Below are positions 1-64,000 of a stretch of 64,000 nt of DNA, one piece after another. Numbering within the stretch: position 1 is the stretch's first letter; each line of letters opens with the position of its first letter. Location: IMG/VR virus record IMGVR_UViG_3300035703_000067, positions 1-64,000 of that record, one strand, 5' to 3'. Below the pieces are notes generated by a model. That model had not been told where the DNA came from. It saw only the letters and a program-made list of their open reading frames with translations, and searched no databases. Made by a program: the position numbers and the translations under genes. The DNA is from a virus.

Positions 1-1
1 T

Positions 2-133
2 TTCCTCAACTCCTGGCACGCTGCGCATGGTCTCGGTGTCATCCCCGATGCGCTGATCACCGACGTGCAGCAACATGCAACGGCGCATGACCTACCGAGT
101 GCGTTCGTGGCCGGCCTTGCCCCGGCTTCGTAG
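2..133 (+). CDS. C-terminal end of an unknown phage protein (5' end outside window)
   Basis: An open frame runs from the left edge to a TAG at 131-133 and gives 43 residues ending in AFVAGLAPAS. Its codon use matches the GC-rich phage genes. It is the last rightward gene before the leftward endolysin, so by position it probably belongs to the end of the tail or fibre operon that is still open at the right edge. No domain can be recognised in so short a piece. The 118 bases that follow hold no gene that I can support. Confidence 0.5.
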   Translation, partial: FLNSWHAAHGLGVIPDALITDVQQHATAHDLPSAFVAGLAPAS

Positions 134-251
134 CCTGAGCACGTACCCGCTCTGCCTTGGCATCGGGCTGATAGAGCCCAAGCCCCTGTGCGCCCTTGAG
201 GCCAGGTTGGTCACGAGTCGGGGTGTTACCAGCACCGCCGACTCACCTATT

Positions 252-1385
252 TTAATACGTCCATTCACGATTCGGTCGGGTACCAGCTGCAGCGACGAAT
301 CCGCCCCCTACGGTGTCCAAATGAATGAATCCACGTTGACGACCATCTCCTAGACCTCCGCGCCAACGAGGTCTTATCCATTGGTAAAAACTATTTATAG
401 AGTCGCCAACAGGATAAATATCCATAGCTTCTCCTGTTATGTGCTTGCTATTTGGCACCCCACCCACTTGGCGGTTAATCGGCTCCGGCCGGTAGAAGCT
501 CGTCACCCCCAGAGGTTTACCCCACGCCGAACGAATTGCCTGGAACTGCGCTGCCGTGTTGAGCAAGGTGCGTTTCACCGCATCCGAGGTCGGCATCCTG
601 CGTTTGTCCCACTGGAGGATCTCACCCACCGTGAGGCTCGGCTCCACCCGACACCCGAAATCACCCCAGTCCACCTGACGAAGCACCGCTTCACCGGCAC
701 CCGTCGCCTTGCGCCAGTGGGGCTCGTAGATCCACCACGTCCCTGCACCAAAGGCCAGATGCACCTGGGCGTGGGCGTAGCCCGGCGTTTCGGCGTAGGA
801 GAGGACGGAGTACTCGCGCCCTTCCGGCACCGGAACCTTCTGATGCTCGGCCAGAGCGGAGGAGTCGACCGCCTTCTTCTTGAGCCAGGTGTCCTGCGTC
901 GCCCGAATGCGGAAGATCACCCGGTCATCCGGGCTCGCGCTCGGTGGCATGCGCTTGGCCTCCATCTCCCGGACGACCTTCAAGAGCTTGCTCGGGTAGG
1001 CGGGATCCGTCGCGTACCCCTGACGTTGCAGCTCTTTGGCCGCCTCTTCAAGCGAAGGCGCCCGGTTCACCCCCCTGAAGTTGCGAAAGTCCCTGTACCA
1101 GCGCGAGACCAAATAATCCACGCACGAGAACAGATCCGGGAAGTTGATGAACTCCGCCGAGATCGTGATCCACTTGCCCCCGACGAACTCCTTGGTCTCC
1201 GAGCTGGTGTCGTTGTCCCCCTTCAGACCGAAGAAATTGAACGGCGCCCCGGCCGGCGTGTGCTTCCCCCATCCCGACTCAACGACCCACTGGGCACCGA
1301 CAAGGGTCGGCCACTTCGCTCCGGCATCCTTCGCCGCCTCGCACACCCCCTCCCAGGTGTTGGGGTAGGTCTTCTCCGGTGCCAT
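252..1385 (-). CDS. Endolysin: glucosaminidase plus M15 peptidase
   Basis: A 377-residue lysis enzyme that should cut host peptidoglycan in both glycan and peptide. Residues about 15-120 look like a glucosaminidase (lysozyme subfamily 4): VGAQWVVESGWGKH holds the likely catalytic glutamate, followed by FNFFGLKG. Residues about 280-365 match M15 (VanY/DD-carboxypeptidase-like) peptidases: a YRP motif, SKHITGEAMD with the H and D zinc ligands, and GFIHLD for the last histidine. No signal peptide or membrane segment is visible, so export would need a holin, which I do not identify nearby. The gene is leftward and faces the end of the tail operon. Its upstream region holds the left integrase arm repeat. 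Confidence 0.9.
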   Translation of the reverse strand: MAPEKTYPNTWEGVCEAAKDAGAKWPTLVGAQWVVESGWGKHTPAGAPFNFFGLKGDNDTSSETKEFVGGKWITISAEFINFPDLFSCVDYLVSRWYRDFRNFRGVNRAPSLEEAAKELQRQGYATDPAYPSKLLKVVREMEAKRMPPSASPDDRVIFRIRATQDTWLKKKAVDSSALAEHQKVPVPEGREYSVLSYAETPGYAHAQVHLAFGAGTWWIYEPHWRKATGAGEAVLRQVDWGDFGCRVEPSLTVGEILQWDKRRMPTSDAVKRTLLNTAAQFQAIRSAWGKPLGVTSFYRPEPINRQVGGVPNSKHITGEAMDIYPVGDSINSFYQWIRPRWRGGLGDGRQRGFIHLDTVGGGFVAAAGTRPNREWTY

Positions 1386-1412
1386 GGCGCGAGGGCGTAC
1401 TCACCAGGCTAC

Positions 1413-1431
1413 TAAGCCAGAGTTAAGCCAG
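1413..1431 (+). repeat. Left arm-type repeat of attP
   Basis: TAAGCCAGAGTTAAGCCAG consists of two TAAGCCAG units 11 bp apart. A near-identical copy (one base different) lies at 1643-1661, on the other side of the tRNA-like core. Paired short direct repeats on both flanks of a core are the usual layout of arm-binding sites for tyrosine integrases. The repeat also sits about 30 bp upstream of the leftward endolysin start, so bound integrase could affect that gene. Confidence 0.7.
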
Positions 1432-1489
1432 CACCGCCCAAGAACCCAAGAAAAACCTTATGCTCAGAGTGACTTTTGGCGAACCATCT

Positions 1490-1537
1490 GCACTTTGGGG
1501 TAGTGGGGGTCGTGGGTTCAAATCCCGCCGCTCCGAT
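1490..1537 (+). other. attP core: 3' end of a tRNA gene, probably tRNA-Pro type
   Basis: Bases 1512-1528 form a T arm (GTGGG-TTCAAAT-CCCGC). Bases 1529-1535 (CGCTCCG) plus A1536 are a 3' acceptor strand with discriminator. No matching 5' acceptor strand (CGGAGCG) or D arm lies upstream, so this is only the 3' half of a tRNA. Such fragments beside an integrase restore the host tRNA on integration. C1-G72 pairing and the TTTGGGG loop-like sequence at 1494-1500 suggest tRNA-Pro, but the anticodon stem does not pair here, so the identity is tentative. Confidence 0.7.
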
Positions 1538-1566
1538 TCAATCACCGGCCTAAAACCCAGTCCCTG

Positions 1567-1596
1567 AGCCGCTTCTCCCCCAGAGGCGGCTTTTTT
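1567..1596 (+). terminator. Rho-independent terminator beside the att core
   Basis: AGCCGCTTCT pairs with AGAGGCGGCT across a CCCCC loop, with one mismatch, and is followed by six T. It lies 30 bp after the tRNA fragment. After integration it could end transcription of the rebuilt host tRNA and insulate it from the integrase gene. Confidence 0.8.
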
Positions 1597-1642
1597 GTTT
1601 CGGGGCACCTGGGCCTAAACGGACCTACCCTGACGAGGGTTT

Positions 1643-1661
1643 TAAGCCAGAGCTAAGCCAG
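1643..1661 (+). repeat. Right arm-type repeat of attP, overlapping the int ribosome-binding region
   Basis: TAAGCCAGAGCTAAGCCAG differs from the 1413-1431 copy at one base. It ends four bases before the integrase ATG at 1665 and contains the only purine-rich stretch (AGG) usable as its ribosome-binding site. Integrase bound here would probably reduce its own expression. Confidence 0.65.
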
Positions 1662-1664
1662 GAA

Positions 1665-2699
1665 ATGCCCGAGCTCGAAGCAGCCAACGCTCGCCTCAAG
1701 GCGGGGAAGCTCCGGTGCTCCATCCAACTGCGTGGGCGAGTGTTCAGCCTCGTCGCGACCCTGCCCACCCGGGACGGCGTAGGACGCAAGCAACAACGCA
1801 TCCCCCTCCCAGACGCCGATCTCTTTGAAGCCGAGCGTCGGGCCGTGATGCTCGGCGAACAACTCCGCACAGGCAGCTTCACCTGGGAGGCATGGGAGCA
1901 AGCGCAAGATCCCGCCTCCATCACCGTCGCCGACTTCATCGAAGCCGCCAAGGCGCTCCACGCCTCCAAGTACCGCAAGGACCCCGAGCGCGGCGCCAAC
2001 GCCTGGAGCAAGAAATGGGCTCCCGCGCTGCGCAAGCTCCCGCCTTCAGGGGCCATCACCGAGGCCGTCTTGCTTCGCACCATCCGCAAGCTCCCCGCCG
2101 GGAGCGCTTCCCGACGCGACCAGGGCAACCTTCTAAGCCAAGTCGCCAAGTCCCTTGGCTTAGAAACCGAACCCCTTCTTGAAGCCTGCCGGGGCTATGG
2201 CGTCGACAAGCTCACCGAGCGCGACATCCCGACCGACGCCGCCATCGAAGCCGCCATGAAGAGCATCCGGCTCCCCCATTGGCGCTGGACCTTCGGCATG
2301 TGCGCGGCCTACGGACTCCGCCCCCACGAATGCGCCGGCCTCACCTGGCTGGAAGACAACTGGATCGAGGTCCACGACAAGACGAAAACCGGTGCACGCC
2401 GCGTGCCGCCTTGCCCAAGCGCGTGGGTGGAGCGCTTCGCCCTACGGGAGCTCCCCCGACCAACCCAATCCGCCTCCACCCTGACCAAAGCCTTCAACGA
2501 CGGCCTCGACCGAGACGGCGTGGCCATCAAGCCCTACAACCTGCGCCACGCCTTCGCCCTACGCCTGCTCGACAAGGGCGTCTCCGCCGACCTCGGAGCA
2601 AGACTTATGGGACACAGCTTGCAAGTCCACCAGTCCACCTACCAACGATGGATCGAGGGCGACCGGATTCAGAAAGCGATGCAGGGCATAACCCTATGA
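1665..2699 (+). CDS. int: Tyrosine site-specific integrase
   Basis: A 344-residue tyrosine recombinase that would recombine attP with the host tRNA. The catalytic domain fills the C-terminal half: YGLRPHE (R219), NLRHAFALR (R294, H295), LMGHS (H317) and TYQRW (nucleophile Y326). The usual first histidine of the HxxR box is a tyrosine here, as in some phage integrases. The N-terminal 150 residues would hold the arm- and core-binding parts and are not recognisable by motif. The ATG at 1665 is preceded by AGGAA, which overlaps the right arm repeat. The gene is followed by an excisionase-like gene on the same strand. Confidence 0.95.
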   Translation: MPELEAANARLKAGKLRCSIQLRGRVFSLVATLPTRDGVGRKQQRIPLPDADLFEAERRAVMLGEQLRTGSFTWEAWEQAQDPASITVADFIEAAKALHASKYRKDPERGANAWSKKWAPALRKLPPSGAITEAVLLRTIRKLPAGSASRRDQGNLLSQVAKSLGLETEPLLEACRGYGVDKLTERDIPTDAAIEAAMKSIRLPHWRWTFGMCAAYGLRPHECAGLTWLEDNWIEVHDKTKTGARRVPPCPSAWVERFALRELPRPTQSASTLTKAFNDGLDRDGVAIKPYNLRHAFALRLLDKGVSADLGARLMGHSLQVHQSTYQRWIEGDRIQKAMQGITL

Positions 2700-2737
2700 G
2701 GTTGGTCTAGGATCTATTCAGACTTGGTTGGACCTAG

Positions 2738-3004
2738 ATGGAGGAATTGCTTAACCGCATCGACACGCTCGAGCGCAAGCTGGACCAGCTTCTCAGGGCC
2801 GTCGAAGTCCCCGAGAGCGACTGGGTGGACTCGCGCGAGTTCTGTCGGATGATCGGCCTGAAAGACACCAAGGCTCTTGTCTACCAAATGTCCAAAGGGG
2901 TGATCCACGGCCCCGCCATCAAGAACATCGGCACAGTCAAAAGGCCGCGATACAGATTTCATCGCACTAAGGCAGTTGACCAGTTCCTGAACAGGGTGCG
3001 GTGA
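2738..3004 (+). CDS. Small helix-turn-helix protein, excisionase candidate
   Basis: 88 residues: a short N-terminal coiled coil (MEELLNRIDTLERKLDQLL), then a winged-helix-like segment around DSREFCRMIGLKDTKALVYQ and a basic end. Size, basic charge and the place directly after integrase fit a recombination directionality factor or AlpA-like regulator. The assignment rests on context and fold type, not on a named family. Its stop overlaps the next start (GTGA at 3001-3004), so the two are translationally coupled. Confidence 0.6.
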   Translation: MEELLNRIDTLERKLDQLLRAVEVPESDWVDSREFCRMIGLKDTKALVYQMSKGVIHGPAIKNIGTVKRPRYRFHRTKAVDQFLNRVR

Positions 3005-3186
3005 AGACAAACAAGGAGCGCCTCGACGACTGGTACGCCAAGCTCTATGAAGTCTGGATGGCGGAGTGGGAGGACATGCCGAGGGACGACTTCAAAGAAC
3101 TCCTGGCGCGTCCACGCCGCAAGGTCTACACCCACAAAAAGAGGCCCAAACAGCGTGCTGCTCAGGCCAGTTCGTTAAAAGGGTGA
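3001..3186 (+). CDS. Small basic protein coupled to the excisionase-like gene
   Basis: 61 residues from a GTG start that overlaps the upstream TGA. The N-terminal half is rich in W, D and E. The C-terminal half is strongly basic (RRKVYTHKKRPKQRA). No family is recognised. The tight coupling suggests a role in lysogeny control or excision with its neighbour. Confidence 0.55.
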   Translation: MKTNKERLDDWYAKLYEVWMAEWEDMPRDDFKELLARPRRKVYTHKKRPKQRAAQASSLKG

Positions 3187-3209
3187 TCCCTCACTGTTTC
3201 GTAGTTCGG

Positions 3210-3704
3210 TCAGCCCAGCTCGATCAAAGCCACGCTCCGCCCGAGAACGTCCGCCACGTAGTCGCGGAAGCGGGGGAAGCGCGCCTTCTGGCGTTCGTGC
3301 CCAGTGCGCAGCGACGCCCACACCGCCATTGGCACGGTAGTGGTCACATCTTTGACGCCCTCGGGCACTGGCTCGAACACCTGCTCAAACGTAGGTTCTT
3401 GCACGACGACGCCCTGCTCGTGCCGATCTTGGTAGTACTTCAGTGCTACCCGGAACTGGGTAGGGTCGTTGCGCCGAGGATCGACGACCACGAAGAATCG
3501 CGTCGGGATGTCCTGGGCGAGGCTGTCGAGCTCGGGGCGGATGAGGCCTTCAAACTTGGCGTCGACACGAAGGCGAAGCTTGGTGTCTCCGTCATCAGCG
3601 AGTGCCTCGATCATGTAGAAGTCACCGTTCGTGCCCTCAACAAGGGTCGCGTCGGTGAACTCCACAAACTTGCCTTCTGCGCTGCTTGCTGCTGTGAGTG
3701 CCAT
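3210..3704 (-). CDS. Hypothetical protein, last gene of the leftward replication operon
   Basis: 164 residues, acidic, with alternating beta-type segments (GKFVEFTDATLVEG, DFYMIEALAD, TRFFVVVDP, FRVALKYYQ). This could be a small beta-barrel such as an OB fold, but no signature is clear. It is the most distal gene of the leftward series primase, polymerase, cyAbrB, 3766-3984. The 61 bases upstream contain the near-palindrome AGGTTGACCT at 3755-3764. Confidence 0.65.
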   Translation of the reverse strand: MALTAASSAEGKFVEFTDATLVEGTNGDFYMIEALADDGDTKLRLRVDAKFEGLIRPELDSLAQDIPTRFFVVVDPRRNDPTQFRVALKYYQDRHEQGVVVQEPTFEQVFEPVPEGVKDVTTTVPMAVWASLRTGHERQKARFPRFRDYVADVLGRSVALIELG

Positions 3705-3765
3705 GTGTCAGGGGTAGTGGCAACTCGTGAAAGCTACCACCCTTTGTCCTATTTAGGTTGACCTG

Positions 3766-3984
3766 TCAGCGATTCACGTTTCGCCAGTAGCGGTCCTCCG
3801 CCTTTCCCTTCCACGCCTGGAACTGGGCTAGACGCGCAGAAGCCCGCGCCCGGCGTTTGCGGAGGTTCCAGTCCTCGAAGAACTGGGCGTCGTCGACCAA
3901 GCGTTGAAGCAACCCGTTGGGCAACTTCTCAGCGATGATCTGCAACCTCTGCAAATACCGAGAGCGGGCTTCCTGAGGATTCAC
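3766..3984 (-). CDS. Small basic helical protein
   Basis: 72 residues from a GTG start one base after the stop of the cyAbrB gene, so it is probably co-translated with it. It is predicted all helical and rich in R, Q and A (LRKRRARASARLAQFQ). I recognise no family. A nucleic-acid-binding or cyAbrB-partner role would be a guess from charge and linkage. Confidence 0.6.
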   Translation of the reverse strand: MNPQEARSRYLQRLQIIAEKLPNGLLQRLVDDAQFFEDWNLRKRRARASARLAQFQAWKGKAEDRYWRNVNR

Positions 3985-3985
3985 C

Positions 3986-4369
3986 TCAAGCGGCTACGAC
4001 CCGGCCGGCACCAGAAGAAGCGACTTCAGGCGCAACGGGAAGGGGAACGAGCTTGATGCACTCGTCCTCGACATCGATCCGCAAGCCATCGCCAGGCTTG
4101 AGGCCGAACTTCTCCGAGTAGGTCTTACCCAGGAGGATGACGCCGGACTTATGGACCGAGGTCTCATAAAGAGCACTCTTGCCGGGGGTCTTACCAATGG
4201 CGATCGGCATGCCCTTAGCAGCCAGAAGCTCGTTGTAGAACTTCTTGACCAGCACTTGGTCACGACCGGTCTTAGTGGTGCGGACATAGCCAGCACCACG
4301 AGCCAACTCCATTTGATTCATATCTTCGTTCTCTTTGACGAACGAGATGAGCGCAGCTCCAGTCAGCAT
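3986..4369 (-). CDS. Cyanobacterial AbrB-type transcription regulator (cyAbrB)
   Basis: 127 residues. The N-terminal block LTGAALISFVKENEDMNQMELARGAGYV and the FYNELLAAKG segment match the layout of cyAbrB proteins, which are confined to cyanobacteria and control nitrogen, carbon and stress genes. The C-terminal part (YETSVHKSGVILLGKTYSEKFG, then GDGLRIDVEDECIKLVPLP) would be the AbrB-like region. A phage copy could alter host nitrogen and carbon control or tune phage transcription. It lies between polymerase and two small genes in the leftward operon and starts at ATG 4369 without a clear Shine-Dalgarno. Confidence 0.8.
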   Translation of the reverse strand: MLTGAALISFVKENEDMNQMELARGAGYVRTTKTGRDQVLVKKFYNELLAAKGMPIAIGKTPGKSALYETSVHKSGVILLGKTYSEKFGLKPGDGLRIDVEDECIKLVPLPVAPEVASSGAGRVVAA

Positions 4370-4430
4370 GAGTAAAGGGTCTCAACCCGTCCAGTTTAGG
4401 TCGGATGTGCCTACGAGGAAAGTCGGAAGG

Positions 4431-6383
4431 TCACTTCGCATCAGCCCAGGTCTTGCCCCAAGAGACTTCTGCCACGATGGGCACTTGCTGACAAACTTGG
4501 GCACCGGCCTGCTCCATTGATTCCTTAAGGAGTTGTGCCCAATACTCGGCCTTCGATTCTTCTACTTCAAGCACGATCTCATCGTGCACCATAGCAATAA
4601 GCTTCGCTTCATTATCAGATACAACACGCAGTTTCTCCCATATTAAGCCGATAGCAATCTTAGCAATATCCCCTGCGCTGCCCTGCACTTGCGTGTTGAT
4701 TCTAGTAGTGTATTTGTCGTTGTAACCATGCAGTGCTCTACGCCTACCGATAATAGTAGCGACATATTCTTGTGTGCCTGAACCTTCTTCTTGCTGCCAG
4801 CTATACAGCTTGGGGTAAGCCTCACGAAACCCCGTCACGATCTCCTTCGCTTCATCAAGCTCCATATCGACGCCGTACTGCGAGACAGCCTGCTTCCGTA
4901 GTGTTACAGGACCCGCCCCATATAGCAACCCAAAGTTAGCAATTTTAGCTGAAGTTCGGGCCTGTTTAGTAACTTGGTCAAGCGGTACTTTCGTCAGTAA
5001 CGCCGCAGTTTCTGTGTGCAAGTCGCGCCCATTTCTGTAGGCATCCAGCATGTTTTCCTCCCCAGATAGCTCCGCCGCCACACGCAGCTCAATCTGTGAG
5101 AAGTCGGCCACCACAAGCACTCTCCCGAGAGCGGCTACAAACTTGCTCCTAAATTCCGCCGAACGATTGACTTGCTGCAAATTCGGAGATGCCGCACTTA
5201 GGCGACCCGTATCCGTGCCCATTTGCCTGTAATTACAGTGCACGCGCCCATCAGGGCCGACCGACTCGATGAGCTTCTCGATGTCCGACACTCGAGTAAC
5301 AGATTCTTTCCAGTTGAGATACTCATCAATCAACGGATTGGTCTTCCGCAGAAACGCCAACAAGTTCTTATCAAGGCTCAATTTGCCCTGCTCGTTGGGC
5401 TTAAGCAGCACACCCGCCTGGGTGAGGCGATCCGTCATCTGATCGGTCGACCTCGGATTGAAGCCTTTCTTGCGCTTGGTGCCCAGACGTATCGACCCGG
5501 TGTCCTTCTCCCGAGTGTTAAAGAGCGTGGAGTCGTCCTCATCGCGGGGCAACCAAATCGAGGGGTCATCGGGGTGACGCCTACGAATCTCCTGGTCAAG
5601 GTGCCCAAGCAGTACCTGGCGCAGCGCGTCGGCCTTCTCCGAGAACGAGACGTGCAACTCCTTCGCACCCTCGAGATCAAAGCCAAAGCCGTACCACTGC
5701 ATCAACGCGATAGGCCTGAGAACGCGCATCTCCAGGAGAAACACCTCCCACAGGAGGTGGGAATTAACCCTGTTCGCCTTGAGCGCCCGTGAAAGAACTT
5801 CTGCTAACCACGGAAGACACAACGCATCGCGTGCACCGTACTCCAACATCTCAGTACTAATCTCTCCCGACCAATCTGCTTTCTGCAGCTCTTTAGGCAA
5901 CTCAATGCTGAGATTGCGTCTAACGATAGAACCCAGGTCGTTCTTTGCTCCAGTACCATTATTGATTACTTTAGCTGCAACCATCGTATCGAAGATGGCG
6001 CCCCCGAGAACGATCCCCTCACCCCGAAGGAAGTTGAGGTCAAACGCTGCGTTCTGCAGCACTTTGGGTTTCTGACTCTCCAGCAACTCGCCCAGTTGCT
6101 TCAACCCAGGAGCACTCCAGTCAACGAGACGCGCTCCTCCTCGACGAAACCCATCGAGGTCGACGATCAGCACACTCTCCTTTGTGGCCACTTGAATCAG
6201 GCGAACACGATGCTTACGAGGATCAAGCCCCGTAGTCTCCGTATCGACTCCGTGTGCCCTGCCTACATCTGCGTTCTGCGTGATCCACGCTGTGAGTGAA
6301 CGCACATGATGAGGCCCTTCAATGAAGGTGATTTCAAGATTGTTAAGGGCTTCTTTAGCACCTTCGGTAGTTAGCGATGGCAT
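4431..6383 (-). CDS. DNA polymerase, family A, with 3'-5' exonuclease
   Basis: Replicative phage polymerase of 650 residues from the ATG at 6383. An upstream start at 6446 is possible but would run into the gene on the other strand. Exonuclease motifs: VDTET (D47, E49), NAAFDLNF (N111, D115), YGARD (Y182, D186). Polymerase motifs: A DFSQIELR (D427), B KxxRTSAKIANFGLLYG, C MVHDEIVL (H600, D601). There is no 5'-3' exonuclease domain, as usual for phage enzymes. Composition changes inside the gene: about 5260-5760 is GC-rich and the flanking parts are AT-richer with different codon choices, so the gene looks recombinant although the frame is intact. Confidence 0.95.
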   Translation of the reverse strand: MPSLTTEGAKEALNNLEITFIEGPHHVRSLTAWITQNADVGRAHGVDTETTGLDPRKHRVRLIQVATKESVLIVDLDGFRRGGARLVDWSAPGLKQLGELLESQKPKVLQNAAFDLNFLRGEGIVLGGAIFDTMVAAKVINNGTGAKNDLGSIVRRNLSIELPKELQKADWSGEISTEMLEYGARDALCLPWLAEVLSRALKANRVNSHLLWEVFLLEMRVLRPIALMQWYGFGFDLEGAKELHVSFSEKADALRQVLLGHLDQEIRRRHPDDPSIWLPRDEDDSTLFNTREKDTGSIRLGTKRKKGFNPRSTDQMTDRLTQAGVLLKPNEQGKLSLDKNLLAFLRKTNPLIDEYLNWKESVTRVSDIEKLIESVGPDGRVHCNYRQMGTDTGRLSAASPNLQQVNRSAEFRSKFVAALGRVLVVADFSQIELRVAAELSGEENMLDAYRNGRDLHTETAALLTKVPLDQVTKQARTSAKIANFGLLYGAGPVTLRKQAVSQYGVDMELDEAKEIVTGFREAYPKLYSWQQEEGSGTQEYVATIIGRRRALHGYNDKYTTRINTQVQGSAGDIAKIAIGLIWEKLRVVSDNEAKLIAMVHDEIVLEVEESKAEYWAQLLKESMEQAGAQVCQQVPIVAEVSWGKTWADAK

Positions 6384-6406
6384 CGTGAGATAACTGCGTT
6401 GGGCAA

Positions 6407-6589
6407 ATGGACAGCCTCTCCCTGCGTTTTGCGGAGGAAGCAGCACTCCGCCAGGTTGAGGAATGCACCGACCTCGGGGAGCTCAAGAAATTGACGAGCT
6501 CCCTTATCCGAGGTCACTTCAGCGCGAAGGCCTTGATCTGCAACCTGATGCTCCAGGGCCTCGAAGACATGACCCGCGACATGCGCTAG
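6407..6589 (+). CDS. Small cyanophage-type protein antisense to the replication operon
   Basis: 60 residues, predicted helical (RFAEEAALRQVEECTDL, LTSSLIRGHFSAKALICNLM). It resembles short conserved proteins I associate with picocyanobacteria and their phages, of unknown function. It sits between two leftward genes: 23 bp divergent from the polymerase start and overlapping the primase stop tail to tail by four bases (6586-6589). Its promoter would have to lie within the polymerase start region. The protein-like composition supports it; the odd placement argues for caution. Confidence 0.55.
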   Translation: MDSLSLRFAEEAALRQVEECTDLGELKKLTSSLIRGHFSAKALICNLMLQGLEDMTRDMR

Positions 6590-9516
6590 TCATCGAACGC
6601 CTCACCGATGTCCTCCGAGCCCAGATAGTGCTTCAGCTCCCTTGGGGCGGGAAGTGCCACGTCATGTCGTTGAACCGTGGATCCCGCTCCTCCCACATCT
6701 GAATCAGAGGGTGATCCAAGGTCCAACGCTGGATGTGCCTCATCGCCCCGTACCGGGACTCCGGGGACTGAGCACGACGAAACCGGGCCTCCCACAGGGC
6801 GATCTTCTCCTGTGCTTTCGGCGAGTCCGGGCGCCTCCGCCTCTTCTAGAACAGCTTTGTGTTGACCATGGAGCTCCTCTTTAGTGTGCTGTTTCGTGTC
6901 CCTGTGACCTTGCTCCCCGAGATCGCTCTCGGGGACTGGGATTTGGGCAATGGACAAATTTTCGTGATTTGGGCCGTGTCCTTTCCTGTTCGGGTCAGGT
7001 TGGGTCAACTTAAGCGAGGTTGGCGCCTCGCTCTCGGGGCAATGGACAGCACCTTCGGGGGTTTCTTCGTGTCCTTTGGTAGATCCCTGTTCCTGCAACC
7101 GTTCTCGGGGAAGAATGGAAAGGAAACGATTACGGCTACGCAACGCGCGCGCGCACGAGGGGGGAAGCGTATAGGAGACAACAGGTTTGTCGGACCCCTC
7201 CACCACCAACTTCTTCCCGAGAGCGAGCACCCCGTCTTCCACCCACCGATCAAGCCACCGGCGCACCGTCTTGCTCGAGGGCGGCTTACGGAGTTGCCCG
7301 TTCATCTCCTCCACGAGGCGCTCCCAGACCTCCTTGGCGCTCATGCGGTCCTTGACCGTGGCGCCCTCCTGGCAAGCCTCCTTGACGCGGTCCCGCACGA
7401 TGCGCAGCGCCATGGTGTGGGGCTCCGGCGCACCGTTGCCGTTGTCCTCCCGACGCTCGGTCGGGGTGTAGTCCGCCACCGAGTACGCGAAGTTCTCATC
7501 GCGCTCCACCACCAGCAGGTCCCCCTGCCGCCCGAGGCGTGACTTCTTGATCTGGATCATGCGGCAGTTGGACGGGTTCGTCCCCCGCTCCCGTAGGGAC
7601 TCCCGCTCCTCCTCTGTGGTCGCCCGGAGGTGCCACTGCTCATCCATCGCCGCAATGAGGTAGCGCGTGCCCCTGGCGTCGCCGTGCGCGTTGTCGTGGT
7701 GGATCCAGATGATCGTCGTAGGAGGGAAGCCCCCGTCCTCTGGGTCACCGTTCTTGCTGCCGTAGGAATAGAAGGGGCTCGCGAAGGCCTTGTCCTTCTC
7801 CTCGATCTGCACCTGCGTGGAGCAAGAGCCGATTGAATCCACCACCACGAGGGCGGGCTTGTACTGCTTGATCCACCCAATCAACTCGGTCTCGTGGTTG
7901 AGCTGCCACCCGCGCTTGACGATGAACCACTTGTCCTTGCGCAAGTCGACGCCGTTGTCCTCGCAATCGCGCAGGAGCTTCGCCGGGTTCTGGTCGTTCT
8001 GAATCCAGAGCACGGGACCCTTCTGCACCGGTAGGTCGATTCCCCGAATCCGCATCGACTCCCCACGCCCCACGGCCTTGGCGAGACCCATGCACGCCGA
8101 GGTCTTCCCGAGGCCACCCGCCGCATGGAGCATCACCTGCGTGGGCCTCATCAGCAAGTTGGGCACAAGGAAGTCCATCTTTTCGACGTCCTCCCACCAG
8201 TTCTCCTTCTCGTTCTTCTCGCGAGCCTGCTTGTAGTAGCGGTACTCATTCATCGCCGAGAGGCACTGCACCCCGGTAAGGCGACGCCCGGTTTCGGCCG
8301 CGAGACCGGCCATACGCCCCAGACGAATCGCCGGGTTGGTCTCCTCGTCGTGGATCTTGATCAGCGCCTCGTGAAAGTCCACCTCGGAGAGCACCAGGCG
8401 AGGAACCTGCGTGAACGGCTGCGCCTTGGCGTCCTCCGGGTAGTTGTACCCAAGGGCTATGGCGATGTCCGCCACATACGTCTCAAGGTCGGTGCCGGTC
8501 GGTTTGGGCGCGTTTTTGTTGTTGCTACGGATTTTGTGGATGAAATCGAGGACGTCCCCACTGACCCCACAGGCCTTGCAATCCCAACAACCCGACTCAG
8601 CGGCGAACTGGAAGGTGGTGCCGGACTTGCCGCCATGCCAAGGGCACCCACACTTCATCTGTGGGTTCTCGCCACCGCTCTCCTTCCACCCGTACTGGTC
8701 GAAGACCGGGTGGTTGAAGACCAGCTCGGTCAACCGAGGGCGGAGCTTGGCCTGGATCTCCTCCTTGAAGAACCATCCCCTGATTTGCCGAGGCGGAAGA
8801 ATGGTGGCGAACTCCTTGAACGCCTCCTCCATCTCACCGGTGAGGAAGGGCTTGGGTTTGCGCCGAGGCCGCACGGCATCCAGCACCCACCCCGGCGCCT
8901 TGGCCGGCATGCCGTTGTTGTAGCTGAGGAACTTGTAGAGCCGCCCCTCGGGGTGCGCCGAGCCCGGCAACACGCTCTGGCAATGGTTGAAGCGCAGCAC
9001 CACCTCCTGATACTCCTCACCCTCGGGGGCGTGGTCGTCCTCCGTGCGGTCCTTGTCGCTTTGGCCTTCGTACCAGTTGCCGTCGTAGCGCAGGATGAGT
9101 GTCTTGAGCTTCTCCAGCTCGGGCGTGATCGTCGAGGGGAGCCTGTAGACGATCTGCCGGCGCCCGGGTTTGCCGGACGTCCAGGCCATGGTGCTCTCCT
9201 CGCCGTAGGGCTCGTACTCGTCACCAGCTATCGCCTTGTAGCGGGCATCGGCGAGCTCCCCATCGATGTCGACGGCGATCAGCCCATCGGAGAAACCGCC
9301 GGTGACGACGCCGATGCCGTTGTAGGCCTTGTTGGCCTTGTAGGCCTCGATGCACTGCTCCTTGGTGAGGGGCTGGGTCGCCCACTTCTCGATGTAGGTC
9401 TCCTTCCCCGAGACCGGGATGAAGCTCCATGCGGCAGGGAAGACGTTGTCCCGCAGCAAATCGATGGCCTTCTTTCCGGAGAAAGGGAAGCCACTTGCGT
9501 TGTTCGCGCTGGTCAT
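6586..9516 (-). CDS. Primase-polymerase / DnaB-like helicase fusion
   Basis: 976 residues joining priming and unwinding for phage replication. Residues about 25-230 form an archaeo-eukaryotic primase-polymerase domain (GIGVVTGG, then AVDIDGE with D83 and D85). Residues about 289-320 form a zinc-binding site (CGCPWHGG, CWDCKACGVSGD). Residues about 440-700 are a RecA-type ATPase with Walker A GGLGKTS (K471) and Walker B LVVVDSIGS (D560). A winged-helix segment follows near SAKEVWERLVEE. The last roughly 180 residues are polar and disorder-like. It is the first gene of the leftward operon that continues with polymerase. Confidence 0.9.
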   Translation of the reverse strand: MTSANNASGFPFSGKKAIDLLRDNVFPAAWSFIPVSGKETYIEKWATQPLTKEQCIEAYKANKAYNGIGVVTGGFSDGLIAVDIDGELADARYKAIAGDEYEPYGEESTMAWTSGKPGRRQIVYRLPSTITPELEKLKTLILRYDGNWYEGQSDKDRTEDDHAPEGEEYQEVVLRFNHCQSVLPGSAHPEGRLYKFLSYNNGMPAKAPGWVLDAVRPRRKPKPFLTGEMEEAFKEFATILPPRQIRGWFFKEEIQAKLRPRLTELVFNHPVFDQYGWKESGGENPQMKCGCPWHGGKSGTTFQFAAESGCWDCKACGVSGDVLDFIHKIRSNNKNAPKPTGTDLETYVADIAIALGYNYPEDAKAQPFTQVPRLVLSEVDFHEALIKIHDEETNPAIRLGRMAGLAAETGRRLTGVQCLSAMNEYRYYKQAREKNEKENWWEDVEKMDFLVPNLLMRPTQVMLHAAGGLGKTSACMGLAKAVGRGESMRIRGIDLPVQKGPVLWIQNDQNPAKLLRDCEDNGVDLRKDKWFIVKRGWQLNHETELIGWIKQYKPALVVVDSIGSCSTQVQIEEKDKAFASPFYSYGSKNGDPEDGGFPPTTIIWIHHDNAHGDARGTRYLIAAMDEQWHLRATTEEERESLRERGTNPSNCRMIQIKKSRLGRQGDLLVVERDENFAYSVADYTPTERREDNGNGAPEPHTMALRIVRDRVKEACQEGATVKDRMSAKEVWERLVEEMNGQLRKPPSSKTVRRWLDRWVEDGVLALGKKLVVEGSDKPVVSYTLPPSCARALRSRNRFLSILPRERLQEQGSTKGHEETPEGAVHCPESEAPTSLKLTQPDPNRKGHGPNHENLSIAQIPVPESDLGEQGHRDTKQHTKEELHGQHKAVLEEAEAPGLAESTGEDRPVGGPVSSCSVPGVPVRGDEAHPALDLGSPSDSDVGGAGSTVQRHDVALPAPRELKHYLGSEDIGEAFDD

Positions 9517-9547
9517 GTAGTTTTGTGTCGCGTGAGACCCATCCCCG

Positions 9548-9581
9548 AAAGCCCTTCCCGCACAAGGGGGAGGGCTTTTTT
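9548..9581 (+). terminator. Hairpin with T tract upstream of the primase gene
   Basis: AGCCCTTCCC pairs with GGGGAGGGCT (one G-T pair) across a 7-base loop, followed by six T on the + strand. No + strand gene ends just before it. For leftward primase transcription it lies in the leader and is followed only by TTTC. It may stop antisense transcription from the 6407 gene, or act as an attenuator. Confidence 0.6.
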
Positions 9582-9654
9582 GTGCCCGGCTTTCAGGGAC
9601 AGGTCAACGTATCGCCCCGACCCCTGGCGAACAAGGGGGGCATAAGCATCCAGA

Positions 9655-10455
9655 ATGTTTTCAGACTTGTCAGTTAAAAGCGTCTGTTTAATATGGTCAA
9701 AACAAGGCGCAACCGATTCAGTTTTGAAGACCGACGCACTTGCTACTAACGAAGAGCTGTTCCCGGACTACCCCAGCCTGTACGCGAAAGGCCGCCGCAC
9801 CTTCTCCGTCCTGTTCACCCGGTGGATGGACACCAACGAGTGGTCCCACCCCGTGCTGGTGAAGCTCTCGCACGCTTGCATGGGCGGAGTGCGATGGCTC
9901 CACAGCTCCCAGATCAGCGGCCTTCGCCACAACGGCCTTGAGAACCCAGGCCCGAGGACGTTCATCGGCATCGAACGCCTGAACTACTACGTCCACCGGT
10001 ACGCCACCACAAAGCGCCTCATCCCAGGGACGACCTCCAGCAACCACTACCAAATCGCCTACGCCATCACCGAGGACGGAGCACCCCCATCAGCCGGTTG
10101 GTTTTACGAAGTCTTCTGTGGACTCCGCGAACCCAAGGACATCGATCTGCGGGAGTCCTATTTCACGGAGAGCCAAGCGCAGGAGATTTCCTCCAACTGG
10201 GGTGCCCTGGTGCGAAAGCTCATGCGGGACAAGGATCTCGACGTGATCACCGACCTCGACAAGCTGCTGAGGCAGTCGTACCCCGCCCGTGATTTCGAGC
10301 GCTTGACCCGCCTGAGGGAGGTGATCGCCAACCAAAACAGTTGGACGCCCGACGAATTGGTGATGGAGATCCCCGCCCTGATCACCCTTACAGCCGAACT
10401 CGGTGGCCCTGACAAGGAACAAGACCTGCTTCTTTACTTAAAGGAGAAGCGTTAG
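9655..10455 (+). CDS. Hypothetical protein, first rightward early gene
   Basis: 266 residues from ATG 9655. If the promoter at 9667-9694 is used, translation would have to start later, for instance at TTG 9724. The body is W- and H-rich (LFTRWMDTNEW, SHACMGGVRWLHSSQISGLRH) with a helical C-terminal third (FERLTRLREVIANQ). No catalytic or DNA-binding motif can be named. Its place as the first gene opposite the replication operon suggests a regulator or early takeover function, by context only. Confidence 0.7.
   Translation: MFSDLSVKSVCLIWSKQGATDSVLKTDALATNEELFPDYPSLYAKGRRTFSVLFTRWMDTNEWSHPVLVKLSHACMGGVRWLHSSQISGLRHNGLENPGPRTFIGIERLNYYVHRYATTKRLIPGTTSSNHYQIAYAITEDGAPPSAGWFYEVFCGLREPKDIDLRESYFTESQAQEISSNWGALVRKLMRDKDLDVITDLDKLLRQSYPARDFERLTRLREVIANQNSWTPDELVMEIPALITLTAELGGPDKEQDLLLYLKEKR
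9667..9694 (+). promoter_or_regulatory. Putative rightward sigma-70 promoter
   Basis: TTGTCA at 9667-9672 and TAATAT at 9689-9694 are separated by 16 bp in a locally AT-rich stretch. This is the divergent control region between the leftward replication operon and the rightward early genes. If active, its transcript would start near 9702, so the next gene could not use its first ATG at 9655. Confidence 0.5.
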
Positions 10456-10514
10456 TAGCCTGCGCCACCGATTACACCACTGGTAGTGGCAACGATCCCG
10501 CAACAACACTACAA

Positions 10515-10940
10515 GTGCTGTATGGTGTCGCGGTAGTAAAAATCATTACGGCAGTGGGCTACAGCTGTCTTTCCTGGTCCTACGTCTATTTGCTCGGGGT
10601 CACCGCCACCGACAACGGGCTGGCGCTCAGTTGTGGCGACGAACCGGATCGCCCTAACAGCAAGGGGCACTGTGCGTCACATCAATACGAGGCATTCGCG
10701 CCGTATCTCGAGATCTTCACGGCCTGGCGCAAGGATCCCGACGCGTTGGAATGTCCTTTGATTCCCGTTCACCAGGAAGGGACAGGACAGGCTTGCTTCA
10801 GTCTTCCGGGCGCTTTTTACGATTATCCAGACCTCCTTAACAAGGCAGAACCGAGTCACACCAATACTTCTTGCACTCAGTCCAAAGAGACTCGGCGCGT
10901 TGCTCACGTTTCGGTTGACGGCGCATCCTTGCCGGACTAG
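10515..10940 (+). CDS. Doubtful reading frame in a 0.5-kb gap
   Basis: An open frame of 141 residues with a possible N-terminal hydrophobic stretch and a W/Y/D/P-rich middle. No good ribosome-binding site is seen at the first codon, and its 3' end overlaps the putative promoter at 10915-10943. The region 10456-10964 otherwise holds nothing I can name. It may be non-coding or a decayed gene. Confidence 0.25.
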   Translation: MLYGVAVVKIITAVGYSCLSWSYVYLLGVTATDNGLALSCGDEPDRPNSKGHCASHQYEAFAPYLEIFTAWRKDPDALECPLIPVHQEGTGQACFSLPGAFYDYPDLLNKAEPSHTNTSCTQSKETRRVAHVSVDGASLPD

Positions 10941-10943
10941 GCT
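10915..10943 (+). promoter_or_regulatory. Putative promoter TTGACG-N17-TAGGCT
   Basis: A -35-like TTGACG and a -10-like TAGGCT are spaced exactly 17 bp, like the two TTGACC-N17-TACTCT elements at 20741 and 23944. It lies 22 bp upstream of the small regulator at 10965 and would drive the ssDNA-binding protein, nuclease and nucleotide-metabolism genes. Confidence 0.5.
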
Positions 10944-10964
10944 GACTTCAGTTGACCAAATGCC

Positions 10965-11147
10965 TTGGGCACCAAGCACCGCCTCTACGGCGAGCTGAAG
11001 CGCAAGCGGCATCTGTACCTAACAGAAACCGCCTACCGACATCTGGTCAACCTTGCCCAGGCGACGGCCAGCTCCCCTTCTCAGGTCTGCGAGCAGATCC
11101 TGCGCAAGGAGATCGCCACAGCCACGGGCACGCAACCCCCCTTCTAA
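10965..11147 (+). CDS. Small ribbon-helix-helix-like protein
   Basis: 60 residues from a TTG start. KRHLYLTETAYRHLVNLAQATASSPSQVCEQILRKEI has the pattern of a short beta strand followed by two helices seen in CopG/Arc-type DNA-binding proteins. It directly precedes the ssDNA-binding protein gene, so it may autoregulate this operon from the promoter at 10915. Confidence 0.6.
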   Translation: MGTKHRLYGELKRKRHLYLTETAYRHLVNLAQATASSPSQVCEQILRKEIATATGTQPPF

Positions 11148-11163
11148 GCAACCCCCATTCACC

Positions 11164-11694
11164 ATGGCTGTTTTCGACCTCGACTTTCTCGCCGAAGCCA
11201 ATGCCGAGGGCGGCTCTGGCCGCTATGTCAACCTCAGCAAGATTGAAGGCGAACGCCGTTTTCGCTTCATCGGCGAGGGCATCTCCGGCTTCTACGCCTG
11301 GAACACCGACAACAAACCGGTGCGATGGGAAGTCAAGCCCGCCGAGATCCCTGAGAACATTAAGCCCGACCTCAACGGCAGCCGCGAGGCGAAGCGCTTC
11401 CTGGCGTCCCTCGTGTGGGACTACGAAGAAGAAGACTTCCGCATCATGGAGATCAACCAGATCTCTCTGATGAAGATGATCTTCAAGTACATGTCAGATG
11501 AAGACTACGGCGACCTCACGAACTACGACGTGAAGATCATCCGCGAGAAGAAGAACGACAAAATCACCTACACCCTTCTCCCGGCGCCTCCAAAACCCCT
11601 CAAGTCCGAAATCGCCAAGGCCTACGAAGAAGTGGAGTGCAACCTCCACGCCCTGTTCGACGGGAAGGATCCCTGGGCCGCAGCCGCTGCCTGA
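11164..11694 (+). CDS. Single-stranded DNA-binding protein (phage type)
   Basis: 176 residues. The ATG at 11164 is chosen because MAVFDLDFLAEAN starts a typical phage SSB and the upstream extension is out of character. RRFRFIGEGISGFYAWNTDNKPVRWE is the characteristic OB-fold entry. The tail ends FDGKDPWAAAAA instead of the usual acidic tip. It would coat single-stranded DNA during replication beside the primase-helicase. The neighbouring RecB-like nuclease supports a replication and recombination module. Confidence 0.75.
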   Translation: MAVFDLDFLAEANAEGGSGRYVNLSKIEGERRFRFIGEGISGFYAWNTDNKPVRWEVKPAEIPENIKPDLNGSREAKRFLASLVWDYEEEDFRIMEINQISLMKMIFKYMSDEDYGDLTNYDVKIIREKKNDKITYTLLPAPPKPLKSEIAKAYEEVECNLHALFDGKDPWAAAAA

Positions 11695-11752
11695 GCTGAC
11701 TGATTCACAAATGGGGCGGCTTCTGACCCGCCCCTTTCTTTTGCCTTGTGCC

Positions 11753-12448
11753 ATGACCGTCCTCACCGAGCGCCTTCGACTTCTCCCTCGCTACGAACCT
11801 GTGCGCTCTCACGAGGGCGATGAGCGCGCCTACGCCACCCCCCTCGGGCCGATGCCCTCGGTCACCACGGTGCTGTCCGGTTCCCGCGACAACACCGGTC
11901 TCGAAGAGTGGCGCGAATCAGTCGGCATCGAGCGCGCCGACGAGATCCTCAAGATCGCCTGTTTCCGTGGCACGGGGCATCACGAAAACATCGAGCGGTA
12001 CCTGACGGATGGAAGCGAACCTCCGTTCAACCTGCTCCTGACCCCGTACTGGAAGTCGACTCGCTCTTTCGTACGCAGCGTGGAGCGCGCTGTCCTCCTC
12101 GAGGGAGCGATCTGGCACCCGGACGGCTACGCCGGAACCCTCGACTGCATCGCCTATCTCCCCGAGGACGATCTCCAACCCACCCTCCTCGACTGGAAGA
12201 CGGCCGACACCCCCCGCAAGCCCAACAAGCTCTACGACTACTCGCTGCAGTGCGCCGCCTACGTCACCGCAGCGAACTACGTCTACGGCCACATGGGCCT
12301 GGCGATCGAGCGCGCGGCGATCGTCGTTGCCCTCCCTGACCAGGAGCCTCAGATCGTCTGGATCGACGCCGACGCTCTCGCCCAGTACTACCAGCACTTC
12401 CTCGCGCGCCTTCAGCGCTTCACCTTCGCCCGGGGCTCACGCAAATGA
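11753..12448 (+). CDS. PD-(D/E)XK nuclease, RecB/Cas4-like
   Basis: 231 residues from ATG 11753. Nuclease core: RGTGHHENIE (H76/H77), GTLDCIAYL (D131) and LLDWKTA (D147, K149), then the QCAAYVTAAN helix typical of RecB-family exonucleases. It would act on phage recombination intermediates or host DNA breakdown with the preceding SSB. The following gene overlaps by ATGA, indicating coupled translation. Confidence 0.85.
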   Translation: MTVLTERLRLLPRYEPVRSHEGDERAYATPLGPMPSVTTVLSGSRDNTGLEEWRESVGIERADEILKIACFRGTGHHENIERYLTDGSEPPFNLLLTPYWKSTRSFVRSVERAVLLEGAIWHPDGYAGTLDCIAYLPEDDLQPTLLDWKTADTPRKPNKLYDYSLQCAAYVTAANYVYGHMGLAIERAAIVVALPDQEPQIVWIDADALAQYYQHFLARLQRFTFARGSRK

Positions 12449-12843
12449 CCTCGACGCCGCAGAAACTCGAGAGTTACCTGGCCACAGCCATGGCCGGCAG
12501 CCTCATCGGCCAGATCGCCCGCGCCCGAGAGATCCCCTTCCAGGAGATGTTCTCCGCTGACGGCACCACCTCCTCCCCAGCAATCCGCGCCATCGCCACC
12601 GAGCTCGACGAGCTGGGCATCGACGCCGAACTCCTCGCCTCCCAGGCCCTCGGCGCCCTGGTCGCCCTCTTCGCCCAAGAGCAGAACGCCGAGCTGATCA
12701 CCAGCCAGTACACCGCACTGCTCTGGTCAATCCTCGGTGACCCCGAGAACGGCGGAAACCCCCCTGAGATCTACCGCAAAGCCGGGCACGCGATGTACCT
12801 GACCTTCATCGGAATCCTGGACCCCAACTTCCCAAAACAATGA
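12445..12843 (+). CDS. Hypothetical helical protein in the nucleotide/recombination operon
   Basis: 132 residues, mostly helical and alanine/leucine-rich, with a central acidic segment (ATELDELGIDAELLAS). It is coupled by ATGA to the nuclease before it and to the dNMP kinase after it. No family is recognised. An accessory role in replication is suggested only by linkage. Confidence 0.7.
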   Translation: MTSTPQKLESYLATAMAGSLIGQIARAREIPFQEMFSADGTTSSPAIRAIATELDELGIDAELLASQALGALVALFAQEQNAELITSQYTALLWSILGDPENGGNPPEIYRKAGHAMYLTFIGILDPNFPKQ

Positions 12844-13412
12844 CTCGACTGATCGGCCTCTACTCCCCCGCCCCGCAAAGCGGCAAAACCACAGTCGCCA
12901 ACTACCTCCTGGTCAGTGGTTGGCGCACGGTGTCCTTCGCTGCACCGATCAAGCACATGGTGGTGCAGTTGTTGATCCAGCTCGGCCACTCGGAGGACAA
13001 CGCCCGCCGCCTGGTCAACACCGACAAGGAGGAAGTCATCCCCCAGCTGCGCACCACCGCGCGCCACATGCTCCAGACGCTCGGCACCGAGTACGGCCGC
13101 AACTGCATCCACCCACAAGTGTGGGTGATGTGCGCAGAGACCCGGATCACCAAGCTGTTGAACCAGGGCACCCCAGTGATCGTCGACGACGTGCGCTTCC
13201 CCAACGAAGCGGCCTTGATCCGCCGCTTGGGCGGCGAAATGTGGCGCCTCGAGCGCCCCCAAGCCGAACGCGGAACGGAACACGCCAGCGAGGGCGGCCT
13301 CGACGCCTACCCCCTGTTCGACCGTCGCATCGTGAACGACGGCACGTTGATCGATCTCTACGACCGCATCAACGAGGTCTTGAAGCCCACCGTCACCGTC
13401 ACCCCTGTTTAG
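12840..13412 (+). CDS. Deoxynucleoside monophosphate kinase
   Basis: 190 residues with a P-loop at 9-18 (SPAPQSGKTT, K16) and the segment PVIVDDVRFPNEA seen in phage dNMP kinases of the T4 gp1 type. It would phosphorylate dNMPs to dNDPs to feed phage DNA synthesis, together with ThyX two genes downstream. It is coupled by ATGA to the preceding gene. Confidence 0.85.
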   Translation: MTRLIGLYSPAPQSGKTTVANYLLVSGWRTVSFAAPIKHMVVQLLIQLGHSEDNARRLVNTDKEEVIPQLRTTARHMLQTLGTEYGRNCIHPQVWVMCAETRITKLLNQGTPVIVDDVRFPNEAALIRRLGGEMWRLERPQAERGTEHASEGGLDAYPLFDRRIVNDGTLIDLYDRINEVLKPTVTVTPV

Positions 13413-13414
13413 CC

Positions 13415-13672
13415 ATGCCAGTGATTCCATCTGTACCCATGACCCGGGCACCTGAGCCCACAGAGGGTTTGCCCTGCCCCTACCCCTGGCGCTTCCGCAT
13501 CGGCGCCTTGGTTTACGTCAAGGGGCACCCATTACACGACACCTTCACCGTGATCGGCGGCGAATTGTGGATGGGCTGGCCCCATTACCACCTGTACGAC
13601 CGCGACGGGCGCACCCTGCGGGTGCCGCAGATCCACTGCTCGTCGAAGCCAATTACCTACAAGAAAAGCTGA
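13415..13672 (+). CDS. Hypothetical small protein before thyX
   Basis: 85 residues from the ATG at 13415. PWRFRIGALVYVKGH, FTVIGGELWMGWPHYHLYD and TLRVPQIH look like a small SH3-like beta barrel. TGATG overlap at 13670-13674 couples it to the next gene. Function unknown. Confidence 0.65.
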   Translation: MPVIPSVPMTRAPEPTEGLPCPYPWRFRIGALVYVKGHPLHDTFTVIGGELWMGWPHYHLYDRDGRTLRVPQIHCSSKPITYKKS

Positions 13673-14391
13673 TGGACCCTTATTTCCGCGTCGAAGTGCT
13701 GGCCCGCACTGAAAATCCTCAGACTGTCTGTTGGTGGGCCGCTCATCAGGATTATTCCGACCGCTTCGTCTTCGATGAAGACCCCCCTGGCGAAACCGAG
13801 GCCGGCGCCCTGGTTGTCAAACATCTCCTTGCCGGTGAGCGTGGTCACTACGGCCCCCTCGAACACCCCCAGATCACATTCAACGTCGGGGGCTTCCCTC
13901 ACTCGGTGATGCAACAAGCCCGCACACACCGAGTCGGCGTGAGCTTCGACGTCCAATCAGGCCGCTACACCGGCAAGCGCATCGTGGATGCCGCCAACCG
14001 CGAGCGCGACGTCGAGGAAGTGTTCTACCTCCGCCCCGTGGGCGTCTACCGAGACCGCCAGGGCAAGAAATATGAATACACCGAAGACCAGCGTGTGGTG
14101 CACCGGATCATCTGCGTCGACTCCGCGATCCGCTACAAACTCGCCCTCGAGGCCGGCTTCAGCGAAGAACACGCCCGGGACATCATCCCCTACGCCATCC
14201 GGCAGGACTTCGTTGTCTCCTTCAATCTGCGCTCGTTGCTCCACTTCATGGATCTCCGCGCCAAGCGCGACGCGCAGCTCGAGATCCAACAGATGTGCGA
14301 CCTCATCTGGCCCCACCTCGAGGCATGGGCACCAGATATCGCCGCCTGGTACGCCACCTCTCGCCTGCACAAGGCGCGTCTTGCACCTTGA
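13672..14391 (+). CDS. thyX: Flavin-dependent thymidylate synthase ThyX
   Basis: 239 residues. The ThyX signature region is RTHRVGVSFDVQSGRY (84-99), matching RHRxxSxNxxSxRY with a few changes. GFPHSVMQQA precedes it, and FNLRSLLHFMDLR lies in the C-terminal third as usual for the family. It makes dTMP from dUMP with FAD and methylene-tetrahydrofolate and works with the neighbouring dNMP kinase. The start at ATG 13672 overlaps the previous stop. Confidence 0.92.
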   Translation: MDPYFRVEVLARTENPQTVCWWAAHQDYSDRFVFDEDPPGETEAGALVVKHLLAGERGHYGPLEHPQITFNVGGFPHSVMQQARTHRVGVSFDVQSGRYTGKRIVDAANRERDVEEVFYLRPVGVYRDRQGKKYEYTEDQRVVHRIICVDSAIRYKLALEAGFSEEHARDIIPYAIRQDFVVSFNLRSLLHFMDLRAKRDAQLEIQQMCDLIWPHLEAWAPDIAAWYATSRLHKARLAP

Positions 14392-14594
14392 CACTTCTAC
14401 CTGGGAAAACAATTGATGAGCGCTCTTATGATCCTGACTTAAAGGAAGGGACGCAGACAGTAGTTACAAGACTTGGGCCACAAGAGCTCGCCTTGTTTAA
14501 GCAAACCGCTAACAATATGGGCCTTACACGTAGCAATCTTGCTAGGCGCCTGATTGTTGAAGGGCTTTTAGCTCTACGGGAAAAGCAGAAATGA
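14388..14594 (+). CDS. Ribbon-helix-helix protein after thyX
   Basis: 68 residues if started at TTG 14388, which overlaps the ThyX stop (TTGA). The core TQTVVTRLGPQELALFKQTANNMGLTRSNLARRLIVEGL is a clear CopG/Arc-like ribbon-helix-helix. It is AT-richer than its neighbours, so it may be a later arrival. It likely regulates this operon or an unlinked target. Confidence 0.65.
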   Translation: MTLLPGKTIDERSYDPDLKEGTQTVVTRLGPQELALFKQTANNMGLTRSNLARRLIVEGLLALREKQK

Positions 14595-14920
14595 CTTACA
14601 CGTCCCCCCTGCACATCACCATCCGCTCCACCGAGGACGGCTACTACCGCTGGGAGCTACGCGACGGCCCTGATGGCGCCTTCGAGTACGCCGGTTACGC
14701 CCCGCTCTTGGAGCGTTGTTTCGAGGAGATCATCCGCGCCCAATGGGTCCTGTGCGAACACCTCACAGGAGAAGCTGACCCCTCGGCCACCACACTCACG
14801 GCGAATCCGCCCACGAACCACGCCCCGGCTCGTCTCCATACGCCCCACGGCGAGGTGCTCACCGTCCAACAGGACATCCCAGCCTTGGGCCACGAGAGCG
14901 AGAGCGCAGACTCTTTTTAA
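14591..14920 (+). CDS. Hypothetical protein upstream of the sigma factor
   Basis: 109 residues. A beta-rich N-terminal half (LHITIRSTEDGYYRWELRDG) is followed by a helix (LLERCFEEIIRAQWVL) and a disordered tail. ATGA overlaps the preceding gene. No family is recognised. Confidence 0.65.
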   Translation: MTYTSPLHITIRSTEDGYYRWELRDGPDGAFEYAGYAPLLERCFEEIIRAQWVLCEHLTGEADPSATTLTANPPTNHAPARLHTPHGEVLTVQQDIPALGHESESADSF

Positions 14921-14954
14921 CTTCTCCCAACCGAATCAGGTTGACAATGGCCGC

Positions 14955-15818
14955 ATGTCCAACAGCGAAATCCACGACTACCTGACCGAAGTAGGTCGCC
15001 ACCCCGTTCTCTGCAAAGAGGCGCAACTTCGCCATTGTCAACGGATTTACGCCTGGGTGCACCACGAGGCCGGCCGCGAAGGCGCCCCGAATGCAGTGCG
15101 TCGTTCAGGCCAGCGCTCCATGGACGTGATGATCCGCACCAACACGCGCCTGGTGGTGTCAATCGCCAAGCGCTACCAGGGCCGAGGGCTCGACCTCCCC
15201 GACTTGATCCAAGAGGGCAACCTCGGTCTGATTCGTGGCCTCGAGCTGTTCGACCCCACACGCGGCTACGCGGTCTCGACCTATGTGTACTGGTGGATCC
15301 GCCAAGCGGTGACGCGCGCAATCCACAGTCACGCCCGTTTGATCCGCATCCCGATCAACACCCACGAACTCCTGGGGCGCATCCAGCGCTTCATCGCCGA
15401 GACCGGCGCCTTAACAGGGCGCCGCCCCACAGTCACCGAGATCGCCGAACACGTCAACACCAGCGAAGCGCGCGTAATCGAGGCCCTGGACCATCACGCG
15501 GTGACGGTGTGCATGTCCCTCGATGTGCTCTGCCGCGAGGGCGAGAGCCCGTTGATCACCCTTATCCCGGACGAGAACCAACCGGAATCCTACGAGAACC
15601 TCCAGGCGTTACAGAACCGCGAAGCGGTGAAGCGCGCCATGCGGGAGGTGCTCACCGAGACGGAAGCTCAAATCCTGCACGGCGTCTTCTACGAGAACAT
15701 GACCTTCCGCGCCCTATCCGAGGAGATGGGATGCAGCCGAGCGCGTGTCGGTCAGATCCATTACGCAGCTCTGAACAAGTTGCGCATCCACCTATCCAGA
15801 AAGGGGCACGAGGTATGA
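14955..15818 (+). CDS. RpoD-family sigma factor
   Basis: 287 residues from ATG 14955. Region 1.2 is DYLTEVGRHPVL. Region 2 runs NTRLVVSIAKRYQ, DLIQEGNLGLIRGLELFD, GYAVSTYVYWWIRQAVTRAI. Region 3 is RIPINTHELL to TVTEIAEHVNTSEARV. Region 4 ends in the helix-turn-helix TFRALSEEMGCSRARVGQIHYAALNKLR. All recognition regions are present, so it could direct host RNA polymerase to phage promoters. An extended frame starting near 14673 is only a shadow of the preceding gene. Downstream gene overlap is ATGA. Confidence 0.92.
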   Translation: MSNSEIHDYLTEVGRHPVLCKEAQLRHCQRIYAWVHHEAGREGAPNAVRRSGQRSMDVMIRTNTRLVVSIAKRYQGRGLDLPDLIQEGNLGLIRGLELFDPTRGYAVSTYVYWWIRQAVTRAIHSHARLIRIPINTHELLGRIQRFIAETGALTGRRPTVTEIAEHVNTSEARVIEALDHHAVTVCMSLDVLCREGESPLITLIPDENQPESYENLQALQNREAVKRAMREVLTETEAQILHGVFYENMTFRALSEEMGCSRARVGQIHYAALNKLRIHLSRKGHEV

Positions 15819-16105
15819 CGATGCCGTTCCAACATCCTTCCTACCCAGCCGGACCCTTGTTCCTTTACCCCCGGCTGGTCTTCGACCCCGCGTTCATCGG
15901 ATGGGGGCGTCGCCCGGGTGATCCATGTCCCCTCGCGGTGTACGACTTCGCCCGCTGCGTGGATGCCGTGCGCCAGTGGTACGAGATGGACAACGACGAA
16001 GCCCACGAATACGTCACGACGCAATGCGAGGGCGCCTGGCTCGGCCCCGGCACACCACTCATCATGCAGGTAGGTACACCGGGCCACCTGGAGGAACTCC
16101 TATGA
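15815..16105 (+). CDS. Hypothetical protein coupled to the sigma factor
   Basis: 96 residues from ATG 15815, inside the sigma stop (ATGA). It is rich in aromatic residues and proline (FLYPRLVFDPAFIGWGRRPGDPCP) with an acidic end. The tight coupling could mean a sigma partner, but no fold is recognised. Confidence 0.6.
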   Translation: MTMPFQHPSYPAGPLFLYPRLVFDPAFIGWGRRPGDPCPLAVYDFARCVDAVRQWYEMDNDEAHEYVTTQCEGAWLGPGTPLIMQVGTPGHLEELL

Positions 16106-16314
16106 GCAACGAGCCTTACATCCCACTGAGGTGGTACGAAACCGCGCTCTTGCGCTTTCTACTGAAGAGCCCGCGCATTGACCGCATCATTGTGCAGCAG
16201 AACGTCATCGAAGACGACGACGATGTGGACGACGAACAATACGAATGCGCCTTGCGCGCCCAGCTGGAAGACCTGTACCAAGGCCCCAGCGCGGAAGAGT
16301 ACAGAGAGGGTTGA
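16102..16314 (+). CDS. Small acidic protein
   Basis: 70 residues from ATG 16102, overlapping the previous stop and preceded by GGAGG at 16090. The first half is basic and helical. The second half is strongly acidic (EDDDDVDDEQYE). It is the last gene of the operon. Function unknown. Confidence 0.6.
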   Translation: MSNEPYIPLRWYETALLRFLLKSPRIDRIIVQQNVIEDDDDVDDEQYECALRAQLEDLYQGPSAEEYREG

Positions 16315-16341
16315 CAGTTAGCGTAGCGGCTATGCTAACCT
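16311..16341 (+). promoter_or_regulatory. Promoter with a palindromic operator
   Basis: TTGACA at 16311-16316 is followed directly by an inverted repeat at 16317-16339: arm GTTAGCGTAG, centre CGG, arm CTATGCTAAC, one mismatch in ten. The -10 may be TATGCT (14-bp spacer) or TAACCT (19-bp spacer). A repressor on the palindrome would block the promoter. The next gene encodes a helix-turn-helix protein, so autoregulation is likely. A related GCTAACGCA/TGCGTTAGC pair lies at 17341-17376. Confidence 0.65.
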
Positions 16342-16366
16342 ACGGGTCCTCAGGCGCCGCCCTGCA

Positions 16367-16744
16367 ATGCCCAAACAACGCTCCGAAATCAGCCTCGATC
16401 GACTGCTCGCCGTCTGCGACACCTTCTACGCCCAACAGGGCTATGTCATCTGGAAGGAAGTCGGCGACGCACTAGGCATCAGCCGTCAAGCTGTCCAACT
16501 ACGCCTCCGCGCCGCCGTCGAAAAAGGCGACATCAAGCCAGAACTGGTCGAGAAGTACCAGAGCCTCGCCTCACGCCGCGCCGCCGCCCGAGAACGGGAC
16601 CGCCAACACAGCCTTTCAAAGCGCTACATCACCTACACCCCTGAGAACCTCAAGTGGTTGCAAGCGGAGTCAGACCGCAAAGGAGCGCAGATCACCGAGA
16701 TCGTTAATGGGCTCATCACCCGAGAACGTGAAAGCACTAAATAG
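16367..16744 (+). CDS. Helix-turn-helix regulator with C-terminal RHH-like segment
   Basis: 125 residues. VIWKEVGDALGISRQAVQLRLRAAVEKG is a helix-turn-helix. The C-terminal YITYTPENLKWLQAESDRKGAQITEIVNGLI resembles a ribbon-helix-helix. It has its own promoter with a palindrome (16311-16341) and is followed by the gene-free region. It may repress itself and act at the related repeat at 17341. Confidence 0.75.
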   Translation: MPKQRSEISLDRLLAVCDTFYAQQGYVIWKEVGDALGISRQAVQLRLRAAVEKGDIKPELVEKYQSLASRRAAARERDRQHSLSKRYITYTPENLKWLQAESDRKGAQITEIVNGLITRERESTK

Positions 16745-16865
16745 CAAGCCAAAAAAAAAAACCACATATATGTGCATATATTTACACGTAGAAGCTGAAT
16801 ACAGCTTAAACAGCTGAAATTACATATACATACATTTTTTTTCTCGTTCTGGAAGTGAGATGAGA
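16745..16865. other. AT-rich non-coding stretch, possible DNA unwinding element
   Basis: About 120 bases, clearly AT-rich against GC-rich surroundings. It has an A10 run, the 12-bp palindrome CACATATATGTG (16763-16774), a hairpin AAGCTG-AATA-CAGCTT (16792-16807), another CAGCTG at 16811-16816 and a T8 run. No gene is visible. Together with the hairpin-dense region that follows, it is a candidate replication origin. This is an inference from composition and position. Confidence 0.4.
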
Positions 16866-16879
16866 TGCATGCCCTATAG

Positions 16880-17560
16880 CCCCCTAGACTGGGGTGGTTG
16901 CGAGTGTGCTAGGATGTTCTCACGCGCAGGCGCGCGGGTATTCCTACTTAGCTTGCCTGGCGTCCGGCGCCTCCCTGGCGACAGCCTTGCGCCGATCGCG
17001 GCGATGCTGTAGGATTCCAGCAGCAACCGAACCGCCCCGGAGAGCGCCGCTCTCGCGGACGGCGTACCGGTTGTGCCCACCCGCACCTGGACAACCGAAC
17101 ACCCTGGCCCCTGGGAGCCCGCGGCTTTGCTGCGCCCATCGGCCAATCGCGCTTCCCTCCTTGTGTGGGTTTCGCGATTCCCGGATTGATCGCTTGACCG
17201 ATCCGGGGGCAAGGGTGCTACGTTAGGTGCAACGCCGGAAGCCTCACGGGGCGACCGGCGGAACCTAGACAATCGAAGAATCGCGCGGCCCGCGCATGGG
17301 AGCGGAACATCTCCCCTCTACCCGCCGCTTTTCTATCTGAGCTAACGCAAGTAACGCGTTTGCACAATGCGTTAGCAGGATAGGCAGTCCCCACACCGGA
17401 CCATAGGTGTGCTGTCACTTGAACCGGCCCGCCGGTCATCCTACAGTCAAGCTGTAGCAAGTGACAGTAAGGTTTGACTCGTTACTTTATAGCGAACCGG
17501 CACAGTCGCACTGTGCAAAGCATTTGCCCCTGGCCTTTTGGTCGGGGGCTTAAACATTTG
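16880..17560 (+). ncRNA. Gene-free hairpin-dense region: structured RNA or origin candidate
   Basis: About 680 bases without a believable gene on either strand. Perfect or near-perfect inverted repeats are dense: GAGAGCG-C-CGCTCTC near 17040, CCCGGAT/ATCCGGG near 17180-17210, TAGGT..GCCGG/CCGGC..ACCTA at 17224-17267, GCTAACGCA/TGCGTTAGC at 17341-17376, CACACC/GGTGTG at 17392-17411, a three-way junction at 17412-17467, GCACAG/CTGTGC at 17500-17516, and a 10-bp hairpin with TTTT loop at 17526-17549. The last lies ten bases before the GGAGG of the next gene. I do not recognise a known RNA family. Confidence 0.4.
17412..17467 (+). other. Three-way junction / cruciform element
   Basis: An outer 10-bp perfect stem CTGTCACTTG (17412-17421) with CAAGTGACAG (17458-17467) encloses two further perfect hairpins: ACCGGC-CC-GCCGGT (17423-17436) and CTACAG-TCAAG-CTGTAG (17441-17457). 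Only five bases are left unpaired between the stems. Such order is unlikely by chance and fits an RNA switch or a cruciform initiator site. A possible promoter GTGACA-N16-TACTTT (17461-17488) overlaps its 3' arm. Confidence 0.6.
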
Positions 17561-17570
17561 GAGGATTGCT

Positions 17571-17870
17571 ATGCGTATTTCGCATAATCGCCCTCGTTCG
17601 CGCCACAAGCTGGCGCAATGGGAGGCTGAACGCGTTCGTCAGGCGCGCAACGGTTTGATTGTTGAAACAAAACCCAATACAAAACCGGCAGAATCGCGCA
17701 GCTTGCGCGCAGCTTCATTCAAGGAAGCCACACCGTATCGGCGAGAATTGTCGCCCCGCGCTGTTCGCCGTCCGAAACAGCTTAAAGCTGATCAGGCCCG
17801 CAATCGCGCCGCCATTGCCATTGCTGCAACGGGTGATGTGGAATTGTTCCGCGCCGTTGTGCACATTTGA
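17571..17870 (+). CDS. Small basic protein, first gene of the small-gene cluster
   Basis: 99 residues, strongly basic (RPRSRHKLAQWEAERVRQARN, RRPKQLKADQARNRAA). The start at ATG 17571 is chosen because a strong GGAGG lies at 17560-17564. The longer frame from 17538 lacks one and would run through a hairpin. Charge suggests RNA or DNA binding. No family is recognised. Confidence 0.7.
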   Translation: MRISHNRPRSRHKLAQWEAERVRQARNGLIVETKPNTKPAESRSLRAASFKEATPYRRELSPRAVRRPKQLKADQARNRAAIAIAATGDVELFRAVVHI

Positions 17871-17912
17871 CCGTTTCGCAAAACGGTTGCTGTTCACCCT
17901 GTATTTATTGAG

Positions 17913-18104
17913 ATGAACCCTGATCAATTCCGGTACATGTCGCCTACGGGCCTTAAACGCGCCGAAACCCAATGGGTCGGCCGTGTCGAGATTATTTGCC
18001 TTGATAGGTATCAGCGTCTGCCCATGAATTGGGCAATTAAGCACAAAGGCTACCATGAGTTTCGCACACTTAGTGCGGCTAAAAAGTTTGCGAAAGCAAT
18101 CTGA
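17913..18104 (+). CDS. Small hypothetical protein
   Basis: 63 residues, basic, with W- and Y-containing beta-type segments (QWVGRVEIICLDRYQRLPMNWA) and a helical end. It follows the 17571 gene by 42 bp and overlaps none. Base use is more AT-rich than in the replication genes. Function unknown. Confidence 0.55.
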   Translation: MNPDQFRYMSPTGLKRAETQWVGRVEIICLDRYQRLPMNWAIKHKGYHEFRTLSAAKKFAKAI

Positions 18105-18111
18105 GCTGATT

Positions 18112-18312
18112 ATGGCATTAGATCTACTGTCACTGAACCTAACTGACGCGCAACTGCGCGCAGTATCGGCCATGCTGTGTGAATCACAGCAGAAACATAA
18201 CGCGGAACTACTGCACATCCGCGCTGCAGTTAAGCGTGAGACAGACAAGCTCAGACTAATCTCCGCCGATGCGGCATCGCATCGCTTGTGTGATCGTTTA
18301 TGCGCTCTGTGA
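18112..18312 (+). CDS. Small helical protein
   Basis: 66 residues from ATG 18112. An earlier in-frame ATG at 18055 would overlap the preceding gene. It is helical with heptad-like leucines (MALDLLSLNLTDAQLRAVSAML) and a basic second half. Function unknown. A terminator-like hairpin follows at 18331. Confidence 0.55.
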   Translation: MALDLLSLNLTDAQLRAVSAMLCESQQKHNAELLHIRAAVKRETDKLRLISADAASHRLCDRLCAL

Positions 18313-18330
18313 TCATCTCCCACAAACATC

Positions 18331-18401
18331 CCCCAGGCACATTGTGTCTGGGGTTGTTTATGTGAGGTGCTCTTTGCACCTTTTCCCTCTCGCAGTGAGT
18401 T
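18331..18401 (+). promoter_or_regulatory. Structured leader, copy 1
   Basis: First a 10-bp hairpin (CCCCAGGCAC/GTGTCTGGGG, 18331-18353) followed by TTGTTT, then a hairpin AGGTGC-TCTTT-GCACCT (18365-18381), then the box TTTCCCTCTCGCAGTGAGTT (18382-18401), nine bases before an ATG. The same order of elements and the identical 20-base box recur at 19922-19987 before another start. The box has no Shine-Dalgarno, so it may act as an antitermination or translation-control element. Confidence 0.6.
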
Positions 18402-18410
18402 ATCTGCACT

Positions 18411-18599
18411 ATGCACAAAGTCCACTACAACTGGGTGAAAGTTAAGCTTGCTTGTAAGCAACACTTTCAAGCAAATGAGTCAACTTACCTAGGCGACAGT
18501 ATTGCCCAACGTGAATACTGGCTCAACTTCACCGACGACCTGTCACGCTGCGGCCTTATTACGCAGCACCAGCGCGACACTTGGTCGTGCCCTTTTTGA
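18411..18599 (+). CDS. Small hypothetical protein behind leader copy 1
   Basis: 62 residues starting nine bases after the repeated leader box. It is rich in H, W and Y (MHKVHYNWVKVKLACKQHF) with two or three cysteines, but no clear metal site. Function unknown. Confidence 0.6.
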   Translation: MHKVHYNWVKVKLACKQHFQANESTYLGDSIAQREYWLNFTDDLSRCGLITQHQRDTWSCPF

Positions 18600-18633
18600 C
18601 TCATTCCTGATCTGTTCGTTTGCTTTTCACAAC

Positions 18634-18816
18634 ATGAAATGGTTATCACCCGGATCCCTTATCGGTCCGCACTGGGAAGTCCAGCTCAAACATGTAGTAA
18701 CCGGCGAATGGGTTACTTACACCGAACACACGACAGAAGCTAGTGCTACCGCTCTAGCTGAGCGGTACAACATCGCCTGCGACAGCAACGATTCCCGCGT
18801 TATCGAAGTCAAATGA
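18634..18816 (+). CDS. Small hypothetical protein
   Basis: 60 residues from ATG 18634. WEVQLKHVVTGEWVTYTEHTTEASATALAERY is the beta-beta-alpha pattern often seen in small phage proteins. It is coupled by ATGA to the next gene. Function unknown. Confidence 0.6.
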   Translation: MKWLSPGSLIGPHWEVQLKHVVTGEWVTYTEHTTEASATALAERYNIACDSNDSRVIEVK

Positions 18817-19016
18817 TTCAAGAATACGCAACACCCGCCGACTTTGAGCGTTGGCGCGACCATGCAGAAACTCTCGATTGCGGAGCTCTGCGCTACATCG
18901 TGCGCGATTGTCGCGCCGCTGCCGCAAACATGCGCGGCTGGAATCCTATTCGTGAGGGCTACTACGAAGATCAGGCATTCACCTATGCCGACGAACTAGC
19001 CCGTCGCTCACGCTAA
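18813..19016 (+). CDS. Small hypothetical protein
   Basis: 67 residues, helical, acidic with W and R (FERWRDHAETLDCGALRYIVRDCRAAAANM). ATGA overlap with the preceding gene. No family is recognised. Confidence 0.6.
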   Translation: MIQEYATPADFERWRDHAETLDCGALRYIVRDCRAAAANMRGWNPIREGYYEDQAFTYADELARRSR

Positions 19017-19034
19017 CCCATTGGATCTGAAGTA

Positions 19035-19232
19035 ATGACAACCGTTTACCGTGTCGGTACTGGCGAGACTTTCGCCTACACACTCGCTCCCGCGCAGGCC
19101 GTCATCGCTGCCTACGAACAGCACACCTGCGGCAACTGGAATACGTGGCGCTACCGCGACCCGTCTCAATACAACGGCTATCGCCGCACCGAGCGCGGCC
19201 ACGAATGCAACGGCTACTGGGCAAAAGCATGA
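19035..19232 (+). CDS. Small hypothetical protein
   Basis: 65 residues. A beta-type N-terminus (TTVYRVGTGETFAYTLAPAQ) precedes a stretch rich in N, W, Y and H with two cysteines (HTCGNWNTWRYRDP, RGHECNGYW). Coupled by ATGA to the next gene. Function unknown. Confidence 0.6.
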   Translation: MTTVYRVGTGETFAYTLAPAQAVIAAYEQHTCGNWNTWRYRDPSQYNGYRRTERGHECNGYWAKA

Positions 19233-19396
19233 ATCCCCAAATCACACTCAACCCATCCGACTTCGACGCGCTACTGAAGTATTTTGCGCGTGCAAATCAG
19301 TTTCATTATGACGGTTATTGCTCCCAGGAAGAGTTTGAAACCGTCCAGGACTACATCGACCAGATTAAAGACCTCGCTCTTAACTACCGCCAATGA
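19229..19396 (+). CDS. Very small acidic protein
   Basis: 55 residues from ATG 19229, overlapping the preceding stop. Helical and acidic (EEFETVQDYIDQIKDLALNY). The next gene overlaps its stop by ATGA at 19393. Function unknown. Confidence 0.55.
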   Translation: MNPQITLNPSDFDALLKYFARANQFHYDGYCSQEEFETVQDYIDQIKDLALNYRQ

Positions 19397-19554
19397 CTTT
19401 CAAAATCATCTGGACAACTCCGTCCGGCCGATTTGGCTGGACTGAGATCACCGACTGCATCGATATGGAAGATGCAATGGAATTCTTTCACACAAATGTC
19501 AGAGGTGCAGACGCACCCGCTGACGCTGAAATTGACACTGTACGCAAAGTTTGA
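19393..19554 (+). CDS. Very small protein
   Basis: 53 residues from ATG 19393 (ATGA overlap) to TGA 19552-19554: MTFKIIWTTPSGRFGWTEI, then an acidic helix with DMEDAMEFF. The beta-hairpin plus helix pattern and the continuous overlap chain on both sides support it as real. Confidence 0.55.
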   Translation: MTFKIIWTTPSGRFGWTEITDCIDMEDAMEFFHTNVRGADAPADAEIDTVRKV

Positions 19555-19556
19555 CC

Positions 19557-19718
19557 ATGGATCGCTATACCAAGACCACAGAAGTGTGGTTCCTGCTCCA
19601 TCAAGTGGAACAGCTAATCATCAACGACCCAGCCTACATCTACGTCCTGCGCGACGTGTCCAACTGCATGGACCGGGTTGAAACAATCCAGCACGACATA
19701 GAGGTATCCGGCCAATGA
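19557..19718 (+). CDS. Very small helical protein
   Basis: 53 residues from ATG 19557, two bases after the previous stop. Helical (TTEVWFLLHQVEQLIINDP, then YVLRDVSNCMDRVETIQ). It is coupled by ATGA to the next gene. Function unknown. Confidence 0.55.
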   Translation: MDRYTKTTEVWFLLHQVEQLIINDPAYIYVLRDVSNCMDRVETIQHDIEVSGQ

Positions 19719-19915
19719 GCATCACTTTCACCCGCCACATCGGCGGATTTGTTGTGCGGTTCAACCGCGCACTCGCAGGTGTCATCTACCTGCCACGCCC
19801 TGACGAACAGATCTGGCGCTTCGTCAATAGCGAGGGCGATTGCTTTACGGCCGACACGCTGAATGACATTCAGCGACTGGCCAGCGACATGTTGCTGATT
19901 GATTGCGCTGCCTGA
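19715..19915 (+). CDS. Small hypothetical protein, end of the cluster
   Basis: 66 residues. Beta-rich (FTRHIGGFVVRFNRALAGVIYLP) with a helical end. Last gene before the second structured leader. Function unknown. Confidence 0.6.
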   Translation: MSITFTRHIGGFVVRFNRALAGVIYLPRPDEQIWRFVNSEGDCFTADTLNDIQRLASDMLLIDCAA

Positions 19916-19921
19916 CTCGCC

Positions 19922-19987
19922 CCCAGAGCCTTTCCCTCACGGGTGGGCTCTCTGGGCGCTTCGCGCCTTTCCCTCTCGCAGTGAGTT
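19922..19987 (+). promoter_or_regulatory. Structured leader, copy 2
   Basis: CCCAGAG/CTCTGGG hairpin (19922-19956) abutting GGCGC-TTC-GCGCC (19955-19967), then the same 20-base box TTTCCCTCTCGCAGTGAGTT (19968-19987) as at 18382. The ATG follows after five bases. The two hairpins share three bases, so they are alternatives, which is a hallmark of attenuator-like control. Confidence 0.6.
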
Positions 19988-19992
19988 CTGCT

Positions 19993-20724
19993 ATGGCCAA
20001 AAAGCCTCCCGGTGTGATCATCGATCAGGGCATCTCGCCCATCGACGGCTCGCCCTATGTGGCGATCATGGTTCTCGAGTCCGAGAACAGCAAGACCGGC
20101 AATATGTGCCAGGTCTACATCCTCCGCCCGGATGTGCATCCGCTGGAGGCAATTGCCTCCGGCGACGACCGCACCATCTGCGGCGACTGCCCCCACCGCC
20201 GCCGCCAGATCTGGGATGCCAAGCGCAAGCGCTTCAAGTGGGTGCGCAGCTGCTACGTCAACGTCGGCAAATCGGTTGCTGGCGTCTGGCGTGCTTTCAC
20301 CCGTGGCAGTTACCCCGAGTACGACGCCGCGCTCCACGCCCGCTACCTACGCGGCCGCCGCATCCGTTGGGGTGCCTATGGCGACCCTGCCATCCTCAAT
20401 GAGAGCGTGGTGCGCGATCGCACCGCCATCGCGGACGGGCACACTGGTTACACACACCAGTGGCGCCACGAGTTCGCTCAGTGGTGCCGTGGCCTGTTCC
20501 AGGCATCGTGCGATTCCTTCGCCGACTACCTGGAAGCGAGCGATGCGGGCTGGCGTACCTTTGCCGTGGTGCCTAAGGGCGACACGCCCTACAGCGGCAA
20601 GCTTTGCCCCGCCACGGCCGAGAATTCTCAAGCGCAGTGCCTGACGTGCCGCTTGTGCGATGGCGCCAAAACCGACATCTTTGTCGAGGCCCATGGCGTC
20701 GGCGCTGCCTTTGTCGGCGCGTGA
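19993..20724 (+). CDS. Conserved phage protein, DUF7227-like
   Basis: 243 residues from ATG 19993, right after the leader box. Landmarks of a widespread phage family: SKTGNMCQ, ICGDCPHR, SCYVNVGKSVAGVWRAF, RWGAYGDPA, HTGYTHQW, ADAGWRTFAV-type motif, and a cysteine cluster LCPATAEN..CLTCRLC. The paired CxxC clusters suggest metal binding. The family is sometimes linked to replication. The biochemical role is not known to me, and the family name is from memory. Confidence 0.65.
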   Translation: MAKKPPGVIIDQGISPIDGSPYVAIMVLESENSKTGNMCQVYILRPDVHPLEAIASGDDRTICGDCPHRRRQIWDAKRKRFKWVRSCYVNVGKSVAGVWRAFTRGSYPEYDAALHARYLRGRRIRWGAYGDPAILNESVVRDRTAIADGHTGYTHQWRHEFAQWCRGLFQASCDSFADYLEASDAGWRTFAVVPKGDTPYSGKLCPATAENSQAQCLTCRLCDGAKTDIFVEAHGVGAAFVGA

Positions 20725-20740
20725 CCTGTTCCCGATTAGG

Positions 20741-20769
20741 TTGACCTTTTCCCGTGAAACAACTACTCT
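20741..20769 (+). promoter_or_regulatory. Putative promoter TTGACC-N17-TACTCT, copy 1
   Basis: ATTAGG precedes TTGACC (20741-20746), then TTTT, 17 bp in total, then TACTCT (20764-20769). The same hexamers, spacer length and the TAGGTTGACCTTTT block recur at 23944. It starts the series of small genes from 20793. Confidence 0.7.
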
Positions 20770-20792
20770 CTGGGCGTCGCCGCAGACGCCCC

Positions 20793-20930
20793 ATGCCCCC
20801 ATGGATCGCAGCCGAGCACGTCGCCGGCTTCCTTCTCGGCCTGGCGCTCGCCGCCATGGCCATCGACCACGGAATGCGTCACCCGACGCAAACCCTTCCG
20901 CCCACACCAACCCTCTACGCAGGCTCATGA
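20793..20930 (+). CDS. Tiny single-span membrane protein
   Basis: 45 residues. One hydrophobic helix (HVAGFLLGLALAAMAIDHG) and a proline-rich end. It is the first gene after promoter copy 1 and is coupled by ATGA to the next. A holin or membrane regulator is possible, but a single helix alone does not prove it. Confidence 0.5.
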   Translation: MPPWIAAEHVAGFLLGLALAAMAIDHGMRHPTQTLPPTPTLYAGS

Positions 20931-21127
20931 CCCCTGATCCACGTCCCCTTTCGCCACCGGACGCACCCGAACACATCGCTGAGCCCCATCCCGTCTGGCA
21001 CTTCCTGTCAGACGACTGGGATCACGAACACTGGGTGGAGGATCCCACCGCCGTCGACATGCTCCTGGTGGAATACGCCGAGCGCGGCGAGCCCTTCACC
21101 ATGCGCCAAATGCTCGTGAACGACTGA
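20927..21127 (+). CDS. Small acidic protein
   Basis: 66 residues from ATG 20927. A proline-rich start is followed by HFLSDDWDHEHWVEDP and a helix EYAERGEPFTMRQMLV. No family is recognised. Confidence 0.55.
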   Translation: MTPDPRPLSPPDAPEHIAEPHPVWHFLSDDWDHEHWVEDPTAVDMLLVEYAERGEPFTMRQMLVND

Positions 21128-21175
21128 CCCGTTCACGAACCAGATCACACTCATTTCATCCTCTCTCAAAAGCCA

Positions 21176-21535
21176 GTGACTATTTCCTATGTGAAGCGGC
21201 CAACGCGCCGCGCCCGTTGTTATGCGCCTTCCGGGCAAGTAGGGCAACGTCTTGCCCGAGCCCGTGAGCTACAGCTCCAGATCCAAGAATTAACCGCTCT
21301 GTACAAAACCGAGCGCACATGGCTCCTGGAGCACATGCAGAGCAAGTCGCTCACCAACCTCGCCCTGGGTGATGTGACGTGCGTTCTGAAGCAACGCGCT
21401 AAGTGGATCTACTCCATCGAAACCCAGCGCGAGATGGAGCGCCTCCAAATCACCCAGGAGTGGGAGCAATCGCGAGGAATCGCATCAAACGAACCCAGCT
21501 ACTACGTCTCCCTTTCAACCACAGAAGCCAAATGA
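21176..21535 (+). CDS. Coiled-coil-like small protein
   Basis: 119 residues from GTG 21176. Basic start (KRPTRRARCYAPSG), a long helix (QRLARARELQLQIQELTALYKTE), and a beta-type end. Resembles small phage proteins with a DNA-binding flavour, but no signature is seen. ATGA overlap with the next gene. Confidence 0.6.
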   Translation: MTISYVKRPTRRARCYAPSGQVGQRLARARELQLQIQELTALYKTERTWLLEHMQSKSLTNLALGDVTCVLKQRAKWIYSIETQREMERLQITQEWEQSRGIASNEPSYYVSLSTTEAK

Positions 21536-21744
21536 GCCCTGCAACTTTCGCCGCGCTTGATGCGCGGACTCAATTCCGCACCTTCACCGCGATGGAGCGC
21601 CACGGCGGTGGCTTCTGCGCTGCCCTCGCCCAGGCGTGGTTCAAAGCCGACCAAGGCAACAAGCGCCGCATCGAGGCCGCCTTTCCCCACCTCCTCGACG
21701 ACTACGGCCCCGATTCCAATTACTTCTACCTCCAAAACATCTGA
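21532..21744 (+). CDS. Small hypothetical protein
   Basis: 70 residues from ATG 21532. The segment AALAQAWFKADQGNKRRIEAAFPHLLDDYGP is typical of small cyanobacterial and phage proteins that end with a short aromatic tail (SNYFYLQNI). Function unknown. Confidence 0.6.
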   Translation: MSPATFAALDARTQFRTFTAMERHGGGFCAALAQAWFKADQGNKRRIEAAFPHLLDDYGPDSNYFYLQNI

Positions 21745-21748
21745 GACC

Positions 21749-21910
21749 ATGCGCACCATCACCCTTCAAGTCATCCGAGAGCACGGCAGCGAAACCCGTC
21801 TCGCCGTTCAAGTCGACGGTCGCCGTGGTGTTCCTTCATCCCTCGCCCCCGAGGAAGTCGGCACCTGGGTGCAGGGCTTCCTCGCCGCACTCCCCCCACT
21901 GGAGGACTAA
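21749..21910 (+). CDS. Very small protein
   Basis: 53 residues from ATG 21749. Beta-beta-helix layout (TITLQVIREHGSETRLAVQVDG, WVQGFLAALPP). TAATG overlap at 21908-21912 couples it to the RlpA-like gene. Function unknown. Confidence 0.55.
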   Translation: MRTITLQVIREHGSETRLAVQVDGRRGVPSSLAPEEVGTWVQGFLAALPPLED

Positions 21911-22230
21911 TGCGCCGTTTCATCCTCGCCCTAGCGGCCGCCGCGCTTTGCACCCCAGCGCAAGCTCGCACCGTCACCGCCACCGTCTACGACGGTTGGT
22001 ATCACGGCCGCGTCGCCTATTGCGGCCAGACCTACCAGCACTGGGGCGTATCGGCCGCCCATCCCTGGCTCCCATGCGGCACCCGAGTGCGCGTCTCTCA
22101 CCGAGGGCGCTCCCTGACGGTGCCCATCACCGACCGGTGCGACTGCAACTCCATCGACCTAAGTGCCGGTGCCGCCTATCGCCTGGGCGTCCCGCTCGAC
22201 GGCATCGCTTCTGTGCAAATCAGCTATTGA
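21910..22230 (+). CDS. Secreted RlpA-like double-psi beta-barrel protein
   Basis: 106 residues. An N-terminal signal peptide (MRRFILALAAAALCTPAQA) would export it. The mature part is a double-psi beta-barrel: YDGWYHGRVAYCG, HWGVSAAHPWLPCGTRVRV, and ITDRCDCNSIDLSAGAAYRLG, matching the DR..DLS..AA..LG signature of RlpA septal glycan hydrolases. Placement among early small genes, far from the endolysin, suggests wall remodelling during infection or lysogeny instead of lysis. Confidence 0.85.
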   Translation: MRRFILALAAAALCTPAQARTVTATVYDGWYHGRVAYCGQTYQHWGVSAAHPWLPCGTRVRVSHRGRSLTVPITDRCDCNSIDLSAGAAYRLGVPLDGIASVQISY

Positions 22231-22234
22231 TCAA

Positions 22235-22459
22235 ATGAACACGAACTGTTTACGAGGCATTCAGTGCCCTCAATGCAATTCAGTAGGTCCTTTCTGGATC
22301 ACAGTTGAGACTCAGGTACTTATGCACGACGATGGCTGGTCTGACACATCATCCACCGACGAATGGGGAGTCTGGTCATTTATCCGTTGTGATCAATGTG
22401 ATTACCACGGAACCGTAGACGAGTTTAATTGCCAATCTTTATCCACATCAAATGACTGA
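22235..22459 (+). CDS. Zinc-ribbon protein
   Basis: 74 residues from ATG 22235 with two CxxC pairs (IQCPQCNSVGPF and IRCDQCDYHG) that can bind one zinc. It is clearly more AT-rich than both neighbours, so it may have been acquired separately. Possible transcription or nucleic-acid role, by fold only. Confidence 0.65.
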   Translation: MNTNCLRGIQCPQCNSVGPFWITVETQVLMHDDGWSDTSSTDEWGVWSFIRCDQCDYHGTVDEFNCQSLSTSND

Positions 22460-22709
22460 CCTCACCCTTCCCACCGTTCATCTCAACGGCACCTCGCGCA
22501 CGATGCTCGCCGAGGGCTACGGCAACGCCTACCGCAAGCTCCAGGAGGCCATCCTTTCCTTCGGCGAAATCGAACACAACGCTCGTGACTACTACGTGCA
22601 AGGCCCTGGTGCCTGGCCACAAGCAGCGGAACAGCGTGTCCAGATGCGCGAGCACCTGAATGCGGTGCAGAAGTACCTCGAAGCCCACCTGATTCACCTA
22701 GGCGAATGA
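22452..22709 (+). CDS. Small hypothetical helical protein
   Basis: 85 residues, overlapping the zinc-ribbon gene by eight bases. A beta start is followed by two long helices (GNAYRKLQEAILSFGEIEH, RVQMREHLNAVQKYLEAHL). ATGA overlap with the next gene. Function unknown. Confidence 0.6.
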   Translation: MTDLTLPTVHLNGTSRTMLAEGYGNAYRKLQEAILSFGEIEHNARDYYVQGPGAWPQAAEQRVQMREHLNAVQKYLEAHLIHLGE

Positions 22710-22990
22710 CTGACCCCACTTTCAACCTGCTTCAACTCGAGCGCCACCCCAACTGGTACGACCACCTCGGCGCAGCCGAGGCCGCCATGCGCGAGCAAGA
22801 CCGCATCGACACCCTCCGCTCCCGCGCCGGATGGGAGGGCGACGAGGGCGGTTGGTACTCCCCCTGCGGGATGCACGAAACCGATTGGGAACTCGAGGGC
22901 TACCCCTTCCCGGAAGACCCCGAGTACGCCTCCTGGGCCTCCGCCTTCTACCACTACGACGCGCTCGACGCTGCCACCCCCACCCCATGA
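22706..22990 (+). CDS. Small acidic W/Y-rich protein
   Basis: 94 residues, acidic, rich in aromatic residues (GWEGDEGGWYSPCGMHETDWELEGYPF). It is coupled by ATGA to the clamp-like gene. Its high acid content and size would fit a DNA-mimic type protein, but that is only a guess. Confidence 0.55.
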   Translation: MTDPTFNLLQLERHPNWYDHLGAAEAAMREQDRIDTLRSRAGWEGDEGGWYSPCGMHETDWELEGYPFPEDPEYASWASAFYHYDALDAATPTP

Positions 22991-23772
22991 AGCTCCACCT
23001 CCCCTCGCTCCAGGCGGCGGCCCACATCGCCTCCGCCTCCCAGAAAGAGAGCTACCCCCTACGCCTGGTGCAGGTCGTGCGTCGCCCCGGCGGTGGCCAC
23101 CGCTACCTCGCCACCTGCGACGGCCACGTCGCCATCGCTTGCGACCACCACTGCGAGCAGACCGTCTCCGCGACCCGTGCGGGCACCTTCGAGACGCAAA
23201 CGCACCGTGTCCCGATCGAGGACACCCAGCTCCCCGAGGGTGTCGTCACCTTGATCTGGGCGGACAGCGTCCCCAAGCGCAAACCCACCCAGCGCGAGAT
23301 CGCCACCGGCGACCTCTGGATCCCCGAGAGCCACCTCCAAACCTGGCGCATCCTCGAAGGTGACACCCGCCTCGAGATGCTGCCCGACGATCGCATCCCC
23401 GGCGATCCGCACACCTCGACCCTGCTCGTGATCCCGCGCCTGCACAAGCTCCTGCGCGAGTTCGTGCCCGGCAACTACGCCGCCGGAACCTCCGCCCGCG
23501 TGAACGGCCGCTACCTCGGCATGCTCTCACGCGCCTCTGAACTCCTCGCCCGCGCCGTGCTCGTCAAGAGCATCCACGGCGACCTCTACGGCGACACCCC
23601 CTCACTCGAGTTCTTCACCGACCACCCCCTCGAGGGCGCTCCGATCCTGGTCGACCTCACTGCTCAGCGTTGGGACGACTCCGACGCTTTCACCGCCTGG
23701 GCGCAACTCATGCCCATCCAACGCCGCCGCGAAGGTATCCGTGGCAAACAACCACTCGCCGCAGTCGCATGA
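22987..23772 (+). CDS. Sliding-clamp-like protein (tentative)
   Basis: 261 residues from ATG 22987. HRYLATCDGHVAIAC near the start, VNGRYLGMLSRASELL in the middle third and the terminal AWAQLMPIQ recall phage beta-clamp-like proteins, where ATDGH-type turns, an xxYL-xxxxKA-xxLL helix and a MPM end recur. It could act as a processivity or clamp-like factor. It lies away from the polymerase, among small accessory genes, so the call is tentative. Confidence 0.45.
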   Translation: MKLHLPSLQAAAHIASASQKESYPLRLVQVVRRPGGGHRYLATCDGHVAIACDHHCEQTVSATRAGTFETQTHRVPIEDTQLPEGVVTLIWADSVPKRKPTQREIATGDLWIPESHLQTWRILEGDTRLEMLPDDRIPGDPHTSTLLVIPRLHKLLREFVPGNYAAGTSARVNGRYLGMLSRASELLARAVLVKSIHGDLYGDTPSLEFFTDHPLEGAPILVDLTAQRWDDSDAFTAWAQLMPIQRRREGIRGKQPLAAVA

Positions 23773-23942
23773 TTCACCCCTACTCCAAGCGCTCCAGCCA
23801 GCGCGTCACGATCACGATCCCCTACACCGTCCACGAGCGCGTCTGCGCTCTGGCCGACAAACAAGGCCGCTCAGCCTCCAACCTCATGGCCTACCTCCTC
23901 GAGGGCGCACTGGACCGCCTCGACTCATCCTCACCGGAATAG
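23769..23942 (+). CDS. Ribbon-helix-helix regulator
   Basis: 57 residues from ATG 23769: SQRVTITIPYTVHERVCALADKQGRSASNLMAYLLEGAL is a classic CopG-type ribbon-helix-helix. The gene ends one base before the TAGGTTGACC block of promoter copy 2, so it is well placed to regulate it. Confidence 0.75.
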   Translation: MIHPYSKRSSQRVTITIPYTVHERVCALADKQGRSASNLMAYLLEGALDRLDSSSPE

Positions 23943-23943
23943 G

Positions 23944-23972
23944 TTGACCTTTTGCCCCGTTCCCTCTACTCT
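23944..23972 (+). promoter_or_regulatory. Putative promoter TTGACC-N17-TACTCT, copy 2
   Basis: TTGACC (23944-23949), 17 bp beginning TTTT, then TACTCT (23967-23972). It shares the TAGGTTGACCTTTT block with copy 1 at 20741. The DUF932 gene follows at 24057 with a leader of about 80 bases. Confidence 0.7.
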
Positions 23973-24056
23973 TCGCCCAGGGCCGCACAGCCTGTCCTCC
24001 CGAGGGGCGCGTCTCGGCCCAACGCGCAGTTCATCCACGTCTTTCACCTCAGCCAA

Positions 24057-25133
24057 ATGACTTTCACCACCAACCGCGTCTCCACCGCCTACGCCGCCGA
24101 CGGCATCGGCCCCATGGTCTACGGCAAGTACCGCGCTCGCGGCTACGCCGTGAACCCCCTGATCGACCGGGTGGGCACCGCCATCCCCGAGAACGTCTCG
24201 GCATCGGATGCCTTCCGCATCGCCGGCCTCGATTGGACCGCCGACAAGCGCCCCGCCTTCTTCATGGGTGCCGACGGCCCGGTGCAAGCGCCCGAGCATT
24301 GCGCCATCGTCCGCAGTGACAACGACAAGCTCCTCGGCCTCCACGGCTCGGGGTACACCCCGGTCCAGAACACCGCGCTGATCAACCTCCTGGACTACCT
24401 CCGCGAGGACATCACCATCGAGAACGTGCTCTCGATCCGCGACGGCCGCAAGGTGTTCGCCACCGCCTCGATCTCCACCGAGGACGAGGTACTCCCCGGC
24501 GACAAGGTGCGCCGCTACCTCCACCTGTTCAACTCCCATGACGGGAGCAGCGGTTTCGGGGTGTTCTTCTCCGACGTGCGCCTGGCGTGCGCCAACCAGC
24601 TCGCCTACCTCACGGGCAAAGCGGTGGGCACCGCCATCACCAACGGCACTGGCCTACGCCGCAAGCACACCGCCTCCGTCACCGAGTTCGCCCAGCAACT
24701 CCCCCACCTGATCGACCTGGAGCGCCGGAGCTTCCGCAAGTCCATCGACGAGCTTCGCGCCCTCACCGGGGTGCAGCTCACCACCGAGTTGGCCCGGCGT
24801 GTCCTCGAGACCACCTACGCCGACAAGCTGGCCACCCCGATCAAGGACAAAGACAGCGGCAAGCCTCGCCAGCGCACCATCGGAGACCTCAAAGAGGTTG
24901 ACGTGATCCGTGGCCACTTCGCTGGTGACACCGGCCTGGGTATCCGCGACCTCCCCGGATGCGCCGGCACCCTCTACGGCCTGTACAACGCCATCACCCA
25001 GTTCGAGACGCACGACTCCGGTCGGGCGAAGGACGAAACCGAGCGCGCCCGCGCCCGTCTCGAGTCCCTCTGGGGTGGCACCAGCGCCAAGCGCATCGAG
25101 CGCGCCCGTGAGGCATGCCTCGCACTCGTCTGA
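24057..25133 (+). CDS. DUF932 (phage/plasmid-like) protein
   Basis: 358 residues from ATG 24057. Family landmarks of DUF932/TIGR03299: DWTADKRPAFF, APEHCAIVRSDNDKLLG with GYTPVQN, FNSHDGSSGFGVFFSDVRLACANQL, and a helical C-terminus. These proteins are common in phages and plasmids and their role is unknown. Own promoter (23944) and a terminator hairpin (25170) make it a single-gene unit, which points to high expression. The leader contains TTCATCCACGTCTTTCACC. Confidence 0.85.
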   Translation: MTFTTNRVSTAYAADGIGPMVYGKYRARGYAVNPLIDRVGTAIPENVSASDAFRIAGLDWTADKRPAFFMGADGPVQAPEHCAIVRSDNDKLLGLHGSGYTPVQNTALINLLDYLREDITIENVLSIRDGRKVFATASISTEDEVLPGDKVRRYLHLFNSHDGSSGFGVFFSDVRLACANQLAYLTGKAVGTAITNGTGLRRKHTASVTEFAQQLPHLIDLERRSFRKSIDELRALTGVQLTTELARRVLETTYADKLATPIKDKDSGKPRQRTIGDLKEVDVIRGHFAGDTGLGIRDLPGCAGTLYGLYNAITQFETHDSGRAKDETERARARLESLWGGTSAKRIERAREACLALV

Positions 25134-25169
25134 AGCTTCGTCAGACTTATCCCGTCCGGGACCGGTTAC

Positions 25170-25189
25170 GGGGGCATCTTGCCCCCTTC
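25170..25189 (+). terminator. Short terminator hairpin after the DUF932 gene
   Basis: GGGGGC pairs with GCCCCC across ATCTT, followed by a short TTC. The T tract is weak. It lies 37 bases after the stop of the DUF932 gene and before the Csx16-like gene. Confidence 0.5.
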
Positions 25190-25217
25190 AGTTCTCCCAC
25201 TATTCACAGCACCGTAA

Positions 25218-25508
25218 ATGCCTGAGATCGCCATTGTTTCCAAGAATCCTTCACTTGTTGCCTGGCTTAACGCCAAAGGCATCAAAGGATCCGTATACGA
25301 CTACGCCAACCCTGGCGATGTTGCCCACAAACACGTCTACGGCATCGTGCCCTACTGGATGGCCGCTTTCGCCGATTGCGTCTCCGAGGTGAGCATGCCC
25401 CACCTCGACCGCGAGGACCGCGACCGCTTCAACCGAGGCCAGCTCACCACCCAAGAGATGGACGCTGCCGGCGCAGAACTCGTCACCTACCGAGTGCGCC
25501 GCATTTGA
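25218..25508 (+). CDS. Csx16-like protein (CRISPR-associated VVA1548 family), anti-type III candidate
   Basis: 96 residues. The layout follows Csx16: IAIVSKNPSLVAWLNAKGI (family: VSRHxGAxEWxxxxGI), a middle HVYGIVPYWMAAFADC (family: IGTLPVHLAAEVC), HLDREDRDRFNRGQLTTQEM (family: LxxxxRGRELSAEEM) and the end AELVTYRV. Csx16 normally sits in type III CRISPR loci and is thought to act on cyclic oligoadenylate signals. No cas genes or arrays occur here, so a phage copy may quench that signal. Gene stands alone between two hairpins. Confidence 0.6.
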   Translation: MPEIAIVSKNPSLVAWLNAKGIKGSVYDYANPGDVAHKHVYGIVPYWMAAFADCVSEVSMPHLDREDRDRFNRGQLTTQEMDAAGAELVTYRVRRI

Positions 25509-25522
25509 GCGCCCGATAAAAA

Positions 25523-25545
25523 GCCCCGGTTTCTCAGGCCGGGGC
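25523..25545 (+). terminator. Terminator-like hairpin after the Csx16-like gene
   Basis: GCCCCGG pairs perfectly with CCGGGGC over a nine-base loop, preceded by AAAAA and followed by GTTC with no T tract. A leftward read has the T tract (TTTTT), so it may be bidirectional or leftward-acting. Confidence 0.5.
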
Positions 25546-25699
25546 GTTCATCCACGCAGTGACCAGTGAGTAAACATCACCACGCCAAATCAGTCTATGT
25601 CTGAGGCTCGCCGACCGGCGCAACCGCGTCAGAATGACCGAGCACGGGTGCCGCCCCTGAGCCGCACCACGCGCATAAGCCCCCTACCGCCCCTCCGAC

Positions 25700-25885
25700 A
25701 TGGACACCTCCATGGCAGGTTTCGCTGCGTATGAACTTATGCAAGTGACAACAGGAATAGCTCTGTACACCACATTTGCTACAGCAAACGAGATTCTCCG
25801 AGCCAATGCAAACCTCAAACAACGCGGCATTGAATCCCGCTTCGTTCCTGCAGGATCCTTTGTCATGCCGTCACTACACCACTAG
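25700..25885 (+). CDS. Small hypothetical protein
   Basis: 61 residues (FAAYELMQVTTGIALYTTFA, then a helix EILRANANLKQRGIESRF). The first hydrophobic half may be buried or membrane-associated. It overlaps the next gene in another frame by about 80 bases. The 25509-25699 interval before it holds only the hairpin and a TTCATCCACG repeat. Confidence 0.5.
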   Translation: MDTSMAGFAAYELMQVTTGIALYTTFATANEILRANANLKQRGIESRFVPAGSFVMPSLHH

Positions 25886-26084
25886 GTACGTCATCCGTAC
25901 CGAGCGCGGCTTCCTTGCAGCCTGCACCGGCATCGGTGGCGTCCCCGTCGAAGAGGTTCCCGACCCCTTCGCAGCGGTGCGCTTTGCGGACCTCGACACC
26001 GCCGCCTACCGCGCCCGAGCCCTTCTCAAGCTCGGTTGGGACCACCACCTACGCATCGTGGCGCTCCGCGTCCCGATGTTCTGA
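25806..26084 (+). CDS. Small hypothetical protein, start uncertain
   Basis: 92 residues from ATG 25806. The convincing part begins near residue 28 (TTRYVIRTERGFLAACTGIGG) and continues through FADLDTAAYRARALLKLGW. The first 27 residues overlap the preceding gene in another frame, so the true start may be later and non-ATG. Function unknown. Confidence 0.55.
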   Translation: MQTSNNAALNPASFLQDPLSCRHYTTRYVIRTERGFLAACTGIGGVPVEEVPDPFAAVRFADLDTAAYRARALLKLGWDHHLRIVALRVPMF

Positions 26085-26110
26085 ACCCCTTCATCCACGC
26101 ATTTCACGTC

Positions 26111-26299
26111 ATGTCTGAATCTTTCTGGTCGTCACTCGCCACCTATTGCCAGGAACTCGCCCCCGTGGCTGGCCCTCTCCTTGGTGCCGTTGGTGAGACC
26201 GCTTCTGCCGTAGAGCGCGCCGGTCGCCAAACCAAATCGCTCAAGGCCGCGTCACGCACCCTCGAGGCGGACCTCCTCGCCACCGAGGACGACTTCTAA
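26111..26299 (+). CDS. Small hypothetical protein
   Basis: 62 residues from ATG 26111, directly after the repeat TTCATCCACGCATTTCAC. It has a glycine/alanine-rich semi-hydrophobic middle (LAPVAGPLLGAVGETASA) and a helical end. Function unknown. Confidence 0.55.
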   Translation: MSESFWSSLATYCQELAPVAGPLLGAVGETASAVERAGRQTKSLKAASRTLEADLLATEDDF

Positions 26300-26319
26300 A
26301 CCCCAACCGCACCCCGTTC

Positions 26320-26508
26320 ATGTCTGAGACCGCAACCCACTCGTTCATGCCGGGGTGCAACCCCTTGGTGCAGCAAGCACGGCAGGACTACATCGAAACC
26401 CTCTACGAGCAAGACGGCCGCCACAACCCTGAGCACCCATTGCACGGCCTCTACACCGGGCTCTGGGAGCTCTACATCGGCCACCGCTGCACGGATGAGG
26501 ACCAATGA
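26320..26508 (+). CDS. Small hypothetical protein
   Basis: 62 residues, helical, with Q, H and Y (NPLVQQARQDYIETLYEQDGR). ATGA overlap with the next gene at 26505. Function unknown. Confidence 0.55.
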   Translation: MSETATHSFMPGCNPLVQQARQDYIETLYEQDGRHNPEHPLHGLYTGLWELYIGHRCTDEDQ

Positions 26509-26660
26509 CCGCCGACGTGAGTGTGACCTACCGCCTCGACGATCAAGGGAACGACTGTTACTGGATCTGTCTCCCCGAGCACGACGTGTGCTCAATCGTC
26601 TCCTCCGCGCACCTGATCGAGGAGCGCACAACGCAGTTGTTACGCCGCTTTAGCGCATGA
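26505..26660 (+). CDS. Very small protein
   Basis: 51 residues from ATG 26505 to TGA 26658-26660: a beta hairpin (SVTYRLDDQGNDCYWICLPE) and a helix (SAHLIEERTTQLLRRF). Overlaps both neighbours by ATGA, which supports it as real. Confidence 0.5.
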   Translation: MTADVSVTYRLDDQGNDCYWICLPEHDVCSIVSSAHLIEERTTQLLRRFSA

Positions 26661-26776
26661 AACGCTACGCCGTCCTCGCTCTCGCCCTGGGCCTCGTTGT
26701 CGGAGCAACGCTCCGCTGGGCGACCAGCCCCATCAACCCCACTCTTTCCCCCGACGCACCGGATCAATGGCAATGA
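26657..26776 (+). CDS. Tiny membrane or secreted peptide
   Basis: 39 residues from ATG 26657: one hydrophobic helix (YAVLALALGLVVGATLRWA) followed by a short polar end. ATGA overlaps on both sides. It could be a single-span membrane peptide or an exported peptide. Confidence 0.45.
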   Translation: MKRYAVLALALGLVVGATLRWATSPINPTLSPDAPDQWQ

Positions 26777-27090
26777 ACTGCCCCAAGTGCGCCACGCGGA
26801 TGCGCGTTGTGCATAGCCAGAGCTTCGACAACCTCACACAACGCTGGTATCGCTGCCCCGAGTGCGAAGAAGGGCTACGCACCTGCGAAACGATCCATCT
26901 CGGTGGCCCAAAGCGCAACCCGAAGGGCTCTGAGCATCCAAACGCAGTCCTGACTGAAGAGAACGTGCGCGCCCTTCGCGCTGCACACGAACGCGGTGTT
27001 TCCTTAAGTCAACTCGCCATCGAGTACGGCATCCACCGGAGCACAGTGATCAACATCACCACCGGTCGCGCCTGGAGCCACGTCGCATGA
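26773..27090 (+). CDS. Zinc-ribbon plus helix-turn-helix regulator
   Basis: 105 residues from ATG 26773 (ATGA overlap; an ATG at 26767 is also possible). The N-terminal zinc ribbon MNCPKCATRMRVVHSQ..RWYRCPECEEGLRTCE resembles the NrdR-type ribbon. The C-terminal VRALRAAHERGVSLSQLAIEYGIHRSTVINI is a helix-turn-helix. A transcription regulator is likely; NrdR's ATP-cone is absent. Confidence 0.7.
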   Translation: MNCPKCATRMRVVHSQSFDNLTQRWYRCPECEEGLRTCETIHLGGPKRNPKGSEHPNAVLTEENVRALRAAHERGVSLSQLAIEYGIHRSTVINITTGRAWSHVA

Positions 27091-27221
27091 CCGACCTCGA
27101 AGCCTGGAAGGATTACTGCGACGCCAGCCTCGACCTAAGCAATCAGGACGACGTTGAAGAGTGCCCAGAAATGTTCGACTTGGTTTGGCCCAGTTGGATT
27201 GAACCAGACGAAGACGAGTAG
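27087..27221 (+). CDS. Very small acidic protein
   Basis: 44 residues from ATG 27087 (ATGA overlap) to TAG 27219-27221, very acidic (DDVEECPEMFDLVWP, ending EPDEDE). Function unknown. An acidic partner of the preceding regulator is conceivable. Confidence 0.5.
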   Translation: MTDLEAWKDYCDASLDLSNQDDVEECPEMFDLVWPSWIEPDEDE

Positions 27222-27240
27222 TCATTACCACTAATCACCC

Positions 27241-27600
27241 ATGACACAACAACATCCCATCACCCCACCGCCTGAGCTGATTCAGAAGTGGTCAGAACAG
27301 TTTGAAGCAGGGAGATCACTCTATGCAATGTTTGAAGATATTTACAGAGCAGGAGCAGACGCTGAGCTTGAGGCGTGCTGTGAGTGGCTGGTCAGCGAAG
27401 GGTGGTTCAAATACGAACACGAGGCTGTGGAAGATCTCCGCGCCGCCCGCCGCCCCAAGCCGCCGAGCTTGAAGGAGCAGGCGCTACAGGCCCTTGCCGA
27501 AGCTGACCTTGGTTCAACGGAAGCGGAGTGGTCTCAACGCTTCGACACCATCCGCCGCGCCCTTGAACAACTTCCCAACCACACAAGTGAGGAACTCTAA
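27241..27600 (+). CDS. Conserved cyanobacterial-type small protein
   Basis: 119 residues beginning MTQQHPITPPPELIQKW, a start I associate with Synechococcus and cyanophage genes of unknown function. The second half is helical (KEQALQALAEADL, WSQRFDTIRRALEQL). The first 150 bases are AT-richer than the remainder. Confidence 0.65.
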   Translation: MTQQHPITPPPELIQKWSEQFEAGRSLYAMFEDIYRAGADAELEACCEWLVSEGWFKYEHEAVEDLRAARRPKPPSLKEQALQALAEADLGSTEAEWSQRFDTIRRALEQLPNHTSEEL

Positions 27601-27653
27601 AGACCCGCAAAGACTACAAGAATCTGGACGATGCCATTTGCCCTAATCACACC

Positions 27654-27908
27654 ATGACTGACTGGAAAGCACTCTGCCGTGAATTAGTCACTGCTGTCGA
27701 ATCAAACTGCAAGGAGCACATCATCAGCCACGATCTGAACTGCGCCTACATGAAGGCAGATGCCGCCCTGGCCCAGCCCGAGCCGGAAGCGCCGACGGAT
27801 GAGGAGTTGCTGTTTGCGTTCTACGAAGCATCACTGGCTGAAGGAGGCGATACCGACGAGGTAACGCTCAGGGGTCTTCGCGCCGTTCTCGCCCGCTGGG
27901 GCAAGTAG
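27654..27908 (+). CDS. Small hypothetical protein
   Basis: 84 residues. MTDWKALCRELVTAVESNCKEH, a proline/glutamate linker (AQPEPEAPTDEELL) and a helical end. The style resembles the preceding gene, and the two may share an origin. Function unknown. Confidence 0.6.
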   Translation: MTDWKALCRELVTAVESNCKEHIISHDLNCAYMKADAALAQPEPEAPTDEELLFAFYEASLAEGGDTDEVTLRGLRAVLARWGK

Positions 27909-27953
27909 TCACCTTCTTTACTCAAGCCCCACTCCTCACACAACGTCATAACG

Positions 27954-28223
27954 ATGTCGTCAAAGCGCCTCGAAACCAAGGTTTACCTCACCTCCGAAGA
28001 ACGCGAAGCCCTCGACCGCGAAGCCACCCGCCTTCTCATCACGCGAGGCCAACTCATCCGAGAGCGTGCCCTCGGCATCGCCGCTCCTCGCCCCGCAACC
28101 CCTCAGATCTACGCCCGTGCCGTCGAGAAAGCCGCTCGCGTGGTCTCCGGCGTCCCCCGCCCGCATTTGGAAGCAATCGTCGCGTCTGTGGTTTGCACGT
28201 TGAGCGAGGCAGAAGCTGGCTAG
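27954..28223 (+). CDS. Ribbon-helix-helix protein before the terminase
   Basis: 89 residues. RLETKVYLTSEEREALDREATRLLITRGQLIRERAL is a ribbon-helix-helix or mobilisation-type DNA-binding start. The remainder is helical. As the last gene before terminase it may regulate the late operon. Confidence 0.6.
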   Translation: MSSKRLETKVYLTSEEREALDREATRLLITRGQLIRERALGIAAPRPATPQIYARAVEKAARVVSGVPRPHLEAIVASVVCTLSEAEAG

Positions 28224-28263
28224 ACTTCGACCAGATTCGGAATAGTTCAGCAGAACTCGGAAG

Positions 28264-28746
28264 ATGCCAGCACGAAACGCCTCGTTTATCGATGGTCTCC
28301 GCGAGAACGAGCGAATGGCTGCAGAGTTGCTCGCCCGGGGCAAGACGTGTCGGGAAGTAGCCCGTGCGTTAGGCATCTCCGAGCGTGCGCTTTACAACTG
28401 GCGCAAGCGCCCAGCAGTGCAACGTGCGGTCTACGCCTTACAGCAAGAGCTGATCGACACCTCGGAATCAAAGGGCCTGGCGCTCATGCCCGAGGCGATC
28501 ACGACGTTGACGGAAATCATGAACGACCCCTCGGCGCGCGCTGCAGATCGCATCGCGGCCTCACGCGCCTTACTGAATGGCGCCGCCGCCTACCAAGAGC
28601 GCAAGATGCTCGAGCGCACGGTGTCCGACCTCGAAGCGCAGATCTACGGCTTGCTCCAGGTGCCAGGCGTCGAAGTCCCCGAGAGCGAGGACGACCTCGC
28701 CGATGACCTCGACCTGCTCAAGAGCGCCGACCCAGAGGACGCGTGA
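28264..28746 (+). CDS. terS: Terminase small subunit
   Basis: 160 residues. A helix-turn-helix at about 15-50 (GKTCREVARALGISERALYNWRKRPAVQRAV) would bind the packaging site. A helical oligomerisation part follows, with the ADRIAASRALLNGAAAYQERKMLE segment common in small terminases. The stop overlaps the large-subunit start (GTGA at 28743-28746). Confidence 0.85.
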   Translation: MPARNASFIDGLRENERMAAELLARGKTCREVARALGISERALYNWRKRPAVQRAVYALQQELIDTSESKGLALMPEAITTLTEIMNDPSARAADRIAASRALLNGAAAYQERKMLERTVSDLEAQIYGLLQVPGVEVPESEDDLADDLDLLKSADPEDA

Positions 28747-30224
28747 CGGCCTCCATCGCCCAGCTCCAACGCCGGGCCGACAAACTCCGCCAAGAACTCG
28801 CCCGCCGCAAGGCGCGCTCGGCGAACTTCGACCCCGCCATCGCCCCGACGAAGCTCCCCGGCGTCGACGACTGGCCAGCGTTCGCGCGGCGCACCTGGAT
28901 CCGCACAGCCGGCACGGTCGCCCCCTTCGTGCCCTACGCCTACCAAGAGGAGCTAGTGCGCTCGATCAACACGCACCCCAACACGATCATCAACAAGTCG
29001 CGCCAGATGGGCGCCTCCGAGACGGTCTGCTCCTACTTGCTATGCCGAGCCCTCACCGAGCGCGGCTTCGCAGCGGTGGTCTTCTCCAAGACCCAACAGG
29101 ACGCCTCCGAGCTGGGGCGCCGCGTGCGCGCCATGGCCAACAGCATCGAGGGCGAGGCCATCCGCTACCTCACGGACTCCAATACGCAGATCGCCATCGA
29201 AGGCCGGGGCACGTTGTACTTCCTCCCCGCCTCACCGCGCGCAGCGCGGGGCATCCCGTCCTGCTCCGTGCTGTTCATGGACGAAGGCGCCTTCCTCGAC
29301 GGTGCCGCCGAGATCTACCGGGGCGCCATGCCAACCCTCTCGATGGTGGGCGAAGCCGCCAAGGTGATCGTCACCTCGACCCCCGACACCGAACTCGACT
29401 GGTTTGGCCAGCTCTGGCATCAAGGCACACCACCTGACTGGTACGAGTACGTCAAGCGCCGCGACATCAACGGGCTCAACACCCTGCTCGCCCGGGTGAA
29501 GGACTCGTGGAACCGCGTGGCGATCCACTACTCACAACATCCGATCTACGGCTTCGACCCCGAGTGGGCGCGGAAGACCCGCGAGTCGCGTCGGATGACC
29601 CAGGCCGCATGGGACTCCGAGTACGAGCTGGCGTTCGGAGCGACGGACACCCAGATCTACCCATCGGAACTGATTCGCCGCGCCACGCGAGGCCACTGGC
29701 GCGAGTGCGGTTCGATTGGCCGCACCTACGTGATCGGCGTCGACCCAAACGCCGGGGGCAACGACTACTTCACAGCGATCGTGTTGGACATCACCGAGCG
29801 TCCCTACGAGGTTGTAGGGATGTACCACGAGAACGGCAAGAGCACCGATTACAGCTTGCGTCATGTGAAAGCCTTGATAGACGATTACCTACCGGAGCGG
29901 GTAATCGTGGAAAAGCAGGCGATGGGCGCTGTGATTGCAGAAGCGCTCTCAACCGTCCTGCCAAACTATGCTATCGAAACTTTCAGCACCAGTCGCCCGA
30001 GCAAGATCGTTGCTACCGATCGCATCTTGTTCTTGATGGAGCACGATGAGCTGATCTTCCCCGAGGGCGTGATACCGAATGAGCTACGAGCTTTCCAGCA
30101 AAAGGAAAGTGGTAACCGCGAAGCCGCCTCAGGAGCGCACGATGACGCGGTGATGGCCCTGGCCTTCGCCTGCCACGCCATCCCAGAGACACCAAACACT
30201 GCAGGGTTCTTCGCCCACATTTAA
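28743..30224 (+). CDS. terL: Terminase large subunit (packaging ATPase-nuclease)
   Basis: 493 residues from GTG 28743. ATPase: NKSRQMGASET (R87-E93, a deviant Walker A lacking the usual GKT), Walker B SVLFMDEGAF (D180, E181), then TSTP motif III. Nuclease: IGVDPNAGG (D334), RVIVEKQAMG (E-containing second motif) and HDDAVMALAFA (D467, D468). It cuts concatemers and pumps DNA into the prohead through the portal. From about 29860 to the end the DNA turns AT-rich, the left flank of the HNH-centred tract. Confidence 0.93.
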   Translation: MTASIAQLQRRADKLRQELARRKARSANFDPAIAPTKLPGVDDWPAFARRTWIRTAGTVAPFVPYAYQEELVRSINTHPNTIINKSRQMGASETVCSYLLCRALTERGFAAVVFSKTQQDASELGRRVRAMANSIEGEAIRYLTDSNTQIAIEGRGTLYFLPASPRAARGIPSCSVLFMDEGAFLDGAAEIYRGAMPTLSMVGEAAKVIVTSTPDTELDWFGQLWHQGTPPDWYEYVKRRDINGLNTLLARVKDSWNRVAIHYSQHPIYGFDPEWARKTRESRRMTQAAWDSEYELAFGATDTQIYPSELIRRATRGHWRECGSIGRTYVIGVDPNAGGNDYFTAIVLDITERPYEVVGMYHENGKSTDYSLRHVKALIDDYLPERVIVEKQAMGAVIAEALSTVLPNYAIETFSTSRPSKIVATDRILFLMEHDELIFPEGVIPNELRAFQQKESGNREAASGAHDDAVMALAFACHAIPETPNTAGFFAHI

Positions 30225-30237
30225 TAGTTTGACGCAG

Positions 30238-30252
30238 ACTTTAATTGTACAA
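30238..30252 (+). repeat. Left flanking repeat of the HNH insertion
   Basis: ACTTTAATTGTACAA, found again with one change (ACTTTAATTGTATAA) at 30658-30672. The pair brackets the HNH gene. It may be the footprint of its insertion or its recognition site. Confidence 0.5.
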
Positions 30253-30260
30253 GTCAAAAG

Positions 30261-30596
30261 CTAAGCGCAACTTGTATCGACATTATGGATCCATTTCCAG
30301 ATTTCCGCCTCACGCAATGGGTCCCAGAACTCCTGCTGGCGATACCAGTCGAACCAAACGCTATGGCCTTTCTGCGAATTGCAAAGTAGGCAGCACCCAA
30401 CAAGGTTCTCCCTAACTGTCACACCACCATGAGCTTTTGGGATGACATGATCAAGGGTCGCTCCTCTCCCTAAGTCTTCATCGCAATAAGCACAGCATCC
30501 ATTCCATTTATCTAAAACAACGCGCCTAAGTCGAGTCTTTGCATCGCGCTTGGTTACTAGCTCAGAGCCATCGATCTGATGGTCCACCATGAGCAT
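30261..30596 (-). CDS. HNH endonuclease
   Basis: 111 residues, opposite in strand to all surrounding late genes. HNH core: WNGCCAYCDEDLGRGATLDHVIPKAHGGV, NLVGCCLLCNSQKG, with paired CxxC motifs and the DH catalytic pair. Position between terminase and portal is common for both homing and packaging-assisting HNH genes. Its reverse orientation, the flanking repeats and the AT-rich tract favour a homing element. Some HNH proteins do cooperate with terminase, so a packaging role stays open. Confidence 0.85.
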   Translation of the reverse strand: MLMVDHQIDGSELVTKRDAKTRLRRVVLDKWNGCCAYCDEDLGRGATLDHVIPKAHGGVTVRENLVGCCLLCNSQKGHSVWFDWYRQQEFWDPLREAEIWKWIHNVDTSCA

Positions 30597-30657
30597 TGGC
30601 GCCGTTGCCCCAAGGCTATCGAGGGCGCCCTAAGCGGGGAACAACAAGTTTGCCTTA

Positions 30658-30672
30658 ACTTTAATTGTATAA
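30658..30672 (+). repeat. Right flanking repeat of the HNH insertion
   Basis: ACTTTAATTGTATAA, one base different from 30238-30252. The 30597-30770 interval otherwise holds no gene. A weak promoter for the portal gene could lie at TTGGCT..GATAAA (about 30712-30743). Confidence 0.5.
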
Positions 30673-30770
30673 CCAATAGATTCGCCTAATGGAAAAACGC
30701 CTTCAGTTCAACTTGGCTTAGACCTCAGGCAGCCAGCGATAAACTTTGCATATCAGTTGGGTGCTAAGCC

Positions 30771-32573
30771 GTGGCCTCTACTTCTACCGAAGCGTTCCGG
30801 AATGATGGGGCCTTAGTAAATATATTGTCCGGAATGGGTGTATCCACCAAGGACAAGACTGTAGCAACCATAGTAGGTGCAAAACCAATACTAACTGAAG
30901 GCGAACTCGAAGCTCTATACGCACATGGAATACCCAGACGCTACGTCGACTCCATCTCCGACGAGATCCTGCGCCACCAGACCACGATCACGCTGGGCGG
31001 CGACGACGAGGAAAACGCCAACGACCTGATCGCATCGTTCGAGGAATTCCTGAAGGCCACGCAATTCCACCACGCCTTCTCCGAGGTCGTGAAGCTGCAG
31101 CGCCTCTACGGCGGCGCCGGCCTGGTGCTCCTCATCGATGACGGCCTCCCGCCCGAAGAGCCCGTCGACATCAATCGCATCCGCTCGATCCAGGGCTATG
31201 TGCCCCTGTCGCGGCACGAGCTAATCCCCGAGGACTTCACGATCACCGACTACACCAAGCCCTCGCACTACCGGATCACGACAGCGCAGCGTCTGACCCC
31301 TGAGCAACAGGGGCAGTACGTCAACGTGCGGATCCATTCCTCGAGGGTGGCGCGCTTCGACGGGCTCTACCTGCCTTGGAACGTGCGCGTGCGCAACACC
31401 GGCTGGGGCCTTCCGGTACTCCAACTCGTCTGGGAGGCATACAAGCGCTACGAGAGCGCCATGTCGGGCCTGGAGTCGATGACGACTGACTCCGACCTGT
31501 TTGTCCACAAGATCCCAGGCCTGTTCAACCGCATCGCCACCGGCAACGAGAGCGACCTGCGCAAGCGACTGGAGGCCAACAACCTTTCACGCAGCGTCTA
31601 TGGCGGCATGGTCGTGGACGTGGAGGAGGAGCTGCAGTTCCTCAACCGCGCCCTGAGCAACATCGCCTCCGCGACCGAGCCCTTCATCAAGGATCTCCAA
31701 GCAGCGACGGGTTGGCCCGCCTCGATCCTGATGGGCGACTCCCCCGGTGGCCTGGGCAAGGAAGGCCGCTTCGAGGAGCGCGTCTGGGCCTCGATTGTCG
31801 AGCAATGGCAAGAGGTCTATTGCCGCACGGCGGTGACCGAGGTGTTCCGGTACATCCTCGTCTCGCGCGAAGGCCCAGCCCGAGGACGGCCCCCTGAAAA
31901 GTGGAGCGTCGAATTCCCGAGCGTCTTCACGGAGACAGACAGCGAAAAAGCAGCGTTGCGACTGCAGGTAGCACAAGTTGATGCTCAGTACATCAATCTG
32001 GGCGTACTAAATGCATTAGAGGTACGTGAGGCAAGGTTTGGAGGAACCGAATATAGCATAGAAACAACATTAGATCCTAATGTCTCAAGCATGCTGACTG
32101 AACAAACCAACATGCAGTTCGAGACACAAATGATAGGTATGCAAGCACAGAATGAAGCAGTTCAGAACCCACAAGAGGAGGAAGAACAACAACCAGAAGA
32201 AGAGACTGAAGAGGAAGCTAAAACAGACTCTATCGACTATATAAATGCCCACGGCTACCGTATAGCAGTCGTAGCGCGCCTGGGCGATGTGAGCAAAGGA
32301 GTTTTAATAGCACCCGATGGACAAAGAGTAGACTCTAAACGTGCCTCAGTATTCGTAGTAGGTCCACAAAGAGCGTACGGACGTAAGTTGTACAAGACCA
32401 GATTCGACGTACAGGGCGAACTTGTTGAAGGTCCGTATGCCATAGGCTTCCGCACGATCAAAGCAGCGAAGCAAGCAATCGCTTCTTTCTATCCTCGGCA
32501 GAATGTGGCAGGGCTATCCCCCGTATCCGAGGGCGAGGCCGAAGCCCTTCGCGCCGGTTGGGAGCAGTACTGA
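30771..32573 (+). CDS. Portal protein (DUF1073 / phage_portal_3 type)
   Basis: 600 residues from GTG 30771. The portal body matches DUF1073: RRYVDSISDEILR, LQRLYGGAGLVLLID, FNRIATGNESDLRKRLE, LQAATGWPASILMGDSPGGLGKEG, EERVWASIVEQWQE. An acidic linker (residues 470-485) leads to a separate C-terminal beta-rich domain (YINAHGYRIAVVARLGDVSKG). Only the middle part (about 30945-31930) is GC-rich. Both ends are AT-rich, so the ends seem to derive from recombination. TGATG couples it to the next gene. Confidence 0.88.
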   Translation: MASTSTEAFRNDGALVNILSGMGVSTKDKTVATIVGAKPILTEGELEALYAHGIPRRYVDSISDEILRHQTTITLGGDDEENANDLIASFEEFLKATQFHHAFSEVVKLQRLYGGAGLVLLIDDGLPPEEPVDINRIRSIQGYVPLSRHELIPEDFTITDYTKPSHYRITTAQRLTPEQQGQYVNVRIHSSRVARFDGLYLPWNVRVRNTGWGLPVLQLVWEAYKRYESAMSGLESMTTDSDLFVHKIPGLFNRIATGNESDLRKRLEANNLSRSVYGGMVVDVEEELQFLNRALSNIASATEPFIKDLQAATGWPASILMGDSPGGLGKEGRFEERVWASIVEQWQEVYCRTAVTEVFRYILVSREGPARGRPPEKWSVEFPSVFTETDSEKAALRLQVAQVDAQYINLGVLNALEVREARFGGTEYSIETTLDPNVSSMLTEQTNMQFETQMIGMQAQNEAVQNPQEEEEQQPEEETEEEAKTDSIDYINAHGYRIAVVARLGDVSKGVLIAPDGQRVDSKRASVFVVGPQRAYGRKLYKTRFDVQGELVEGPYAIGFRTIKAAKQAIASFYPRQNVAGLSPVSEGEAEALRAGWEQY

Positions 32574-35365
32574 TGAGCGAGCAACGCCCTACGACCCCGG
32601 AAGCCGCACGAGCTGCTGCTTATCTTGCGGCGAAAGAGCGCCTTGATCTCAAAGGCAAAGTCAAATGCAATCCCCCTAATAGAGCGTGCGGGGACCGTTG
32701 CATTCCTCCCAACTGGAAGTGCCGCGTAAAGGGAGAAGGGACAGACTCCCATTCACGAGTCATCGCTGGGGACCCTTTAGCAGGGGCGGCTTCGATTGCC
32801 CGAGGCCGAAAGCGCTTGGCAAAAGGACTCAGAAAGGGAAGAGTTGAAGAAATTCAAGCAGGTCGAGCTGCTATTGCCAGGGGCATTGTAAAAGCAGTTC
32901 CAGGTAAAAACATCAAGCAAAAACAAGAGCTAAGAAAAACAGTAGAAACAGTTATTCTCCCTGTTGCTACTGGCTTATTCGCTGCTTGGGCACTACGGCA
33001 AGGACACGAAGCAGCCAAACTTCTATTCCCGGCCTATGCACAAGGACCAGGCAAGGACATCGAGAACGCCGCAGGCACAACTGTAGGATTCGTTCTCGAC
33101 AGGATCCCCATCTACGGGGAAAAAAGAAGACTGGAAAGGAAGATTGGCAATCAAAGAGCAAATATGCTCGCAAATGCCGCTACTTTCGGAGCAAATAATG
33201 CAGCCCCTTCTGTACCTAGTGCGGACAACACATATTTTAGCAAACTCTCTAGATCGGTAAGTGGAGCCAGCAAAGCAGTCAACGAAGGTCTAACCGCTGT
33301 TCATCCGGAAAAAGGAATTAAACCATACGATACTTTTAGGTCTGATCTTTTAAGTGGTGTATTGGGGGCCACAATAAAAGGAAAGGGTGCGGATGGCTCG
33401 GATCGAGTAAGCGCCTACGCAGAACCAGCCACAATAAGGTTTATGTCTAAGCAGTTTGGTCTCGACCCTGCGACTCTAAAAGGTGGAGCGTACGGAGAAC
33501 AACAAAAGAACTGGCTCATAGATGGCGTAGCACAGCAACTACAAAAGGGAAGAGAACAGCTGCGTGCTGACATGGCCGTTAGAGGACTAAGCTATAAAAA
33601 ACCCGAAGACGTAGAAAAGTACGTAGACATCGCAGTGGACAATGCTAGAACAACTCTAGGTAAAGCTCAAAAAGGTAAAAGCGAAGAGGCAGTAGCCGAC
33701 TACAGGAGCATGGTTCGCTCTCTCATTAAAGGAGGCGAGGCTCAGAGTACGAAGGCGTTAGCAGATGAAATGTACGTAAAAACATTCAACGGATTTGATA
33801 ATTACTTCAAAACCGCAGCCGAGCGCGTCAAAGACGACACTGACGCACGTCGACAAGTCGGAGCGGCCGCCTCAAGGACTTCTCCAGTGAAAGATACTCT
33901 TATCGGTGTAGCAGAGCGTATTAAAACAAAAGTAGGCATGAATTCACCTATTGCTGGGGCTAATCATGCCGAACTGGTCATACTTAAGGTATACCATGAG
34001 TATTCACTAACTAGCAAAAAGAAATTTGCTAGAGATATTAACGGCAATAACACATGGACAGCTTCCGACTCAACCATTAGGTACGCCGCCCAAGATCTTG
34101 GCTGGGATGGCTCTGGTGGGACCGAGGGCGCTTACAAGCACTTACGCGCTACTGGGCAATTCGCCAGGCTGGCGTGGGGGAACGTATCCACAGCCCCTGC
34201 TAGACCGCGTAGCCAGAATAAGCAGCAACGCCTTGGAGATCTAATTCGTAGTGTAAGGAAAAGAAAAGGAAACGAGAACCTCTCGATGGAGCAGATTATT
34301 GCTATAGCAAAGCAAGAGCTCAATAGAGATGATAGCGACGATATGCCTGTCCGGGTGAAAGCATACCTCGAGATGCGATTGAGGCAAGACAAGAAGTGCG
34401 GAGCCTCCTACATCTCAGACAATAAAAAGTGCACAAAAGCAAATAAAGGACCCAACTCTAAAGACGACACCGAAGTATTTACCAAGACTCTGGTCGCAAG
34501 CACCGCTTTAGTGGGCGGAGTAGCCGTGACCGCAACCGTAGCAAGCAGTATCGATGATGTAGTTAAAGAGCGGTCTAGGCAGTTCGGAGAACCTACTCTC
34601 TCAACGTTCACGGGAAAGATAGGGAATCCAGATATTTACAGAAAAAGTGTTATTCGTACTCTCTCATCAGGTCATTTTGGCGACACTGCCCTCAGTGAAG
34701 TAAATAACGCAATGTACGTTGTAAAAACTCCTAAGCAGTCCCCCAAGAGTGCGCGCGTTGCAGCAGGGGCCGGCTTGGACAGTAAAGCGCGGCGCAACTT
34801 GTATCGATCACAAGGGCGCATAACCAGAAGTGAAGTTGTGAATAACACAATCGCAGGTGATATTGGAGTCGCCCCTAAAGTCGTTGCAGCAAATCGCAAC
34901 ACCCTAGTTACAGAACACGTAAAAGGGCAACCTCTGCGGAAACTAGACGATAAATCCCTGGTAGCCCTAAATGAGTCTTTGGGTAAGCTACATAGAGCGG
35001 GAATTGCCCATAACGATCTGAAACCCGCTAATATCTTTATGAATGACAAAGGGAAGGCTGTCTTAATCGATTTCGGCCTCTCGTCCAATTCGCCCGGGGC
35101 TGTAGCCGGAGAGTGGTATAGAGCAATGAACAGTCGTAGCTCTAACCCACTTATAGGTATTACCAAGACTGCGACCGGTAGTCTGAATCTAAAGCGTCTA
35201 AACCCCGAAGGATACAAAAGTGCAGAAAAAGCATTATCAGCCGTAATAGGCGGAAAGGTAAGTGAATCACGTCTGACGCAGGCTGCAAAAGACGCAAAAA
35301 AAGCTCGTCAGATACAGCTAGTCATAAATAACTACTACGCAGGTAAGTACAATCAGAACAAATGA
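32573..35365 (+). CDS. Large head-module protein with two cysteine headers and a protein kinase-like domain
   Basis: 930 residues from ATG 32573. Header A (ACGDRCIPPNWKC, residues 38-50) is followed by a hydrophobic helix at 124-143. Header B (KKCGASYISDNKKC, 607-620) is followed by a hydrophobic helix at about 634-658. The C-terminal domain is kinase-like: possible lysine MYVVK (K718), catalytic loop HNDLKPANIF (D815, K817, N820) and LIDFG (D833). The middle is helical and unassigned. It lies between portal and MuF genes, where capsid-internal proteins are encoded, so I infer virion packaging and delivery. Mostly AT-rich; overlaps the next gene by ATGA. Confidence 0.75.
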   Translation: MSEQRPTTPEAARAAAYLAAKERLDLKGKVKCNPPNRACGDRCIPPNWKCRVKGEGTDSHSRVIAGDPLAGAASIARGRKRLAKGLRKGRVEEIQAGRAAIARGIVKAVPGKNIKQKQELRKTVETVILPVATGLFAAWALRQGHEAAKLLFPAYAQGPGKDIENAAGTTVGFVLDRIPIYGEKRRLERKIGNQRANMLANAATFGANNAAPSVPSADNTYFSKLSRSVSGASKAVNEGLTAVHPEKGIKPYDTFRSDLLSGVLGATIKGKGADGSDRVSAYAEPATIRFMSKQFGLDPATLKGGAYGEQQKNWLIDGVAQQLQKGREQLRADMAVRGLSYKKPEDVEKYVDIAVDNARTTLGKAQKGKSEEAVADYRSMVRSLIKGGEAQSTKALADEMYVKTFNGFDNYFKTAAERVKDDTDARRQVGAAASRTSPVKDTLIGVAERIKTKVGMNSPIAGANHAELVILKVYHEYSLTSKKKFARDINGNNTWTASDSTIRYAAQDLGWDGSGGTEGAYKHLRATGQFARLAWGNVSTAPARPRSQNKQQRLGDLIRSVRKRKGNENLSMEQIIAIAKQELNRDDSDDMPVRVKAYLEMRLRQDKKCGASYISDNKKCTKANKGPNSKDDTEVFTKTLVASTALVGGVAVTATVASSIDDVVKERSRQFGEPTLSTFTGKIGNPDIYRKSVIRTLSSGHFGDTALSEVNNAMYVVKTPKQSPKSARVAAGAGLDSKARRNLYRSQGRITRSEVVNNTIAGDIGVAPKVVAANRNTLVTEHVKGQPLRKLDDKSLVALNESLGKLHRAGIAHNDLKPANIFMNDKGKAVLIDFGLSSNSPGAVAGEWYRAMNSRSSNPLIGITKTATGSLNLKRLNPEGYKSAEKALSAVIGGKVSESRLTQAAKDAKKARQIQLVINNYYAGKYNQNK

Positions 35366-36249
35366 CTATTCCTATCGTAGAGAGGTATAACAAGATATTA
35401 TCTACCACGGAGTCGGAAACAATAAGTGTGCTCGACCGGGTCCTCGACCAGAGCTTCAACCGCCTAGTGCGCCGAGCTCGGGTCCATATGCGGATTGGTC
35501 TTATCGACCCAGTCCAGCGCAACCTCGCTCTGCTTCAAGAATTCAGACAGCTCGTCCCTTCTTTCCGCCCAGATCGCGTCGATGCCTACGACAAGGTGCT
35601 TCAAGGCTTAATAGGACAAGCAAGCACACGGGGCATCGAGGTTGCGGACAATCTCACCCAACGCATGGCGCCCGAGCGTCCTCGGGTGGATGTCTCCATT
35701 CCCCTCGAGGCGACCGTGGCCGCAGCGGCACAAGCCAAGGGCTATTTGCGCAAGCATGGTGAACGCTTTGCCACCACCTCAGCCGAGGTCGTAGCCCAAG
35801 GCATCGCCGAAGGTCGCCCCACCGACAGCATGGTCCGCGACATGCGCTCCCGGCTCAGTGTGGTGAAGTCGCGCGCCGAGATGATCGTCCGCACAGAGTC
35901 GCTACGTGCCTACAACGAGGCGTCCAATACGTACTACGCCGCGCAAGGCGTGGAACTTTGTATGTGGTACGCCACCGCTGATGATCGCGCGTGCTCCATC
36001 TGCGCCCCTCGCGCCGGGCAGATCTACAAGCGCTCCGAGATCAAGGCACCATGCCACCCCCGGTGCCGGTGCTACCTCGCTCCCTGGGATCCCGAGATCG
36101 CAGCGATGGACCCCGAGTACGCCGGCCAACGTCAACGACACGCTGACGAAATACGCAAAGCGTATAAACAGCTCTCCAAAGAGCCTGCCAACTTGAATCG
36201 CGCAGCAGTCTTTGAGCAACTGGCGCCCACACCGGTTGCAACGCCGTAA
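35362..36249 (+). CDS. Minor head protein, MuF / SPP1 gp7 type
   Basis: 295 residues. The C-terminal MuF signature is clear: AEMIVRTESLRAYNEA, MWYATADDRACSICAPRAGQIY and CHPRCRCYLAPWD. MuF proteins bind the portal inside the head and are ejected with DNA; in some phages they are fused to toxins. Here no toxin is fused. Instead, separate effector-like genes lie directly on both sides, which supports a shared head-delivery role. Confidence 0.9.
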   Translation: MTIPIVERYNKILSTTESETISVLDRVLDQSFNRLVRRARVHMRIGLIDPVQRNLALLQEFRQLVPSFRPDRVDAYDKVLQGLIGQASTRGIEVADNLTQRMAPERPRVDVSIPLEATVAAAAQAKGYLRKHGERFATTSAEVVAQGIAEGRPTDSMVRDMRSRLSVVKSRAEMIVRTESLRAYNEASNTYYAAQGVELCMWYATADDRACSICAPRAGQIYKRSEIKAPCHPRCRCYLAPWDPEIAAMDPEYAGQRQRHADEIRKAYKQLSKEPANLNRAAVFEQLAPTPVATP

Positions 36250-36311
36250 CCGACTTCTGATCCATCCATAGACTGTCCATATCCGTAACCGGGCGGACGC
36301 GCCCTTAAGTC

Positions 36312-37187
36312 ATGCCTGCGATGAAGAAGCGCCCGCCCATGGAAATGGAGCCCGAGATGGAGGAGCAGCGCGAATCCGAGGGCGTCCGCGAAGGTGAGGA
36401 CGACATGCCAATGGGCAAGACCAACCGCAAGCGCAGCGCAAAGAACGCCAAACGCACCAAAGCCCCCATGGACGGTGGCATGTACGGCAAAAAGCCGATG
36501 GACGGCGAAGGCTGCGGATGCGGAGGCCGCAAGGGCAAAGGCAAGTGCGACGGCAACTGCGGCAAGAAGATGGATCGGAACGATGCCCTCACGCCTCAGG
36601 AGTACCTCGACGCATGTGAGCTCGGTATCCAAGGCCGCTCCCGCTCCTACATCCGAGCACGGCTGGACGCGGAGGAGCGCATCGACAAGAAGTGCGGAGC
36701 CAGTGGTATTCCCGACAACAAGAAGTGCCGCATTGGCAGTGGTGGAAGCAGTGATCTCGCTGGAAAGGCAAAACAGGCTGCTAATGCGTACAACCGTAAG
36801 GCTGGTAAAGGTATTAGTGTAGGTAAAGCACTGCTAGGTGCTGCAGTAATTGGGGGAGGCGTTCTCGCCGCACGCGAAGCTGGCCGAGCTATAGAAGAAG
36901 GCAACGCCAAGAAGGAGCAACTCAATCGAGTCAATAAACTTCGTCAAAAAGGACCTGCAGGCAAAGAAGCCGCACAGCGCCTCGTTAATAAGTATAAAGA
37001 ATCTAGACCCAACTCTGCAGCACGTGATCGCAGAGCTGCACGTAACAGAAAGCTTCTAATGCCAGGAGTCGATCCTGCGCCTGCGAAAAAGACACAACGA
37101 CGGGTGCGCAGGCAAGGGAAAGTCGTAGTGCTTAACTCGATGTATGCAGACGGATTTGCATTTGATCCCGCACTGCTCGGTATTTGA
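36312..37187 (+). CDS. Tagged head-module protein with cysteine-rich start, header C and membrane helix
   Basis: 291 residues. A Met/Glu/Lys-rich start and the cysteine cluster GCGCGGRKGKGKCDGNCGKK (66-85) lead to a helix LDACELGIQGRSRSYIRARLDAEER, header C KKCGASGIPDNKKC (126-139) and a hydrophobic helix at about 170-190. The end carries NSMYADGF (37134-37157), related to the SIWADGF ends of two neighbours. No enzyme domain is seen, so it may be a carrier or an anchoring component of the set. Confidence 0.7.
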   Translation: MPAMKKRPPMEMEPEMEEQRESEGVREGEDDMPMGKTNRKRSAKNAKRTKAPMDGGMYGKKPMDGEGCGCGGRKGKGKCDGNCGKKMDRNDALTPQEYLDACELGIQGRSRSYIRARLDAEERIDKKCGASGIPDNKKCRIGSGGSSDLAGKAKQAANAYNRKAGKGISVGKALLGAAVIGGGVLAAREAGRAIEEGNAKKEQLNRVNKLRQKGPAGKEAAQRLVNKYKESRPNSAARDRRAARNRKLLMPGVDPAPAKKTQRRVRRQGKVVVLNSMYADGFAFDPALLGI

Positions 37188-37189
37188 TC

Positions 37190-37774
37190 ATGGCACTAAC
37201 TCCTAAGTCAGTCAGACTTGACAAAAAATGTGGAGCAAGCGGAATTCCTGACAACAAAAAATGTCGGATTAACTCCGGGCAGAATCAAAGTGATCTAATA
37301 GCACGAGCTCAAGAAGCGTACCAAAACTATGACAAAACCAAAAGTAGAGGTGTTGACATAGGCAGAACAATAGGCACAAGCGTAGCTGCACTTGGCACCG
37401 CTTACTCAGCCTATTCTCTGTATCATTCCATAAAGACCGAAAAAGAAAGGAAAAACCAGACTGCTTTGCAGGGGATCAAGTTTAAGAAGAAAATGGGCAA
37501 TGAAATTCTGGTAAAAGCTGCGACAAGAGCACGCGATTTTGTCAATGGCAATCGTGGGGTCAACCCATGGGCCACCCGTTACGGCCGGAGCTCGGCCGAG
37601 AAGCAAGCAGTCGAAATGGTGAACCGAGCCAAGGAATCGCGGCGGATGTGGCGAGAAGCCGCCCGCCGTGAACTCAGCGCATTGAAGTCTGTTGTACCCG
37701 AATCACCAGCGCGTAAACGTGCCCGAGAGCGCAATAACAACGATTCCATATGGGCTGATGGCTTCGAGGTTTAA
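37190..37774 (+). CDS. Tagged head-module protein with header D and C-terminal SIWADGF
   Basis: 194 residues from ATG 37190. MALTPKSVRLDKKCGASG begins the header, identical over 16 residues to header C of the previous protein (KKCGASGIPDNKKCRI) although 11 of the 16 codons differ. SDLIARAQEAYQNYDKTKSRG then corresponds to the same part of that protein, followed by a small-residue hydrophobic helix. It ends DSIWADGFEV. The helical middle (about 90-185) is unassigned. Confidence 0.7.
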   Translation: MALTPKSVRLDKKCGASGIPDNKKCRINSGQNQSDLIARAQEAYQNYDKTKSRGVDIGRTIGTSVAALGTAYSAYSLYHSIKTEKERKNQTALQGIKFKKKMGNEILVKAATRARDFVNGNRGVNPWATRYGRSSAEKQAVEMVNRAKESRRMWREAARRELSALKSVVPESPARKRARERNNNDSIWADGFEV

Positions 37775-37776
37775 CC

Positions 37777-39552
37777 ATGACAAGTCTGACACCATCGTCT
37801 CTGCGCATTGATAAGAAATGCGGCAAGTCCGGCATTGCGGATAATAAGAAGTGCACCAAACAGACAACACCACAAACTCCGGGCAACGAAGAGAAGAGCG
37901 GGGGTGGAGGCCCCAGCACCGCACTTCTTCTATCGGCCGGAGGTGTTGTTGCTACCGGGGTCGTTCTTGGAGTTATAGCTAAAGATATTTACGGAAGCGG
38001 TGTACCAAAAGAAAAAGTACCTCCCAAGGTCCCGCCTCCAGGTCTTTATGACACATTCAAACCTGGAGATCTGATTTATCAGACCGATGAATTCGCCGGT
38101 GCAAATAGGGCACACTACGCCGTCTACGTAGGCAAAGTAGACGGTGAGCATAGGGTGTTTGACACCTCTGCGCAGACGATTAAAGGTAAGCAGACGTCCA
38201 AGATGCAACTGCGCACCATTAAGGAAGCTACGGGGACCGGCACCTCTTTCGCTCTCGCATCCCGCGTAGACGAAAAAAGGCGTCGTCCGACATCTCAAGA
38301 ACTCGAGAAGATCATTAAGCGTCTCAATGGCAAGTCATTCGACTGGACGGGCTTTGAGGACAACTGTGAAACACTAGCCCGCAGCATTGTGAACGATCTA
38401 CCAGTATCGACTCAATCCAAGAACGTATCCGGCATGACCAACTTCTTGGCGAAAACAATGATTTCGGCTATGGCCCCAAAAGGTTACAGAAAACGTGCAG
38501 TAAAGCAAAAGAACATCAATAACTTGGTCGCTCGCACCTTGGGGGACAGCATGTCCATTACGCCTTCTTCTCTCAAGATCCGCGCCGACAAGAAGTGCGG
38601 GAACAGCGGAATCCCCGAGAACGCCAAATGCCACAAAGGTGGTGGAGGATCGTTCAACGCCGGACTCCTTGCCACTGGCCTTGTCGCGGGAGGTATCACC
38701 GCTTACGCCCTGACTCGAGGCGGGGGAAAAGCTACATCTGCATCAACAGAGTCTCCCACTAAGCCGCGCCCCAGCCTTCCGGGTGTAACCCCCAAAGCAT
38801 TGCTGGCGCCAGCGCCTCCACGTAAATCAAAGACGCAACGTATGCGTGAGAACACGCAGACCGCCATGCGCGAAGCCGAGGGCGCCATTGCACAAACCGC
38901 GCGCGAAGAAGTGCGACGTGTGGGGCAGATCGGCAACACCATGGCCAAAGCCGGTGAAGCTACCGGCATGGCAGCCAAGACCACATTCCGTGAGCTTCGC
39001 CTGCGCACCGAAGCCGCGCGGCGTCGCTACGAACCCGGTTACAGGCGCCCTGATCAACGCAGGCTCCCAGGCGGGGTCGGATCAGGTCTCCCACGTCAAG
39101 AACGAACTCGCTCCCTCGAGGAACTTGGGCAGATGAGCACAGAAGAGCTCCGTACGTGGATGACCGATCCCCGCACAGGGCAACCTCGCCGTCGTAAACC
39201 TCAAGGCTTCGGGCGCCGCGACAACTACATCCAGTACTACGCCCCTACGCAACTCCAACCCCCCACCCGCCGCGACGCCGAGGACGGCAAGAAATACACC
39301 AAAACCGTCACCAACCCTGAAACCGGGCGCAAAAACAAGGTCCGCTACGGCGCTAAGGGCTACAAGATCGCCCCCGGCACTAACAAGGGCGACCGCTACT
39401 GCGCCCGGAGCTTCGGCGACATGAAGTCCGAGGGCTACGACTGCTCCGGTGCCGAGCGCAACACACCCTTGTGCCTCTCGAGGGCGAAGTGGAAGTGCTC
39501 AGGCAAGACCTCACGCCGCGATGGGCTCACGCCGGGAAAGTCCTCGGCCTAG
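37777..39552 (+). CDS. Tagged two-module protein with NC/LRAT-like domain and DUF6321-like end
   Basis: 591 residues. Header E (KKCGKSGIADNKKC, 13-26) and a hydrophobic helix at 47-70 precede an NC/LRAT-like papain-type domain: YDTFKPGDLIYQTDE, AHYAVYVG (H113), DNCETLARSIVND (C197). A second header F (KKCGNSGIPENAKC, 272-285) follows a fresh MSITPSSL start at 38551 and has its own hydrophobic helix. The end KVRYGAKGYKIAPGTNKGD, RYCARSFG and LSRAKWKCSGK resembles a cyanophage domain I know as DUF6321. GGGAAAG 12 bases before the stop could shift into the next gene. Confidence 0.72.
   Translation: MTSLTPSSLRIDKKCGKSGIADNKKCTKQTTPQTPGNEEKSGGGGPSTALLLSAGGVVATGVVLGVIAKDIYGSGVPKEKVPPKVPPPGLYDTFKPGDLIYQTDEFAGANRAHYAVYVGKVDGEHRVFDTSAQTIKGKQTSKMQLRTIKEATGTGTSFALASRVDEKRRRPTSQELEKIIKRLNGKSFDWTGFEDNCETLARSIVNDLPVSTQSKNVSGMTNFLAKTMISAMAPKGYRKRAVKQKNINNLVARTLGDSMSITPSSLKIRADKKCGNSGIPENAKCHKGGGGSFNAGLLATGLVAGGITAYALTRGGGKATSASTESPTKPRPSLPGVTPKALLAPAPPRKSKTQRMRENTQTAMREAEGAIAQTAREEVRRVGQIGNTMAKAGEATGMAAKTTFRELRLRTEAARRRYEPGYRRPDQRRLPGGVGSGLPRQERTRSLEELGQMSTEELRTWMTDPRTGQPRRRKPQGFGRRDNYIQYYAPTQLQPPTRRDAEDGKKYTKTVTNPETGRKNKVRYGAKGYKIAPGTNKGDRYCARSFGDMKSEGYDCSGAERNTPLCLSRAKWKCSGKTSRRDGLTPGKSSA
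38551..38631 (+). other. Internal second start and header F inside the NC-domain gene
   Basis: MSITPSSLKIRADKKCG at 38551 repeats the start pattern of this gene (MTSLTPSSLRIDKKCG) and of the previous one (MALTPKSVRLDKKCG). GGGGGA lies seven bases before the ATG. Either the gene is a fusion of two former genes, or a shorter second product is made from here. Confidence 0.5.
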
Positions 39553-41819
39553 TAAGGAGCGACGCCCCCGAGCGCGCTAAGGGCAAGCCCTGTGGACAGT
39601 CACATATACCAAAACAGCATAATTGCTCGAAAGATTCTAGTAAAGGTGTCAATCAAGTAGAGAGTAATCAGCGCAATCTCGCTAAGTGGGCCGCCGTCGG
39701 CATAAGTGCTGCGGCAGTTGGTGGAATCGCCGCTGTTTTGTATAGCCAAAACAGTTCAAAACAACAGATATTACGTGAGTTAAAGCTAAAACAGACTAAT
39801 GCGCGCGCCGCTCTTTTGTATAGTCAAAACAGTTCAAAACAACAGATATTACGTGAGTTAAAGCTAAAACAGACTAATGCGCGGCTTCGTCGTGCTGAAG
39901 AGCACGCCGCTATATACGATTATGTTTCTGCAAGTTATGGGCTGAACCGCGCACTTAGAAGTGGAGAACAGCTGGACGAACGCTATCAAGTCATAAAAGA
40001 CGGACTAGACAGTTGGCTTAATAAGTCGTCTGGGGATAAAGGAATTTACTACAGAGGAATTGCATGGAATGCAAGTACCGAGTGGAGGACTGCTACAGCA
40101 GGTCAAACAATAACTGACAAAGCATTCGGCAGCTTTTCTAGTAGTAGAGCAATGGGTATAAAGTATGGTGAAGGCAAAGATAATAAATCGGGAGTAGTCA
40201 TTGTCGCTCGCGGATCTCTTGCCAAGCTGCCGTACCACGTTAAAGGAAGATACGGTCAGTCAATGGGAGAGAAGCTTCGTGCCGAAAGAGAATTCCTAGC
40301 AAGGCGCAACACGCAATTCAAAGTATTGCGCACTCAAGACGTTACTTTGCGCTACAGCAGGAAAAAAGGAGTAGACGAGCTTGTTCGTGATCCTAACGGT
40401 GACATTATCAAAAAACAACGAATCGTTTATGTAGATATACTCGATCCTCGGCGCTCCGACGCATACTTTGCGCGCGCTCAGGGCAAGCCCTGCGGTGAAT
40501 CTCACATCCCAAAGCAGCATAAGTGCAGCAAGAATTCGAGGATCTCTAATAGCAACAATTTACAAACCGCAGCTAAAGTAGCTCTTGCCGCAGGCGTCAT
40601 AGCAGGAGGTGCCTACTTGATCAAAAGCAGATACATCTCACCTAAAGACTGGGAGAAACACCCAGCCAATAGGCTGAACAACCCCAAGATGACCGAGGAC
40701 GAGGCGCAGCGCATCGCCGACGAGGCCATCGCCGGGGGCCAGAAGTGGGACGTCCAGGAAAAGATCAATGCTCGCCGCCGAGCCGAGCGCGCCACCGAGT
40801 GCGGAGGTGGCCTGGGAAAGATCCAAGCCCCGGCGAAGTTTGACGCACAGATCGTCGATCCTCAGTGTCAAGCAGGCTTCGGGGCATTTGGTACTTACTA
40901 TGTACACTCATCTGAAAAGTATGGAATAAAGGTTTTTCAGAGTGGAGCAGACGACGACGTTAAAGCTGAATTTAGACGCCTGGATAAAGCGGACTATGCA
41001 GGAGTAAATGTTCCAGCTCCCATTCGCATAAACAAAGTCAAAGACCAATACGGAGATGTAAAAGCTCAGACTCTAGTCATGTCTCATATGAAAGAGTACA
41101 AGACTATTAGCGCTGTACACCATGACGCATACGCCAGAGCAGCGAATGCCCCGCTAATTGTCCAAACAAAGATAGCTCGTGAATTCCGCAAGCTACATAC
41201 AGCAGGTCTTGCACATGGGGATATCCACTCAGGCAACGTAATGGTACATCCGCGAAGCCAACGAGTGGCGTTAGTCGATTTTGGCTACGCGACTGAATTA
41301 CACGATGGAAGGCAGCCCTCGCACTACCGCAATGGTGTGCAGAACCTCCTCTACGACATGAATCGACTACCCGAGTTCCTCGGATTCGACAACAGAGGCG
41401 CTGATTTCTTAAACCGGTACAAAGGTACGCTAGAAAACGTAGAGAAACAAGCCAAAGAGCTTGCCAAGTTCGGCGGCCCCGATAACGAACAACGGTTTAC
41501 CATCGCTGTGAAGCGCTACCACGACGCCCTCGAGCGTGAACTGCTCTGGGACGACCGTATGCCACGTTCTCGTTTTGTTAGCGGCGCCGAACAGCCACGC
41601 ATCCCTGGCCTGACACGCCGCATCCTTACTGCCAACGCCAACACACGGCAGCGCCAGTTGATGGAAGGGCTGCACAACGGCAATCTGACGTTGTTCCAGG
41701 ACGGAGCCAAGAACCTGGGCGTTAAGCCCGCGCGTCTGTTCGTAGCCCTCAAACCCGAGCGTGATGCTCGCCAAGCCCGTCAACGCCAACGGCCCTTCGG
41801 CACTCCCTTGGTCCCATGA
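39471..41819 (+). CDS. ADP-ribosyltransferase plus protein kinase-like protein with headers G and H
   Basis: Numbered from GTG 39471, which lacks a ribosome-binding site; a -1 frameshift from the previous gene may be the real entry. Header G (GKPCGQSHIPKQHNC, 38-52) and hydrophobic helix are followed by a 26-residue tandem repeat, then an R-S-E class ADP-ribosyltransferase: YYRGI (R195), SFSSS (S223-S225), EREFLARRNTQFKV (E272, E274). Header H (338-352) and another helix precede a complete kinase-like domain: GAFGTYY loop, GIKVF (K487), HGDIHSGN (D584, N588), VDFG (D603). Both enzymes look intact. Codon use is mosaic. Confidence 0.75.
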   Translation: MPLEGEVEVLRQDLTPRWAHAGKVLGLVRSDAPERAKGKPCGQSHIPKQHNCSKDSSKGVNQVESNQRNLAKWAAVGISAAAVGGIAAVLYSQNSSKQQILRELKLKQTNARAALLYSQNSSKQQILRELKLKQTNARLRRAEEHAAIYDYVSASYGLNRALRSGEQLDERYQVIKDGLDSWLNKSSGDKGIYYRGIAWNASTEWRTATAGQTITDKAFGSFSSSRAMGIKYGEGKDNKSGVVIVARGSLAKLPYHVKGRYGQSMGEKLRAEREFLARRNTQFKVLRTQDVTLRYSRKKGVDELVRDPNGDIIKKQRIVYVDILDPRRSDAYFARAQGKPCGESHIPKQHKCSKNSRISNSNNLQTAAKVALAAGVIAGGAYLIKSRYISPKDWEKHPANRLNNPKMTEDEAQRIADEAIAGGQKWDVQEKINARRRAERATECGGGLGKIQAPAKFDAQIVDPQCQAGFGAFGTYYVHSSEKYGIKVFQSGADDDVKAEFRRLDKADYAGVNVPAPIRINKVKDQYGDVKAQTLVMSHMKEYKTISAVHHDAYARAANAPLIVQTKIAREFRKLHTAGLAHGDIHSGNVMVHPRSQRVALVDFGYATELHDGRQPSHYRNGVQNLLYDMNRLPEFLGFDNRGADFLNRYKGTLENVEKQAKELAKFGGPDNEQRFTIAVKRYHDALERELLWDDRMPRSRFVSGAEQPRIPGLTRRILTANANTRQRQLMEGLHNGNLTLFQDGAKNLGVKPARLFVALKPERDARQARQRQRPFGTPLVP
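39534..39540 (+). promoter_or_regulatory. Putative -1 ribosomal frameshift site GGGAAAG
   Basis: The heptamer is in the correct register (G GGA AAG in the frame of the 37777 gene), 9 bases before the zero-frame TAG at 39550-39552. The -1 frame is open from here to 41819. A short stem CTCGG (39543-39547) / CCGAG (39568-39572) follows. Slippage would fuse 588 residues of the first protein to 759 of the second. GGGAAAG is the slippery sequence of phage lambda G/GT, and a GGGAAAC site in this window serves the tail chaperone genes. Confidence 0.6.
39732..39887 (+). repeat. 78-bp tandem duplication in the ADP-ribosyltransferase gene
   Basis: Two copies (39732-39809 and 39810-39887) that differ at three or four bases near the edges, encoding the 26-residue unit LYSQNSSKQQILRELKLKQ plus TNAR. 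The near identity means a recent event. It lengthens the stalk between the membrane helix and the enzyme domain. Confidence 0.85.
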
Positions 41820-42121
41820 CCTCCCTTCGCCTCGACGGTCGCTCCACCGAGTACTACCGCACGCATCCCGAGGCCGCTGCAAAGAAAGTTCGCCACCAGG
41901 CCGAGATCAACCGGCGCCCCTCTGAGCGCAAGCGCCGCGCCGAGCTCAACCAAGAGCGCCGTCGTCGTGGCATCTACGGCAAAGGTGGCCCAGACATCTC
42001 CCATACCGAGGCCGGAAAAACCGTCCTCGAAGATCCCTCCATCAACCGCGCGCGCAACGGTCACGGCAAACAACCCCGCCTCAAGCGCGACTCGATCTGG
42101 GCCGAGGGCTTTGCCCCCTAA
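41816..42121 (+). CDS. Small basic head-module protein with C-terminal SIWAEGF tag
   Basis: 101 residues, overlapping the previous stop (ATGA). STEYYRTHPEAAAKKVRHQAEINRRPSERKRRAELNQERRRRG and DISHTEAGKTVLEDPSINRARNG belong to a small phage structural-type family of unknown role that I have seen next to capsid genes. It ends RDSIWAEGFAP, the third copy of the C-terminal tag. High positive charge fits binding to packaged DNA. Confidence 0.7.
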   Translation: MTSLRLDGRSTEYYRTHPEAAAKKVRHQAEINRRPSERKRRAELNQERRRRGIYGKGGPDISHTEAGKTVLEDPSINRARNGHGKQPRLKRDSIWAEGFAP

Positions 42122-42333
42122 AGCCCCTCTAAAAGCTTCGACGCTGAAACGCCATACAAATCTGCCAAGTCAAATAATTTCGATACTGCAAACTCGATCT
42201 CTCCTTTCTCCAACCGACAATAAGCGGCCTGACTAATAGCAAGCTTCTCTGCTACGTGCGACTGAGTAAACTTCGTCGCTTCCCTTAACTGTCTAATACG
42301 CCCACACAATGTGAGTTGCCGATAGATCGCCAC
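42118..42333 (-). CDS. XRE-type repressor-like protein in reverse orientation
   Basis: 71 residues, a complete lambda-Cro/CI-type helix-turn-helix: GRIRQLREATKFTQSHVAEKLAISQAAYCRLEKGEI. It lies leftward and AT-rich inside the rightward head operon, ending tail to tail with the preceding gene (overlap at 42118-42121). The 61 bases between it and the protease gene contain GCTATC repeats and ATACG-CTATC-CGTAT, a possible operator. It could be an immunity gene or a moron expressed in the lysogen. Confidence 0.8.
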   Translation of the reverse strand: MAIYRQLTLCGRIRQLREATKFTQSHVAEKLAISQAAYCRLEKGEIEFAVSKLFDLADLYGVSASKLLEGL

Positions 42334-42394
42334 ATCCCCAATACGCTATCCGTATCAGGCTATCGCTTACAGCCAAAACGCTTAAGCTGTCGCC

Positions 42395-43660
42395 ATGGAA
42401 ACATCTGTTTCTCGCTACGATTTCGCGCCCATTACGGGCAGCGAAACCACCGACGAGGGGTATCTCCGCGTCTGGTGTCGTGCGGCGCGCTCGGGCACTC
42501 AGCTCTACAAGCGCGCAGATGGCTCCCAGGTTCGGGAATACAGGCCTCCCGAGGAGGTCTCAAACCCTGAGTCTCTCTCCACGTTCGGCATGAAACCCGC
42601 AACGTGGGGGCACCCCCCTGTTCTTCTCGATTCAGCCAACACCAAGAAGTTCCAGGTCGGCTACTCCGGTAGCCAGGTCCGGTACAACGACGGTTTCGTT
42701 GAAGTGGCCCTGGTTGTTACAGACCAAGACGCCATCGAGAAGATCAAGCGCAAGGACGCAACGGAAGTCTCTGCCGGATACAAGGTCGATTTCGACCCCA
42801 CGCCCGGTGTCACCCCCGAGGGCGAGTCCTACGACGGCGTTCAGCGCAACATCCGGGTGAACCACATCGCCATCGTGCCCCGTGGCCGGGCTGGCCCGGA
42901 GGTACGCCTACTTATGGATCGAATGGATGCGGCCGACGCCGTCGCCTTCGATTCGGCGCTCCAGCCCTGTACACCTGCATCTCCCGTTATGGCCACCGTC
43001 AAACTCGACGGCCTGGAGATCGATCTGCCCGCAGAAGCAGCTAGCGCGGTCCAGTCCTTCGCACGGGACATGGAGCGCCAGCTCAAAGCTGTGACTACCG
43101 AGCGCGATGAGCTTTCCAACAAGCTCGACGCTCAGCAGGAAGAGATCGACAACCTCGCCTACGAAAAAGAAGCCGCCGAAGGCCGCGCTGACGCACTCGA
43201 AGAGCGCATCAACGAGCTCGAAGACGGCACTTCTACCGGTCGCATCGACACCGCTGAACTCGACGCCCTCGTTTCTGAGCGCCTCGCCACTCTCCAACGT
43301 CTGGCCCCCGCCTTCGATGAGGAGTTCAAGTTCGACGGCATCGACAGCGACGACCTCTACGCCCAGGCCTTCGAGAACCTGACCGGTTCGGCCCCCCGCG
43401 AAGACGCTGACCCCTCCTACATCCACGGTGTGGTGGACGGCATTCTTGCCGCTCGCGCTGACTCCGAGGACGAAGAGGGTGACGAGGACGACTCCGAGGA
43501 AGAAGGCGAAGAGCCCGAAACCAAAGAGGACCGTGCCGACAGCACCACTTCCCTGCGTGACGCACTGAAAGGTGCCGGTCGCGGTTCCGCTTCTCCGGTG
43601 GACACCTACCGGACGCGCCAAGCGGAAGCCTGGAAGCGCCCCCTCACCGCCACCAAGTAA
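42395..43660 (+). CDS. Prohead protease (DUF2213-like) fused to a scaffold domain
   Basis: 421 residues. The N-terminal 190 match DUF2213: DEGYLRVWCRAARSGTQLY, KPATWGHPPVLLD, VALVVTDQDAIEKI, EVSAGYKVDFDPTPGV and VNHIAIVPRGRAGPEVRLL. The remaining part is a long acidic coiled coil (ERDELSNKLDAQQEEIDNL) typical of capsid scaffolds. An in-frame ATG at 42989 (M199, MATVKLDGLEIDLP) could give a separate scaffold product, as for lambda C/Nu3. It would process the capsid and perhaps the internal proteins encoded upstream. Confidence 0.8.
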   Translation: METSVSRYDFAPITGSETTDEGYLRVWCRAARSGTQLYKRADGSQVREYRPPEEVSNPESLSTFGMKPATWGHPPVLLDSANTKKFQVGYSGSQVRYNDGFVEVALVVTDQDAIEKIKRKDATEVSAGYKVDFDPTPGVTPEGESYDGVQRNIRVNHIAIVPRGRAGPEVRLLMDRMDAADAVAFDSALQPCTPASPVMATVKLDGLEIDLPAEAASAVQSFARDMERQLKAVTTERDELSNKLDAQQEEIDNLAYEKEAAEGRADALEERINELEDGTSTGRIDTAELDALVSERLATLQRLAPAFDEEFKFDGIDSDDLYAQAFENLTGSAPREDADPSYIHGVVDGILAARADSEDEEGDEDDSEEEGEEPETKEDRADSTTSLRDALKGAGRGSASPVDTYRTRQAEAWKRPLTATK

Positions 43661-43672
43661 GGAGATCCTTCC

Positions 43673-44287
43673 ATGGCAGTCACTTTTACCGCCACCACCG
43701 TCGCCAATCCGAGCGGCGCACAGGGTTCGTACCCCCTGGTCCAAGTCAAGGGCCACGAGGGCATGATCGCCGACCTGCAGGCCTATGTGTCTCGCAGCTA
43801 TCGCAACCAAACCGGCGCCGCCATTCCTTTTGGCGTGCTGGTTGCAACCGATAACACCCCCACCAGCAACGACGCTTTCGCTGTCGAGATCGCCACTGGT
43901 GTGACCGGCATCCAAGGCCTGGCCATCAGCACGATGACCCTGGAGGGTGTGTCCGGCTCCTCGAGCTACACCCCTGTACCAACCCCCGCCTACTCGGATG
44001 GCCGCATCGGCTACCCCGACAAGGAGACCCTCAATGTGGTGTCCAAGGGTGTGGTCTGGGTGTATTCCACCGCCGCCATCGCCCTCGGCGACGCCGTTCG
44101 CTTCTTCAAAGCGGACCACTCGGGCACCGTCACTGGCGCCAACCTCGGTCGTTTCACCAAGACCGCTGTTGCCAACAAGACCGTCGAAATCACCGCCGGT
44201 GCTCGTTGGCTGTCTGAAACCTCGGCCGCCGGCCTCGTCTTGCTGGAGATTGACCTCCCCAGCATGACGTTCTCCGCCGACGCTTGA
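43673..44287 (+). CDS. Head decoration / capsid cement protein
   Basis: 204 residues, beta-rich (FGVLVATDN, GYPDKETLNVVSKGVVWVYS, ALGDAVRFFKADHSGTVTGANLG), in the usual place between protease and major capsid genes. The pattern fits gp24-type structural cement proteins that stabilise the expanded shell. GGAG lies eight bases upstream of its ATG. Confidence 0.75.
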   Translation: MAVTFTATTVANPSGAQGSYPLVQVKGHEGMIADLQAYVSRSYRNQTGAAIPFGVLVATDNTPTSNDAFAVEIATGVTGIQGLAISTMTLEGVSGSSSYTPVPTPAYSDGRIGYPDKETLNVVSKGVVWVYSTAAIALGDAVRFFKADHSGTVTGANLGRFTKTAVANKTVEITAGARWLSETSAAGLVLLEIDLPSMTFSADA

Positions 44288-44304
44288 TCACGGAGCTTCT
44301 TCCC

Positions 44305-45222
44305 ATGACCACTGAAATCCGTAACGACGAGGTCGGCGTCTTTCTCGCTCGCGAGCTCGAAACGATCCTGGCTCGCACCTTCGAGGTCGAGTACGCCGAC
44401 ATCAAGTACTCGTCCCTGATCCCGATCTCCTCCGAGGTCGGCAATGGCTCTGATTCCTACACCTACCGAGTCTTCGACAAGCAAGGCTCGATGAAGGTGA
44501 TCGGCGACAAAGCGCAGGATCTGCCCCGCGCTGACGTGCTCCGTAAGGAAGTGACCCACCCGGTTCGCTCCCTCGGTGCCTCGTTCGCCTACACCATCCA
44601 GGAGACCCGTGCCGCCGCCATGGTGCCCGGCATGAACCTGGAGCAACGCCGCGCCAACGCCGTGCGCCGCGCCTACGAGGAGAAAGTGCAGGAGATCGCC
44701 TACTTCGGCGATAGCGCTTCCGGCATGAAGGGCTTCTTCAACAACGACCAAGTCGACAAGCTTGTCCCCGACAAGTGGTTCGATGGTGCTAGCACCACCA
44801 CCGACGAGATGCTGGCCCTGCTCAACGAGGCACCCACCCGCCTCGTGCAGAACAGCAACATGAAGGAGATGCCCAACACGATGCTGGTGCCCTACAACGT
44901 GTACCGCATCATCTCCACCACCCCGCGCAGCACCACCTCCGACACCACGGTGATGGAGTTCTTCCTGCGCACCAACCCGATGATCCAAGCCATCGAGCCC
45001 ATCAACGAGCTCGAAGCTGGTAAGTCGAACGGCACCCTCTCCAAGGACCGGATCGTGGTGTACGACCGCAGCCCTGACAAGCTGCAACTGCACATCCCCC
45101 AACCCCTGGAGTTCCTGCCTCCTCTGCGTCAAGCACTGGAGTTCTCCGTTGCTGCTCACGCACGCATCGGTGGCCTTGCTCTGTACTACCCCAAGAGCGC
45201 CCTGGTTCTTGAAAAGGCTTGA
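44305..45222 (+). CDS. Major capsid protein (DUF2184-like)
   Basis: 305 residues from ATG 44305, chosen over TTG 44284 because GGAG lies at 44292-44295. FLARELETILARTFEVEYADIKYSSLIPISSEV, SFAYTIQETRAAAMVPGMNLEQRRANAVRRAYEE and the end LPPLRQALEFSVAAHARIGGLALYYPKS match DUF2184-type major capsid proteins with the HK97 fold. Codon use is strongly GC-rich and uniform, as expected for the most abundant product. Confidence 0.88.
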   Translation: MTTEIRNDEVGVFLARELETILARTFEVEYADIKYSSLIPISSEVGNGSDSYTYRVFDKQGSMKVIGDKAQDLPRADVLRKEVTHPVRSLGASFAYTIQETRAAAMVPGMNLEQRRANAVRRAYEEKVQEIAYFGDSASGMKGFFNNDQVDKLVPDKWFDGASTTTDEMLALLNEAPTRLVQNSNMKEMPNTMLVPYNVYRIISTTPRSTTSDTTVMEFFLRTNPMIQAIEPINELEAGKSNGTLSKDRIVVYDRSPDKLQLHIPQPLEFLPPLRQALEFSVAAHARIGGLALYYPKSALVLEKA

Positions 45223-45261
45223 CCTATTCCTGAATCAAACATCCTTCATCACGTCCTAGCC

Positions 45262-45675
45262 ATGATCCTCGTTTACCGCCCTGAACTTGAAAATCCCCCG
45301 ATGGATAAGGAGTGCACCATCGGGTTCTCGTTCGTTGGAGGTGGCGGCCTGTCCGAGCACATCCAAGTAGACGCAGGCGTTACCCGGGACTTCCCCGAGA
45401 ACGTCTGGGAAAAGATCAAGGACTACGACGTGGTGAAAACCCTCCTCAAGCTCGGCGCTCTGCGCATCGAGACCGAGGACACAGAGACCACCAAGCCCGC
45501 CGTGGAGGCCCCCAGCGATTCCATCGCTGATATGCCGATCGCCGTGGCACTCGAGTTGATCGAATCCTCCTTCGATGTGCAACAACTCGATAAGTGGTCT
45601 GCCAAGGAGCAGCGCATCAAGGTCCGCAACGCCATCGCTAAGCGGATCCAAGCGATCACGGAAGGTAACGGCTGA
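45262..45675 (+). CDS. Hypothetical head protein
   Basis: 137 residues. A beta-rich N-terminal half, an acidic linker (ETEDTETTKPAVEAPSD) and a C-terminal helical part (LIESSFDVQQLDKWSAKEQR) resembling a small helix-extension-helix segment. Directly after the capsid gene and coupled to the adaptor gene, so a capsid accessory or head-completion role is likely. Confidence 0.65.
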   Translation: MILVYRPELENPPMDKECTIGFSFVGGGGLSEHIQVDAGVTRDFPENVWEKIKDYDVVKTLLKLGALRIETEDTETTKPAVEAPSDSIADMPIAVALELIESSFDVQQLDKWSAKEQRIKVRNAIAKRIQAITEGNG

Positions 45676-45983
45676 TGGCAGCACCTTCCGCGACTGAATT
45701 CCTCACTCGTTACCCGGAGTTCTCTGAAATTCTGAGTGATGTAGTCGAGGGCGCCGTCGCGGAAGCTGCCCTCTCCACTTCAGAAACTCTCTGGAGTGGT
45801 CAATACACCAAAGCTGTCCTTCTCCTCGCTGCCCATCTCTTGGCCGGGCGCACGATGCAAATCGGCGCACAGGTTGGTTCTCCCACCGGTAACCCCACCG
45901 GCACCGGGCTCGACGCCACCCAATACGGCCAGGAGTACAAGCGCCTGCTCGCCACCCTCCCTTTGTCGGGATTTGCGCTGTAG
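45675..45983 (+). CDS. Head-tail adaptor (DUF4054-like)
   Basis: 102 residues. TEFLTRYPEFSEILSDVVEGAVAEAALSTSETLW, then KAVLLLAAHLLAGRTM, matches DUF4054, an adaptor that sits on the portal ring. It overlaps the preceding stop (ATGG from 45675). Confidence 0.8.
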   Translation: MAAPSATEFLTRYPEFSEILSDVVEGAVAEAALSTSETLWSGQYTKAVLLLAAHLLAGRTMQIGAQVGSPTGNPTGTGLDATQYGQEYKRLLATLPLSGFAL

Positions 45984-45985
45984 CC

Positions 45986-46381
45986 ATGGCCATCGCACCC
46001 GAGACCATCGCCACCTACGCCCCCTGGGGTAATGCCCAACTGGCGTTCGAGGTGGGCACCACATCCATTACGGATGACCCCGCGACCGGCAACCCGGTCC
46101 AGGGCACTGAAGTTCTCGAGTACTTGGCCGCGATCACGTTGGACGCCCCCAACTGGCAACCCCAGGCGGGAGTTGACAACACGACCTACAGCTGCCGAGG
46201 GCGTCTCCTGACACCCGCGACATTCGACAGTCGCATCACGAACGGCTCGCAAGCCGAAGCCACCATCAACGGTGCCTACGGCCGCTTCGAGCTGACCTTC
46301 GATCTGGCGATGGATGCGTTCCACCGCCGGGATTTACGCCAAGCCTTCCAAGGCACATTCCGCGTGAACGGAGGGATGTGA
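45986..46381 (+). CDS. Head closure / connector protein (by position)
   Basis: 131 residues, beta-rich with WQPQAGVDNTTYSCRGRLLTPATFDSRI and GRFELTFDLAMDAF. No family can be named from sequence alone. The order adaptor, this gene, gp10-like, terminator, tail tube is the standard connector block, so a stopper or closure role is inferred. Confidence 0.6.
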   Translation: MAIAPETIATYAPWGNAQLAFEVGTTSITDDPATGNPVQGTEVLEYLAAITLDAPNWQPQAGVDNTTYSCRGRLLTPATFDSRITNGSQAEATINGAYGRFELTFDLAMDAFHRRDLRQAFQGTFRVNGGM

Positions 46382-46749
46382 TGGCACAACGCGAGCTCGA
46401 CAAACAACTCGAAGCCGCCGTCACTAAGGCGCTTCGTCAAACATCGCTGTACCTGGACGCCCGCTTCACCGAGGAAATCTCGGCCGTGAAGTGGGACTTC
46501 CCAAGCCCGCCCCAAGTGCGGGACATCGTGGACACAGGGCGTCTACGCGCAAGCCAGACGCGAGAGCAGAACTCCGATGGCACGGTGACATTCACCTGGC
46601 CAGTGGAGTACGCCACCGAAGTCCACGAGGGCGGCGTTGGCCTCAACGGCCAGCGATTCCCCGGTCGTCCATGGACCAAGGCCCCTCTCGAGGAGCTTCC
46701 GGCCAAGTTCGGCCAATACCTCAAGGCCGCCATTGAGGAACAGCGATGA
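46381..46749 (+). CDS. HK97 gp10-like neck / tail completion protein
   Basis: 122 residues from ATG 46381 (GTG 46378 also possible; GGAGG at 46370-46374). RDIVDTGRLRASQTREQ and FTWPVEYATEVHEGGVGLNGQRFPGRPWTKAPLEEL is the pattern of gp10-like neck proteins (IVDTGxLR.. YAxxVHEG). ATGA overlap with the next gene. Confidence 0.8.
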   Translation: MAQRELDKQLEAAVTKALRQTSLYLDARFTEEISAVKWDFPSPPQVRDIVDTGRLRASQTREQNSDGTVTFTWPVEYATEVHEGGVGLNGQRFPGRPWTKAPLEELPAKFGQYLKAAIEEQR

Positions 46750-47219
46750 CCATCAGCACGAACTGGCCCCCTGTCACGCTGCTACGCAGCACGATCGAGA
46801 AGTACATCCTCGATCTGTACACGACAAGCGGAACGCTCAAGCCCTACACCCAGTGGCCTGGGTACTACACCCTCCCCAACAACAATCGCCGCCCTGCGGT
46901 GTACGTCGTTGGAGCCCAGATGGTGCCTTCCAACTGGAAGATCACGGGGATTGAGTGCACAATCCAGGACGTGCCTGAGGACATCACGTCCCCGGGGTCG
47001 GTGAACGGCGTCATCTCTTTCGAGAGATGGCTGGTTCGTTTCACGAACTACGGGACCAAGGCGGGCACAAAGATGCCGGTTTCCATGCTGGACATCCGCC
47101 GCCGTCTCGCGAGGGCGTTTCCCCGCGATCAGACGACGTACATGCCCCGCACAGAGGCCACCTTCGAGGCCCTTACAGCCCGAATTCTCGGCGCTGTCCA
47201 GAACCCACCCATTCCCTAA
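46746..47219 (+). CDS. Tail terminator-like protein
   Basis: 157 residues, beta-rich (RRPAVYVVGAQMVPSNWKITGIECTI, ERWLVRFTNYG) with a late helix (DIRRRLARAF). Directly before the tube genes, where the tail terminator is encoded. Assigned by position and fold type. Confidence 0.65.
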   Translation: MTISTNWPPVTLLRSTIEKYILDLYTTSGTLKPYTQWPGYYTLPNNNRRPAVYVVGAQMVPSNWKITGIECTIQDVPEDITSPGSVNGVISFERWLVRFTNYGTKAGTKMPVSMLDIRRRLARAFPRDQTTYMPRTEATFEALTARILGAVQNPPIP

Positions 47220-47231
47220 GGAGAAGGCATC

Positions 47232-47849
47232 ATGGCCGACTACGCCATTGGTCTTTCGTTTCACAAGGCCCACCGCACCCTGGTGCGGGTGGTTCCCCTG
47301 ACCCCTCCCAACCGCTACTTCGCCTCGCGCAACGCGCAGGGCGTCATCACGCTGCCCACCTTGGCATCAGGAGACTCCTACAAGGTGATCTCCGGTGTAA
47401 GCCAGTGCTCCTTCCAGATCAACGACAACAACCAAGAGTTTCGACTCCTGGGCGATGACGGCTGGAGCGACAGCGTAATCACTGGCGCTTCGGTGCAAGC
47501 CTCGGTGACCACCTACTTTATGAAGGACATCGACGCTCCTGGTGAAGGCGACGTCAACCCGACCTTCAAGGGTGACTACGACGAGGGCTTCGACTCGATC
47601 CAGCGCTGCCGCTACGACAAGAACTTCGAGGTCTACTTCGAGTTCATGAAGGAGCTCGGCCGTGCCGATGGCGACACCGGCAACTGGATCTACGACTTCG
47701 CCGGCTTCAACGCCTGCATCCAGAACTACCAGGAGCAACTCTCCGCCGAGGGTCTCACCGAAATCAGCTTCGACCTGATGTCGCGTGGTCGCCCGGTCTT
47801 CGGCAAGTACGACGCCGGCGCAAACCCCCTGTCGTTCTCTGAGTTCTGA
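47232..47849 (+). CDS. Major tail tube protein 1
   Basis: 205 residues. It begins MADYAIGLSFHKAHRTLVRVVP and has INDNNQEFRLLGDDGWSDSVITG and FEVYFEFMKELGRADGD. A longer relative with the same start and core follows at 47904, so the phage has two tube-type paralogues. GGAG lies eight bases upstream of the ATG. Tube proteins stack around the tape measure. Confidence 0.8.
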   Translation: MADYAIGLSFHKAHRTLVRVVPLTPPNRYFASRNAQGVITLPTLASGDSYKVISGVSQCSFQINDNNQEFRLLGDDGWSDSVITGASVQASVTTYFMKDIDAPGEGDVNPTFKGDYDEGFDSIQRCRYDKNFEVYFEFMKELGRADGDTGNWIYDFAGFNACIQNYQEQLSAEGLTEISFDLMSRGRPVFGKYDAGANPLSFSEF

Positions 47850-47903
47850 TCACCGGTTCAGGAACCGGTCGCTACCACACCCGTCCCGTAGGGAGGAGAC
47901 ACC

Positions 47904-49391
47904 ATGGCCGACTTTTCCAGAGGAGGCGCCTTTCACAAGGCGCACCGCACGCTCATCCGCGCCGTGGAGCCCTCCTCCCCGAGGACGTTTACCAGCACGG
48001 TGGACGCCAACGGCTTCATCACGCCCCCCGCTCTGGGCGAAGCCGAGTACTACGTCGACATGCAGGGCATCTCCCAGATGTCCATCCAGGTCAACGACAA
48101 CAACCAAGACATCCGTGTGTTAGCCGACTCCGGCTGGACGGATGGTGTCGTGATTTCGTCCTCGATCACCGTCTCGGTGACGAGCTACTTCATGCGAGAC
48201 CTCCAGTACGTGGAGAGTTGGGCACCCGGCGTGGTCGCCGACGTCCCTGCGATGGACGACTACAAGAACGCCGCGATCGCCTGCTACATCCCCGATCGCA
48301 CGAGCGGCGCCTGGGAGCGCGGCTTCAGCCTGATCGCCAAGGCGCGCTACGAGAAGGACATCGGCCGCATTGTCCACGACCCCAAGATCCGCAACAACCG
48401 GATCTACATCGAGATCCTCAAGGAGATCGGTCACGCTGATGGCACCCCCAACAGCGACCTCATCTACGACTTCCTTGGTTTCGAGGCTGTGGTCAGCAAC
48501 TACTCCGAGAACGAGAACGCCGACGGTCTCACCGAGGTGAGCTACGACCTGATCAGCGTGGGTACGCCCTCGGTGGGCAAATACACCGAAGGCACCGAAG
48601 CTCCGAAATTCGTGGACGTGTGGACGTACAGCGACTTCCGGGACGCGATCACCAAGGAATCCATCTGTCGCTTCGGCCCCGACTACACGGCCATCGTCGC
48701 CAACACGACCCCGAGTGCGGGCGTGCTCAACGCTCGTTACAACAACGTAACGGGCCAGCTGTGGATGCAGCTCTCCGGCGTGTCGCACATCGGTGTGGGG
48801 CGCATCGTGCGGCTGTACGCGCTGACGTTCAGCTACTTCCAAGACGACGCTTACAACAGCGACTACTTCCCGATGCCTGGTGCCACCACAGACTTCCAGG
48901 TGCTGGAGGTCAAGGACCGGGACGTGCGCTCCTACGGCGTACAAAACGCCACGTACAACAACGTAACCGGTGTAGCCACACTCACGCTCGAGTCGACTGC
49001 AACGATAAGCGTGGGCGACTACATCGGTGTACGCGACCTTAAGTTCAGCCGCCTTGTAAACGGCCAGCCCCTCGTGGATCTGCTCCCTGAGGAGACCGCA
49101 CACTCGATGGTCCAAGTGTTGAGCCTCTCTGGGCAGACCATCACGGTGAACCTCGGAAGCCGACCTGACACATACACATACGCAGGTGAAGGCCGCATCG
49201 AGCTCGGTCCCCTGATGCGCATCAACTTCGGAACCTCGACTTCAGAGCGCTACTACATCAATGGCGGCTCTGTGACCGTGGTAGGCCCCCTCGAGCTCAA
49301 TGGAGTCTTGACCAACGCCACCGGAGCCACCCTGAGCTACAACAACGCCGACGTGAAGCCCCGCTCTTCCAGCGTGTACGCCATCGCCTAA
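47904..49391 (+). CDS. Tail tube paralogue with C-terminal beta repeats
   Basis: 495 residues. The first about 230 align with the preceding tube protein (MADFSRGGAFHKAHRTLIRAVE, VNDNNQDIRVLADSGWTDGVV, YIEILKEIGHADG). The added C-terminal half has two related units, each starting (A)xYNNVTG (ARYNNVTGQLWMQLSG and ATYNNVTGVATLTLES), and a third beta segment. It may decorate the tube surface or form specialised rings. GGAGG precedes the ATG. Confidence 0.8.
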   Translation: MADFSRGGAFHKAHRTLIRAVEPSSPRTFTSTVDANGFITPPALGEAEYYVDMQGISQMSIQVNDNNQDIRVLADSGWTDGVVISSSITVSVTSYFMRDLQYVESWAPGVVADVPAMDDYKNAAIACYIPDRTSGAWERGFSLIAKARYEKDIGRIVHDPKIRNNRIYIEILKEIGHADGTPNSDLIYDFLGFEAVVSNYSENENADGLTEVSYDLISVGTPSVGKYTEGTEAPKFVDVWTYSDFRDAITKESICRFGPDYTAIVANTTPSAGVLNARYNNVTGQLWMQLSGVSHIGVGRIVRLYALTFSYFQDDAYNSDYFPMPGATTDFQVLEVKDRDVRSYGVQNATYNNVTGVATLTLESTATISVGDYIGVRDLKFSRLVNGQPLVDLLPEETAHSMVQVLSLSGQTITVNLGSRPDTYTYAGEGRIELGPLMRINFGTSTSERYYINGGSVTVVGPLELNGVLTNATGATLSYNNADVKPRSSSVYAIA

Positions 49392-49624
49392 TGCAGTGCG
49401 ATCTACTCACTGATTCTAACAAGTTAATCTACGCAATAAACTGCACAATCGAACGCGACTACGTTCACGTGGGTGCCCTGTACGCCGAGCCCGGGATTAC
49501 GGACTTCGCTATACGCTTATCGGATAGCGACGCTAATGTGCTGGTAGAGCTCCCAGTCGATCTGGTCCACCAGAGCGCCTCAACCCGAGCCTGGAACATC
49601 ACATTGCAACGAGCCACGCAATGA
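49391..49624 (+). CDS. Small tail-region protein
   Basis: 77 residues, beta-rich (KLIYAINCTIERDYVHVGALYAEPG), overlapping both neighbours (TAATG at the start, ATGA at the end). It marks the switch from GC-rich tube genes to the AT-rich chaperone and tape measure block. Function unknown. Confidence 0.6.
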   Translation: MQCDLLTDSNKLIYAINCTIERDYVHVGALYAEPGITDFAIRLSDSDANVLVELPVDLVHQSASTRAWNITLQRATQ

Positions 49625-50133
49625 GCAAATACGCATCACTTCTCTTCGGCCCTGAAAAGTACTACGAGGTCGGACCATTCCGCTTCCCGATTTACAAGGA
49701 TCTCGTGCCGGGGGAGTCCAGAGGTATAGAAAACATTTCCAGAAGTCAATCAAAGTACACATTTAAGTCGATTAAACTAGCACAGAAGATAGCAAAAGAT
49801 AAAAACATTACAACTAAAGAAGCTATTGACATGCTCGCCAACACGAGCGACGAAGACCAAACCACATTCTTTGACTACGCCAGCGAAATAGAAGAGCTGC
49901 AAGAAATTGCTATAAGCGCAACAAGCCAAAAAGTCATGTTAGTATCATTATTCATGAAGTACAGGGGTGAGGTCAAGCTGCCAAAATCAAAAGAATGGAC
50001 TAAAGTACCAGACTGGGCCGAAGAAGATACAGAGAATATCCCAGGAAAAGTACTAGATAAGATTGTGGAGTTTATTGAGTGGGAGCGGGAAGGTTGGCCC
50101 ACAACCGACGCTGAAGCGGGAAACGAGGAGTAG
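49621..50133 (+). CDS. Tail assembly chaperone, short form (lambda gpG analogue)
   Basis: 170 residues, helical and acidic, directly before the tape measure gene apart from a frameshifted extension. Clear GPEKYYEVGPFRFPIYK start. Its last codons contain GGGAAAC (50118-50124) in the right register for -1 slippage into the next frame. The short form and the fused form bind the tape measure protein during tail assembly. Confidence 0.8.
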   Translation: MSKYASLLFGPEKYYEVGPFRFPIYKDLVPGESRGIENISRSQSKYTFKSIKLAQKIAKDKNITTKEAIDMLANTSDEDQTTFFDYASEIEELQEIAISATSQKVMLVSLFMKYRGEVKLPKSKEWTKVPDWAEEDTENIPGKVLDKIVEFIEWEREGWPTTDAEAGNEE

Positions 50134-50597
50134 CAGACAAAGAGGTAGAGCTTTCACCTGAACAAAGTCTGCAGCAAGCGGAGAGCATACTCAAGGCAGG
50201 TCTAACGAATTGGGATGAGTTGTACGTCAGAATAAAGAGCTCACCTCTTGGTGCAGAGTATAATAGAGATTCATTTGTACGTACTCCCATAGGTGTGCTC
50301 AGAGAGTTGATGGAGCATATAAGCAGTGAGGAGCAACGCTGTGCGAACATAAATTCAATAACACAGGCTCACCTTGCTGTATTGGTAATAACTATTGCTC
50401 ACGGGCTTTCAGGGTCAAGGCGAAACCCACCGAAAGTCAAAGCAAACGAGTTTTTACCGTTCCCAGACTGGAGACCAAATGAAGAAGATAAACCACAGCT
50501 TGATCAGTTCACAAGACAGACACTTACTAAGCTAATTAAAGGAAGACGCATACCTATGCACGTATTCGTAGCGCTTCTATCCCTGCCCGAGGACTGA
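50115..50597 (+). CDS. Tail assembly chaperone extension (lambda gpT analogue), read by -1 frameshift
   Basis: Open -1 frame from 50115 to the TGA at 50595-50597. It has no ATG near its start; TTG 50220 is the first usual start and has no ribosome-binding site. Slippage at GGGAAAC would give 168 residues of the short form plus 157 of this frame (325 in all). Helical segments AEQ-like SLQQAESILKAGLTNWDEL and TQAHLAVLVITIAHGL fit the partner domain of tail chaperones. Confidence 0.8.
   Translation, partial: SGKRGVADKEVELSPEQSLQQAESILKAGLTNWDELYVRIKSSPLGAEYNRDSFVRTPIGVLRELMEHISSEEQRCANINSITQAHLAVLVITIAHGLSGSRRNPPKVKANEFLPFPDWRPNEEDKPQLDQFTRQTLTKLIKGRRIPMHVFVALLSLPED
50118..50124 (+). promoter_or_regulatory. 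-1 ribosomal frameshift site GGGAAAC
   Basis: G GGA AAC in the frame of the short chaperone, 6 bases before its TAG at 50131-50133. The layout (gene pair just before the tape measure, -1 frame open without its own start) is that of lambda G/GT and many siphoviruses. Confidence 0.85.
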
Positions 50598-50643
50598 AGC
50601 TAACCTGTGCCTATGACACCCACCCGAGACCGAGGGGCGTAAA

Positions 50644-53600
50644 ATGGCCGACAGTGGATATCGCATAAGAGTCACAGCTGATACTAAAGATGCAGCAGAG
50701 AAGTTAAGCGCTGTAAAAGGCGAGCTAAGAACTATAACAGAAAAGGGGCATGACATACGGCTGAATCTTGATGCCAATGCGATAAGGCGATCGACAGAGA
50801 GTAGTAGAGAAATAGCGCAAAACTTAGCTCAGAGCAAGGCTTCACTTCAACAAGCTAGTGGCATAAACGTAGCTACGAACAGCTTGGCAGGTGCTGCCAC
50901 ACTTGCTACTACCTTTTACGGTCTACGAAAAGATTTTAAGGGGCTTAATCAAGACTTAGGAAAAGCAGTTAGTAAAACGAATATATCCGAGTTTATGCGT
51001 ACAAATGAGTTTTTAGACAGAGTAGTTGAGAATGGTCGCGGAAAAACGAAAGAAATCGCAGAGATATACCAAAATGTACGAGAGCTGCCAGGCTCAGATG
51101 CAGTATTAGGGCCTGTTGAGAACTTTGCTAGGGCAAAAGCATGGGAGACCTATGGCTCCGCGATAGCTCAGCAGACGGTCAATGCGGCAAAACAGGGCGT
51201 AGTAGCCAGCCTAGAAGCAACTAAAGACTTCTTTTATGGCGATGTAATAAAAGAAATGAATAGTGGTATTAGTAGCACTATAGATACACTCGCACGCTTA
51301 GGTTTAGCTATCCAAGGAGTTCAACTGCTTGTAGGTCCGCTAGCAGCAGCGTGGGGAGCGGCGTTTGACGCCATTATTGGTCAGAATGTAAGACTGCAGC
51401 AGACTATTCTTTCGACACAGACTACACTTGCATCTACTGGTCGTATTATCGATCAAGCTACAGGACAAGAATTAACAGATCCGCTGGAGAAGATAAATGC
51501 ACTAGGTCCGTCAATAACAAAGGCAATCGATAATATACGCATACGCTCACTAGATTTGGCAGGTGTTACATCACAACAGATAATCGATATATTTGGCGTA
51601 GTATCAACATCCATAGCTCAAGTAAATGGTGATATTAAAGATGCAGAAGATCTCTCGATAAGCTTCACGGCAGCATTGGGCACATTAGGTATTCCTTTCT
51701 ATCAAGCGAGGCAAGAGATTGGATCTATACTAGGCGGTTACATAACCGAAGACTCTTTACTCGCAAAAAGATTGCAGATATCGAATCAGGATATTGCAAA
51801 AGCCAAGGGTAACATTGATGGTGTAGTCGGATACTTGAAGAAAAAACTAGAAACAGCTGTAGCCGGTCAAGCGCTGCAAGCCAAAGGCTTCGCAGGTGTA
51901 ACCTCGAACATCGCCGAGGTATTTGAAGTCATTGCGCAGAAAATAGGCGCACCCTTACTCAAACCGTTAATCGACGGCTTGACGCTTGTTTACAATGGAC
52001 TTTCCAAGATTCAAGGCATTGTAAGCGAAGTTGGGGAATATATAAGCAAAACTATAGCCAAGACAATATACAGCATAGCCAACATATTCTCATCATCTAG
52101 AGTGCTCGGTAACATTGGTAAAAGACTAAATGAGATAGGGAAGCCGTTCCAAGAAATGCGGCGCAACGCAGAGTTAGGACTGAGTGACGGGGTCACAAAC
52201 CTGTTAGGTGCCTGGATGTCCGGCGCGAAAGAAGTGCCCAAGGTAATGGAAGGCGTTGTGCAGGCTATGCGCAGCCTGACAGCATTCCTGGCCCTACAAG
52301 TAGAACTCGTAACTCGTCCCATCTTAGACATGCTCGATATGACGCGAGAGCGTCTATCAGGTGCGGAAGGTGTGGTGCAGGCACTATCCAGATCCCTGCA
52401 GTTTGTATTCTTTGAAGGCATGGACGCCTTCACACTTGGTTGGGACACTCTAGAGTCCACAATTAAGTTTGGGGCAGAAGCTTTAACAAAGTTTGGAGCT
52501 GCATTGATTAAGCTCAAGATAACTGAACTCACATCTCAGATTAGAGCTGCTGCTAAAGTTTTTGAGTTATTCGGTAGTCTAGTCCTAGGAAAGATAAACC
52601 TTGCCTTTGCCTTCTTTAACACAGTTGCAGACGTACTCTCAAGTGATTTCGCTCAAATAATACTAAGCATAACAGCTATAAATAAAGTCCTTAATGATAC
52701 AGAGACATTCGGTCTTAAAGGTTTAATCCAGTGGGGCCTCCAGGCTCGAGTGATGTTCCAGAAATTAACAGAAGATGCGATGCTATTCGTAAAGGGATTT
52801 AGAGATAGCGCAAATATGGAGAGTTTGCTCGCCAATTCAAAAAAAGAGTGGGATAAGTTATTGGGGCTTACTGCGGACCCCGGGGACGCTAAAGGACTAA
52901 AAGAGCAGCTTAGTAATCTAAAAGCCTTCAAAAAAGAAATGGCGAAAGGAGGTGCTGGAGAAGAAGCTCTGAAACGGTATTCGGAAGAGATAGATAAAGT
53001 AGGAACACGCTTACAATATGCACAGAAGGAATTGAAGGGATTAGATAGGGTCAACCAAATACAAGCAGAGACCAGAGTATTAGAACAGCAGTTAGTCACA
53101 TATCAAAAACTGGCGCGCGAAGCTCAGTTTGCTGGAGCGGGAACAGCAAAAGCAATGGAAGACTATACAGAGAAGATTGCTACAGCTACTAAACGTCTTG
53201 AGACTCTGCGTAAGGAAGCAGAAAGTCTTACGCGCATGCAAAAAATAGGAGGAGCGGCGAAGCAGTTCCTCGGGATGGACGATGCGGCCCTCCAAGCAGC
53301 GCGCAAAGCCGCCGAGAACGCAAGCACCATGGCCGCCGGTGCAGCGAGCGCGAAAGCATTGGAAGGCGCTATGGAAGCGCTACGTCTCAAACTGGGGATG
53401 ACAAAAGACGAATTCAATTCATTAGGGGGAGTCGCTAGAGCTGCTGGAGAATCACTCAAACAATTCATCACAACAACTATATTAGTTAACGTCGTATTTA
53501 CTGCGATTACACTGGCATTAAGCGCATATTTTACTTGGCTTCAAAAAGTCGAAGAAGCAGAGACAAGGCGTCGTAGATCTGCTGAAGCTATGGCAGTAAC

Positions 53601-56600
53601 TAATAAAGTACTGGCGAGTGGTTACCAATCAATAATCCGAGCTGCCGAGGGCGGTGATATAGCCTCGCAGCGATTGTTGGAGACTCAGCGCGAAGTAATA
53701 CAAAATCAGATTAGTGCTGAAACAACCCGATTGCGTCAGCTCCAAGACGAATACGCAAAGAGAAATGATAAGCTTTTCTTACGCAAGGCTCAAGTAGAAG
53801 CGTATAACAGGCTTGGAACAGATGACTTGATTACTAGCATGCAAAAAGCCGCCGCCGAAGGGCGAATCAATGCCTTAACAAAAGAACAAACCAAAAACAA
53901 GAAAGAGCAAGCTGAAATAAACCGACGTATATACAAAGAGCAAGAAGCTCTAGCAAAGCTAAATATGGAAGCAGCTCAAGTGAAGCAATATGACGTGCTA
54001 AGCGAGCGGCGCAAAGATCTAGAGGACAAAATAGCCGAGCAGCGTAAAGAGCTAGAAAAGGAGTTAAGAGATATTGAGTTTCAAGCAAGAATGGAAGTTC
54101 TTTCACTTGAGGAATCAAAGAGAAAAGAGATGATTGAACAGCAGAAACGTGCAATGGAGCAGCAATTCCAGATACTAATAAATACTTCCACAGAGCAAGA
54201 AGCTGCCATACTTAAGACAACACAACAGTACGAACAAGCACTGTTGAGTGCTGTTGACAATGAGGAGAGCAGGAGGTCGCAGCTCACACAAAAACAAATG
54301 CAACTGCGTAAAGAAATAGAAGACTACGCCTGGAAGCTAGCAAAAGATAAAGTCGCTCTCGAGAAGCAGATTGGTGGGTACAAGAAACAGATGGAAGAGT
54401 ACTACAACAAGCAAAATCTATTGCGCGGAAAACAGATGGTCGAGGACGCCCGCAAAGCTGAGCGAATCCTCAACGCCTTCTGGCAGCCGACGAACGAAGA
54501 GGAACGCCAGCAGTTTCAGAATCTGACTCAAAGCGAGAAAGGAGGTAAGCCGATTAACACTGCAGATACTATGCTCGCGCTGCAAGTACTAGACAAACAA
54601 GACCTGCGGATATCGTCAAATGACTCTATTGAAAAGATCGTATTTACGGTAAAAGCCCTTAGAGACAGTATGGAGAAAAGAGGTCAAACTTTTAATAGTG
54701 AGACTCTAGCAAAGATGACGGGATATGACATAAGTGAAGCCAATAAAGCAGTTTTTGAAGCTCTTAGAAGAGAAGCCGTAGAATTAACCCAGACTGGAAA
54801 GTATTACACCAAACCAGATCCCAATGCTCTTAAGCAACCAAATCTGAATATAGATTATGCGGGCATGGAAGCAAGTAGAGCTAAGGCCAGTGAATCCATT
54901 TTAGCCGCACAAGCGGACCTCAATGCGGCACAACAAGCAGGAGACACTCAACGTATACAACTAATACTTGACAACATAAGAAAGGATATCTCTGTATACA
55001 CAAAGGTAAAAAGAGACTACACGTCTGCACTGGAGACTCTAGACACTCAACTAAAGTCCTTATACAGAGGAATTAGTGAGTTTGGGTCTAGCACCACTTT
55101 GATGAATAACGAACTAGAAAATATCGACCAGCAGCTAAGAAACGACATTAGGGGTTTCTTTGCTTCAAAGAAGTACATTACAACCGATGAAGTAAACGAT
55201 ATAGCGGACACGCTAAGCAAAGGCGGACGGATCAAGACAAACGTCAAGATACCGCAAACAGACTTAAATTTTATTAACGCACTCTTTGCGCGAGCACAGA
55301 ACGCCAAAAGCGTTGTTAGAGAGAATTTCCCTGTGGCTACTGCCTCAGATGAACTAAGCAAGGCCGTGGCAAAGCTTACGGAAATTATGTCGCCAGAAAA
55401 AGTGAGGGAGCAGCAATCAAATCTGCTTGTCGACGCAATGGCGCAGTTCCAAGAGCTAACAAAGTCAATGAATGAAACAGGTAAATACTCTCTCCAAGCT
55501 GTAATCAACGAAATCCGGCAAAACGTACAGTCCCAATCAATCGGAATACTAGGTCAAATGCCCAATGCAACACCCGAAACGCAAAAGGTTATTAACGACT
55601 TAATGCAGGCTTACGCAGGACATTTAGTGGCCGTAAACACGGCTATGGACCCGATGCGGAGGGCGATAGAGGATTTCTCTAACCGTCTAGCAGCAGCAAG
55701 CCGTGCGACAGACACATTATTCGGCGCATTTAAAACATTCACTCAATCAGCAATATCAAATATGACGGAGCTAGATCAAGCGGTCACGCAATTCGGTGAG
55801 ACCATCAGCCAAGAATTCACATCACAATTCTTAGACTATGCTCTGGCTCCGCTGAGAGAGCAAATAAAGTCACAAATGCAAAGACTCTTTGGGGTGCAGA
55901 GCGCACAGGAAAGGGCCAATCAAGCACTCATACTGTCTCAAAACGGAATTGTAGTGTCTAATGAGCAATTAAAGAATGCAATAGTGGCTTTAACAACTAA
56001 AGTCGGCCAAGCACCTGCCCCCAATGGTACAACATCACCCAACCCAACTCCTCCAGGCCCAGTAACAGTACCGGTCATACCTCATAACGAATCTGGCGCA
56101 CAAACAGATGGTTTACAAAAGGCGCATGACGAAGCCTTAAAGAGTGCTACTGATAACCTCAACAAAAGTGCAGAGCAAACAGACGATTCCAACAAGAAGA
56201 ATTTCGACTTCGGCAAAGCCCTCTCCGGTGCAACCCAAGCCTTCGGCGCCATCGCCATGGGCATCGGAGGCGCTCAACAGATGGGCAAAGGTGGCACCTA
56301 CAACACCCTGATGGGGCTAGCCAGCATCTTTGGCGCCCTCGGCTCGATCACCGGCATGTTCGGCACCGGCGGCATCTTCGCTGCCAAACCAAGAGCATCC
56401 GGCGGCCCCATCAAGGCAAACCGCCCTTACCTCGTCGGCGAGATCGGCCCCGAGCTTTTCATGCCGAACTCCGACGGCGAGATTGTCTCCAACGCCAAGT
56501 CCCGCAAGCTCCTAAGCGCCGCCGCCCTCGCGGGCAAGACCCAGACGTTCTCCACAAACGTCAACTCCCGGCGCAACGCAAACCCTGCCCAAGTGCAATT

Positions 56601-56757
56601 CGACTTCGCTTACCAGAGCGAGGTGATCAACAACGTCGAATACGTCACCAGCGATCAATTCCGCAAGGGAATGGCCGACTCCGCCGAGCGCGGCAAGAAC
56701 ATGGCCTTCGCAGCGATGCAGAATAACGTCAGCACCCGTAGGCGCCTCGGATTATGA
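50644..56757 (+). CDS. Tail tape measure protein
   Basis: 2037 residues, the longest gene. Mostly helical and Q/K/E-rich with strong coiled coils at about 1120-1280. Hydrophobic segments: LGLAIQGVQLLVGPLAAAWG (about 218-240) and FITTTILVNVVFTAITLALSAYF (about 940-965). The C-terminus has the classic end GGPIKANRPYLVGEIGPELF. At the usual 0.15 nm per residue it predicts a tail near 300 nm. The first 5.5 kb are AT-rich with many AGA and ATA codons; from about 56200 the gene becomes GC-rich. GAGGGG precedes the ATG. Confidence 0.92.
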   Translation: MADSGYRIRVTADTKDAAEKLSAVKGELRTITEKGHDIRLNLDANAIRRSTESSREIAQNLAQSKASLQQASGINVATNSLAGAATLATTFYGLRKDFKGLNQDLGKAVSKTNISEFMRTNEFLDRVVENGRGKTKEIAEIYQNVRELPGSDAVLGPVENFARAKAWETYGSAIAQQTVNAAKQGVVASLEATKDFFYGDVIKEMNSGISSTIDTLARLGLAIQGVQLLVGPLAAAWGAAFDAIIGQNVRLQQTILSTQTTLASTGRIIDQATGQELTDPLEKINALGPSITKAIDNIRIRSLDLAGVTSQQIIDIFGVVSTSIAQVNGDIKDAEDLSISFTAALGTLGIPFYQARQEIGSILGGYITEDSLLAKRLQISNQDIAKAKGNIDGVVGYLKKKLETAVAGQALQAKGFAGVTSNIAEVFEVIAQKIGAPLLKPLIDGLTLVYNGLSKIQGIVSEVGEYISKTIAKTIYSIANIFSSSRVLGNIGKRLNEIGKPFQEMRRNAELGLSDGVTNLLGAWMSGAKEVPKVMEGVVQAMRSLTAFLALQVELVTRPILDMLDMTRERLSGAEGVVQALSRSLQFVFFEGMDAFTLGWDTLESTIKFGAEALTKFGAALIKLKITELTSQIRAAAKVFELFGSLVLGKINLAFAFFNTVADVLSSDFAQIILSITAINKVLNDTETFGLKGLIQWGLQARVMFQKLTEDAMLFVKGFRDSANMESLLANSKKEWDKLLGLTADPGDAKGLKEQLSNLKAFKKEMAKGGAGEEALKRYSEEIDKVGTRLQYAQKELKGLDRVNQIQAETRVLEQQLVTYQKLAREAQFAGAGTAKAMEDYTEKIATATKRLETLRKEAESLTRMQKIGGAAKQFLGMDDAALQAARKAAENASTMAAGAASAKALEGAMEALRLKLGMTKDEFNSLGGVARAAGESLKQFITTTILVNVVFTAITLALSAYFTWLQKVEEAETRRRRSAEAMAVTNKVLASGYQSIIRAAEGGDIASQRLLETQREVIQNQISAETTRLRQLQDEYAKRNDKLFLRKAQVEAYNRLGTDDLITSMQKAAAEGRINALTKEQTKNKKEQAEINRRIYKEQEALAKLNMEAAQVKQYDVLSERRKDLEDKIAEQRKELEKELRDIEFQARMEVLSLEESKRKEMIEQQKRAMEQQFQILINTSTEQEAAILKTTQQYEQALLSAVDNEESRRSQLTQKQMQLRKEIEDYAWKLAKDKVALEKQIGGYKKQMEEYYNKQNLLRGKQMVEDARKAERILNAFWQPTNEEERQQFQNLTQSEKGGKPINTADTMLALQVLDKQDLRISSNDSIEKIVFTVKALRDSMEKRGQTFNSETLAKMTGYDISEANKAVFEALRREAVELTQTGKYYTKPDPNALKQPNLNIDYAGMEASRAKASESILAAQADLNAAQQAGDTQRIQLILDNIRKDISVYTKVKRDYTSALETLDTQLKSLYRGISEFGSSTTLMNNELENIDQQLRNDIRGFFASKKYITTDEVNDIADTLSKGGRIKTNVKIPQTDLNFINALFARAQNAKSVVRENFPVATASDELSKAVAKLTEIMSPEKVREQQSNLLVDAMAQFQELTKSMNETGKYSLQAVINEIRQNVQSQSIGILGQMPNATPETQKVINDLMQAYAGHLVAVNTAMDPMRRAIEDFSNRLAAASRATDTLFGAFKTFTQSAISNMTELDQAVTQFGETISQEFTSQFLDYALAPLREQIKSQMQRLFGVQSAQERANQALILSQNGIVVSNEQLKNAIVALTTKVGQAPAPNGTTSPNPTPPGPVTVPVIPHNESGAQTDGLQKAHDEALKSATDNLNKSAEQTDDSNKKNFDFGKALSGATQAFGAIAMGIGGAQQMGKGGTYNTLMGLASIFGALGSITGMFGTGGIFAAKPRASGGPIKANRPYLVGEIGPELFMPNSDGEIVSNAKSRKLLSAAALAGKTQTFSTNVNSRRNANPAQVQFDFAYQSEVINNVEYVTSDQFRKGMADSAERGKNMAFAAMQNNVSTRRRLGL

Positions 56758-57215
56758 CGATAGCAATAGTCAACTACATCACTAGCAGTGGTAGTGGGTC
56801 TTCCTGGTCATTTCAGAACTTCTTCGTAGGTAGCACAAGTGACTACGACGGTGCATCTCATAACTTCGCCCCCTTTGCCATTACGGGGCGTGGCGCCCGT
56901 AAAGGCGGAGATCGGGCAGACATCGCGCTCGCATTAGGCAATGATCCTATTAGCCTTAACTTCGCTACAGAGTCAGTTGAAAACCGCCACTTAATTACTA
57001 TCAAGACCGTACTTCTCGACGGCGCTAATCTGACACCAAGCGCTTTGCTGACCGACGAAATATGGACCGCCTCGAGCATGGAGGTCGATGTAGAGAAGAT
57101 CGTTATGCGACTGACATCTCCACTGGATGCAGTGCGATCCCAATTCCCCCGACGTCAACTCAACAGCAAGCTCGTAGGCAGTCTCCCAATCACTGGCAAT
57201 CTCGTGATCTCCTGA
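56754..57215 (+). CDS. Minor tail protein (lambda gpM / DUF1833-like)
   Basis: 153 residues, overlapping the tape measure stop (ATGA). Two beta-rich halves; VENRHLITIKTVLLDGANLTPSALLTDEIW then VEKIVMRLTSPLDAV and a conserved-looking RQFPRRQLNS-type end. Order tape measure, this gene, NlpC/P60-like, J-like matches lambda H-M-L-K-J type tips, so it probably caps the tail tube distal end. Confidence 0.7.
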   Translation: MTIAIVNYITSSGSGSSWSFQNFFVGSTSDYDGASHNFAPFAITGRGARKGGDRADIALALGNDPISLNFATESVENRHLITIKTVLLDGANLTPSALLTDEIWTASSMEVDVEKIVMRLTSPLDAVRSQFPRRQLNSKLVGSLPITGNLVIS

Positions 57216-57607
57216 AGCCGGCCACACGCCCCTTCACCTGGCACCAGTTTTTGGGACTGCCCTACAAACTCAAGGCCGACCCTCTCGACGGCGTCGGTGC
57301 CGACTGCATACTCCTCACACTGCGCGTCCTCGAGGCGGGAGGCCTCCCTCGTCCACCGGCCGAAGCCTGGTGGTATCGCGCCTTCCGTCGAGGTGAGATG
57401 TCCCGCTTTGACCGAGCGTTCGCGCGCTACACCACTCCCATAGAGAGACCCGAGCAATACGCCCTCACAATTTTCACTGAGCCTCCGCATCGAGGTTTTG
57501 CCGTTGTTGTCGACGGCGGCCTAGTCACTGCTCTCCCCGAGCGCGGTGTGTGTTGGACAGCGCTCTGCTCCACGACTCCTCGCTCCTTTTATCGATTGGC
57601 GGCATGA
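57062..57607 (+). CDS. Tail-tip NlpC/P60-like protein (lambda gpK type), start uncertain
   Basis: 181 residues if started at ATG 57062, but the first about 50 overlap the preceding gene and are not protein-like. The credible part begins near CTG 57211 (LKPATRPFTWHQFLGLPY) and would be 131 residues, the usual size. GVGADCILLTLRVLEA carries the likely catalytic cysteine of the C40 peptidase fold. RGFAVVVDGGLVTALPERGVCW follows as in this family. It may open the wall during DNA entry. Confidence 0.65.
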   Translation: MDRLEHGGRCREDRYATDISTGCSAIPIPPTSTQQQARRQSPNHWQSRDLLKPATRPFTWHQFLGLPYKLKADPLDGVGADCILLTLRVLEAGGLPRPPAEAWWYRAFRRGEMSRFDRAFARYTTPIERPEQYALTIFTEPPHRGFAVVVDGGLVTALPERGVCWTALCSTTPRSFYRLAA

Positions 57608-60600
57608 GCGACTACCCCCTCCTTCCCTCCGACCGCTACCTCGCTCAGATGCTCGGCATCACGGACGAGGAATACGCCGAGTTCAAAGCCGAGGCGCGGA
57701 GGCGTCATCGAGAAGGACCATCAGCTCTGGTTGTAAACACGCCTGCGGCGCTTGCCATCGTCTCGCTCGTCCTGACCGTCATCTCGATCGGCCTGACGAT
57801 CGTCGCCCAGTTCTTCAAGCCAAAGCCCGGGCGCCCGGCCCAGCTCAAAGCCAACGACAAATCCGAGGACGCGATCAACAGCGTCGAGCGCTACGCCCCT
57901 CGAGTGGGCTTCGACGCCGCTCAAGAAATCGCCCGCATCGGCCAGGTCATACCCCTGGTCTACACAAAACGCGAACTGATCGCCGGCGCCGATGGCGACG
58001 AGAACGTCGGTGGCGTCCGGATCACATGCCCCCTGATCTGGTCCCAGATCAAAAGCTATGGAGGCAACCAGTTACTCCGTGCCATTTTCCTGCTGAGCGA
58101 GGGCCAGATCACCTCAATCGACCCCAACAACTTCGCCATCGGCTCCAATGTCATTGGCTCCTACCTCCTCTCCGCTGCAGGCACCGAATCACGCCTGTCC
58201 ATCTATCTCAAGAAGGGTGGCGGCAGCCAACGCATTGGCGACGGTCACTTCCTGACCGGTCGCCCCCCGAGCACGGACCCCGGACGCGATCCCTCCGGCG
58301 ACGTTTTTGCCGTCGATAGCGCTCCAGACTTCTGCTCAGTCTCCAAGCCCACCACCCAGACAACCTTCGGTCTCTACGCCCCGATTGGCAACAACCTCGG
58401 CTTCCGCGTCAACCCCGTCTTCCGCCCCGCCGTGCAAGCGCAGCTTGTCCCCGAGGGCGACGATGGTGACGCCAAGGTCAAATGCGACCGTGATGTGGTC
58501 TCCGCATCGCAACGCCAAAAGTACAAGGCGATGTTCTCCACACGCTCAGGCTTAATAGCGGGTGACGTTAATGCCCTGGATGCTGAATGTACCTATAAGC
58601 TCTTCAAATCCAGCGATAAAGACACAGACTTCTCTGTTGCCTCCAGCGCGGGCGAGTGGGAACCAAGCGTCGAGATCCAGAACGCCAGCACCTTCGCCTG
58701 GGGCGCGGGGCTACCCGCTGGCGTCACATCTCAAGAAATCAAAGACTTGATAGCCATCAGCAACAAAACCGTTGACGATGACCAAAAGATTATCACATCA
58801 ACTGCAACTTTTAACATTACGGAAGCCGCAGCCCTATTCGCTGCCGCATCCAAGCCAGGCACCTATGACCTCAAATACAAGATCAAATTTTCCAACGACA
58901 ATGGCTCAGACGTAGTCACACTCGAAAAAACCTGGGTAGTCCAAGTCAAAGTCGAAAAGGAGTCCACCTACGCAGGTATATGGAACGACAACTCCAGCTC
59001 AACTGACGCGCAATGGTCTTACGATCCCAATACAGAAACAATTACCAAGGTCAGCGGGGGCTCAATCAACGTCGATGGCGAAGTCGTCATTGAAGTGGAT
59101 GACACCAACATCACCCTGTCGTTCGATGGAGGTAGCGAAGCCACCTCCAACCTCAACACGGGCTTAATGACCCGCCAAATCACGGCGAACTATTCCGGGG
59201 AAAACTTCCATGAGGAATTGGCCGGCGACGTTGCTTCAACAGTCGGCTCTAAGCAGCGTGGCTGGGACGACTCCATCATCCTGGGTGAACTGTACAAGGT
59301 CGGCAGCGCAATCTGCATCTGCTCTGAGCGTACCGATGACGTATTTCAATCCGAGGCCGAGTTTGAGAGTACCGGTGGCGGCAAAGAAGTCACAGCCAAG
59401 TTCAAAACGATCCGCCCCGGTGAAACAGCCATTTACGACCCTGAACTCCTTGAACGCTCGGGAAAGGAAGAAGTAGGAGCCAACGAGCGAAAGACCGGAA
59501 CCAACGGCCCCCACATCCATCGCATCGCGTTAGGTGAAGTGTCCACAAGCCGTGCCTGTGAAAAAGTCGAAATCGGCCTCAAGTCAGTCCTCGGTATCCG
59601 TGTCGGTGGTCTGTGCAACTTCAAAGACACCCTGAGCTTTAGTGATGTTGACGACAAAGCATGTAAAAACAAACAAGGCAGTAAGGTTGACAAAGGCGAC
59701 ACTCTCAAGGTCGACATCTACCAATCCGGTGTGCTCTCCTGCAGCGTTGAGCGTTTTTCCTTCTTCCGCATTGCCTACCGCGAGGCCGGCACCACAGGAG
59801 AGTTCATCGACCTAGGCGCCAACTTTGGCGTGCGCGGCATTACCCAGCAAAACCAGTTCAACGGCATCGTCTTCAACATGGGTGCCCGCAAGCGATGGAC
59901 CTTCCGCTTTGAACCTGTTTCTGGCTGGGAAATCCGCTACGGCAAGGCCCCTGGTCCTCTACACATTCTCGATGCCAAGCTGGGCAACATCGTGACCCAG
60001 GGCATCTATTCATTCCGTGGTCAAACCATTGACGCCAACATCGACGAGTTCGGGATCTCGATCTCCCGTCGCGGTGATGGCCTCGGCCTCGGTCATCGCG
60101 ACGGAAACAATTTTGTCGATGGCTGGGGCAAGCTCGCCGAGCAGTTCATCTACGAAGAAGTCAGCGCGAGCACCCAAGGCCCCGAACACGAGATCGTCTA
60201 CCTAAACGAGATTGTCTCCAACGAGACAACACCCAACTACGACAACCTGGCAATTATTGGCCTCAACATCCGCTCCTCTACAGAGTGGCAGCAATTCTCC
60301 CAGTTTTCTTGCTACGTCACCGGCGGCATCAACAACACCCACCTATTCCCCGAGATCCTCGAAGACCTCCTGACCAACGACCGCTACGGACTTGGCCACG
60401 CTATCTCGGCGGAGCAGATCGATACCGACTCCTTTGATGCCGCGACAACGTGGTGCTCCGAGCGCGGCTACTACTTTGACGGCGTGATTTCCGAGCGCCA
60501 GAACATCCGCCAATGGGCGGCCGACGTAGCAGCCACCATGCTTCTGATTTTCGGCGAGGCCAACGGTCGCTTCTTCCTTCGCCCAGCCGTTCCCTTCGAC

Positions 60601-61329
60601 GGCGTCGAAATCAAGGGCATGTTCACGGCCGACAACGTCCTCGAGAAGACGTACCAAATGCAGTACTTCGACGCCGAGGATCGCCTACCGATCCAGGTGT
60701 CGATCAAATACCGCGAGGAGCGCGACTCCGACAACCCCACCAGCCCCGGCGTGTTCCCCACCGAGCGCGAACTGTTGATCCGTGAAGCTGGCACAGCCGA
60801 GACCGAGAAGATCGAAGCCATCGACGTATCGGACTACGTCACCAGCAAGGTCCATGCGATCGACATCGCCAAGTACGTCATCCGCATGCGGCGCCTGCCC
60901 ACCCACGGCATCAAGTTCCAAACCACCTACGACGGCTTGACAGCCAACCTGGCGCCAGGCGACTACATCCGCTGCGCCATCGACTCCACCTACTACGACG
61001 ACTTCAACAACGGCGTGGTGAGCGCCACCGGCGCTTTAACAAGCACCCAATCCCTGAGCGACGGCACCTATCAGGTCTTCGCCTGGGATGGCACCGGTGA
61101 AACGGCTCCGGCCGAGACCACACTCACGGTTAGCGGAGGTGGCACGACTGCAACGCCCACCGGCGTCATCTTCTCCGTCCAGAACGTGACGACCTCCATC
61201 CGCACCTACCAGATCGAATCCCTAGGTCTGGAGGAGAACGGCGCGATCAGCATTGAGGCCATCCACATGCCCACCGATGAAATGACGGCAAACTGGGATA
61301 GCGCCGGTGCCTGGACAATCGAGCAGTAA
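57604..61329 (+). CDS. Central tail tip / host attachment protein (lambda gpJ type)
   Basis: 1241 residues from ATG 57604 (ATGA overlap). A hydrophobic stretch near residues 42-62 (AALAIVSLVLTVISIGLTIV) is followed by QEIARIGQVIPLVYTKREL, GGVRITCPLIWSQIKSYGGNQLLRAIFLLSEGQI, the N-terminal hub of J-like proteins. The middle has an Ig-like insertion (about 380-560). The late part (YFDAEDRLPIQVSIKYREER, THGIKFQTTYDGLTANLAPGDYI) is the typical gpJ fibronectin-linked core. It binds the receptor or carries fibres. Confidence 0.85.
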   Translation: MSDYPLLPSDRYLAQMLGITDEEYAEFKAEARRRHREGPSALVVNTPAALAIVSLVLTVISIGLTIVAQFFKPKPGRPAQLKANDKSEDAINSVERYAPRVGFDAAQEIARIGQVIPLVYTKRELIAGADGDENVGGVRITCPLIWSQIKSYGGNQLLRAIFLLSEGQITSIDPNNFAIGSNVIGSYLLSAAGTESRLSIYLKKGGGSQRIGDGHFLTGRPPSTDPGRDPSGDVFAVDSAPDFCSVSKPTTQTTFGLYAPIGNNLGFRVNPVFRPAVQAQLVPEGDDGDAKVKCDRDVVSASQRQKYKAMFSTRSGLIAGDVNALDAECTYKLFKSSDKDTDFSVASSAGEWEPSVEIQNASTFAWGAGLPAGVTSQEIKDLIAISNKTVDDDQKIITSTATFNITEAAALFAAASKPGTYDLKYKIKFSNDNGSDVVTLEKTWVVQVKVEKESTYAGIWNDNSSSTDAQWSYDPNTETITKVSGGSINVDGEVVIEVDDTNITLSFDGGSEATSNLNTGLMTRQITANYSGENFHEELAGDVASTVGSKQRGWDDSIILGELYKVGSAICICSERTDDVFQSEAEFESTGGGKEVTAKFKTIRPGETAIYDPELLERSGKEEVGANERKTGTNGPHIHRIALGEVSTSRACEKVEIGLKSVLGIRVGGLCNFKDTLSFSDVDDKACKNKQGSKVDKGDTLKVDIYQSGVLSCSVERFSFFRIAYREAGTTGEFIDLGANFGVRGITQQNQFNGIVFNMGARKRWTFRFEPVSGWEIRYGKAPGPLHILDAKLGNIVTQGIYSFRGQTIDANIDEFGISISRRGDGLGLGHRDGNNFVDGWGKLAEQFIYEEVSASTQGPEHEIVYLNEIVSNETTPNYDNLAIIGLNIRSSTEWQQFSQFSCYVTGGINNTHLFPEILEDLLTNDRYGLGHAISAEQIDTDSFDAATTWCSERGYYFDGVISERQNIRQWAADVAATMLLIFGEANGRFFLRPAVPFDGVEIKGMFTADNVLEKTYQMQYFDAEDRLPIQVSIKYREERDSDNPTSPGVFPTERELLIREAGTAETEKIEAIDVSDYVTSKVHAIDIAKYVIRMRRLPTHGIKFQTTYDGLTANLAPGDYIRCAIDSTYYDDFNNGVVSATGALTSTQSLSDGTYQVFAWDGTGETAPAETTLTVSGGGTTATPTGVIFSVQNVTTSIRTYQIESLGLEENGAISIEAIHMPTDEMTANWDSAGAWTIEQ

Positions 61330-61331
61330 GC

Positions 61332-61733
61332 ATGGCTGTCACGTTCCCCTCTATTGCACCAACAAATAGAAGCTTTTCCGCTCCTATTTATCCCGTCACT
61401 GTTTATCGCAGTCAAAGCGGCACTTCTACCCGTCGTTTATGGGCGAGCGCTCCCTCCAACGCGCGCTTAAGCCTGACGTTCAGCAACATTGCCGACGCAG
61501 ATGCTGCTTCGATCCTCACTTGCTACAACAACGCCCTCGGAAGCGTCGAAACCTTGACCCTCCCCACGGCAGTGTTCAACGGCGCCGAGATCGCGCTCGC
61601 CGCATTCCTCAGCCAATCAGGCACGGTCCTCAACTGGCACTTTGCTGACGACTCACCCCCGAAGGTCGACAGCGTCGTCCCCGGTCGCTCGTCCGTGAGC
61701 CTTGAGCTCATCGCATCCCTCGACTACTCCTGA
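61332..61733 (+). CDS. Tail tip-associated protein
   Basis: 133 residues, beta-rich, with NARLSLTFSNIADADAASILTCYNNALGSVETLTLP. It resembles small baseplate-type proteins of cyanophages that follow J-like genes. A serine/threonine-rich surface is evident. Function unknown; location implies the tail tip. Confidence 0.65.
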   Translation: MAVTFPSIAPTNRSFSAPIYPVTVYRSQSGTSTRRLWASAPSNARLSLTFSNIADADAASILTCYNNALGSVETLTLPTAVFNGAEIALAAFLSQSGTVLNWHFADDSPPKVDSVVPGRSSVSLELIASLDYS

Positions 61734-61736
61734 CCC

Positions 61737-62138
61737 ATGGCCTACGCCATCGCCCACGACGCTGAGATGAAGTGGAACGGGACCGTCCTCGGTCTCGCCC
61801 GCGACATCAGCTTGAGCATCAGCAAGGACGCGCTCGAAACCACCACCCTTGGTGAGCGCGACCGCACCTATGTCGGTGGCCTACGCGGAGCCACAGGTAG
61901 TTGCAGCCTTCTTTACGACGACAGCGACACCCTGGTCGCCTCGCTGCTTAACCGCATCACGAGCAACACCACCGCCGAGGACGACGGTGACCTCACCTTT
62001 AACTTCGCCGCCAACGGCGCCCGCTTCATCCTTCCGGTGCTGATCACCTCAGTAGGCATCACGGCCTCGGCTGGTGATCTCGTCGCCGCCGACGTCGAAT
62101 TCCAAGTGACCGGTCCTCTGCCCACCGGCGCGTTCTGA
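61737..62138 (+). CDS. Tail tube-like protein at the tip
   Basis: 133 residues. EMKWNGTVLGLARDISLSISKDALETTTLGERDRTYVGGLRGATGSCSLLYD is the standard N-terminal pattern of phage tail tube proteins, and the end VGITASAGDLVAADVEFQVTGPLP also fits. A third tube-fold protein, placed after J, may form a distal adaptor ring. Confidence 0.75.
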   Translation: MAYAIAHDAEMKWNGTVLGLARDISLSISKDALETTTLGERDRTYVGGLRGATGSCSLLYDDSDTLVASLLNRITSNTTAEDDGDLTFNFAANGARFILPVLITSVGITASAGDLVAADVEFQVTGPLPTGAF

Positions 62139-62839
62139 TGTCACTTCTGGGTCAAGGTGGCACGCTCACCTTCTCCAGGGCACCGAGAGAGATTCTCGTT
62201 CTCACGCCCCAAGACAGGCGCGAACAGAGCAACACCTTCCAGACATCCGGCCACGCGCTGTGGAGTGGCGACTTTGTGGAGCTCTCCCCCGAGAGCGGGC
62301 CGGCTCTCCCTCCCTACTACGAGACGTGTTTCGTCCATATCGACCGACTCCGCCGCATCAGTCTTTACACATCGAAACAAGAAGCGCTCGCCGGAGACCC
62401 CTCTGCGCGCATGCCGCTCCCCGAGAGCGGCGACAACCCCCTGCGCCTCCGCCCCCTCGATGGTGACTACGACGTGAGCGCACGCCTGGGCGAGTGGACC
62501 CTGCACACCGACGCGGTGTACCTCAACGAAAGCCTGGTGGAACGCCAACTGGGCTCAGGCGCCTTGGCGCTGTGTGCCTGTGGAGGACAACTGAGCTTTA
62601 CCTACGAAACAGAGAGCGCAAGGTCCTTCATCCGCGATGTGGCAACGATCTCAAATCTGCTCGAAAACAATGCGAGTCTAACTGCATCATTTGAAATCCA
62701 GTACGACTCTAAGCATCAACTCGCATATTCCTTAGGCATCACACCACTCGCTCATGTTATCAATTATCGCGACCTACCAAATGTAGAAGGAACCGTCGAC
62801 TTTTCCGCCACTCATCTGCCCCAGCTCAGGCAAATCTGA
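62138..62839 (+). CDS. Tail tip-associated protein
   Basis: 233 residues starting inside the preceding stop (TGATG). Beta-rich: TLTFSRAPREILVLTPQDRREQ, HALWSGDFVELSPESGP, FVHIDRLRRISLYTSKQEAL, then a helical insertion and SGALALCACGGQLSFTYETE. I know similar proteins from cyanophage tail regions, role unknown. The last 200 bases become AT-richer. Confidence 0.65.
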   Translation: MSLLGQGGTLTFSRAPREILVLTPQDRREQSNTFQTSGHALWSGDFVELSPESGPALPPYYETCFVHIDRLRRISLYTSKQEALAGDPSARMPLPESGDNPLRLRPLDGDYDVSARLGEWTLHTDAVYLNESLVERQLGSGALALCACGGQLSFTYETESARSFIRDVATISNLLENNASLTASFEIQYDSKHQLAYSLGITPLAHVINYRDLPNVEGTVDFSATHLPQLRQI

Positions 62840-62908
62840 CGAATCTCGTCAACACATAAGCGCTACGCTTTGGCTAGCCCGTGAGGGCGCGTTCGCAAGC
62901 GGCGCCTT

Positions 62909-64000
62909 ATGTCAGCACAAATCATCCATAAGGGGAGTGGAATCCAAGGCAACGCGCCCCTCCCCACAGACCTGGAAACCCAGGAAATCGCAGTCAACTA
63001 CAACGCCAATGACCCGGCGCTGTACCTCAAGGACTCGGCCGGGGCCATCCGCCGTGTCGGTGGCAAAGGGAGCACCAGCGCCCCCGGTGCCGTCCAACTC
63101 ACCAACGCGCTGAACTCCACCAGCGAGCTTCTTGCCCCTACAGCAAAAGCGCTGAAAGAGGTCAACGACGACCTGCAGGCGTTCAAGGACGCCCTGACCT
63201 ACACCAAGCGGCTCTACGTCAACACCGAGGGCGACGACACAGCCGATGGCGACAGCCCGGCCACCGCGCTTAGAACGATCAAGAAGGCGGTCGAACTCTC
63301 CAGCCCCGGCACCGCCATCTTGGTGCAAGCCGGTGTCTACATCGAGGAGTGCCCGATCATCGTCCCCCGCCAGGTGGGCATCTTCGGCGATTCGCTCCGC
63401 CAAGTCACGATCAAGCCGACCGAGGCCACCAAGTACGAGGGCTTCTTCCAGGTCGATTCCGGCTTCTACTGCTTCGGTTGCACGTTCACCGGTCACCAGC
63501 AAGGCACCCACCAGGGCGTCTACAAGACCGCCTGGGTGGTGCAATTCAACGCCACGGCCGACAACCTCGCACTCGGCGCCGACGACTTCGGCGCTTATGT
63601 GACTCGTTCGCCCTACATGCAGAACTGCACGAGCTTGACCGCTCGTCAGAACGAGGGCGCTGGTGGCTCCGTCTCCACTGGCGTCACCGGTGGCGGCTTG
63701 ATGGTGGACGGCGCCGCTTGCGCGAGCAACTCGCCGCTGCGCTCGATGGTGGTCGACTCGTTCACCCAGGTGAACCTCGGCGGCCCCGGTTGCTTCATCA
63801 AGAACGACGGCTTCGCGCAGCTGGTCTCGTTCTTCTCCACCTTCTGCGAGTACCACGTCCGTTGCGAGAGCGGCGGCCAAGCCTCGATCTCGGCGTCGAC
63901 CACGAACTTCGGCACCTATGGCTTGGTAGCCGATGGCTACTCGACCAACCCGGTCTTCTCCGGCACCTCGGCCGGTTCGACGACCAACTACGTCAACATC
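62909..64000 (+). CDS. Tail fibre with beta-helix domain (3' end outside window)
   Basis: Open from ATG 62909 to the right edge (364 residues). The start (GSGIQGNAPLPTDLETQEIAVNYNANDPALYLKDSAG) is a trimeric fibre neck also seen in other cyanophage structural proteins. From about residue 105 (KRLYVNTEGDDTADGDSPATALRTIKKAV, AILVQAGVYIEECPIIVP, VGIFGDSLRQVTI) it is a right-handed parallel beta-helix of pectate-lyase type, common in receptor-binding fibres. Confidence 0.85.
   Translation, partial: MSAQIIHKGSGIQGNAPLPTDLETQEIAVNYNANDPALYLKDSAGAIRRVGGKGSTSAPGAVQLTNALNSTSELLAPTAKALKEVNDDLQAFKDALTYTKRLYVNTEGDDTADGDSPATALRTIKKAVELSSPGTAILVQAGVYIEECPIIVPRQVGIFGDSLRQVTIKPTEATKYEGFFQVDSGFYCFGCTFTGHQQGTHQGVYKTAWVVQFNATADNLALGADDFGAYVTRSPYMQNCTSLTARQNEGAGGSVSTGVTGGGLMVDGAACASNSPLRSMVVDSFTQVNLGGPGCFIKNDGFAQLVSFFSTFCEYHVRCESGGQASISASTTNFGTYGLVADGYSTNPVFSGTSAGSTTNYVNI

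What the first reader, a model, noticed from the sequence alone, without database searches (positions are those of the whole stretch)
16745..17570. 826-bp gene-free region, AT-rich then packed with hairpins
No believable gene on either strand in an otherwise fully packed genome. An AT-rich stretch is followed by at least eight inverted repeats, several perfect. Two readings: a replication origin with an unwinding element, or a long structured RNA upstream of the small-gene cluster.
Basis: partly seen in the sequence, partly recalled or inferred. Interest (0 to 1): 0.62.

Follow-up and report, generated by a model that had tools for sequence, protein, structure and literature searches.

The report
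Swappable structured RNA locus of cyanophages
A stretch of phage DNA that looked empty belongs to a previously unlisted family of long folded-RNA genes in viruses of cyanobacteria, in which related viruses keep the two ends but exchange the middle for unrelated RNA sequences.

Summary
The gene-free, AT-rich-then-hairpin stretch is real. It lies in a 71.6-kb uncultivated virus record resembling cyanosiphophage S-CBS4.

The same place, just downstream of the phage sigma-factor gene, holds a non-coding locus in 47 other IMG/VR contigs: AT element, about three tandem TTGAC promoters, 450-640-nt RNA core, conserved 3' pseudoknot, terminator. Compensatory changes support the pseudoknot (7 of 18 pairs), the type-I core (18 of 92) and, more weakly, the leader shared by the window (8 of 77). 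Rfam 15, 50,697 phage records and the genome and plasmid collections gave no match to the queries tried.

The striking feature is cassette exchange: phages 94-97% identical in leader and 91-97% at the 3' end carry unalignable RNA cores between them.

The window keeps the AT element, leader (77-82%) and a terminator (18331-18353). Its cassette is odd: a 330-nt hairpin-rich core (z about -6, plus strand) without known relatives, then three small ORFs. It lacks the pseudoknot, so its core may be a long 5' UTR.

Function is inferred: probably a trans-acting phage RNA whose core sets specificity, working like GOLLD/ROOL but not a member.

The parts
14970..15818 (+). phage sigma-70-family factor gene (ORF drawn from 14673); its homologue precedes the RNA locus in the relatives
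   Evidence: PHROG sigma factor E 4e-61; homologue ends 0.9-1.9 kb before the RNA end in 42 of 47 representative loci, the other five have 30-1917 nt of held upstream DNA
16367..16744 (+). DNA-binding protein gene (125 aa; N-terminal helix-turn-helix, all-helical model), directly upstream of the AT element here and in some relatives
   Evidence: weak HTH profile matches; 14-row alignment; AlphaFold model pLDDT 78, pTM 0.50
16745..16863 (.). AT element; 16821-16863 is the conserved part
   Evidence: lowest-GC 100-nt window of the 64 kb; 86% identical to L124 and L119 over 43 nt
16886..16928 (+). first promoter-like site of the leader (TAGGAT at 16910-16915, weak upstream hexamer) and GC-rich CTCACGCGC motif
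   Evidence: aligns with the promoter/CTCACGCGC motif of L004; inference, the strict consensus scan finds no promoter
16987..17015 (+). second promoter-like site TTGCGC-17-TAGGAT
   Evidence: sequence; in the place of the relatives' tandem promoters; not found by the strict consensus scan
17024..17241 (+). conserved structured leader of the family
   Evidence: 77-82% identical to L124, L119, L123, L105 and L137, L136; 8 of 77 consensus pairs with compensatory change
17040..17054 (+). leader hairpin GAGAGC/GCTCTC with compensatory pairs against L124/L119/L123
   Evidence: A3 columns 42-47 with 51-56
17145..17179 (+). leader stem AATCGCG/CGCGATT with one compensatory pair
17194..17224 (+). third promoter-like site TTGACC-19-TACGTT, preceded by TGC
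   Evidence: invariant TTGAC and TGCTA in 7 of 7 aligned leaders; family promoter tally
17231..17560 (+). window-specific RNA core, about 330 nt, hairpin-rich, no relative found
   Evidence: z -6.1 on + against -1.4 on -, -6.6 against -1.9, -4.3 against -1.8 for 17225-17565
17412..17467 (+). three-way junction in the core: 10-bp perfect stem CTGTCACTTG/CAAGTGACAG enclosing two hairpins
17526..17549 (+). hairpin GCCCCTGGCC-TTTT-GGTCGGGGGC at the end of the core, no T run after it
   Evidence: not called a terminator
17571..17870 (+). small ORF, 99 aa, inside the cassette
   Evidence: no family, no relative
17913..18104 (+). small ORF, 63 aa, inside the cassette
   Evidence: no relative
18112..18312 (+). 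small ORF, 66 aa, inside the cassette
   Evidence: no accepted family
18331..18353 (+). intrinsic terminator homologous to the one that ends the RNA in relatives
   Evidence: 18314-18408 is 79% identical to L137 6077-6169

Best explanation
The stretch is the window phage's version of a structured-RNA locus that sits just downstream of the sigma-factor gene in a group of cyanosiphophages. SHOWN by comparison: constant leader, AT element and terminator; exchangeable interior; compensatory base changes in leader, type-I core and 3' module of relatives; plus-strand folding excess of the window's core. INFERRED: tandem sigma-70-type promoters, perhaps read with the phage's own sigma factor, make a long RNA; in relatives it folds into a core capped by a pseudoknot and ends at the terminator. 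It acts in trans as a phage RNA rather than as an mRNA, and the core is the part that recognises a host or competitor component, which is why unrelated cores are exchanged between constant ends. In the window the cassette is a 330-nt core followed by three small ORFs before the shared terminator, so here the RNA may also be the 5' part of a small mRNA.
For: Leader homology, 77-82% over 171-223 nt, E down to 9e-52. Conserved terminator. 41 contigs with one terminator pattern plus 6 by leader or core pattern. Sigma gene upstream in 42 of 47 loci. Pseudoknot: 99.2% of cells paired, 7 of 18 pairs compensated, 0 of 500 shuffles. Type-I core: 18 of 92 pairs, 0 of 500 shuffles, at most 6 when slid. 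Leader: 8 of 77 pairs, 19 of 500 shuffles. Promoters: 44 of 64 leader TTGAC sites have TGC before the best -10 hexamer. Core exchange. No ORF common to the members of a core type and frame-breaking gaps in most types. Window core z -6.1 on the + strand only.
Against: The relatives' cores are hardly more stable than shuffles: types I-V z from +0.5 to -1.6. A consensus fold over all type-II relatives collapsed (-25 kcal/mol for 11 sequences). The window's core has no relative, so no covariation test; it lacks the family's pseudoknot and GGCUC hairpin; three ORFs follow without a terminator between. The strict consensus scan finds no promoter in the window. No expression data. The loci in the count were found by RNA or leader patterns (only searches were independent of the RNA).
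Confidence: 0.6

Rival explanations
1. A long structured 5' leader that controls the downstream small genes in cis (attenuator or stability element) and has no role as a free RNA.
For: In the window no terminator separates the core from ORF 17571, which has a GGAGG ribosome-binding site; the next terminator is at 18331.
Against: In relatives a strong terminator lies between RNA and genes, and the downstream genes differ between relatives while the leader is kept. The cores are exchanged as units.
Confidence: 0.22
2. A replication origin: AT-rich unwinding element followed by hairpins.
For: The lowest-GC 100 nt of the window and a strongly conserved AT motif; short GAGACTC-type repeats next to it in many relatives, though none in the window's leader.
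Against: No turning point of the GC skew here. The AT motif is followed by promoters and a terminated, covarying RNA. The hairpin part changes completely between near-identical phages, unexpected for an origin.
Confidence: 0.08
3. DNA-level hairpins or protein-binding palindromes (operators, packaging or recombination site), with no functional RNA.
For: Inverted repeats fold on both strands: minus-strand z -4.0. An integrase lies in the same genome and a DNA-binding protein adjoins.
Against: The window core is structured on the + strand only; the 3' pseudoknot of relatives needs single-stranded RNA; conserved promoters and terminator point one way.
Confidence: 0.07
4. A mobile ribozyme such as a group I or II intron, or a member of a listed RNA family that is too diverged to score.
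For: Size and mosaic behaviour.
Against: No Rfam family at gathering score in the window or in 16 further loci; weak searches gave nothing plausible; no intron-encoded ORF; the locus stays in one place.
Confidence: 0.03

Closest known systems
[quoted passage not shown]
   Same: Large structured phage/prophage RNA of unknown function; conserved 3' region and less conserved 5' region; linked to tRNA elements (PMC12286853, passages read); a few relatives here end in a tRNA-like fold.
   Different: No Rfam GOLLD match; 450-640 nt rather than over 800; here the unalignable part is the middle, between constant ends; no canonical tRNA nearby.
ROOL RNA (Rumen-Originating, Ornate, Large)
   Same: About 600-nt phage-encoded structured RNA of unknown function, reported as abundant as 16S rRNA in one strain (PMC12286853).
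   Different: No Rfam ROOL match; different phages; interior swapping not mentioned in the passages seen.
OLE RNA
   Same: About 600-nt ornate RNA with unclear biochemical function (abstracts listed).
   Different: Cellular RNA of Bacillota with protein partners; no Rfam match here.
MALAT1/mascRNA-type tRNA-like 3' ends (recalled, not tested)
   Same: L139, L140 and L142 carry a tRNA-like fold at the 3' end of the RNA in place of pseudoknot plus terminator.
   Different: Bacterial virus, no sequence relation; processing not shown.

Membership tests
GOLLD | Match to the Rfam covariance model | tested here: not met
   No gathering-score match in the window, L004, L006, L007, L008, L083 or 11 further loci; none in weak searches of the window region and 11 loci
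GOLLD | Conserved 3' region with variable 5' region | tested here: not met
   Here both ends are conserved and the middle varies
GOLLD | Homo-oligomeric nanocage (14-mer) | not testable with these tools
   needs cryo-EM; property taken from PMC12286853
ROOL | Match to the Rfam covariance model | tested here: not met
The cyanophage RNA locus described here | AT element followed by leader, at the place downstream of the sigma gene | tested here: met
   window 16821-16863 and 17024-17241; sigma at 14970-15818
The cyanophage RNA locus described here | Tandem TTGAC promoters in the leader | tested here: inconclusive
   one TTGAC site at 17194 and two weaker sites by eye; strict scan negative
The cyanophage RNA locus described here | 3' pseudoknot with GGCUC-loop hairpin | tested here: not met
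   absent from the window; also absent from L107/L131 and altered in L126 and L109
The cyanophage RNA locus described here | Terminator at the 3' end | tested here: met
   18331-18353, homologous to L137, but behind three ORFs
Replication origin | GC-skew turning point | tested here: not met
Replication origin | Mapped start of replication or coverage peak | not testable with these tools
   no reads available

The most novel reading that the evidence does not exclude
This is a hypervariable RNA-specificity locus: phages of one group keep a constant promoter leader and a constant 3' cap but exchange wholly unrelated folded RNA cores, as they would exchange immunity or toxin alleles. The core would be an RNA effector in phage-phage or phage-host conflict (superinfection exclusion, decoy or anti-defence), and three relatives cap the core with a tRNA-like structure instead of the pseudoknot and terminator.
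Probability: 0.3. Interest if true: 0.9.

Novelty: new variant of a known kind. Interest (0 to 1): 0.74.

Why it matters
Very few large structured phage RNAs are described, and their functions are unknown. Here is a set of 48 loci in one group of cyanophages with a fixed genomic address next to a sigma gene, promoters, a covarying 3' pseudoknot, and natural exchanges of the core between near-identical phages. Such allele swaps are the signature of a specificity determinant and make the question 'what do large phage RNAs do' testable: keep the ends, exchange the core, read out host range, immunity to a second phage, or RNA partners.

Tried and rejected
Origin of replication: no skew turning point. 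Known RNA family: Rfam gathering scans of the window and 16 loci and weak scans gave nothing credible; tracrRNA and microRNA lines are chance. tRNA or tmRNA: ARAGORN found none in the window or in 21 loci. Protein genes: no family match for ORFs of the stretch. Named phages: the whole region, its core, and RNA regions of L004 and L105 gave no match among 50,697 phage records; type-II core none in plasmids. Cellular genomes: the terminator pattern and the DNA-binding protein alignment gave none. Relatives of the window's cassette through its ORFs: none. Pseudoknot or GGCUC hairpin in the window: none (a loose descriptor gave 0 hits against a mean of 0.95 in shuffles). Partner for the GGCUC loop: no GAGCC position is common to the core types. 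Consensus fold of all type-II relatives failed. The claim that relatives' cores are unusually stable was rejected; the case for them rests on covariation, and types III-V have no covariation test with a control. L097, brought in by a short pattern, shows no sign of the locus (read). Papers: six answered searches showed no paper on this locus; only listings and abstract openings were seen, except passages of PMC12286853.

Full report
WHERE IT IS. The window is bases 1-64000 of a 71,591-base virus record. Its proteins are those of a tailed phage with terminase, portal, head protease, major head protein, DNA polymerase, integrase and a sigma factor. The nearest isolate by major head protein (54.9%) and portal (40.1%) is Synechococcus phage S-CBS4; sigma-factor hits include cyanophages KBS-S-2A, S-CBS1 and S-CBS3. 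I therefore read it as a cyanosiphophage; the host itself was not tested.

THE OBSERVATION. Between the gene ending at 16744 and the start at 17571 no ORF has a family match. 16745-16845 is 28.7% GC and the lowest-GC 100-nt window of the 64 kb starts at 16741. Hairpins exceed chance for stems of 7 bp or more and of 9 bp or more, less clearly for 8 bp or more. Over the whole stretch the plus-strand fold exceeds its shuffles by 21%; 33 control windows average 4% and reach 12% at most. The excess sits in 17231-17560, on the plus strand only: z -6.6 against -1.9, -6.1 against -1.4, -4.3 against -1.8 for a slightly longer piece. The leader part taken alone is ordinary (z -2.9 and -2.6).

RELATIVES. 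Searching with the sigma factor and with the adjacent DNA-binding protein, that is, independently of any RNA feature, led to contigs (L002-L004, L006, L007, L085-L088) that have a gene-free stretch of about 900 nt in the same place. L008, more distant, has a non-coding stretch of about 500 nt there without detected homology. A 21-base-specified terminator pattern then found 41 contigs, all of this locus when read; a leader pattern added one contig (L137) and a type-II core pattern five (L138-L142). That makes 47 contigs besides the window. The sigma gene ends 0.9-1.9 kb before the RNA end in 42 of 47 representative loci; the other five hold only 30-1917 nt upstream, and one of these (L118) has the sigma gene in another stretch of its contig, L136. 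In the window the distance is longer because of the three ORFs.

LAYOUT. (1) AT element of the form ACATAyAyATTAAATTTT, right after the sigma gene or the DNA-binding protein gene. (2) Leader with about three TTGAC sites 90-130 nt apart. Among 64 leader TTGAC sites, selected only for these five letters, 44 have TGC directly before the best -10 hexamer and 36 a spacer of 17, the look of extended -10 promoters. (3) RNA core of roughly 450-640 nt. (4) 3' module: stem ACGGTnn/nnACCGT, a pseudoknot GCGTGy/rCACGC made with its loop, and a hairpin with loop nnnGGCUC. (5) Intrinsic terminator. By my reading the GGCUC hairpin is complete in 37 of the 41 contigs; L107, L131, L126 and L109 lack or alter it.

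COVARIATION. 3' module, 14 distinct variants: 99.2% of cells paired, 7 of 18 pairs with changes on both sides, no shuffle of 500 as high, at most 1 when slid. Type-I core, 9 sequences: 96.4% paired, 18 of 92 pairs changed on both sides, 0 of 500 shuffles, at most 6 when slid. Leader, 7 sequences including the window: 8 of 77 pairs, 19 of 500 shuffles for that measure and 0 of 500 for the number of cells; the window itself carries compensated pairs in the hairpin at 17040-17054 and the stem at 17145-17179. Structures were derived from the same alignments, which favours them; the pseudoknot was drawn by hand from the sequences.

RESULTS AGAINST. Minimum free energy does not mark the relatives' cores: types I-V have z between +0.5 and -1.6, while L139, L140 and L138 have -3.7, -2.8 and -2.3. 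Type II over 11 diverged members gave no consensus fold, although motifs such as GAGGGACAAGC and CCCTnACCGACC persist. Types III-V have no covariation test with a control. The window's core has no relative at all, and lacks the pseudoknot.

CODING. In the relatives' cores no ORF of 60 aa or more is shared by all members of a core type on the plus strand except in near-identical pairs; substitutions in type III show no clear codon rhythm, and gaps in most types break frames.

CASSETTES. L113 and L094 are 96.6% identical over 771 nt of flank and leader and 96.5% over the last 115 nt, with no similarity between; L120 and L117 are 94% over 838 nt and 91% over the last 87 nt with unlike cores; L086 and L002 share only 39 nt and the last 117 nt (95.7%); L129 and L119 share core and 3' end (85% over 631 nt) under unlike leaders. 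Type IV keeps pieces of type I at its ends. The core is thus exchanged as a unit between constant ends. The number of types (five to six) is my grouping.

THE WINDOW'S VERSION. Leader 17024-17241 matches L124 81.8%, L119 79.7%, L105 80.7%, L123 77.1%, L137 79.8% and L136 82.3%. The same contigs are colinear with the window at 64-82% in neighbouring blocks. After 17241 similarity stops. It resumes at 18314-18408, the terminator region, 79% to L137 (terminator 18331-18353). Between lie the 330-nt hairpin-rich core and three small ORFs without relatives. No terminator separates core and ORFs, so in this phage the structured RNA may be the first part of a longer transcript.

HOW IT WORKS. Shown: a conserved non-coding locus with structure-preserving changes and exchanged cores. 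Inferred: transcription from the tandem promoters; a trans role; the core as specificity part; a link to the neighbouring sigma factor. The AT element may be the site of the adjacent DNA-binding protein (helical model with pLDDT 78); this is a guess.

KNOWN OR NEW. It works like the large phage RNAs GOLLD and ROOL in size, setting and unknown function (PMC12286853, passages), but it is not a member: no Rfam match. Six answered paper searches showed nothing on this locus. I file it as a new variant of a known kind; the interior swapping is the new trait.

Noticed in passing
L139 (minus strand, about 794-890), L140 6410-6510, L142 (minus strand, about 1500-1610): In these three type-II loci the RNA ends in a tRNA-like fold (8-bp acceptor-like stem and T-arm GGCGGTTCAAATCCGCC or GGGGGTTCAAGTCCCCC, both differing between L139 and L140 with pairing kept) in place of the pseudoknot and terminator; ARAGORN and Rfam do not call it a tRNA. 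Pairing was checked by eye only.
   Followed up: partly
window 44751-45000: Strongest local folding of the 64 kb in 250-nt windows (z -5.6, plus strand), inside the major head protein gene.
   Followed up: no
window 47701-48526: One control stretch of 826 nt with z -7.7 (10% excess), inside genes.
   Followed up: no
L008 9195-9740: In a more distant relative the same place holds about 540 nt of non-coding DNA with a long near-perfect stem around AACGTTTGCGC, no detected homology to the family; z -2.8 on the plus strand and -2.6 on the minus strand.
   Followed up: partly
leaders of L094, L110, L114, L128 and others: Repeated GAGACTC-like octamers (1-5 per leader) between the AT element and the promoters, possibly operator or iteron sites; none in the window's leader.
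   Followed up: partly
window 1665-2699: Integrase gene, so the phage may be temperate.
   Followed up: no
L107 and L131: Variants that lack the 3' pseudoknot and GGCUC hairpin although the terminator is kept, perhaps decayed copies.
   Followed up: no

What the first reader, a model, noticed from the sequence alone, without database searches (positions are those of the whole stretch)
39471..39572. Likely -1 frameshift at GGGAAAG fuses the NC-domain protein to the ART-kinase protein
G GGA AAG is in register, 9 bases before the zero-frame stop. The -1 frame is open on both sides, and its only early start (GTG 39471) has no ribosome-binding site. The same window uses GGGAAAC for the tail chaperones. 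A fused product of about 1347 residues would carry headers E-H and three enzyme domains on one chain, with the ratio of forms set by slippage.
Basis: partly seen in the sequence, partly recalled or inferred. Interest (0 to 1): 0.75.

Follow-up and report, generated by a model that had tools for sequence, protein, structure and literature searches.

The report
Frameshift-joined enzyme cassette in cyanophage-like virus
At the end of one virus gene a conserved "slippery" seven-base word very probably makes some ribosomes slip back one base and add a second protein, carrying an ADP-ribosyltransferase and a kinase, to the first; the same joint recurs in about 30 related viruses whose second gene has different enzymes and often no start codon of its own.

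Summary
G GGA AAG (39534-39540) is in register with ORF1, 9 nt before its TAG; ORF2 lies in the -1 frame. One detail is wrong: two further in-frame GTGs exist (39489, 39495), the first behind GAGGG. Relatives overrule them. In 29 distinct junctions (window included) CCG GGA AAG is invariant, the zero-frame stop follows within 12 nt, and the -1 frame continues in the same linker; 12 of 29 have no ATG/GTG/TTG before the header. The stretch after the heptamer evolves as protein only in the -1 frame (dN/dS 0.24; other frames >1.5), and its first 16 codons show synonymous constraint. Three relatives nested among frameshift members became in-frame fusions at the same joint. A close relative (L070) lacks ORF2, with the break exactly at the heptamer. 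Downstream partners vary: kinase, ART, ART+kinase, a phrog_6437 protein. This is a swappable, mostly start-less enzyme cassette attached to a head-region protein by -1 frameshifting; it resembles frameshift-added Ig domains but carries enzymes. Slippage itself, its rate and virion packaging are untested.

The parts
37777..39552 (+). ORF1, zero-frame protein (591 aa): header + LRAT-type NC domain fused to a second header + conserved C-terminal domain; normal product ends ..LTPGKSSA*
38053..38415 (+). LRAT/NlpC-P60-type NC domain (AHYAVYVG .. DNCETLAR)
   Evidence: Alignment A6: invariant H29, N112, E114, and C113 in 9 of 10 (the tenth has X); all 10 members match PF04970 at E<=1, best 1.2e-10; PLAAT/HRASLS structures E 5e-9
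39277..39540 (+). Conserved C-terminal domain of ORF1 (RYGAKGYKIAPGTNKGDRYCARSFG..KWKCSGKTSRRDGLTPGK); also found in cultured cyanophages and Vibrio phages
39534..39540 (+). Slippery heptamer G GGA AAG; tandem slip to GGG AAA; also the exact 5' edge of the cassette missing in L070
39550..39552 (+). Zero-frame TAG, 9 nt after the heptamer (0, 3, 9 or 12 nt in relatives)
39540..39581 (+). -1 frame linker VLGLVRSDAPERAK: codons 3-16 counted from the heptamer, with strong synonymous constraint; candidate cis element
   Evidence: observed/expected synonymous diversity 0.32 in codons 3-16 against 0.82 in codons 17-35
39563..39576 (+). Possible small hairpin (CGCCC/GGGCG in most relatives, one mismatch in the window), 22 nt after the heptamer; no covariation support
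39540..41819 (+). ORF2 as read after slippage (759 aa + stop); no reliable start of its own
39582..39626 (+). Header G (GKPCGQSHIPKQHNC), 48 nt after the heptamer start
39471..39497 (+). Rival starts GTG 39471, 39489, 39495 in the -1 frame; GAGGG at 39480-39484
   Evidence: not kept in many relatives
39728..39878 (+). In-frame tandem duplication, offset 78 nt, between header G and the ART domain (39728-39800 matches 39806-39878)
39879..40469 (+). ADP-ribosyltransferase domain (R, SxS, ExE kept)
40482..40526 (+). Header H (GKPCGESHIPKQHKC) between ART and kinase
40881..41543 (+). Kinase domain (Kdo/WaaP, RIO/APH-like; HGDIHSGN, DFG), well modelled
39534..41813 (+). Whole cassette absent from relative L070, whose flanks are 93.5% (upstream 260 nt) and 98.9% (downstream 1887 nt) identical
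41816..42121 (+). Next gene (phrog_6437); its ATG overlaps the ORF2 stop (ATGA); in L037, L040, L081 this protein is itself the -1 frame partner
50118..50124 (+). GGGAAAC, probable tail-chaperone frameshift site of the same genome (internal comparison)

Best explanation
Most ribosomes translating ORF1 read G GGA AAG TCC TCG GCC TAG and stop. A fraction slip -1 on G_GGA_AAG (tRNA-Gly from GGA to GGG and tRNA-Lys from AAG to AAA), pass the stop in the -1 frame and make a 1347-residue protein: LRAT-type NC domain, conserved C-terminal domain, then header, ART, header, kinase. ORF2 is a cassette without a reliable start of its own; it carries the slippery heptamer at its very 5' edge and its stop overlaps the next ATG, so it can be swapped or lost between two neighbours while both keep being translated. 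Shown by comparison: conserved signal, -1 frame coding, lack of starts in many relatives, exchangeable partners, in-frame fusions at the same joint, an empty site. Inferred: actual slippage and its rate; a stimulatory RNA element (synonymous constraint seen, structure not resolved); and the role. From the position among head genes (portal, MuF-like, then maturation protease and major head protein) the header proteins are likely capsid-associated, and slippage would load a minority of copies with enzymes that enter the host with the DNA (my estimate for this last step about 0.5). The confidence given is for -1 frameshifting making the fusion.
For: Register and near stop. CCG GGA AAG invariant in 29 distinct junctions; where the header follows, it starts 48 nt after the heptamer start. 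No ATG/GTG/TTG between the upstream -1 stop and the header in 12 of 29. dN/dS 0.24 in the -1 frame against 1.5-1.7 in the other two for 26 aligned junctions; 0.23 (bootstrap 0.10-0.47) in the 12 start-less loci alone. Synonymous constraint in codons 3-16 (0.32 of expectation) against codons 17-35 (0.82), permutation p 0.00015, while those codons vary in amino acid. In-frame genomic fusions at the same joint in L005/L150, L153, L119 and L125; three of them lie at separate places in the kinase tree. Empty site L070 broken exactly at 39533/39534. Every ORF2-type kinase found is behind the heptamer or fused in frame; none has its own start directly before the header. The same genome has a GGGAAAC site at its probable tail chaperones. 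G_GGA_AAG is reported as highly shift-prone in E. coli (PMC5009743).
Against: No experiment or peptide. No conserved stimulatory structure with covariation; the candidate hairpin begins 22 nt after the heptamer, farther than usual. In the window itself GTG 39489 behind GAGGG could start ORF2 with the header intact. Relatives are uncultured metagenomic contigs and not independent of one another. L142 has only an 18-aa zero-frame leader before the heptamer, so fusion to the large ORF1 protein is not needed everywhere. L050, L054, L138 keep the heptamer with most of ORF2 deleted.
Confidence: 0.92

Rival explanations
1. ORF2 is an ordinary overlapping gene that starts at GTG 39489 (or 39495/39471) behind GAGGG and is translationally coupled to ORF1; the heptamer is incidental.
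For: GTG 39489 is in frame with GAGGG 4 nt upstream; several relatives (L006, L112, L132, L140 and others) have GTGs at similar places.
Against: The GTG comes from the zero-frame AAG TGG (Lys-Trp) codons, and the GAGGG is not kept (CGCGCTAA in L008). In 12 of 29 junctions no start remains between the nearest -1 stop and the header, yet the header stays under protein-level selection in the -1 frame there. It does not explain the invariant heptamer.
Confidence: 0.05
2. ORF2 is reached by re-initiation or a non-standard start just after the ORF1 stop, or by an internal ATG downstream of the header, with no frameshift.
For: TAAGGAGCGAC follows the stop in the window, an SD-like word; several relatives have an ATG about 180 nt after the stop.
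Against: The SD-like word is not conserved, no start-like codon is conserved in codons 3-16, the window has no ATG near there, and a downstream ATG would leave the strongly conserved header untranslated.
Confidence: 0.03
3. The frame change is a sequencing error or a broken gene.
For: L036 shows an upstream frame error of this kind and L090 a truncated ORF2.
Against: The same two-frame layout is kept in 29 distinct junctions, with 61-98% pairwise identity among the 26 aligned and purifying selection on the -1 frame; catalytic residues of ART and kinase are intact.
Confidence: 0.01
4. Frameshifting is real, but the enzymes act free in the infected cell and are not virion cargo; the headers serve something else, such as membrane attachment. 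(This rivals only the functional part of the best explanation.)
For: Headers are followed by hydrophobic stretches; phage kinases and ARTs can be intracellular takeover proteins (general knowledge). No virion data exist.
Against: The eight headers seen in the window lie between portal and maturation protease genes, the usual place of head proteins, and MuF-like head proteins fused to ART or other effectors are known (PMC5512222, PMC7302621).
Confidence: 0.4

Closest known systems
Lambda-type G / G-T tail assembly chaperone frameshift
   Same: -1 slip on a G_GGA_AAR type heptamer near the end of the first gene, short zero-frame tail, second part without a start of its own. G_GGA_AAG is described as shift-prone in E. 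coli (PMC5009743).
   Different: Not tail chaperones: the genes lie among head genes, the zero-frame partner is a header protein and the -1 part carries enzymes. The same genome keeps a separate chaperone-like site (GGGAAAC, 50118).
Frameshift-added Ig-like domains on phage capsid and other structural proteins (T3, A2 and others; reviewed in PMC5009743)
   Same: A C-terminal domain is added to a fraction of a structural protein by frameshifting, and the domain occurs on different proteins.
   Different: Here enzymes (ART, kinase, perhaps a metallopeptidase) and not Ig-like domains, and the joint with its heptamer is a conserved module of its own.
MuF-type phage polymorphic toxins and polyvalent proteins; MuF-VIP2 ART fusions of Microbacterium phages (PMC5576092, PMC5512222, PMC7302621)
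   Same: Swappable effector domains, including ART and kinases, on or near head-region phage proteins.
   Different: Those are in-frame genomic fusions. PRFect (PMC10885494) noted that VIP2-ART and MuF-like genes might use frameshifting in some genomes. The carrier here is not MuF; a separate MuF-like gene lies at 35362-36249.
Retroviral Gag-Pol frameshift
   Same: Frameshifting sets the ratio of a structural protein to its enzyme-bearing form, which loads enzymes into particles (PMC5009743).
   Different: Unrelated virus; particle packaging here is not shown.

Membership tests
-1 programmed ribosomal frameshifting (tandem slippage type) | X_XXY_YYZ heptamer in the zero-frame register close to the zero-frame stop | tested here: met
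-1 programmed ribosomal frameshifting (tandem slippage type) | -1 frame coding and under protein-level selection after the site | tested here: met
-1 programmed ribosomal frameshifting (tandem slippage type) | Signal conserved in relatives, with no alternative start in at least some | tested here: met
-1 programmed ribosomal frameshifting (tandem slippage type) | Downstream stem-loop/pseudoknot or upstream SD-like stimulator (common, not obligatory) | tested here: inconclusive
   Synonymous constraint present, but no covarying structure; no SD-like word kept upstream
-1 programmed ribosomal frameshifting (tandem slippage type) | Transframe protein detected | not testable with these tools
   Needs reporter or mass spectrometry
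Lambda G/GT tail chaperone pair | Located just before the tape-measure gene | tested here: not met
   Site lies between MuF-like and maturation protease genes; the chaperone-like pair is at 49621-50597
MuF polymorphic toxin | MuF domain in the carrier protein | tested here: not met
   No MuF match in ORF1; MuF-like protein is 35362-36249
Frameshift-added Ig-like domain | Ig-like fold in the added part | tested here: not met
   Added part matches ART and kinase families, no Ig-like family
ADP-ribosyltransferase (R-S-E class) | R, SxS and ExE residues | tested here: met
   Invariant R59, S85-F-S87, E136 and E138 in A7; relatives L112 and L146 pass the PF03496 cut-off
Protein-kinase-like fold | Catalytic loop HGDxxxxN and DFG | tested here: met
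   HGDIHSGN, DFG; Pfam Kdo/APH/RIO1 above cut-off; Foldseek kinases
LRAT / NlpC-P60 superfamily | Conserved His and Cys (H..., NCE) | tested here: met

The most novel reading that the evidence does not exclude
The slippery heptamer is the leading edge of an exchangeable, start-less effector cassette: frameshifting is the device by which enzyme genes plug into a stop/start junction of the head operon, being translated as an optional extension of the upstream protein while both neighbours keep their expression, so that a set fraction of virion proteins carries a swappable payload.
Probability: 0.45. Interest if true: 0.75.

Novelty: new variant of a known kind. Interest (0 to 1): 0.62.

Why it matters
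Frameshifting in tailed phages is known mainly for tail chaperones and for optional Ig-like domains on structural proteins. Here a conserved frameshift joint attaches enzymes (ART, kinase and others), is kept while the payload changes, and has turned about three times into a plain in-frame fusion. That gives a natural test of what slippage is for (ratio control against constant fusion), and it means that gene callers can miss or misplace such effectors, because the second gene often has no start codon. If the products are virion cargo, slippage would set how many injected enzyme copies each particle carries.

Tried and rejected
Heptamer frequency alone: not above chance. Cultured phages: ORF2 has no relative in 50,697 phage records; only the ORF1 C-terminal domain is found, in S-TIM-type cyanophages, a Roseobacter phage and Vibrio phages. 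Bacterial and archaeal genomes: no relative of the joint, two distant ORF1-domain hits in MAG contigs. S-CBS4, closest by major head protein (54.9%), has no header motif on the inspected strand of its first 24 kb. RNAalifold and a hand-named hairpin gave no covariation. An early idea that CTCGG..CCGAG (with CTCAG..CTGAG in L004) was a covarying stimulator did not hold in the wider set. SD-like upstream stimulator: not kept. Structure model of ORF2: kinase good, ART part poor because few relatives carry it, so ART rests on sequence. A last pattern scan returned contigs almost all already known, so IMG/VR is close to exhausted for this joint. Transcriptional slippage was not pursued: the runs (GGG, AAA) are short for it (general knowledge).

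Full report
Observation. The heptamer GGGAAAG at 39534-39540 is in register with ORF1 as G|GGA|AAG, 9 nt before TAG 39550-39552; ORF2 is open in the -1 frame from before 39426 to 41819. The predicted slipped product has 588 + 759 = 1347 residues. The heptamer count in the window is at chance, so the case rests on register and comparison. The GGGAAAC tail-chaperone site (50118) is present as described: in register, -1 stop at 50112, no start until 50220.

Relatives. Searches with ORF2, then with the joint and with the ORF1 tail, brought about 35 IMG/VR contigs with this joint. After removal of duplicates there are 29 distinct out-of-frame junctions including the window, plus in-frame ones. All 29 read CCG GGA AAG; the zero-frame stop follows after 0, 3, 9 or 12 nt; the -1 frame reads GK(V/A)xxL(or P)xxxDA..., and where the KPCGxSxI header follows it begins exactly 48 nt after the heptamer start. 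Caveat: two of the five searches specified the heptamer and the tabulating script asked for it, but the protein-based searches did not, and every linker-type header they returned that was out of frame with the gene before it showed it. In 21 aligned ORF1 tails other synonymous codons vary. The frequencies of CCG, GGA and AAG within their amino acids are about 0.16-0.22, 0.20 and 0.52.

Starts. In 12 of 29 junctions there is no ATG, GTG or TTG between the upstream -1 stop and the header. A GTG seen in others comes from the zero-frame Lys-Trp codons. From the codon after the heptamer to the end of the header the -1 frame has dN/dS 0.24, the zero and +1 frames 1.5 and 1.7 (26 sequences); in the 12 start-less loci alone 0.23, bootstrap 0.10-0.47. 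So the -1 frame appears to be translated there although no ordinary start exists.

A cis element. Codons 3-16 keep 0.32 of the synonymous diversity expected from codon usage, codons 17-35 keep 0.82 (permutation p 0.00015, which treats codons as independent). Codons 7-16 lie beyond the zero-frame stop, and amino acids in this stretch do vary, so neither overlap nor simple homogenisation explains it well. A hairpin CGCCC-CCNA-GGGCG is possible in most sequences but shows no covariation and lies 22 nt after the heptamer. I leave the stimulator unresolved.

Fusions and empty site. L005/L150 carries one extra G at the heptamer and reads ..LTPGKVVGLARIDAPKGGKGKPCG.. in one frame; L153 is another in-frame joint; L119 and L125 read ..ALTPLTVLGLAHLDAPxPDKGKxCG.. 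without a heptamer; L069 is an in-frame fusion with a different joint. In the kinase tree L150, L153 and L119 sit at separate places among frameshift members (the placement of L119 is weakly supported). L070 matches the window upstream to 39533 (93.5% over 260 nt) and downstream from 41814 (98.9% over 1887 nt) and lacks everything between..CTCACGCC|ATGACC... So the cassette begins with the heptamer itself, within a two-base ambiguity, and its stop overlaps the next ATG. Whether L070 lost it or the window gained it cannot be told. L050, L054, L138 keep the heptamer but little of ORF2.

What is joined. Zero-frame side: in the window an LRAT-type NC domain fused to a header protein with a conserved C-terminal domain; relatives mostly have the latter alone. 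In L142 the zero-frame part is only an 18-residue leader. -1 side: ART + kinase (window), kinase alone (many), ART alone (L112, L146), another stretch + kinase (L004), RIO-like kinase (L155), a phrog_6437 protein with or without more (L037, L040, L081), and weak metallopeptidase similarity in L040. ART residues R, SxS, ExE and kinase HGDIHxGN/DFG are kept. The refutation search for an ORF2-type gene with its own start found none; the distant relative L009 has the header-kinase part inside a gene that begins with a phrog_6437-like stretch and its own ATG.

Setting. Gene order is terminase, portal, a header protein with a kinase, MuF-like protein, header proteins, ORF1, ORF2, phrog_6437, maturation protease, one small gene, major head protein, tail. 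The major head protein is nearest to Synechococcus phage S-CBS4 (54.9%), the terminase to cyanophages of filamentous hosts (33.6%). A cyanobacterial host is therefore likely but not shown.

Conclusion. A -1 programmed frameshift at this site is very likely. Its kind (frameshift-added optional domain) is known; the enzyme payload, its exchange behind a conserved joint, and the start-less cassette that begins at the slippery word were not found described in the papers searched, a limited open-access library.

Noticed in passing
window 32678, 34388, 36684, 37220, 37810, 38587, 39582, 40482: Eight copies of a cysteine header (CGxSxI....C and variants) tag genes between portal and maturation protease, several followed by a hydrophobic stretch; function unknown.
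   Followed up: partly
window 39728-39878: In-frame tandem duplication (offset 78 nt) in ORF2 just after header G, copies 97% identical, so recent.
   Followed up: no
L142 9264-9326: The zero-frame part before the heptamer is a leader of about 18 codons (VSLTPASLRRDGALTPGK*), so slippage here would serve expression and not fusion to a large protein.
   Followed up: partly
L050, L054, L138, L128: Remnants in which most of the cassette is deleted, some keeping the heptamer and a piece of the cassette's PFGTPL end in another frame.
   Followed up: partly
window 32558-35365: A second, longer header protein (935 aa) also ends in a kinase-like domain; its relatives are in-frame proteins with three headers.
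   Followed up: partly
L040 2056-3495: -1 frame product with weak similarity to peptidase M3 and ATLF domains near its end; possibly a metallopeptidase payload.
   Followed up: no
window 50118-50124: GGGAAAC in register at the end of 49621-50133 with the -1 frame open to 50597: likely tail-chaperone frameshift.
   Followed up: yes
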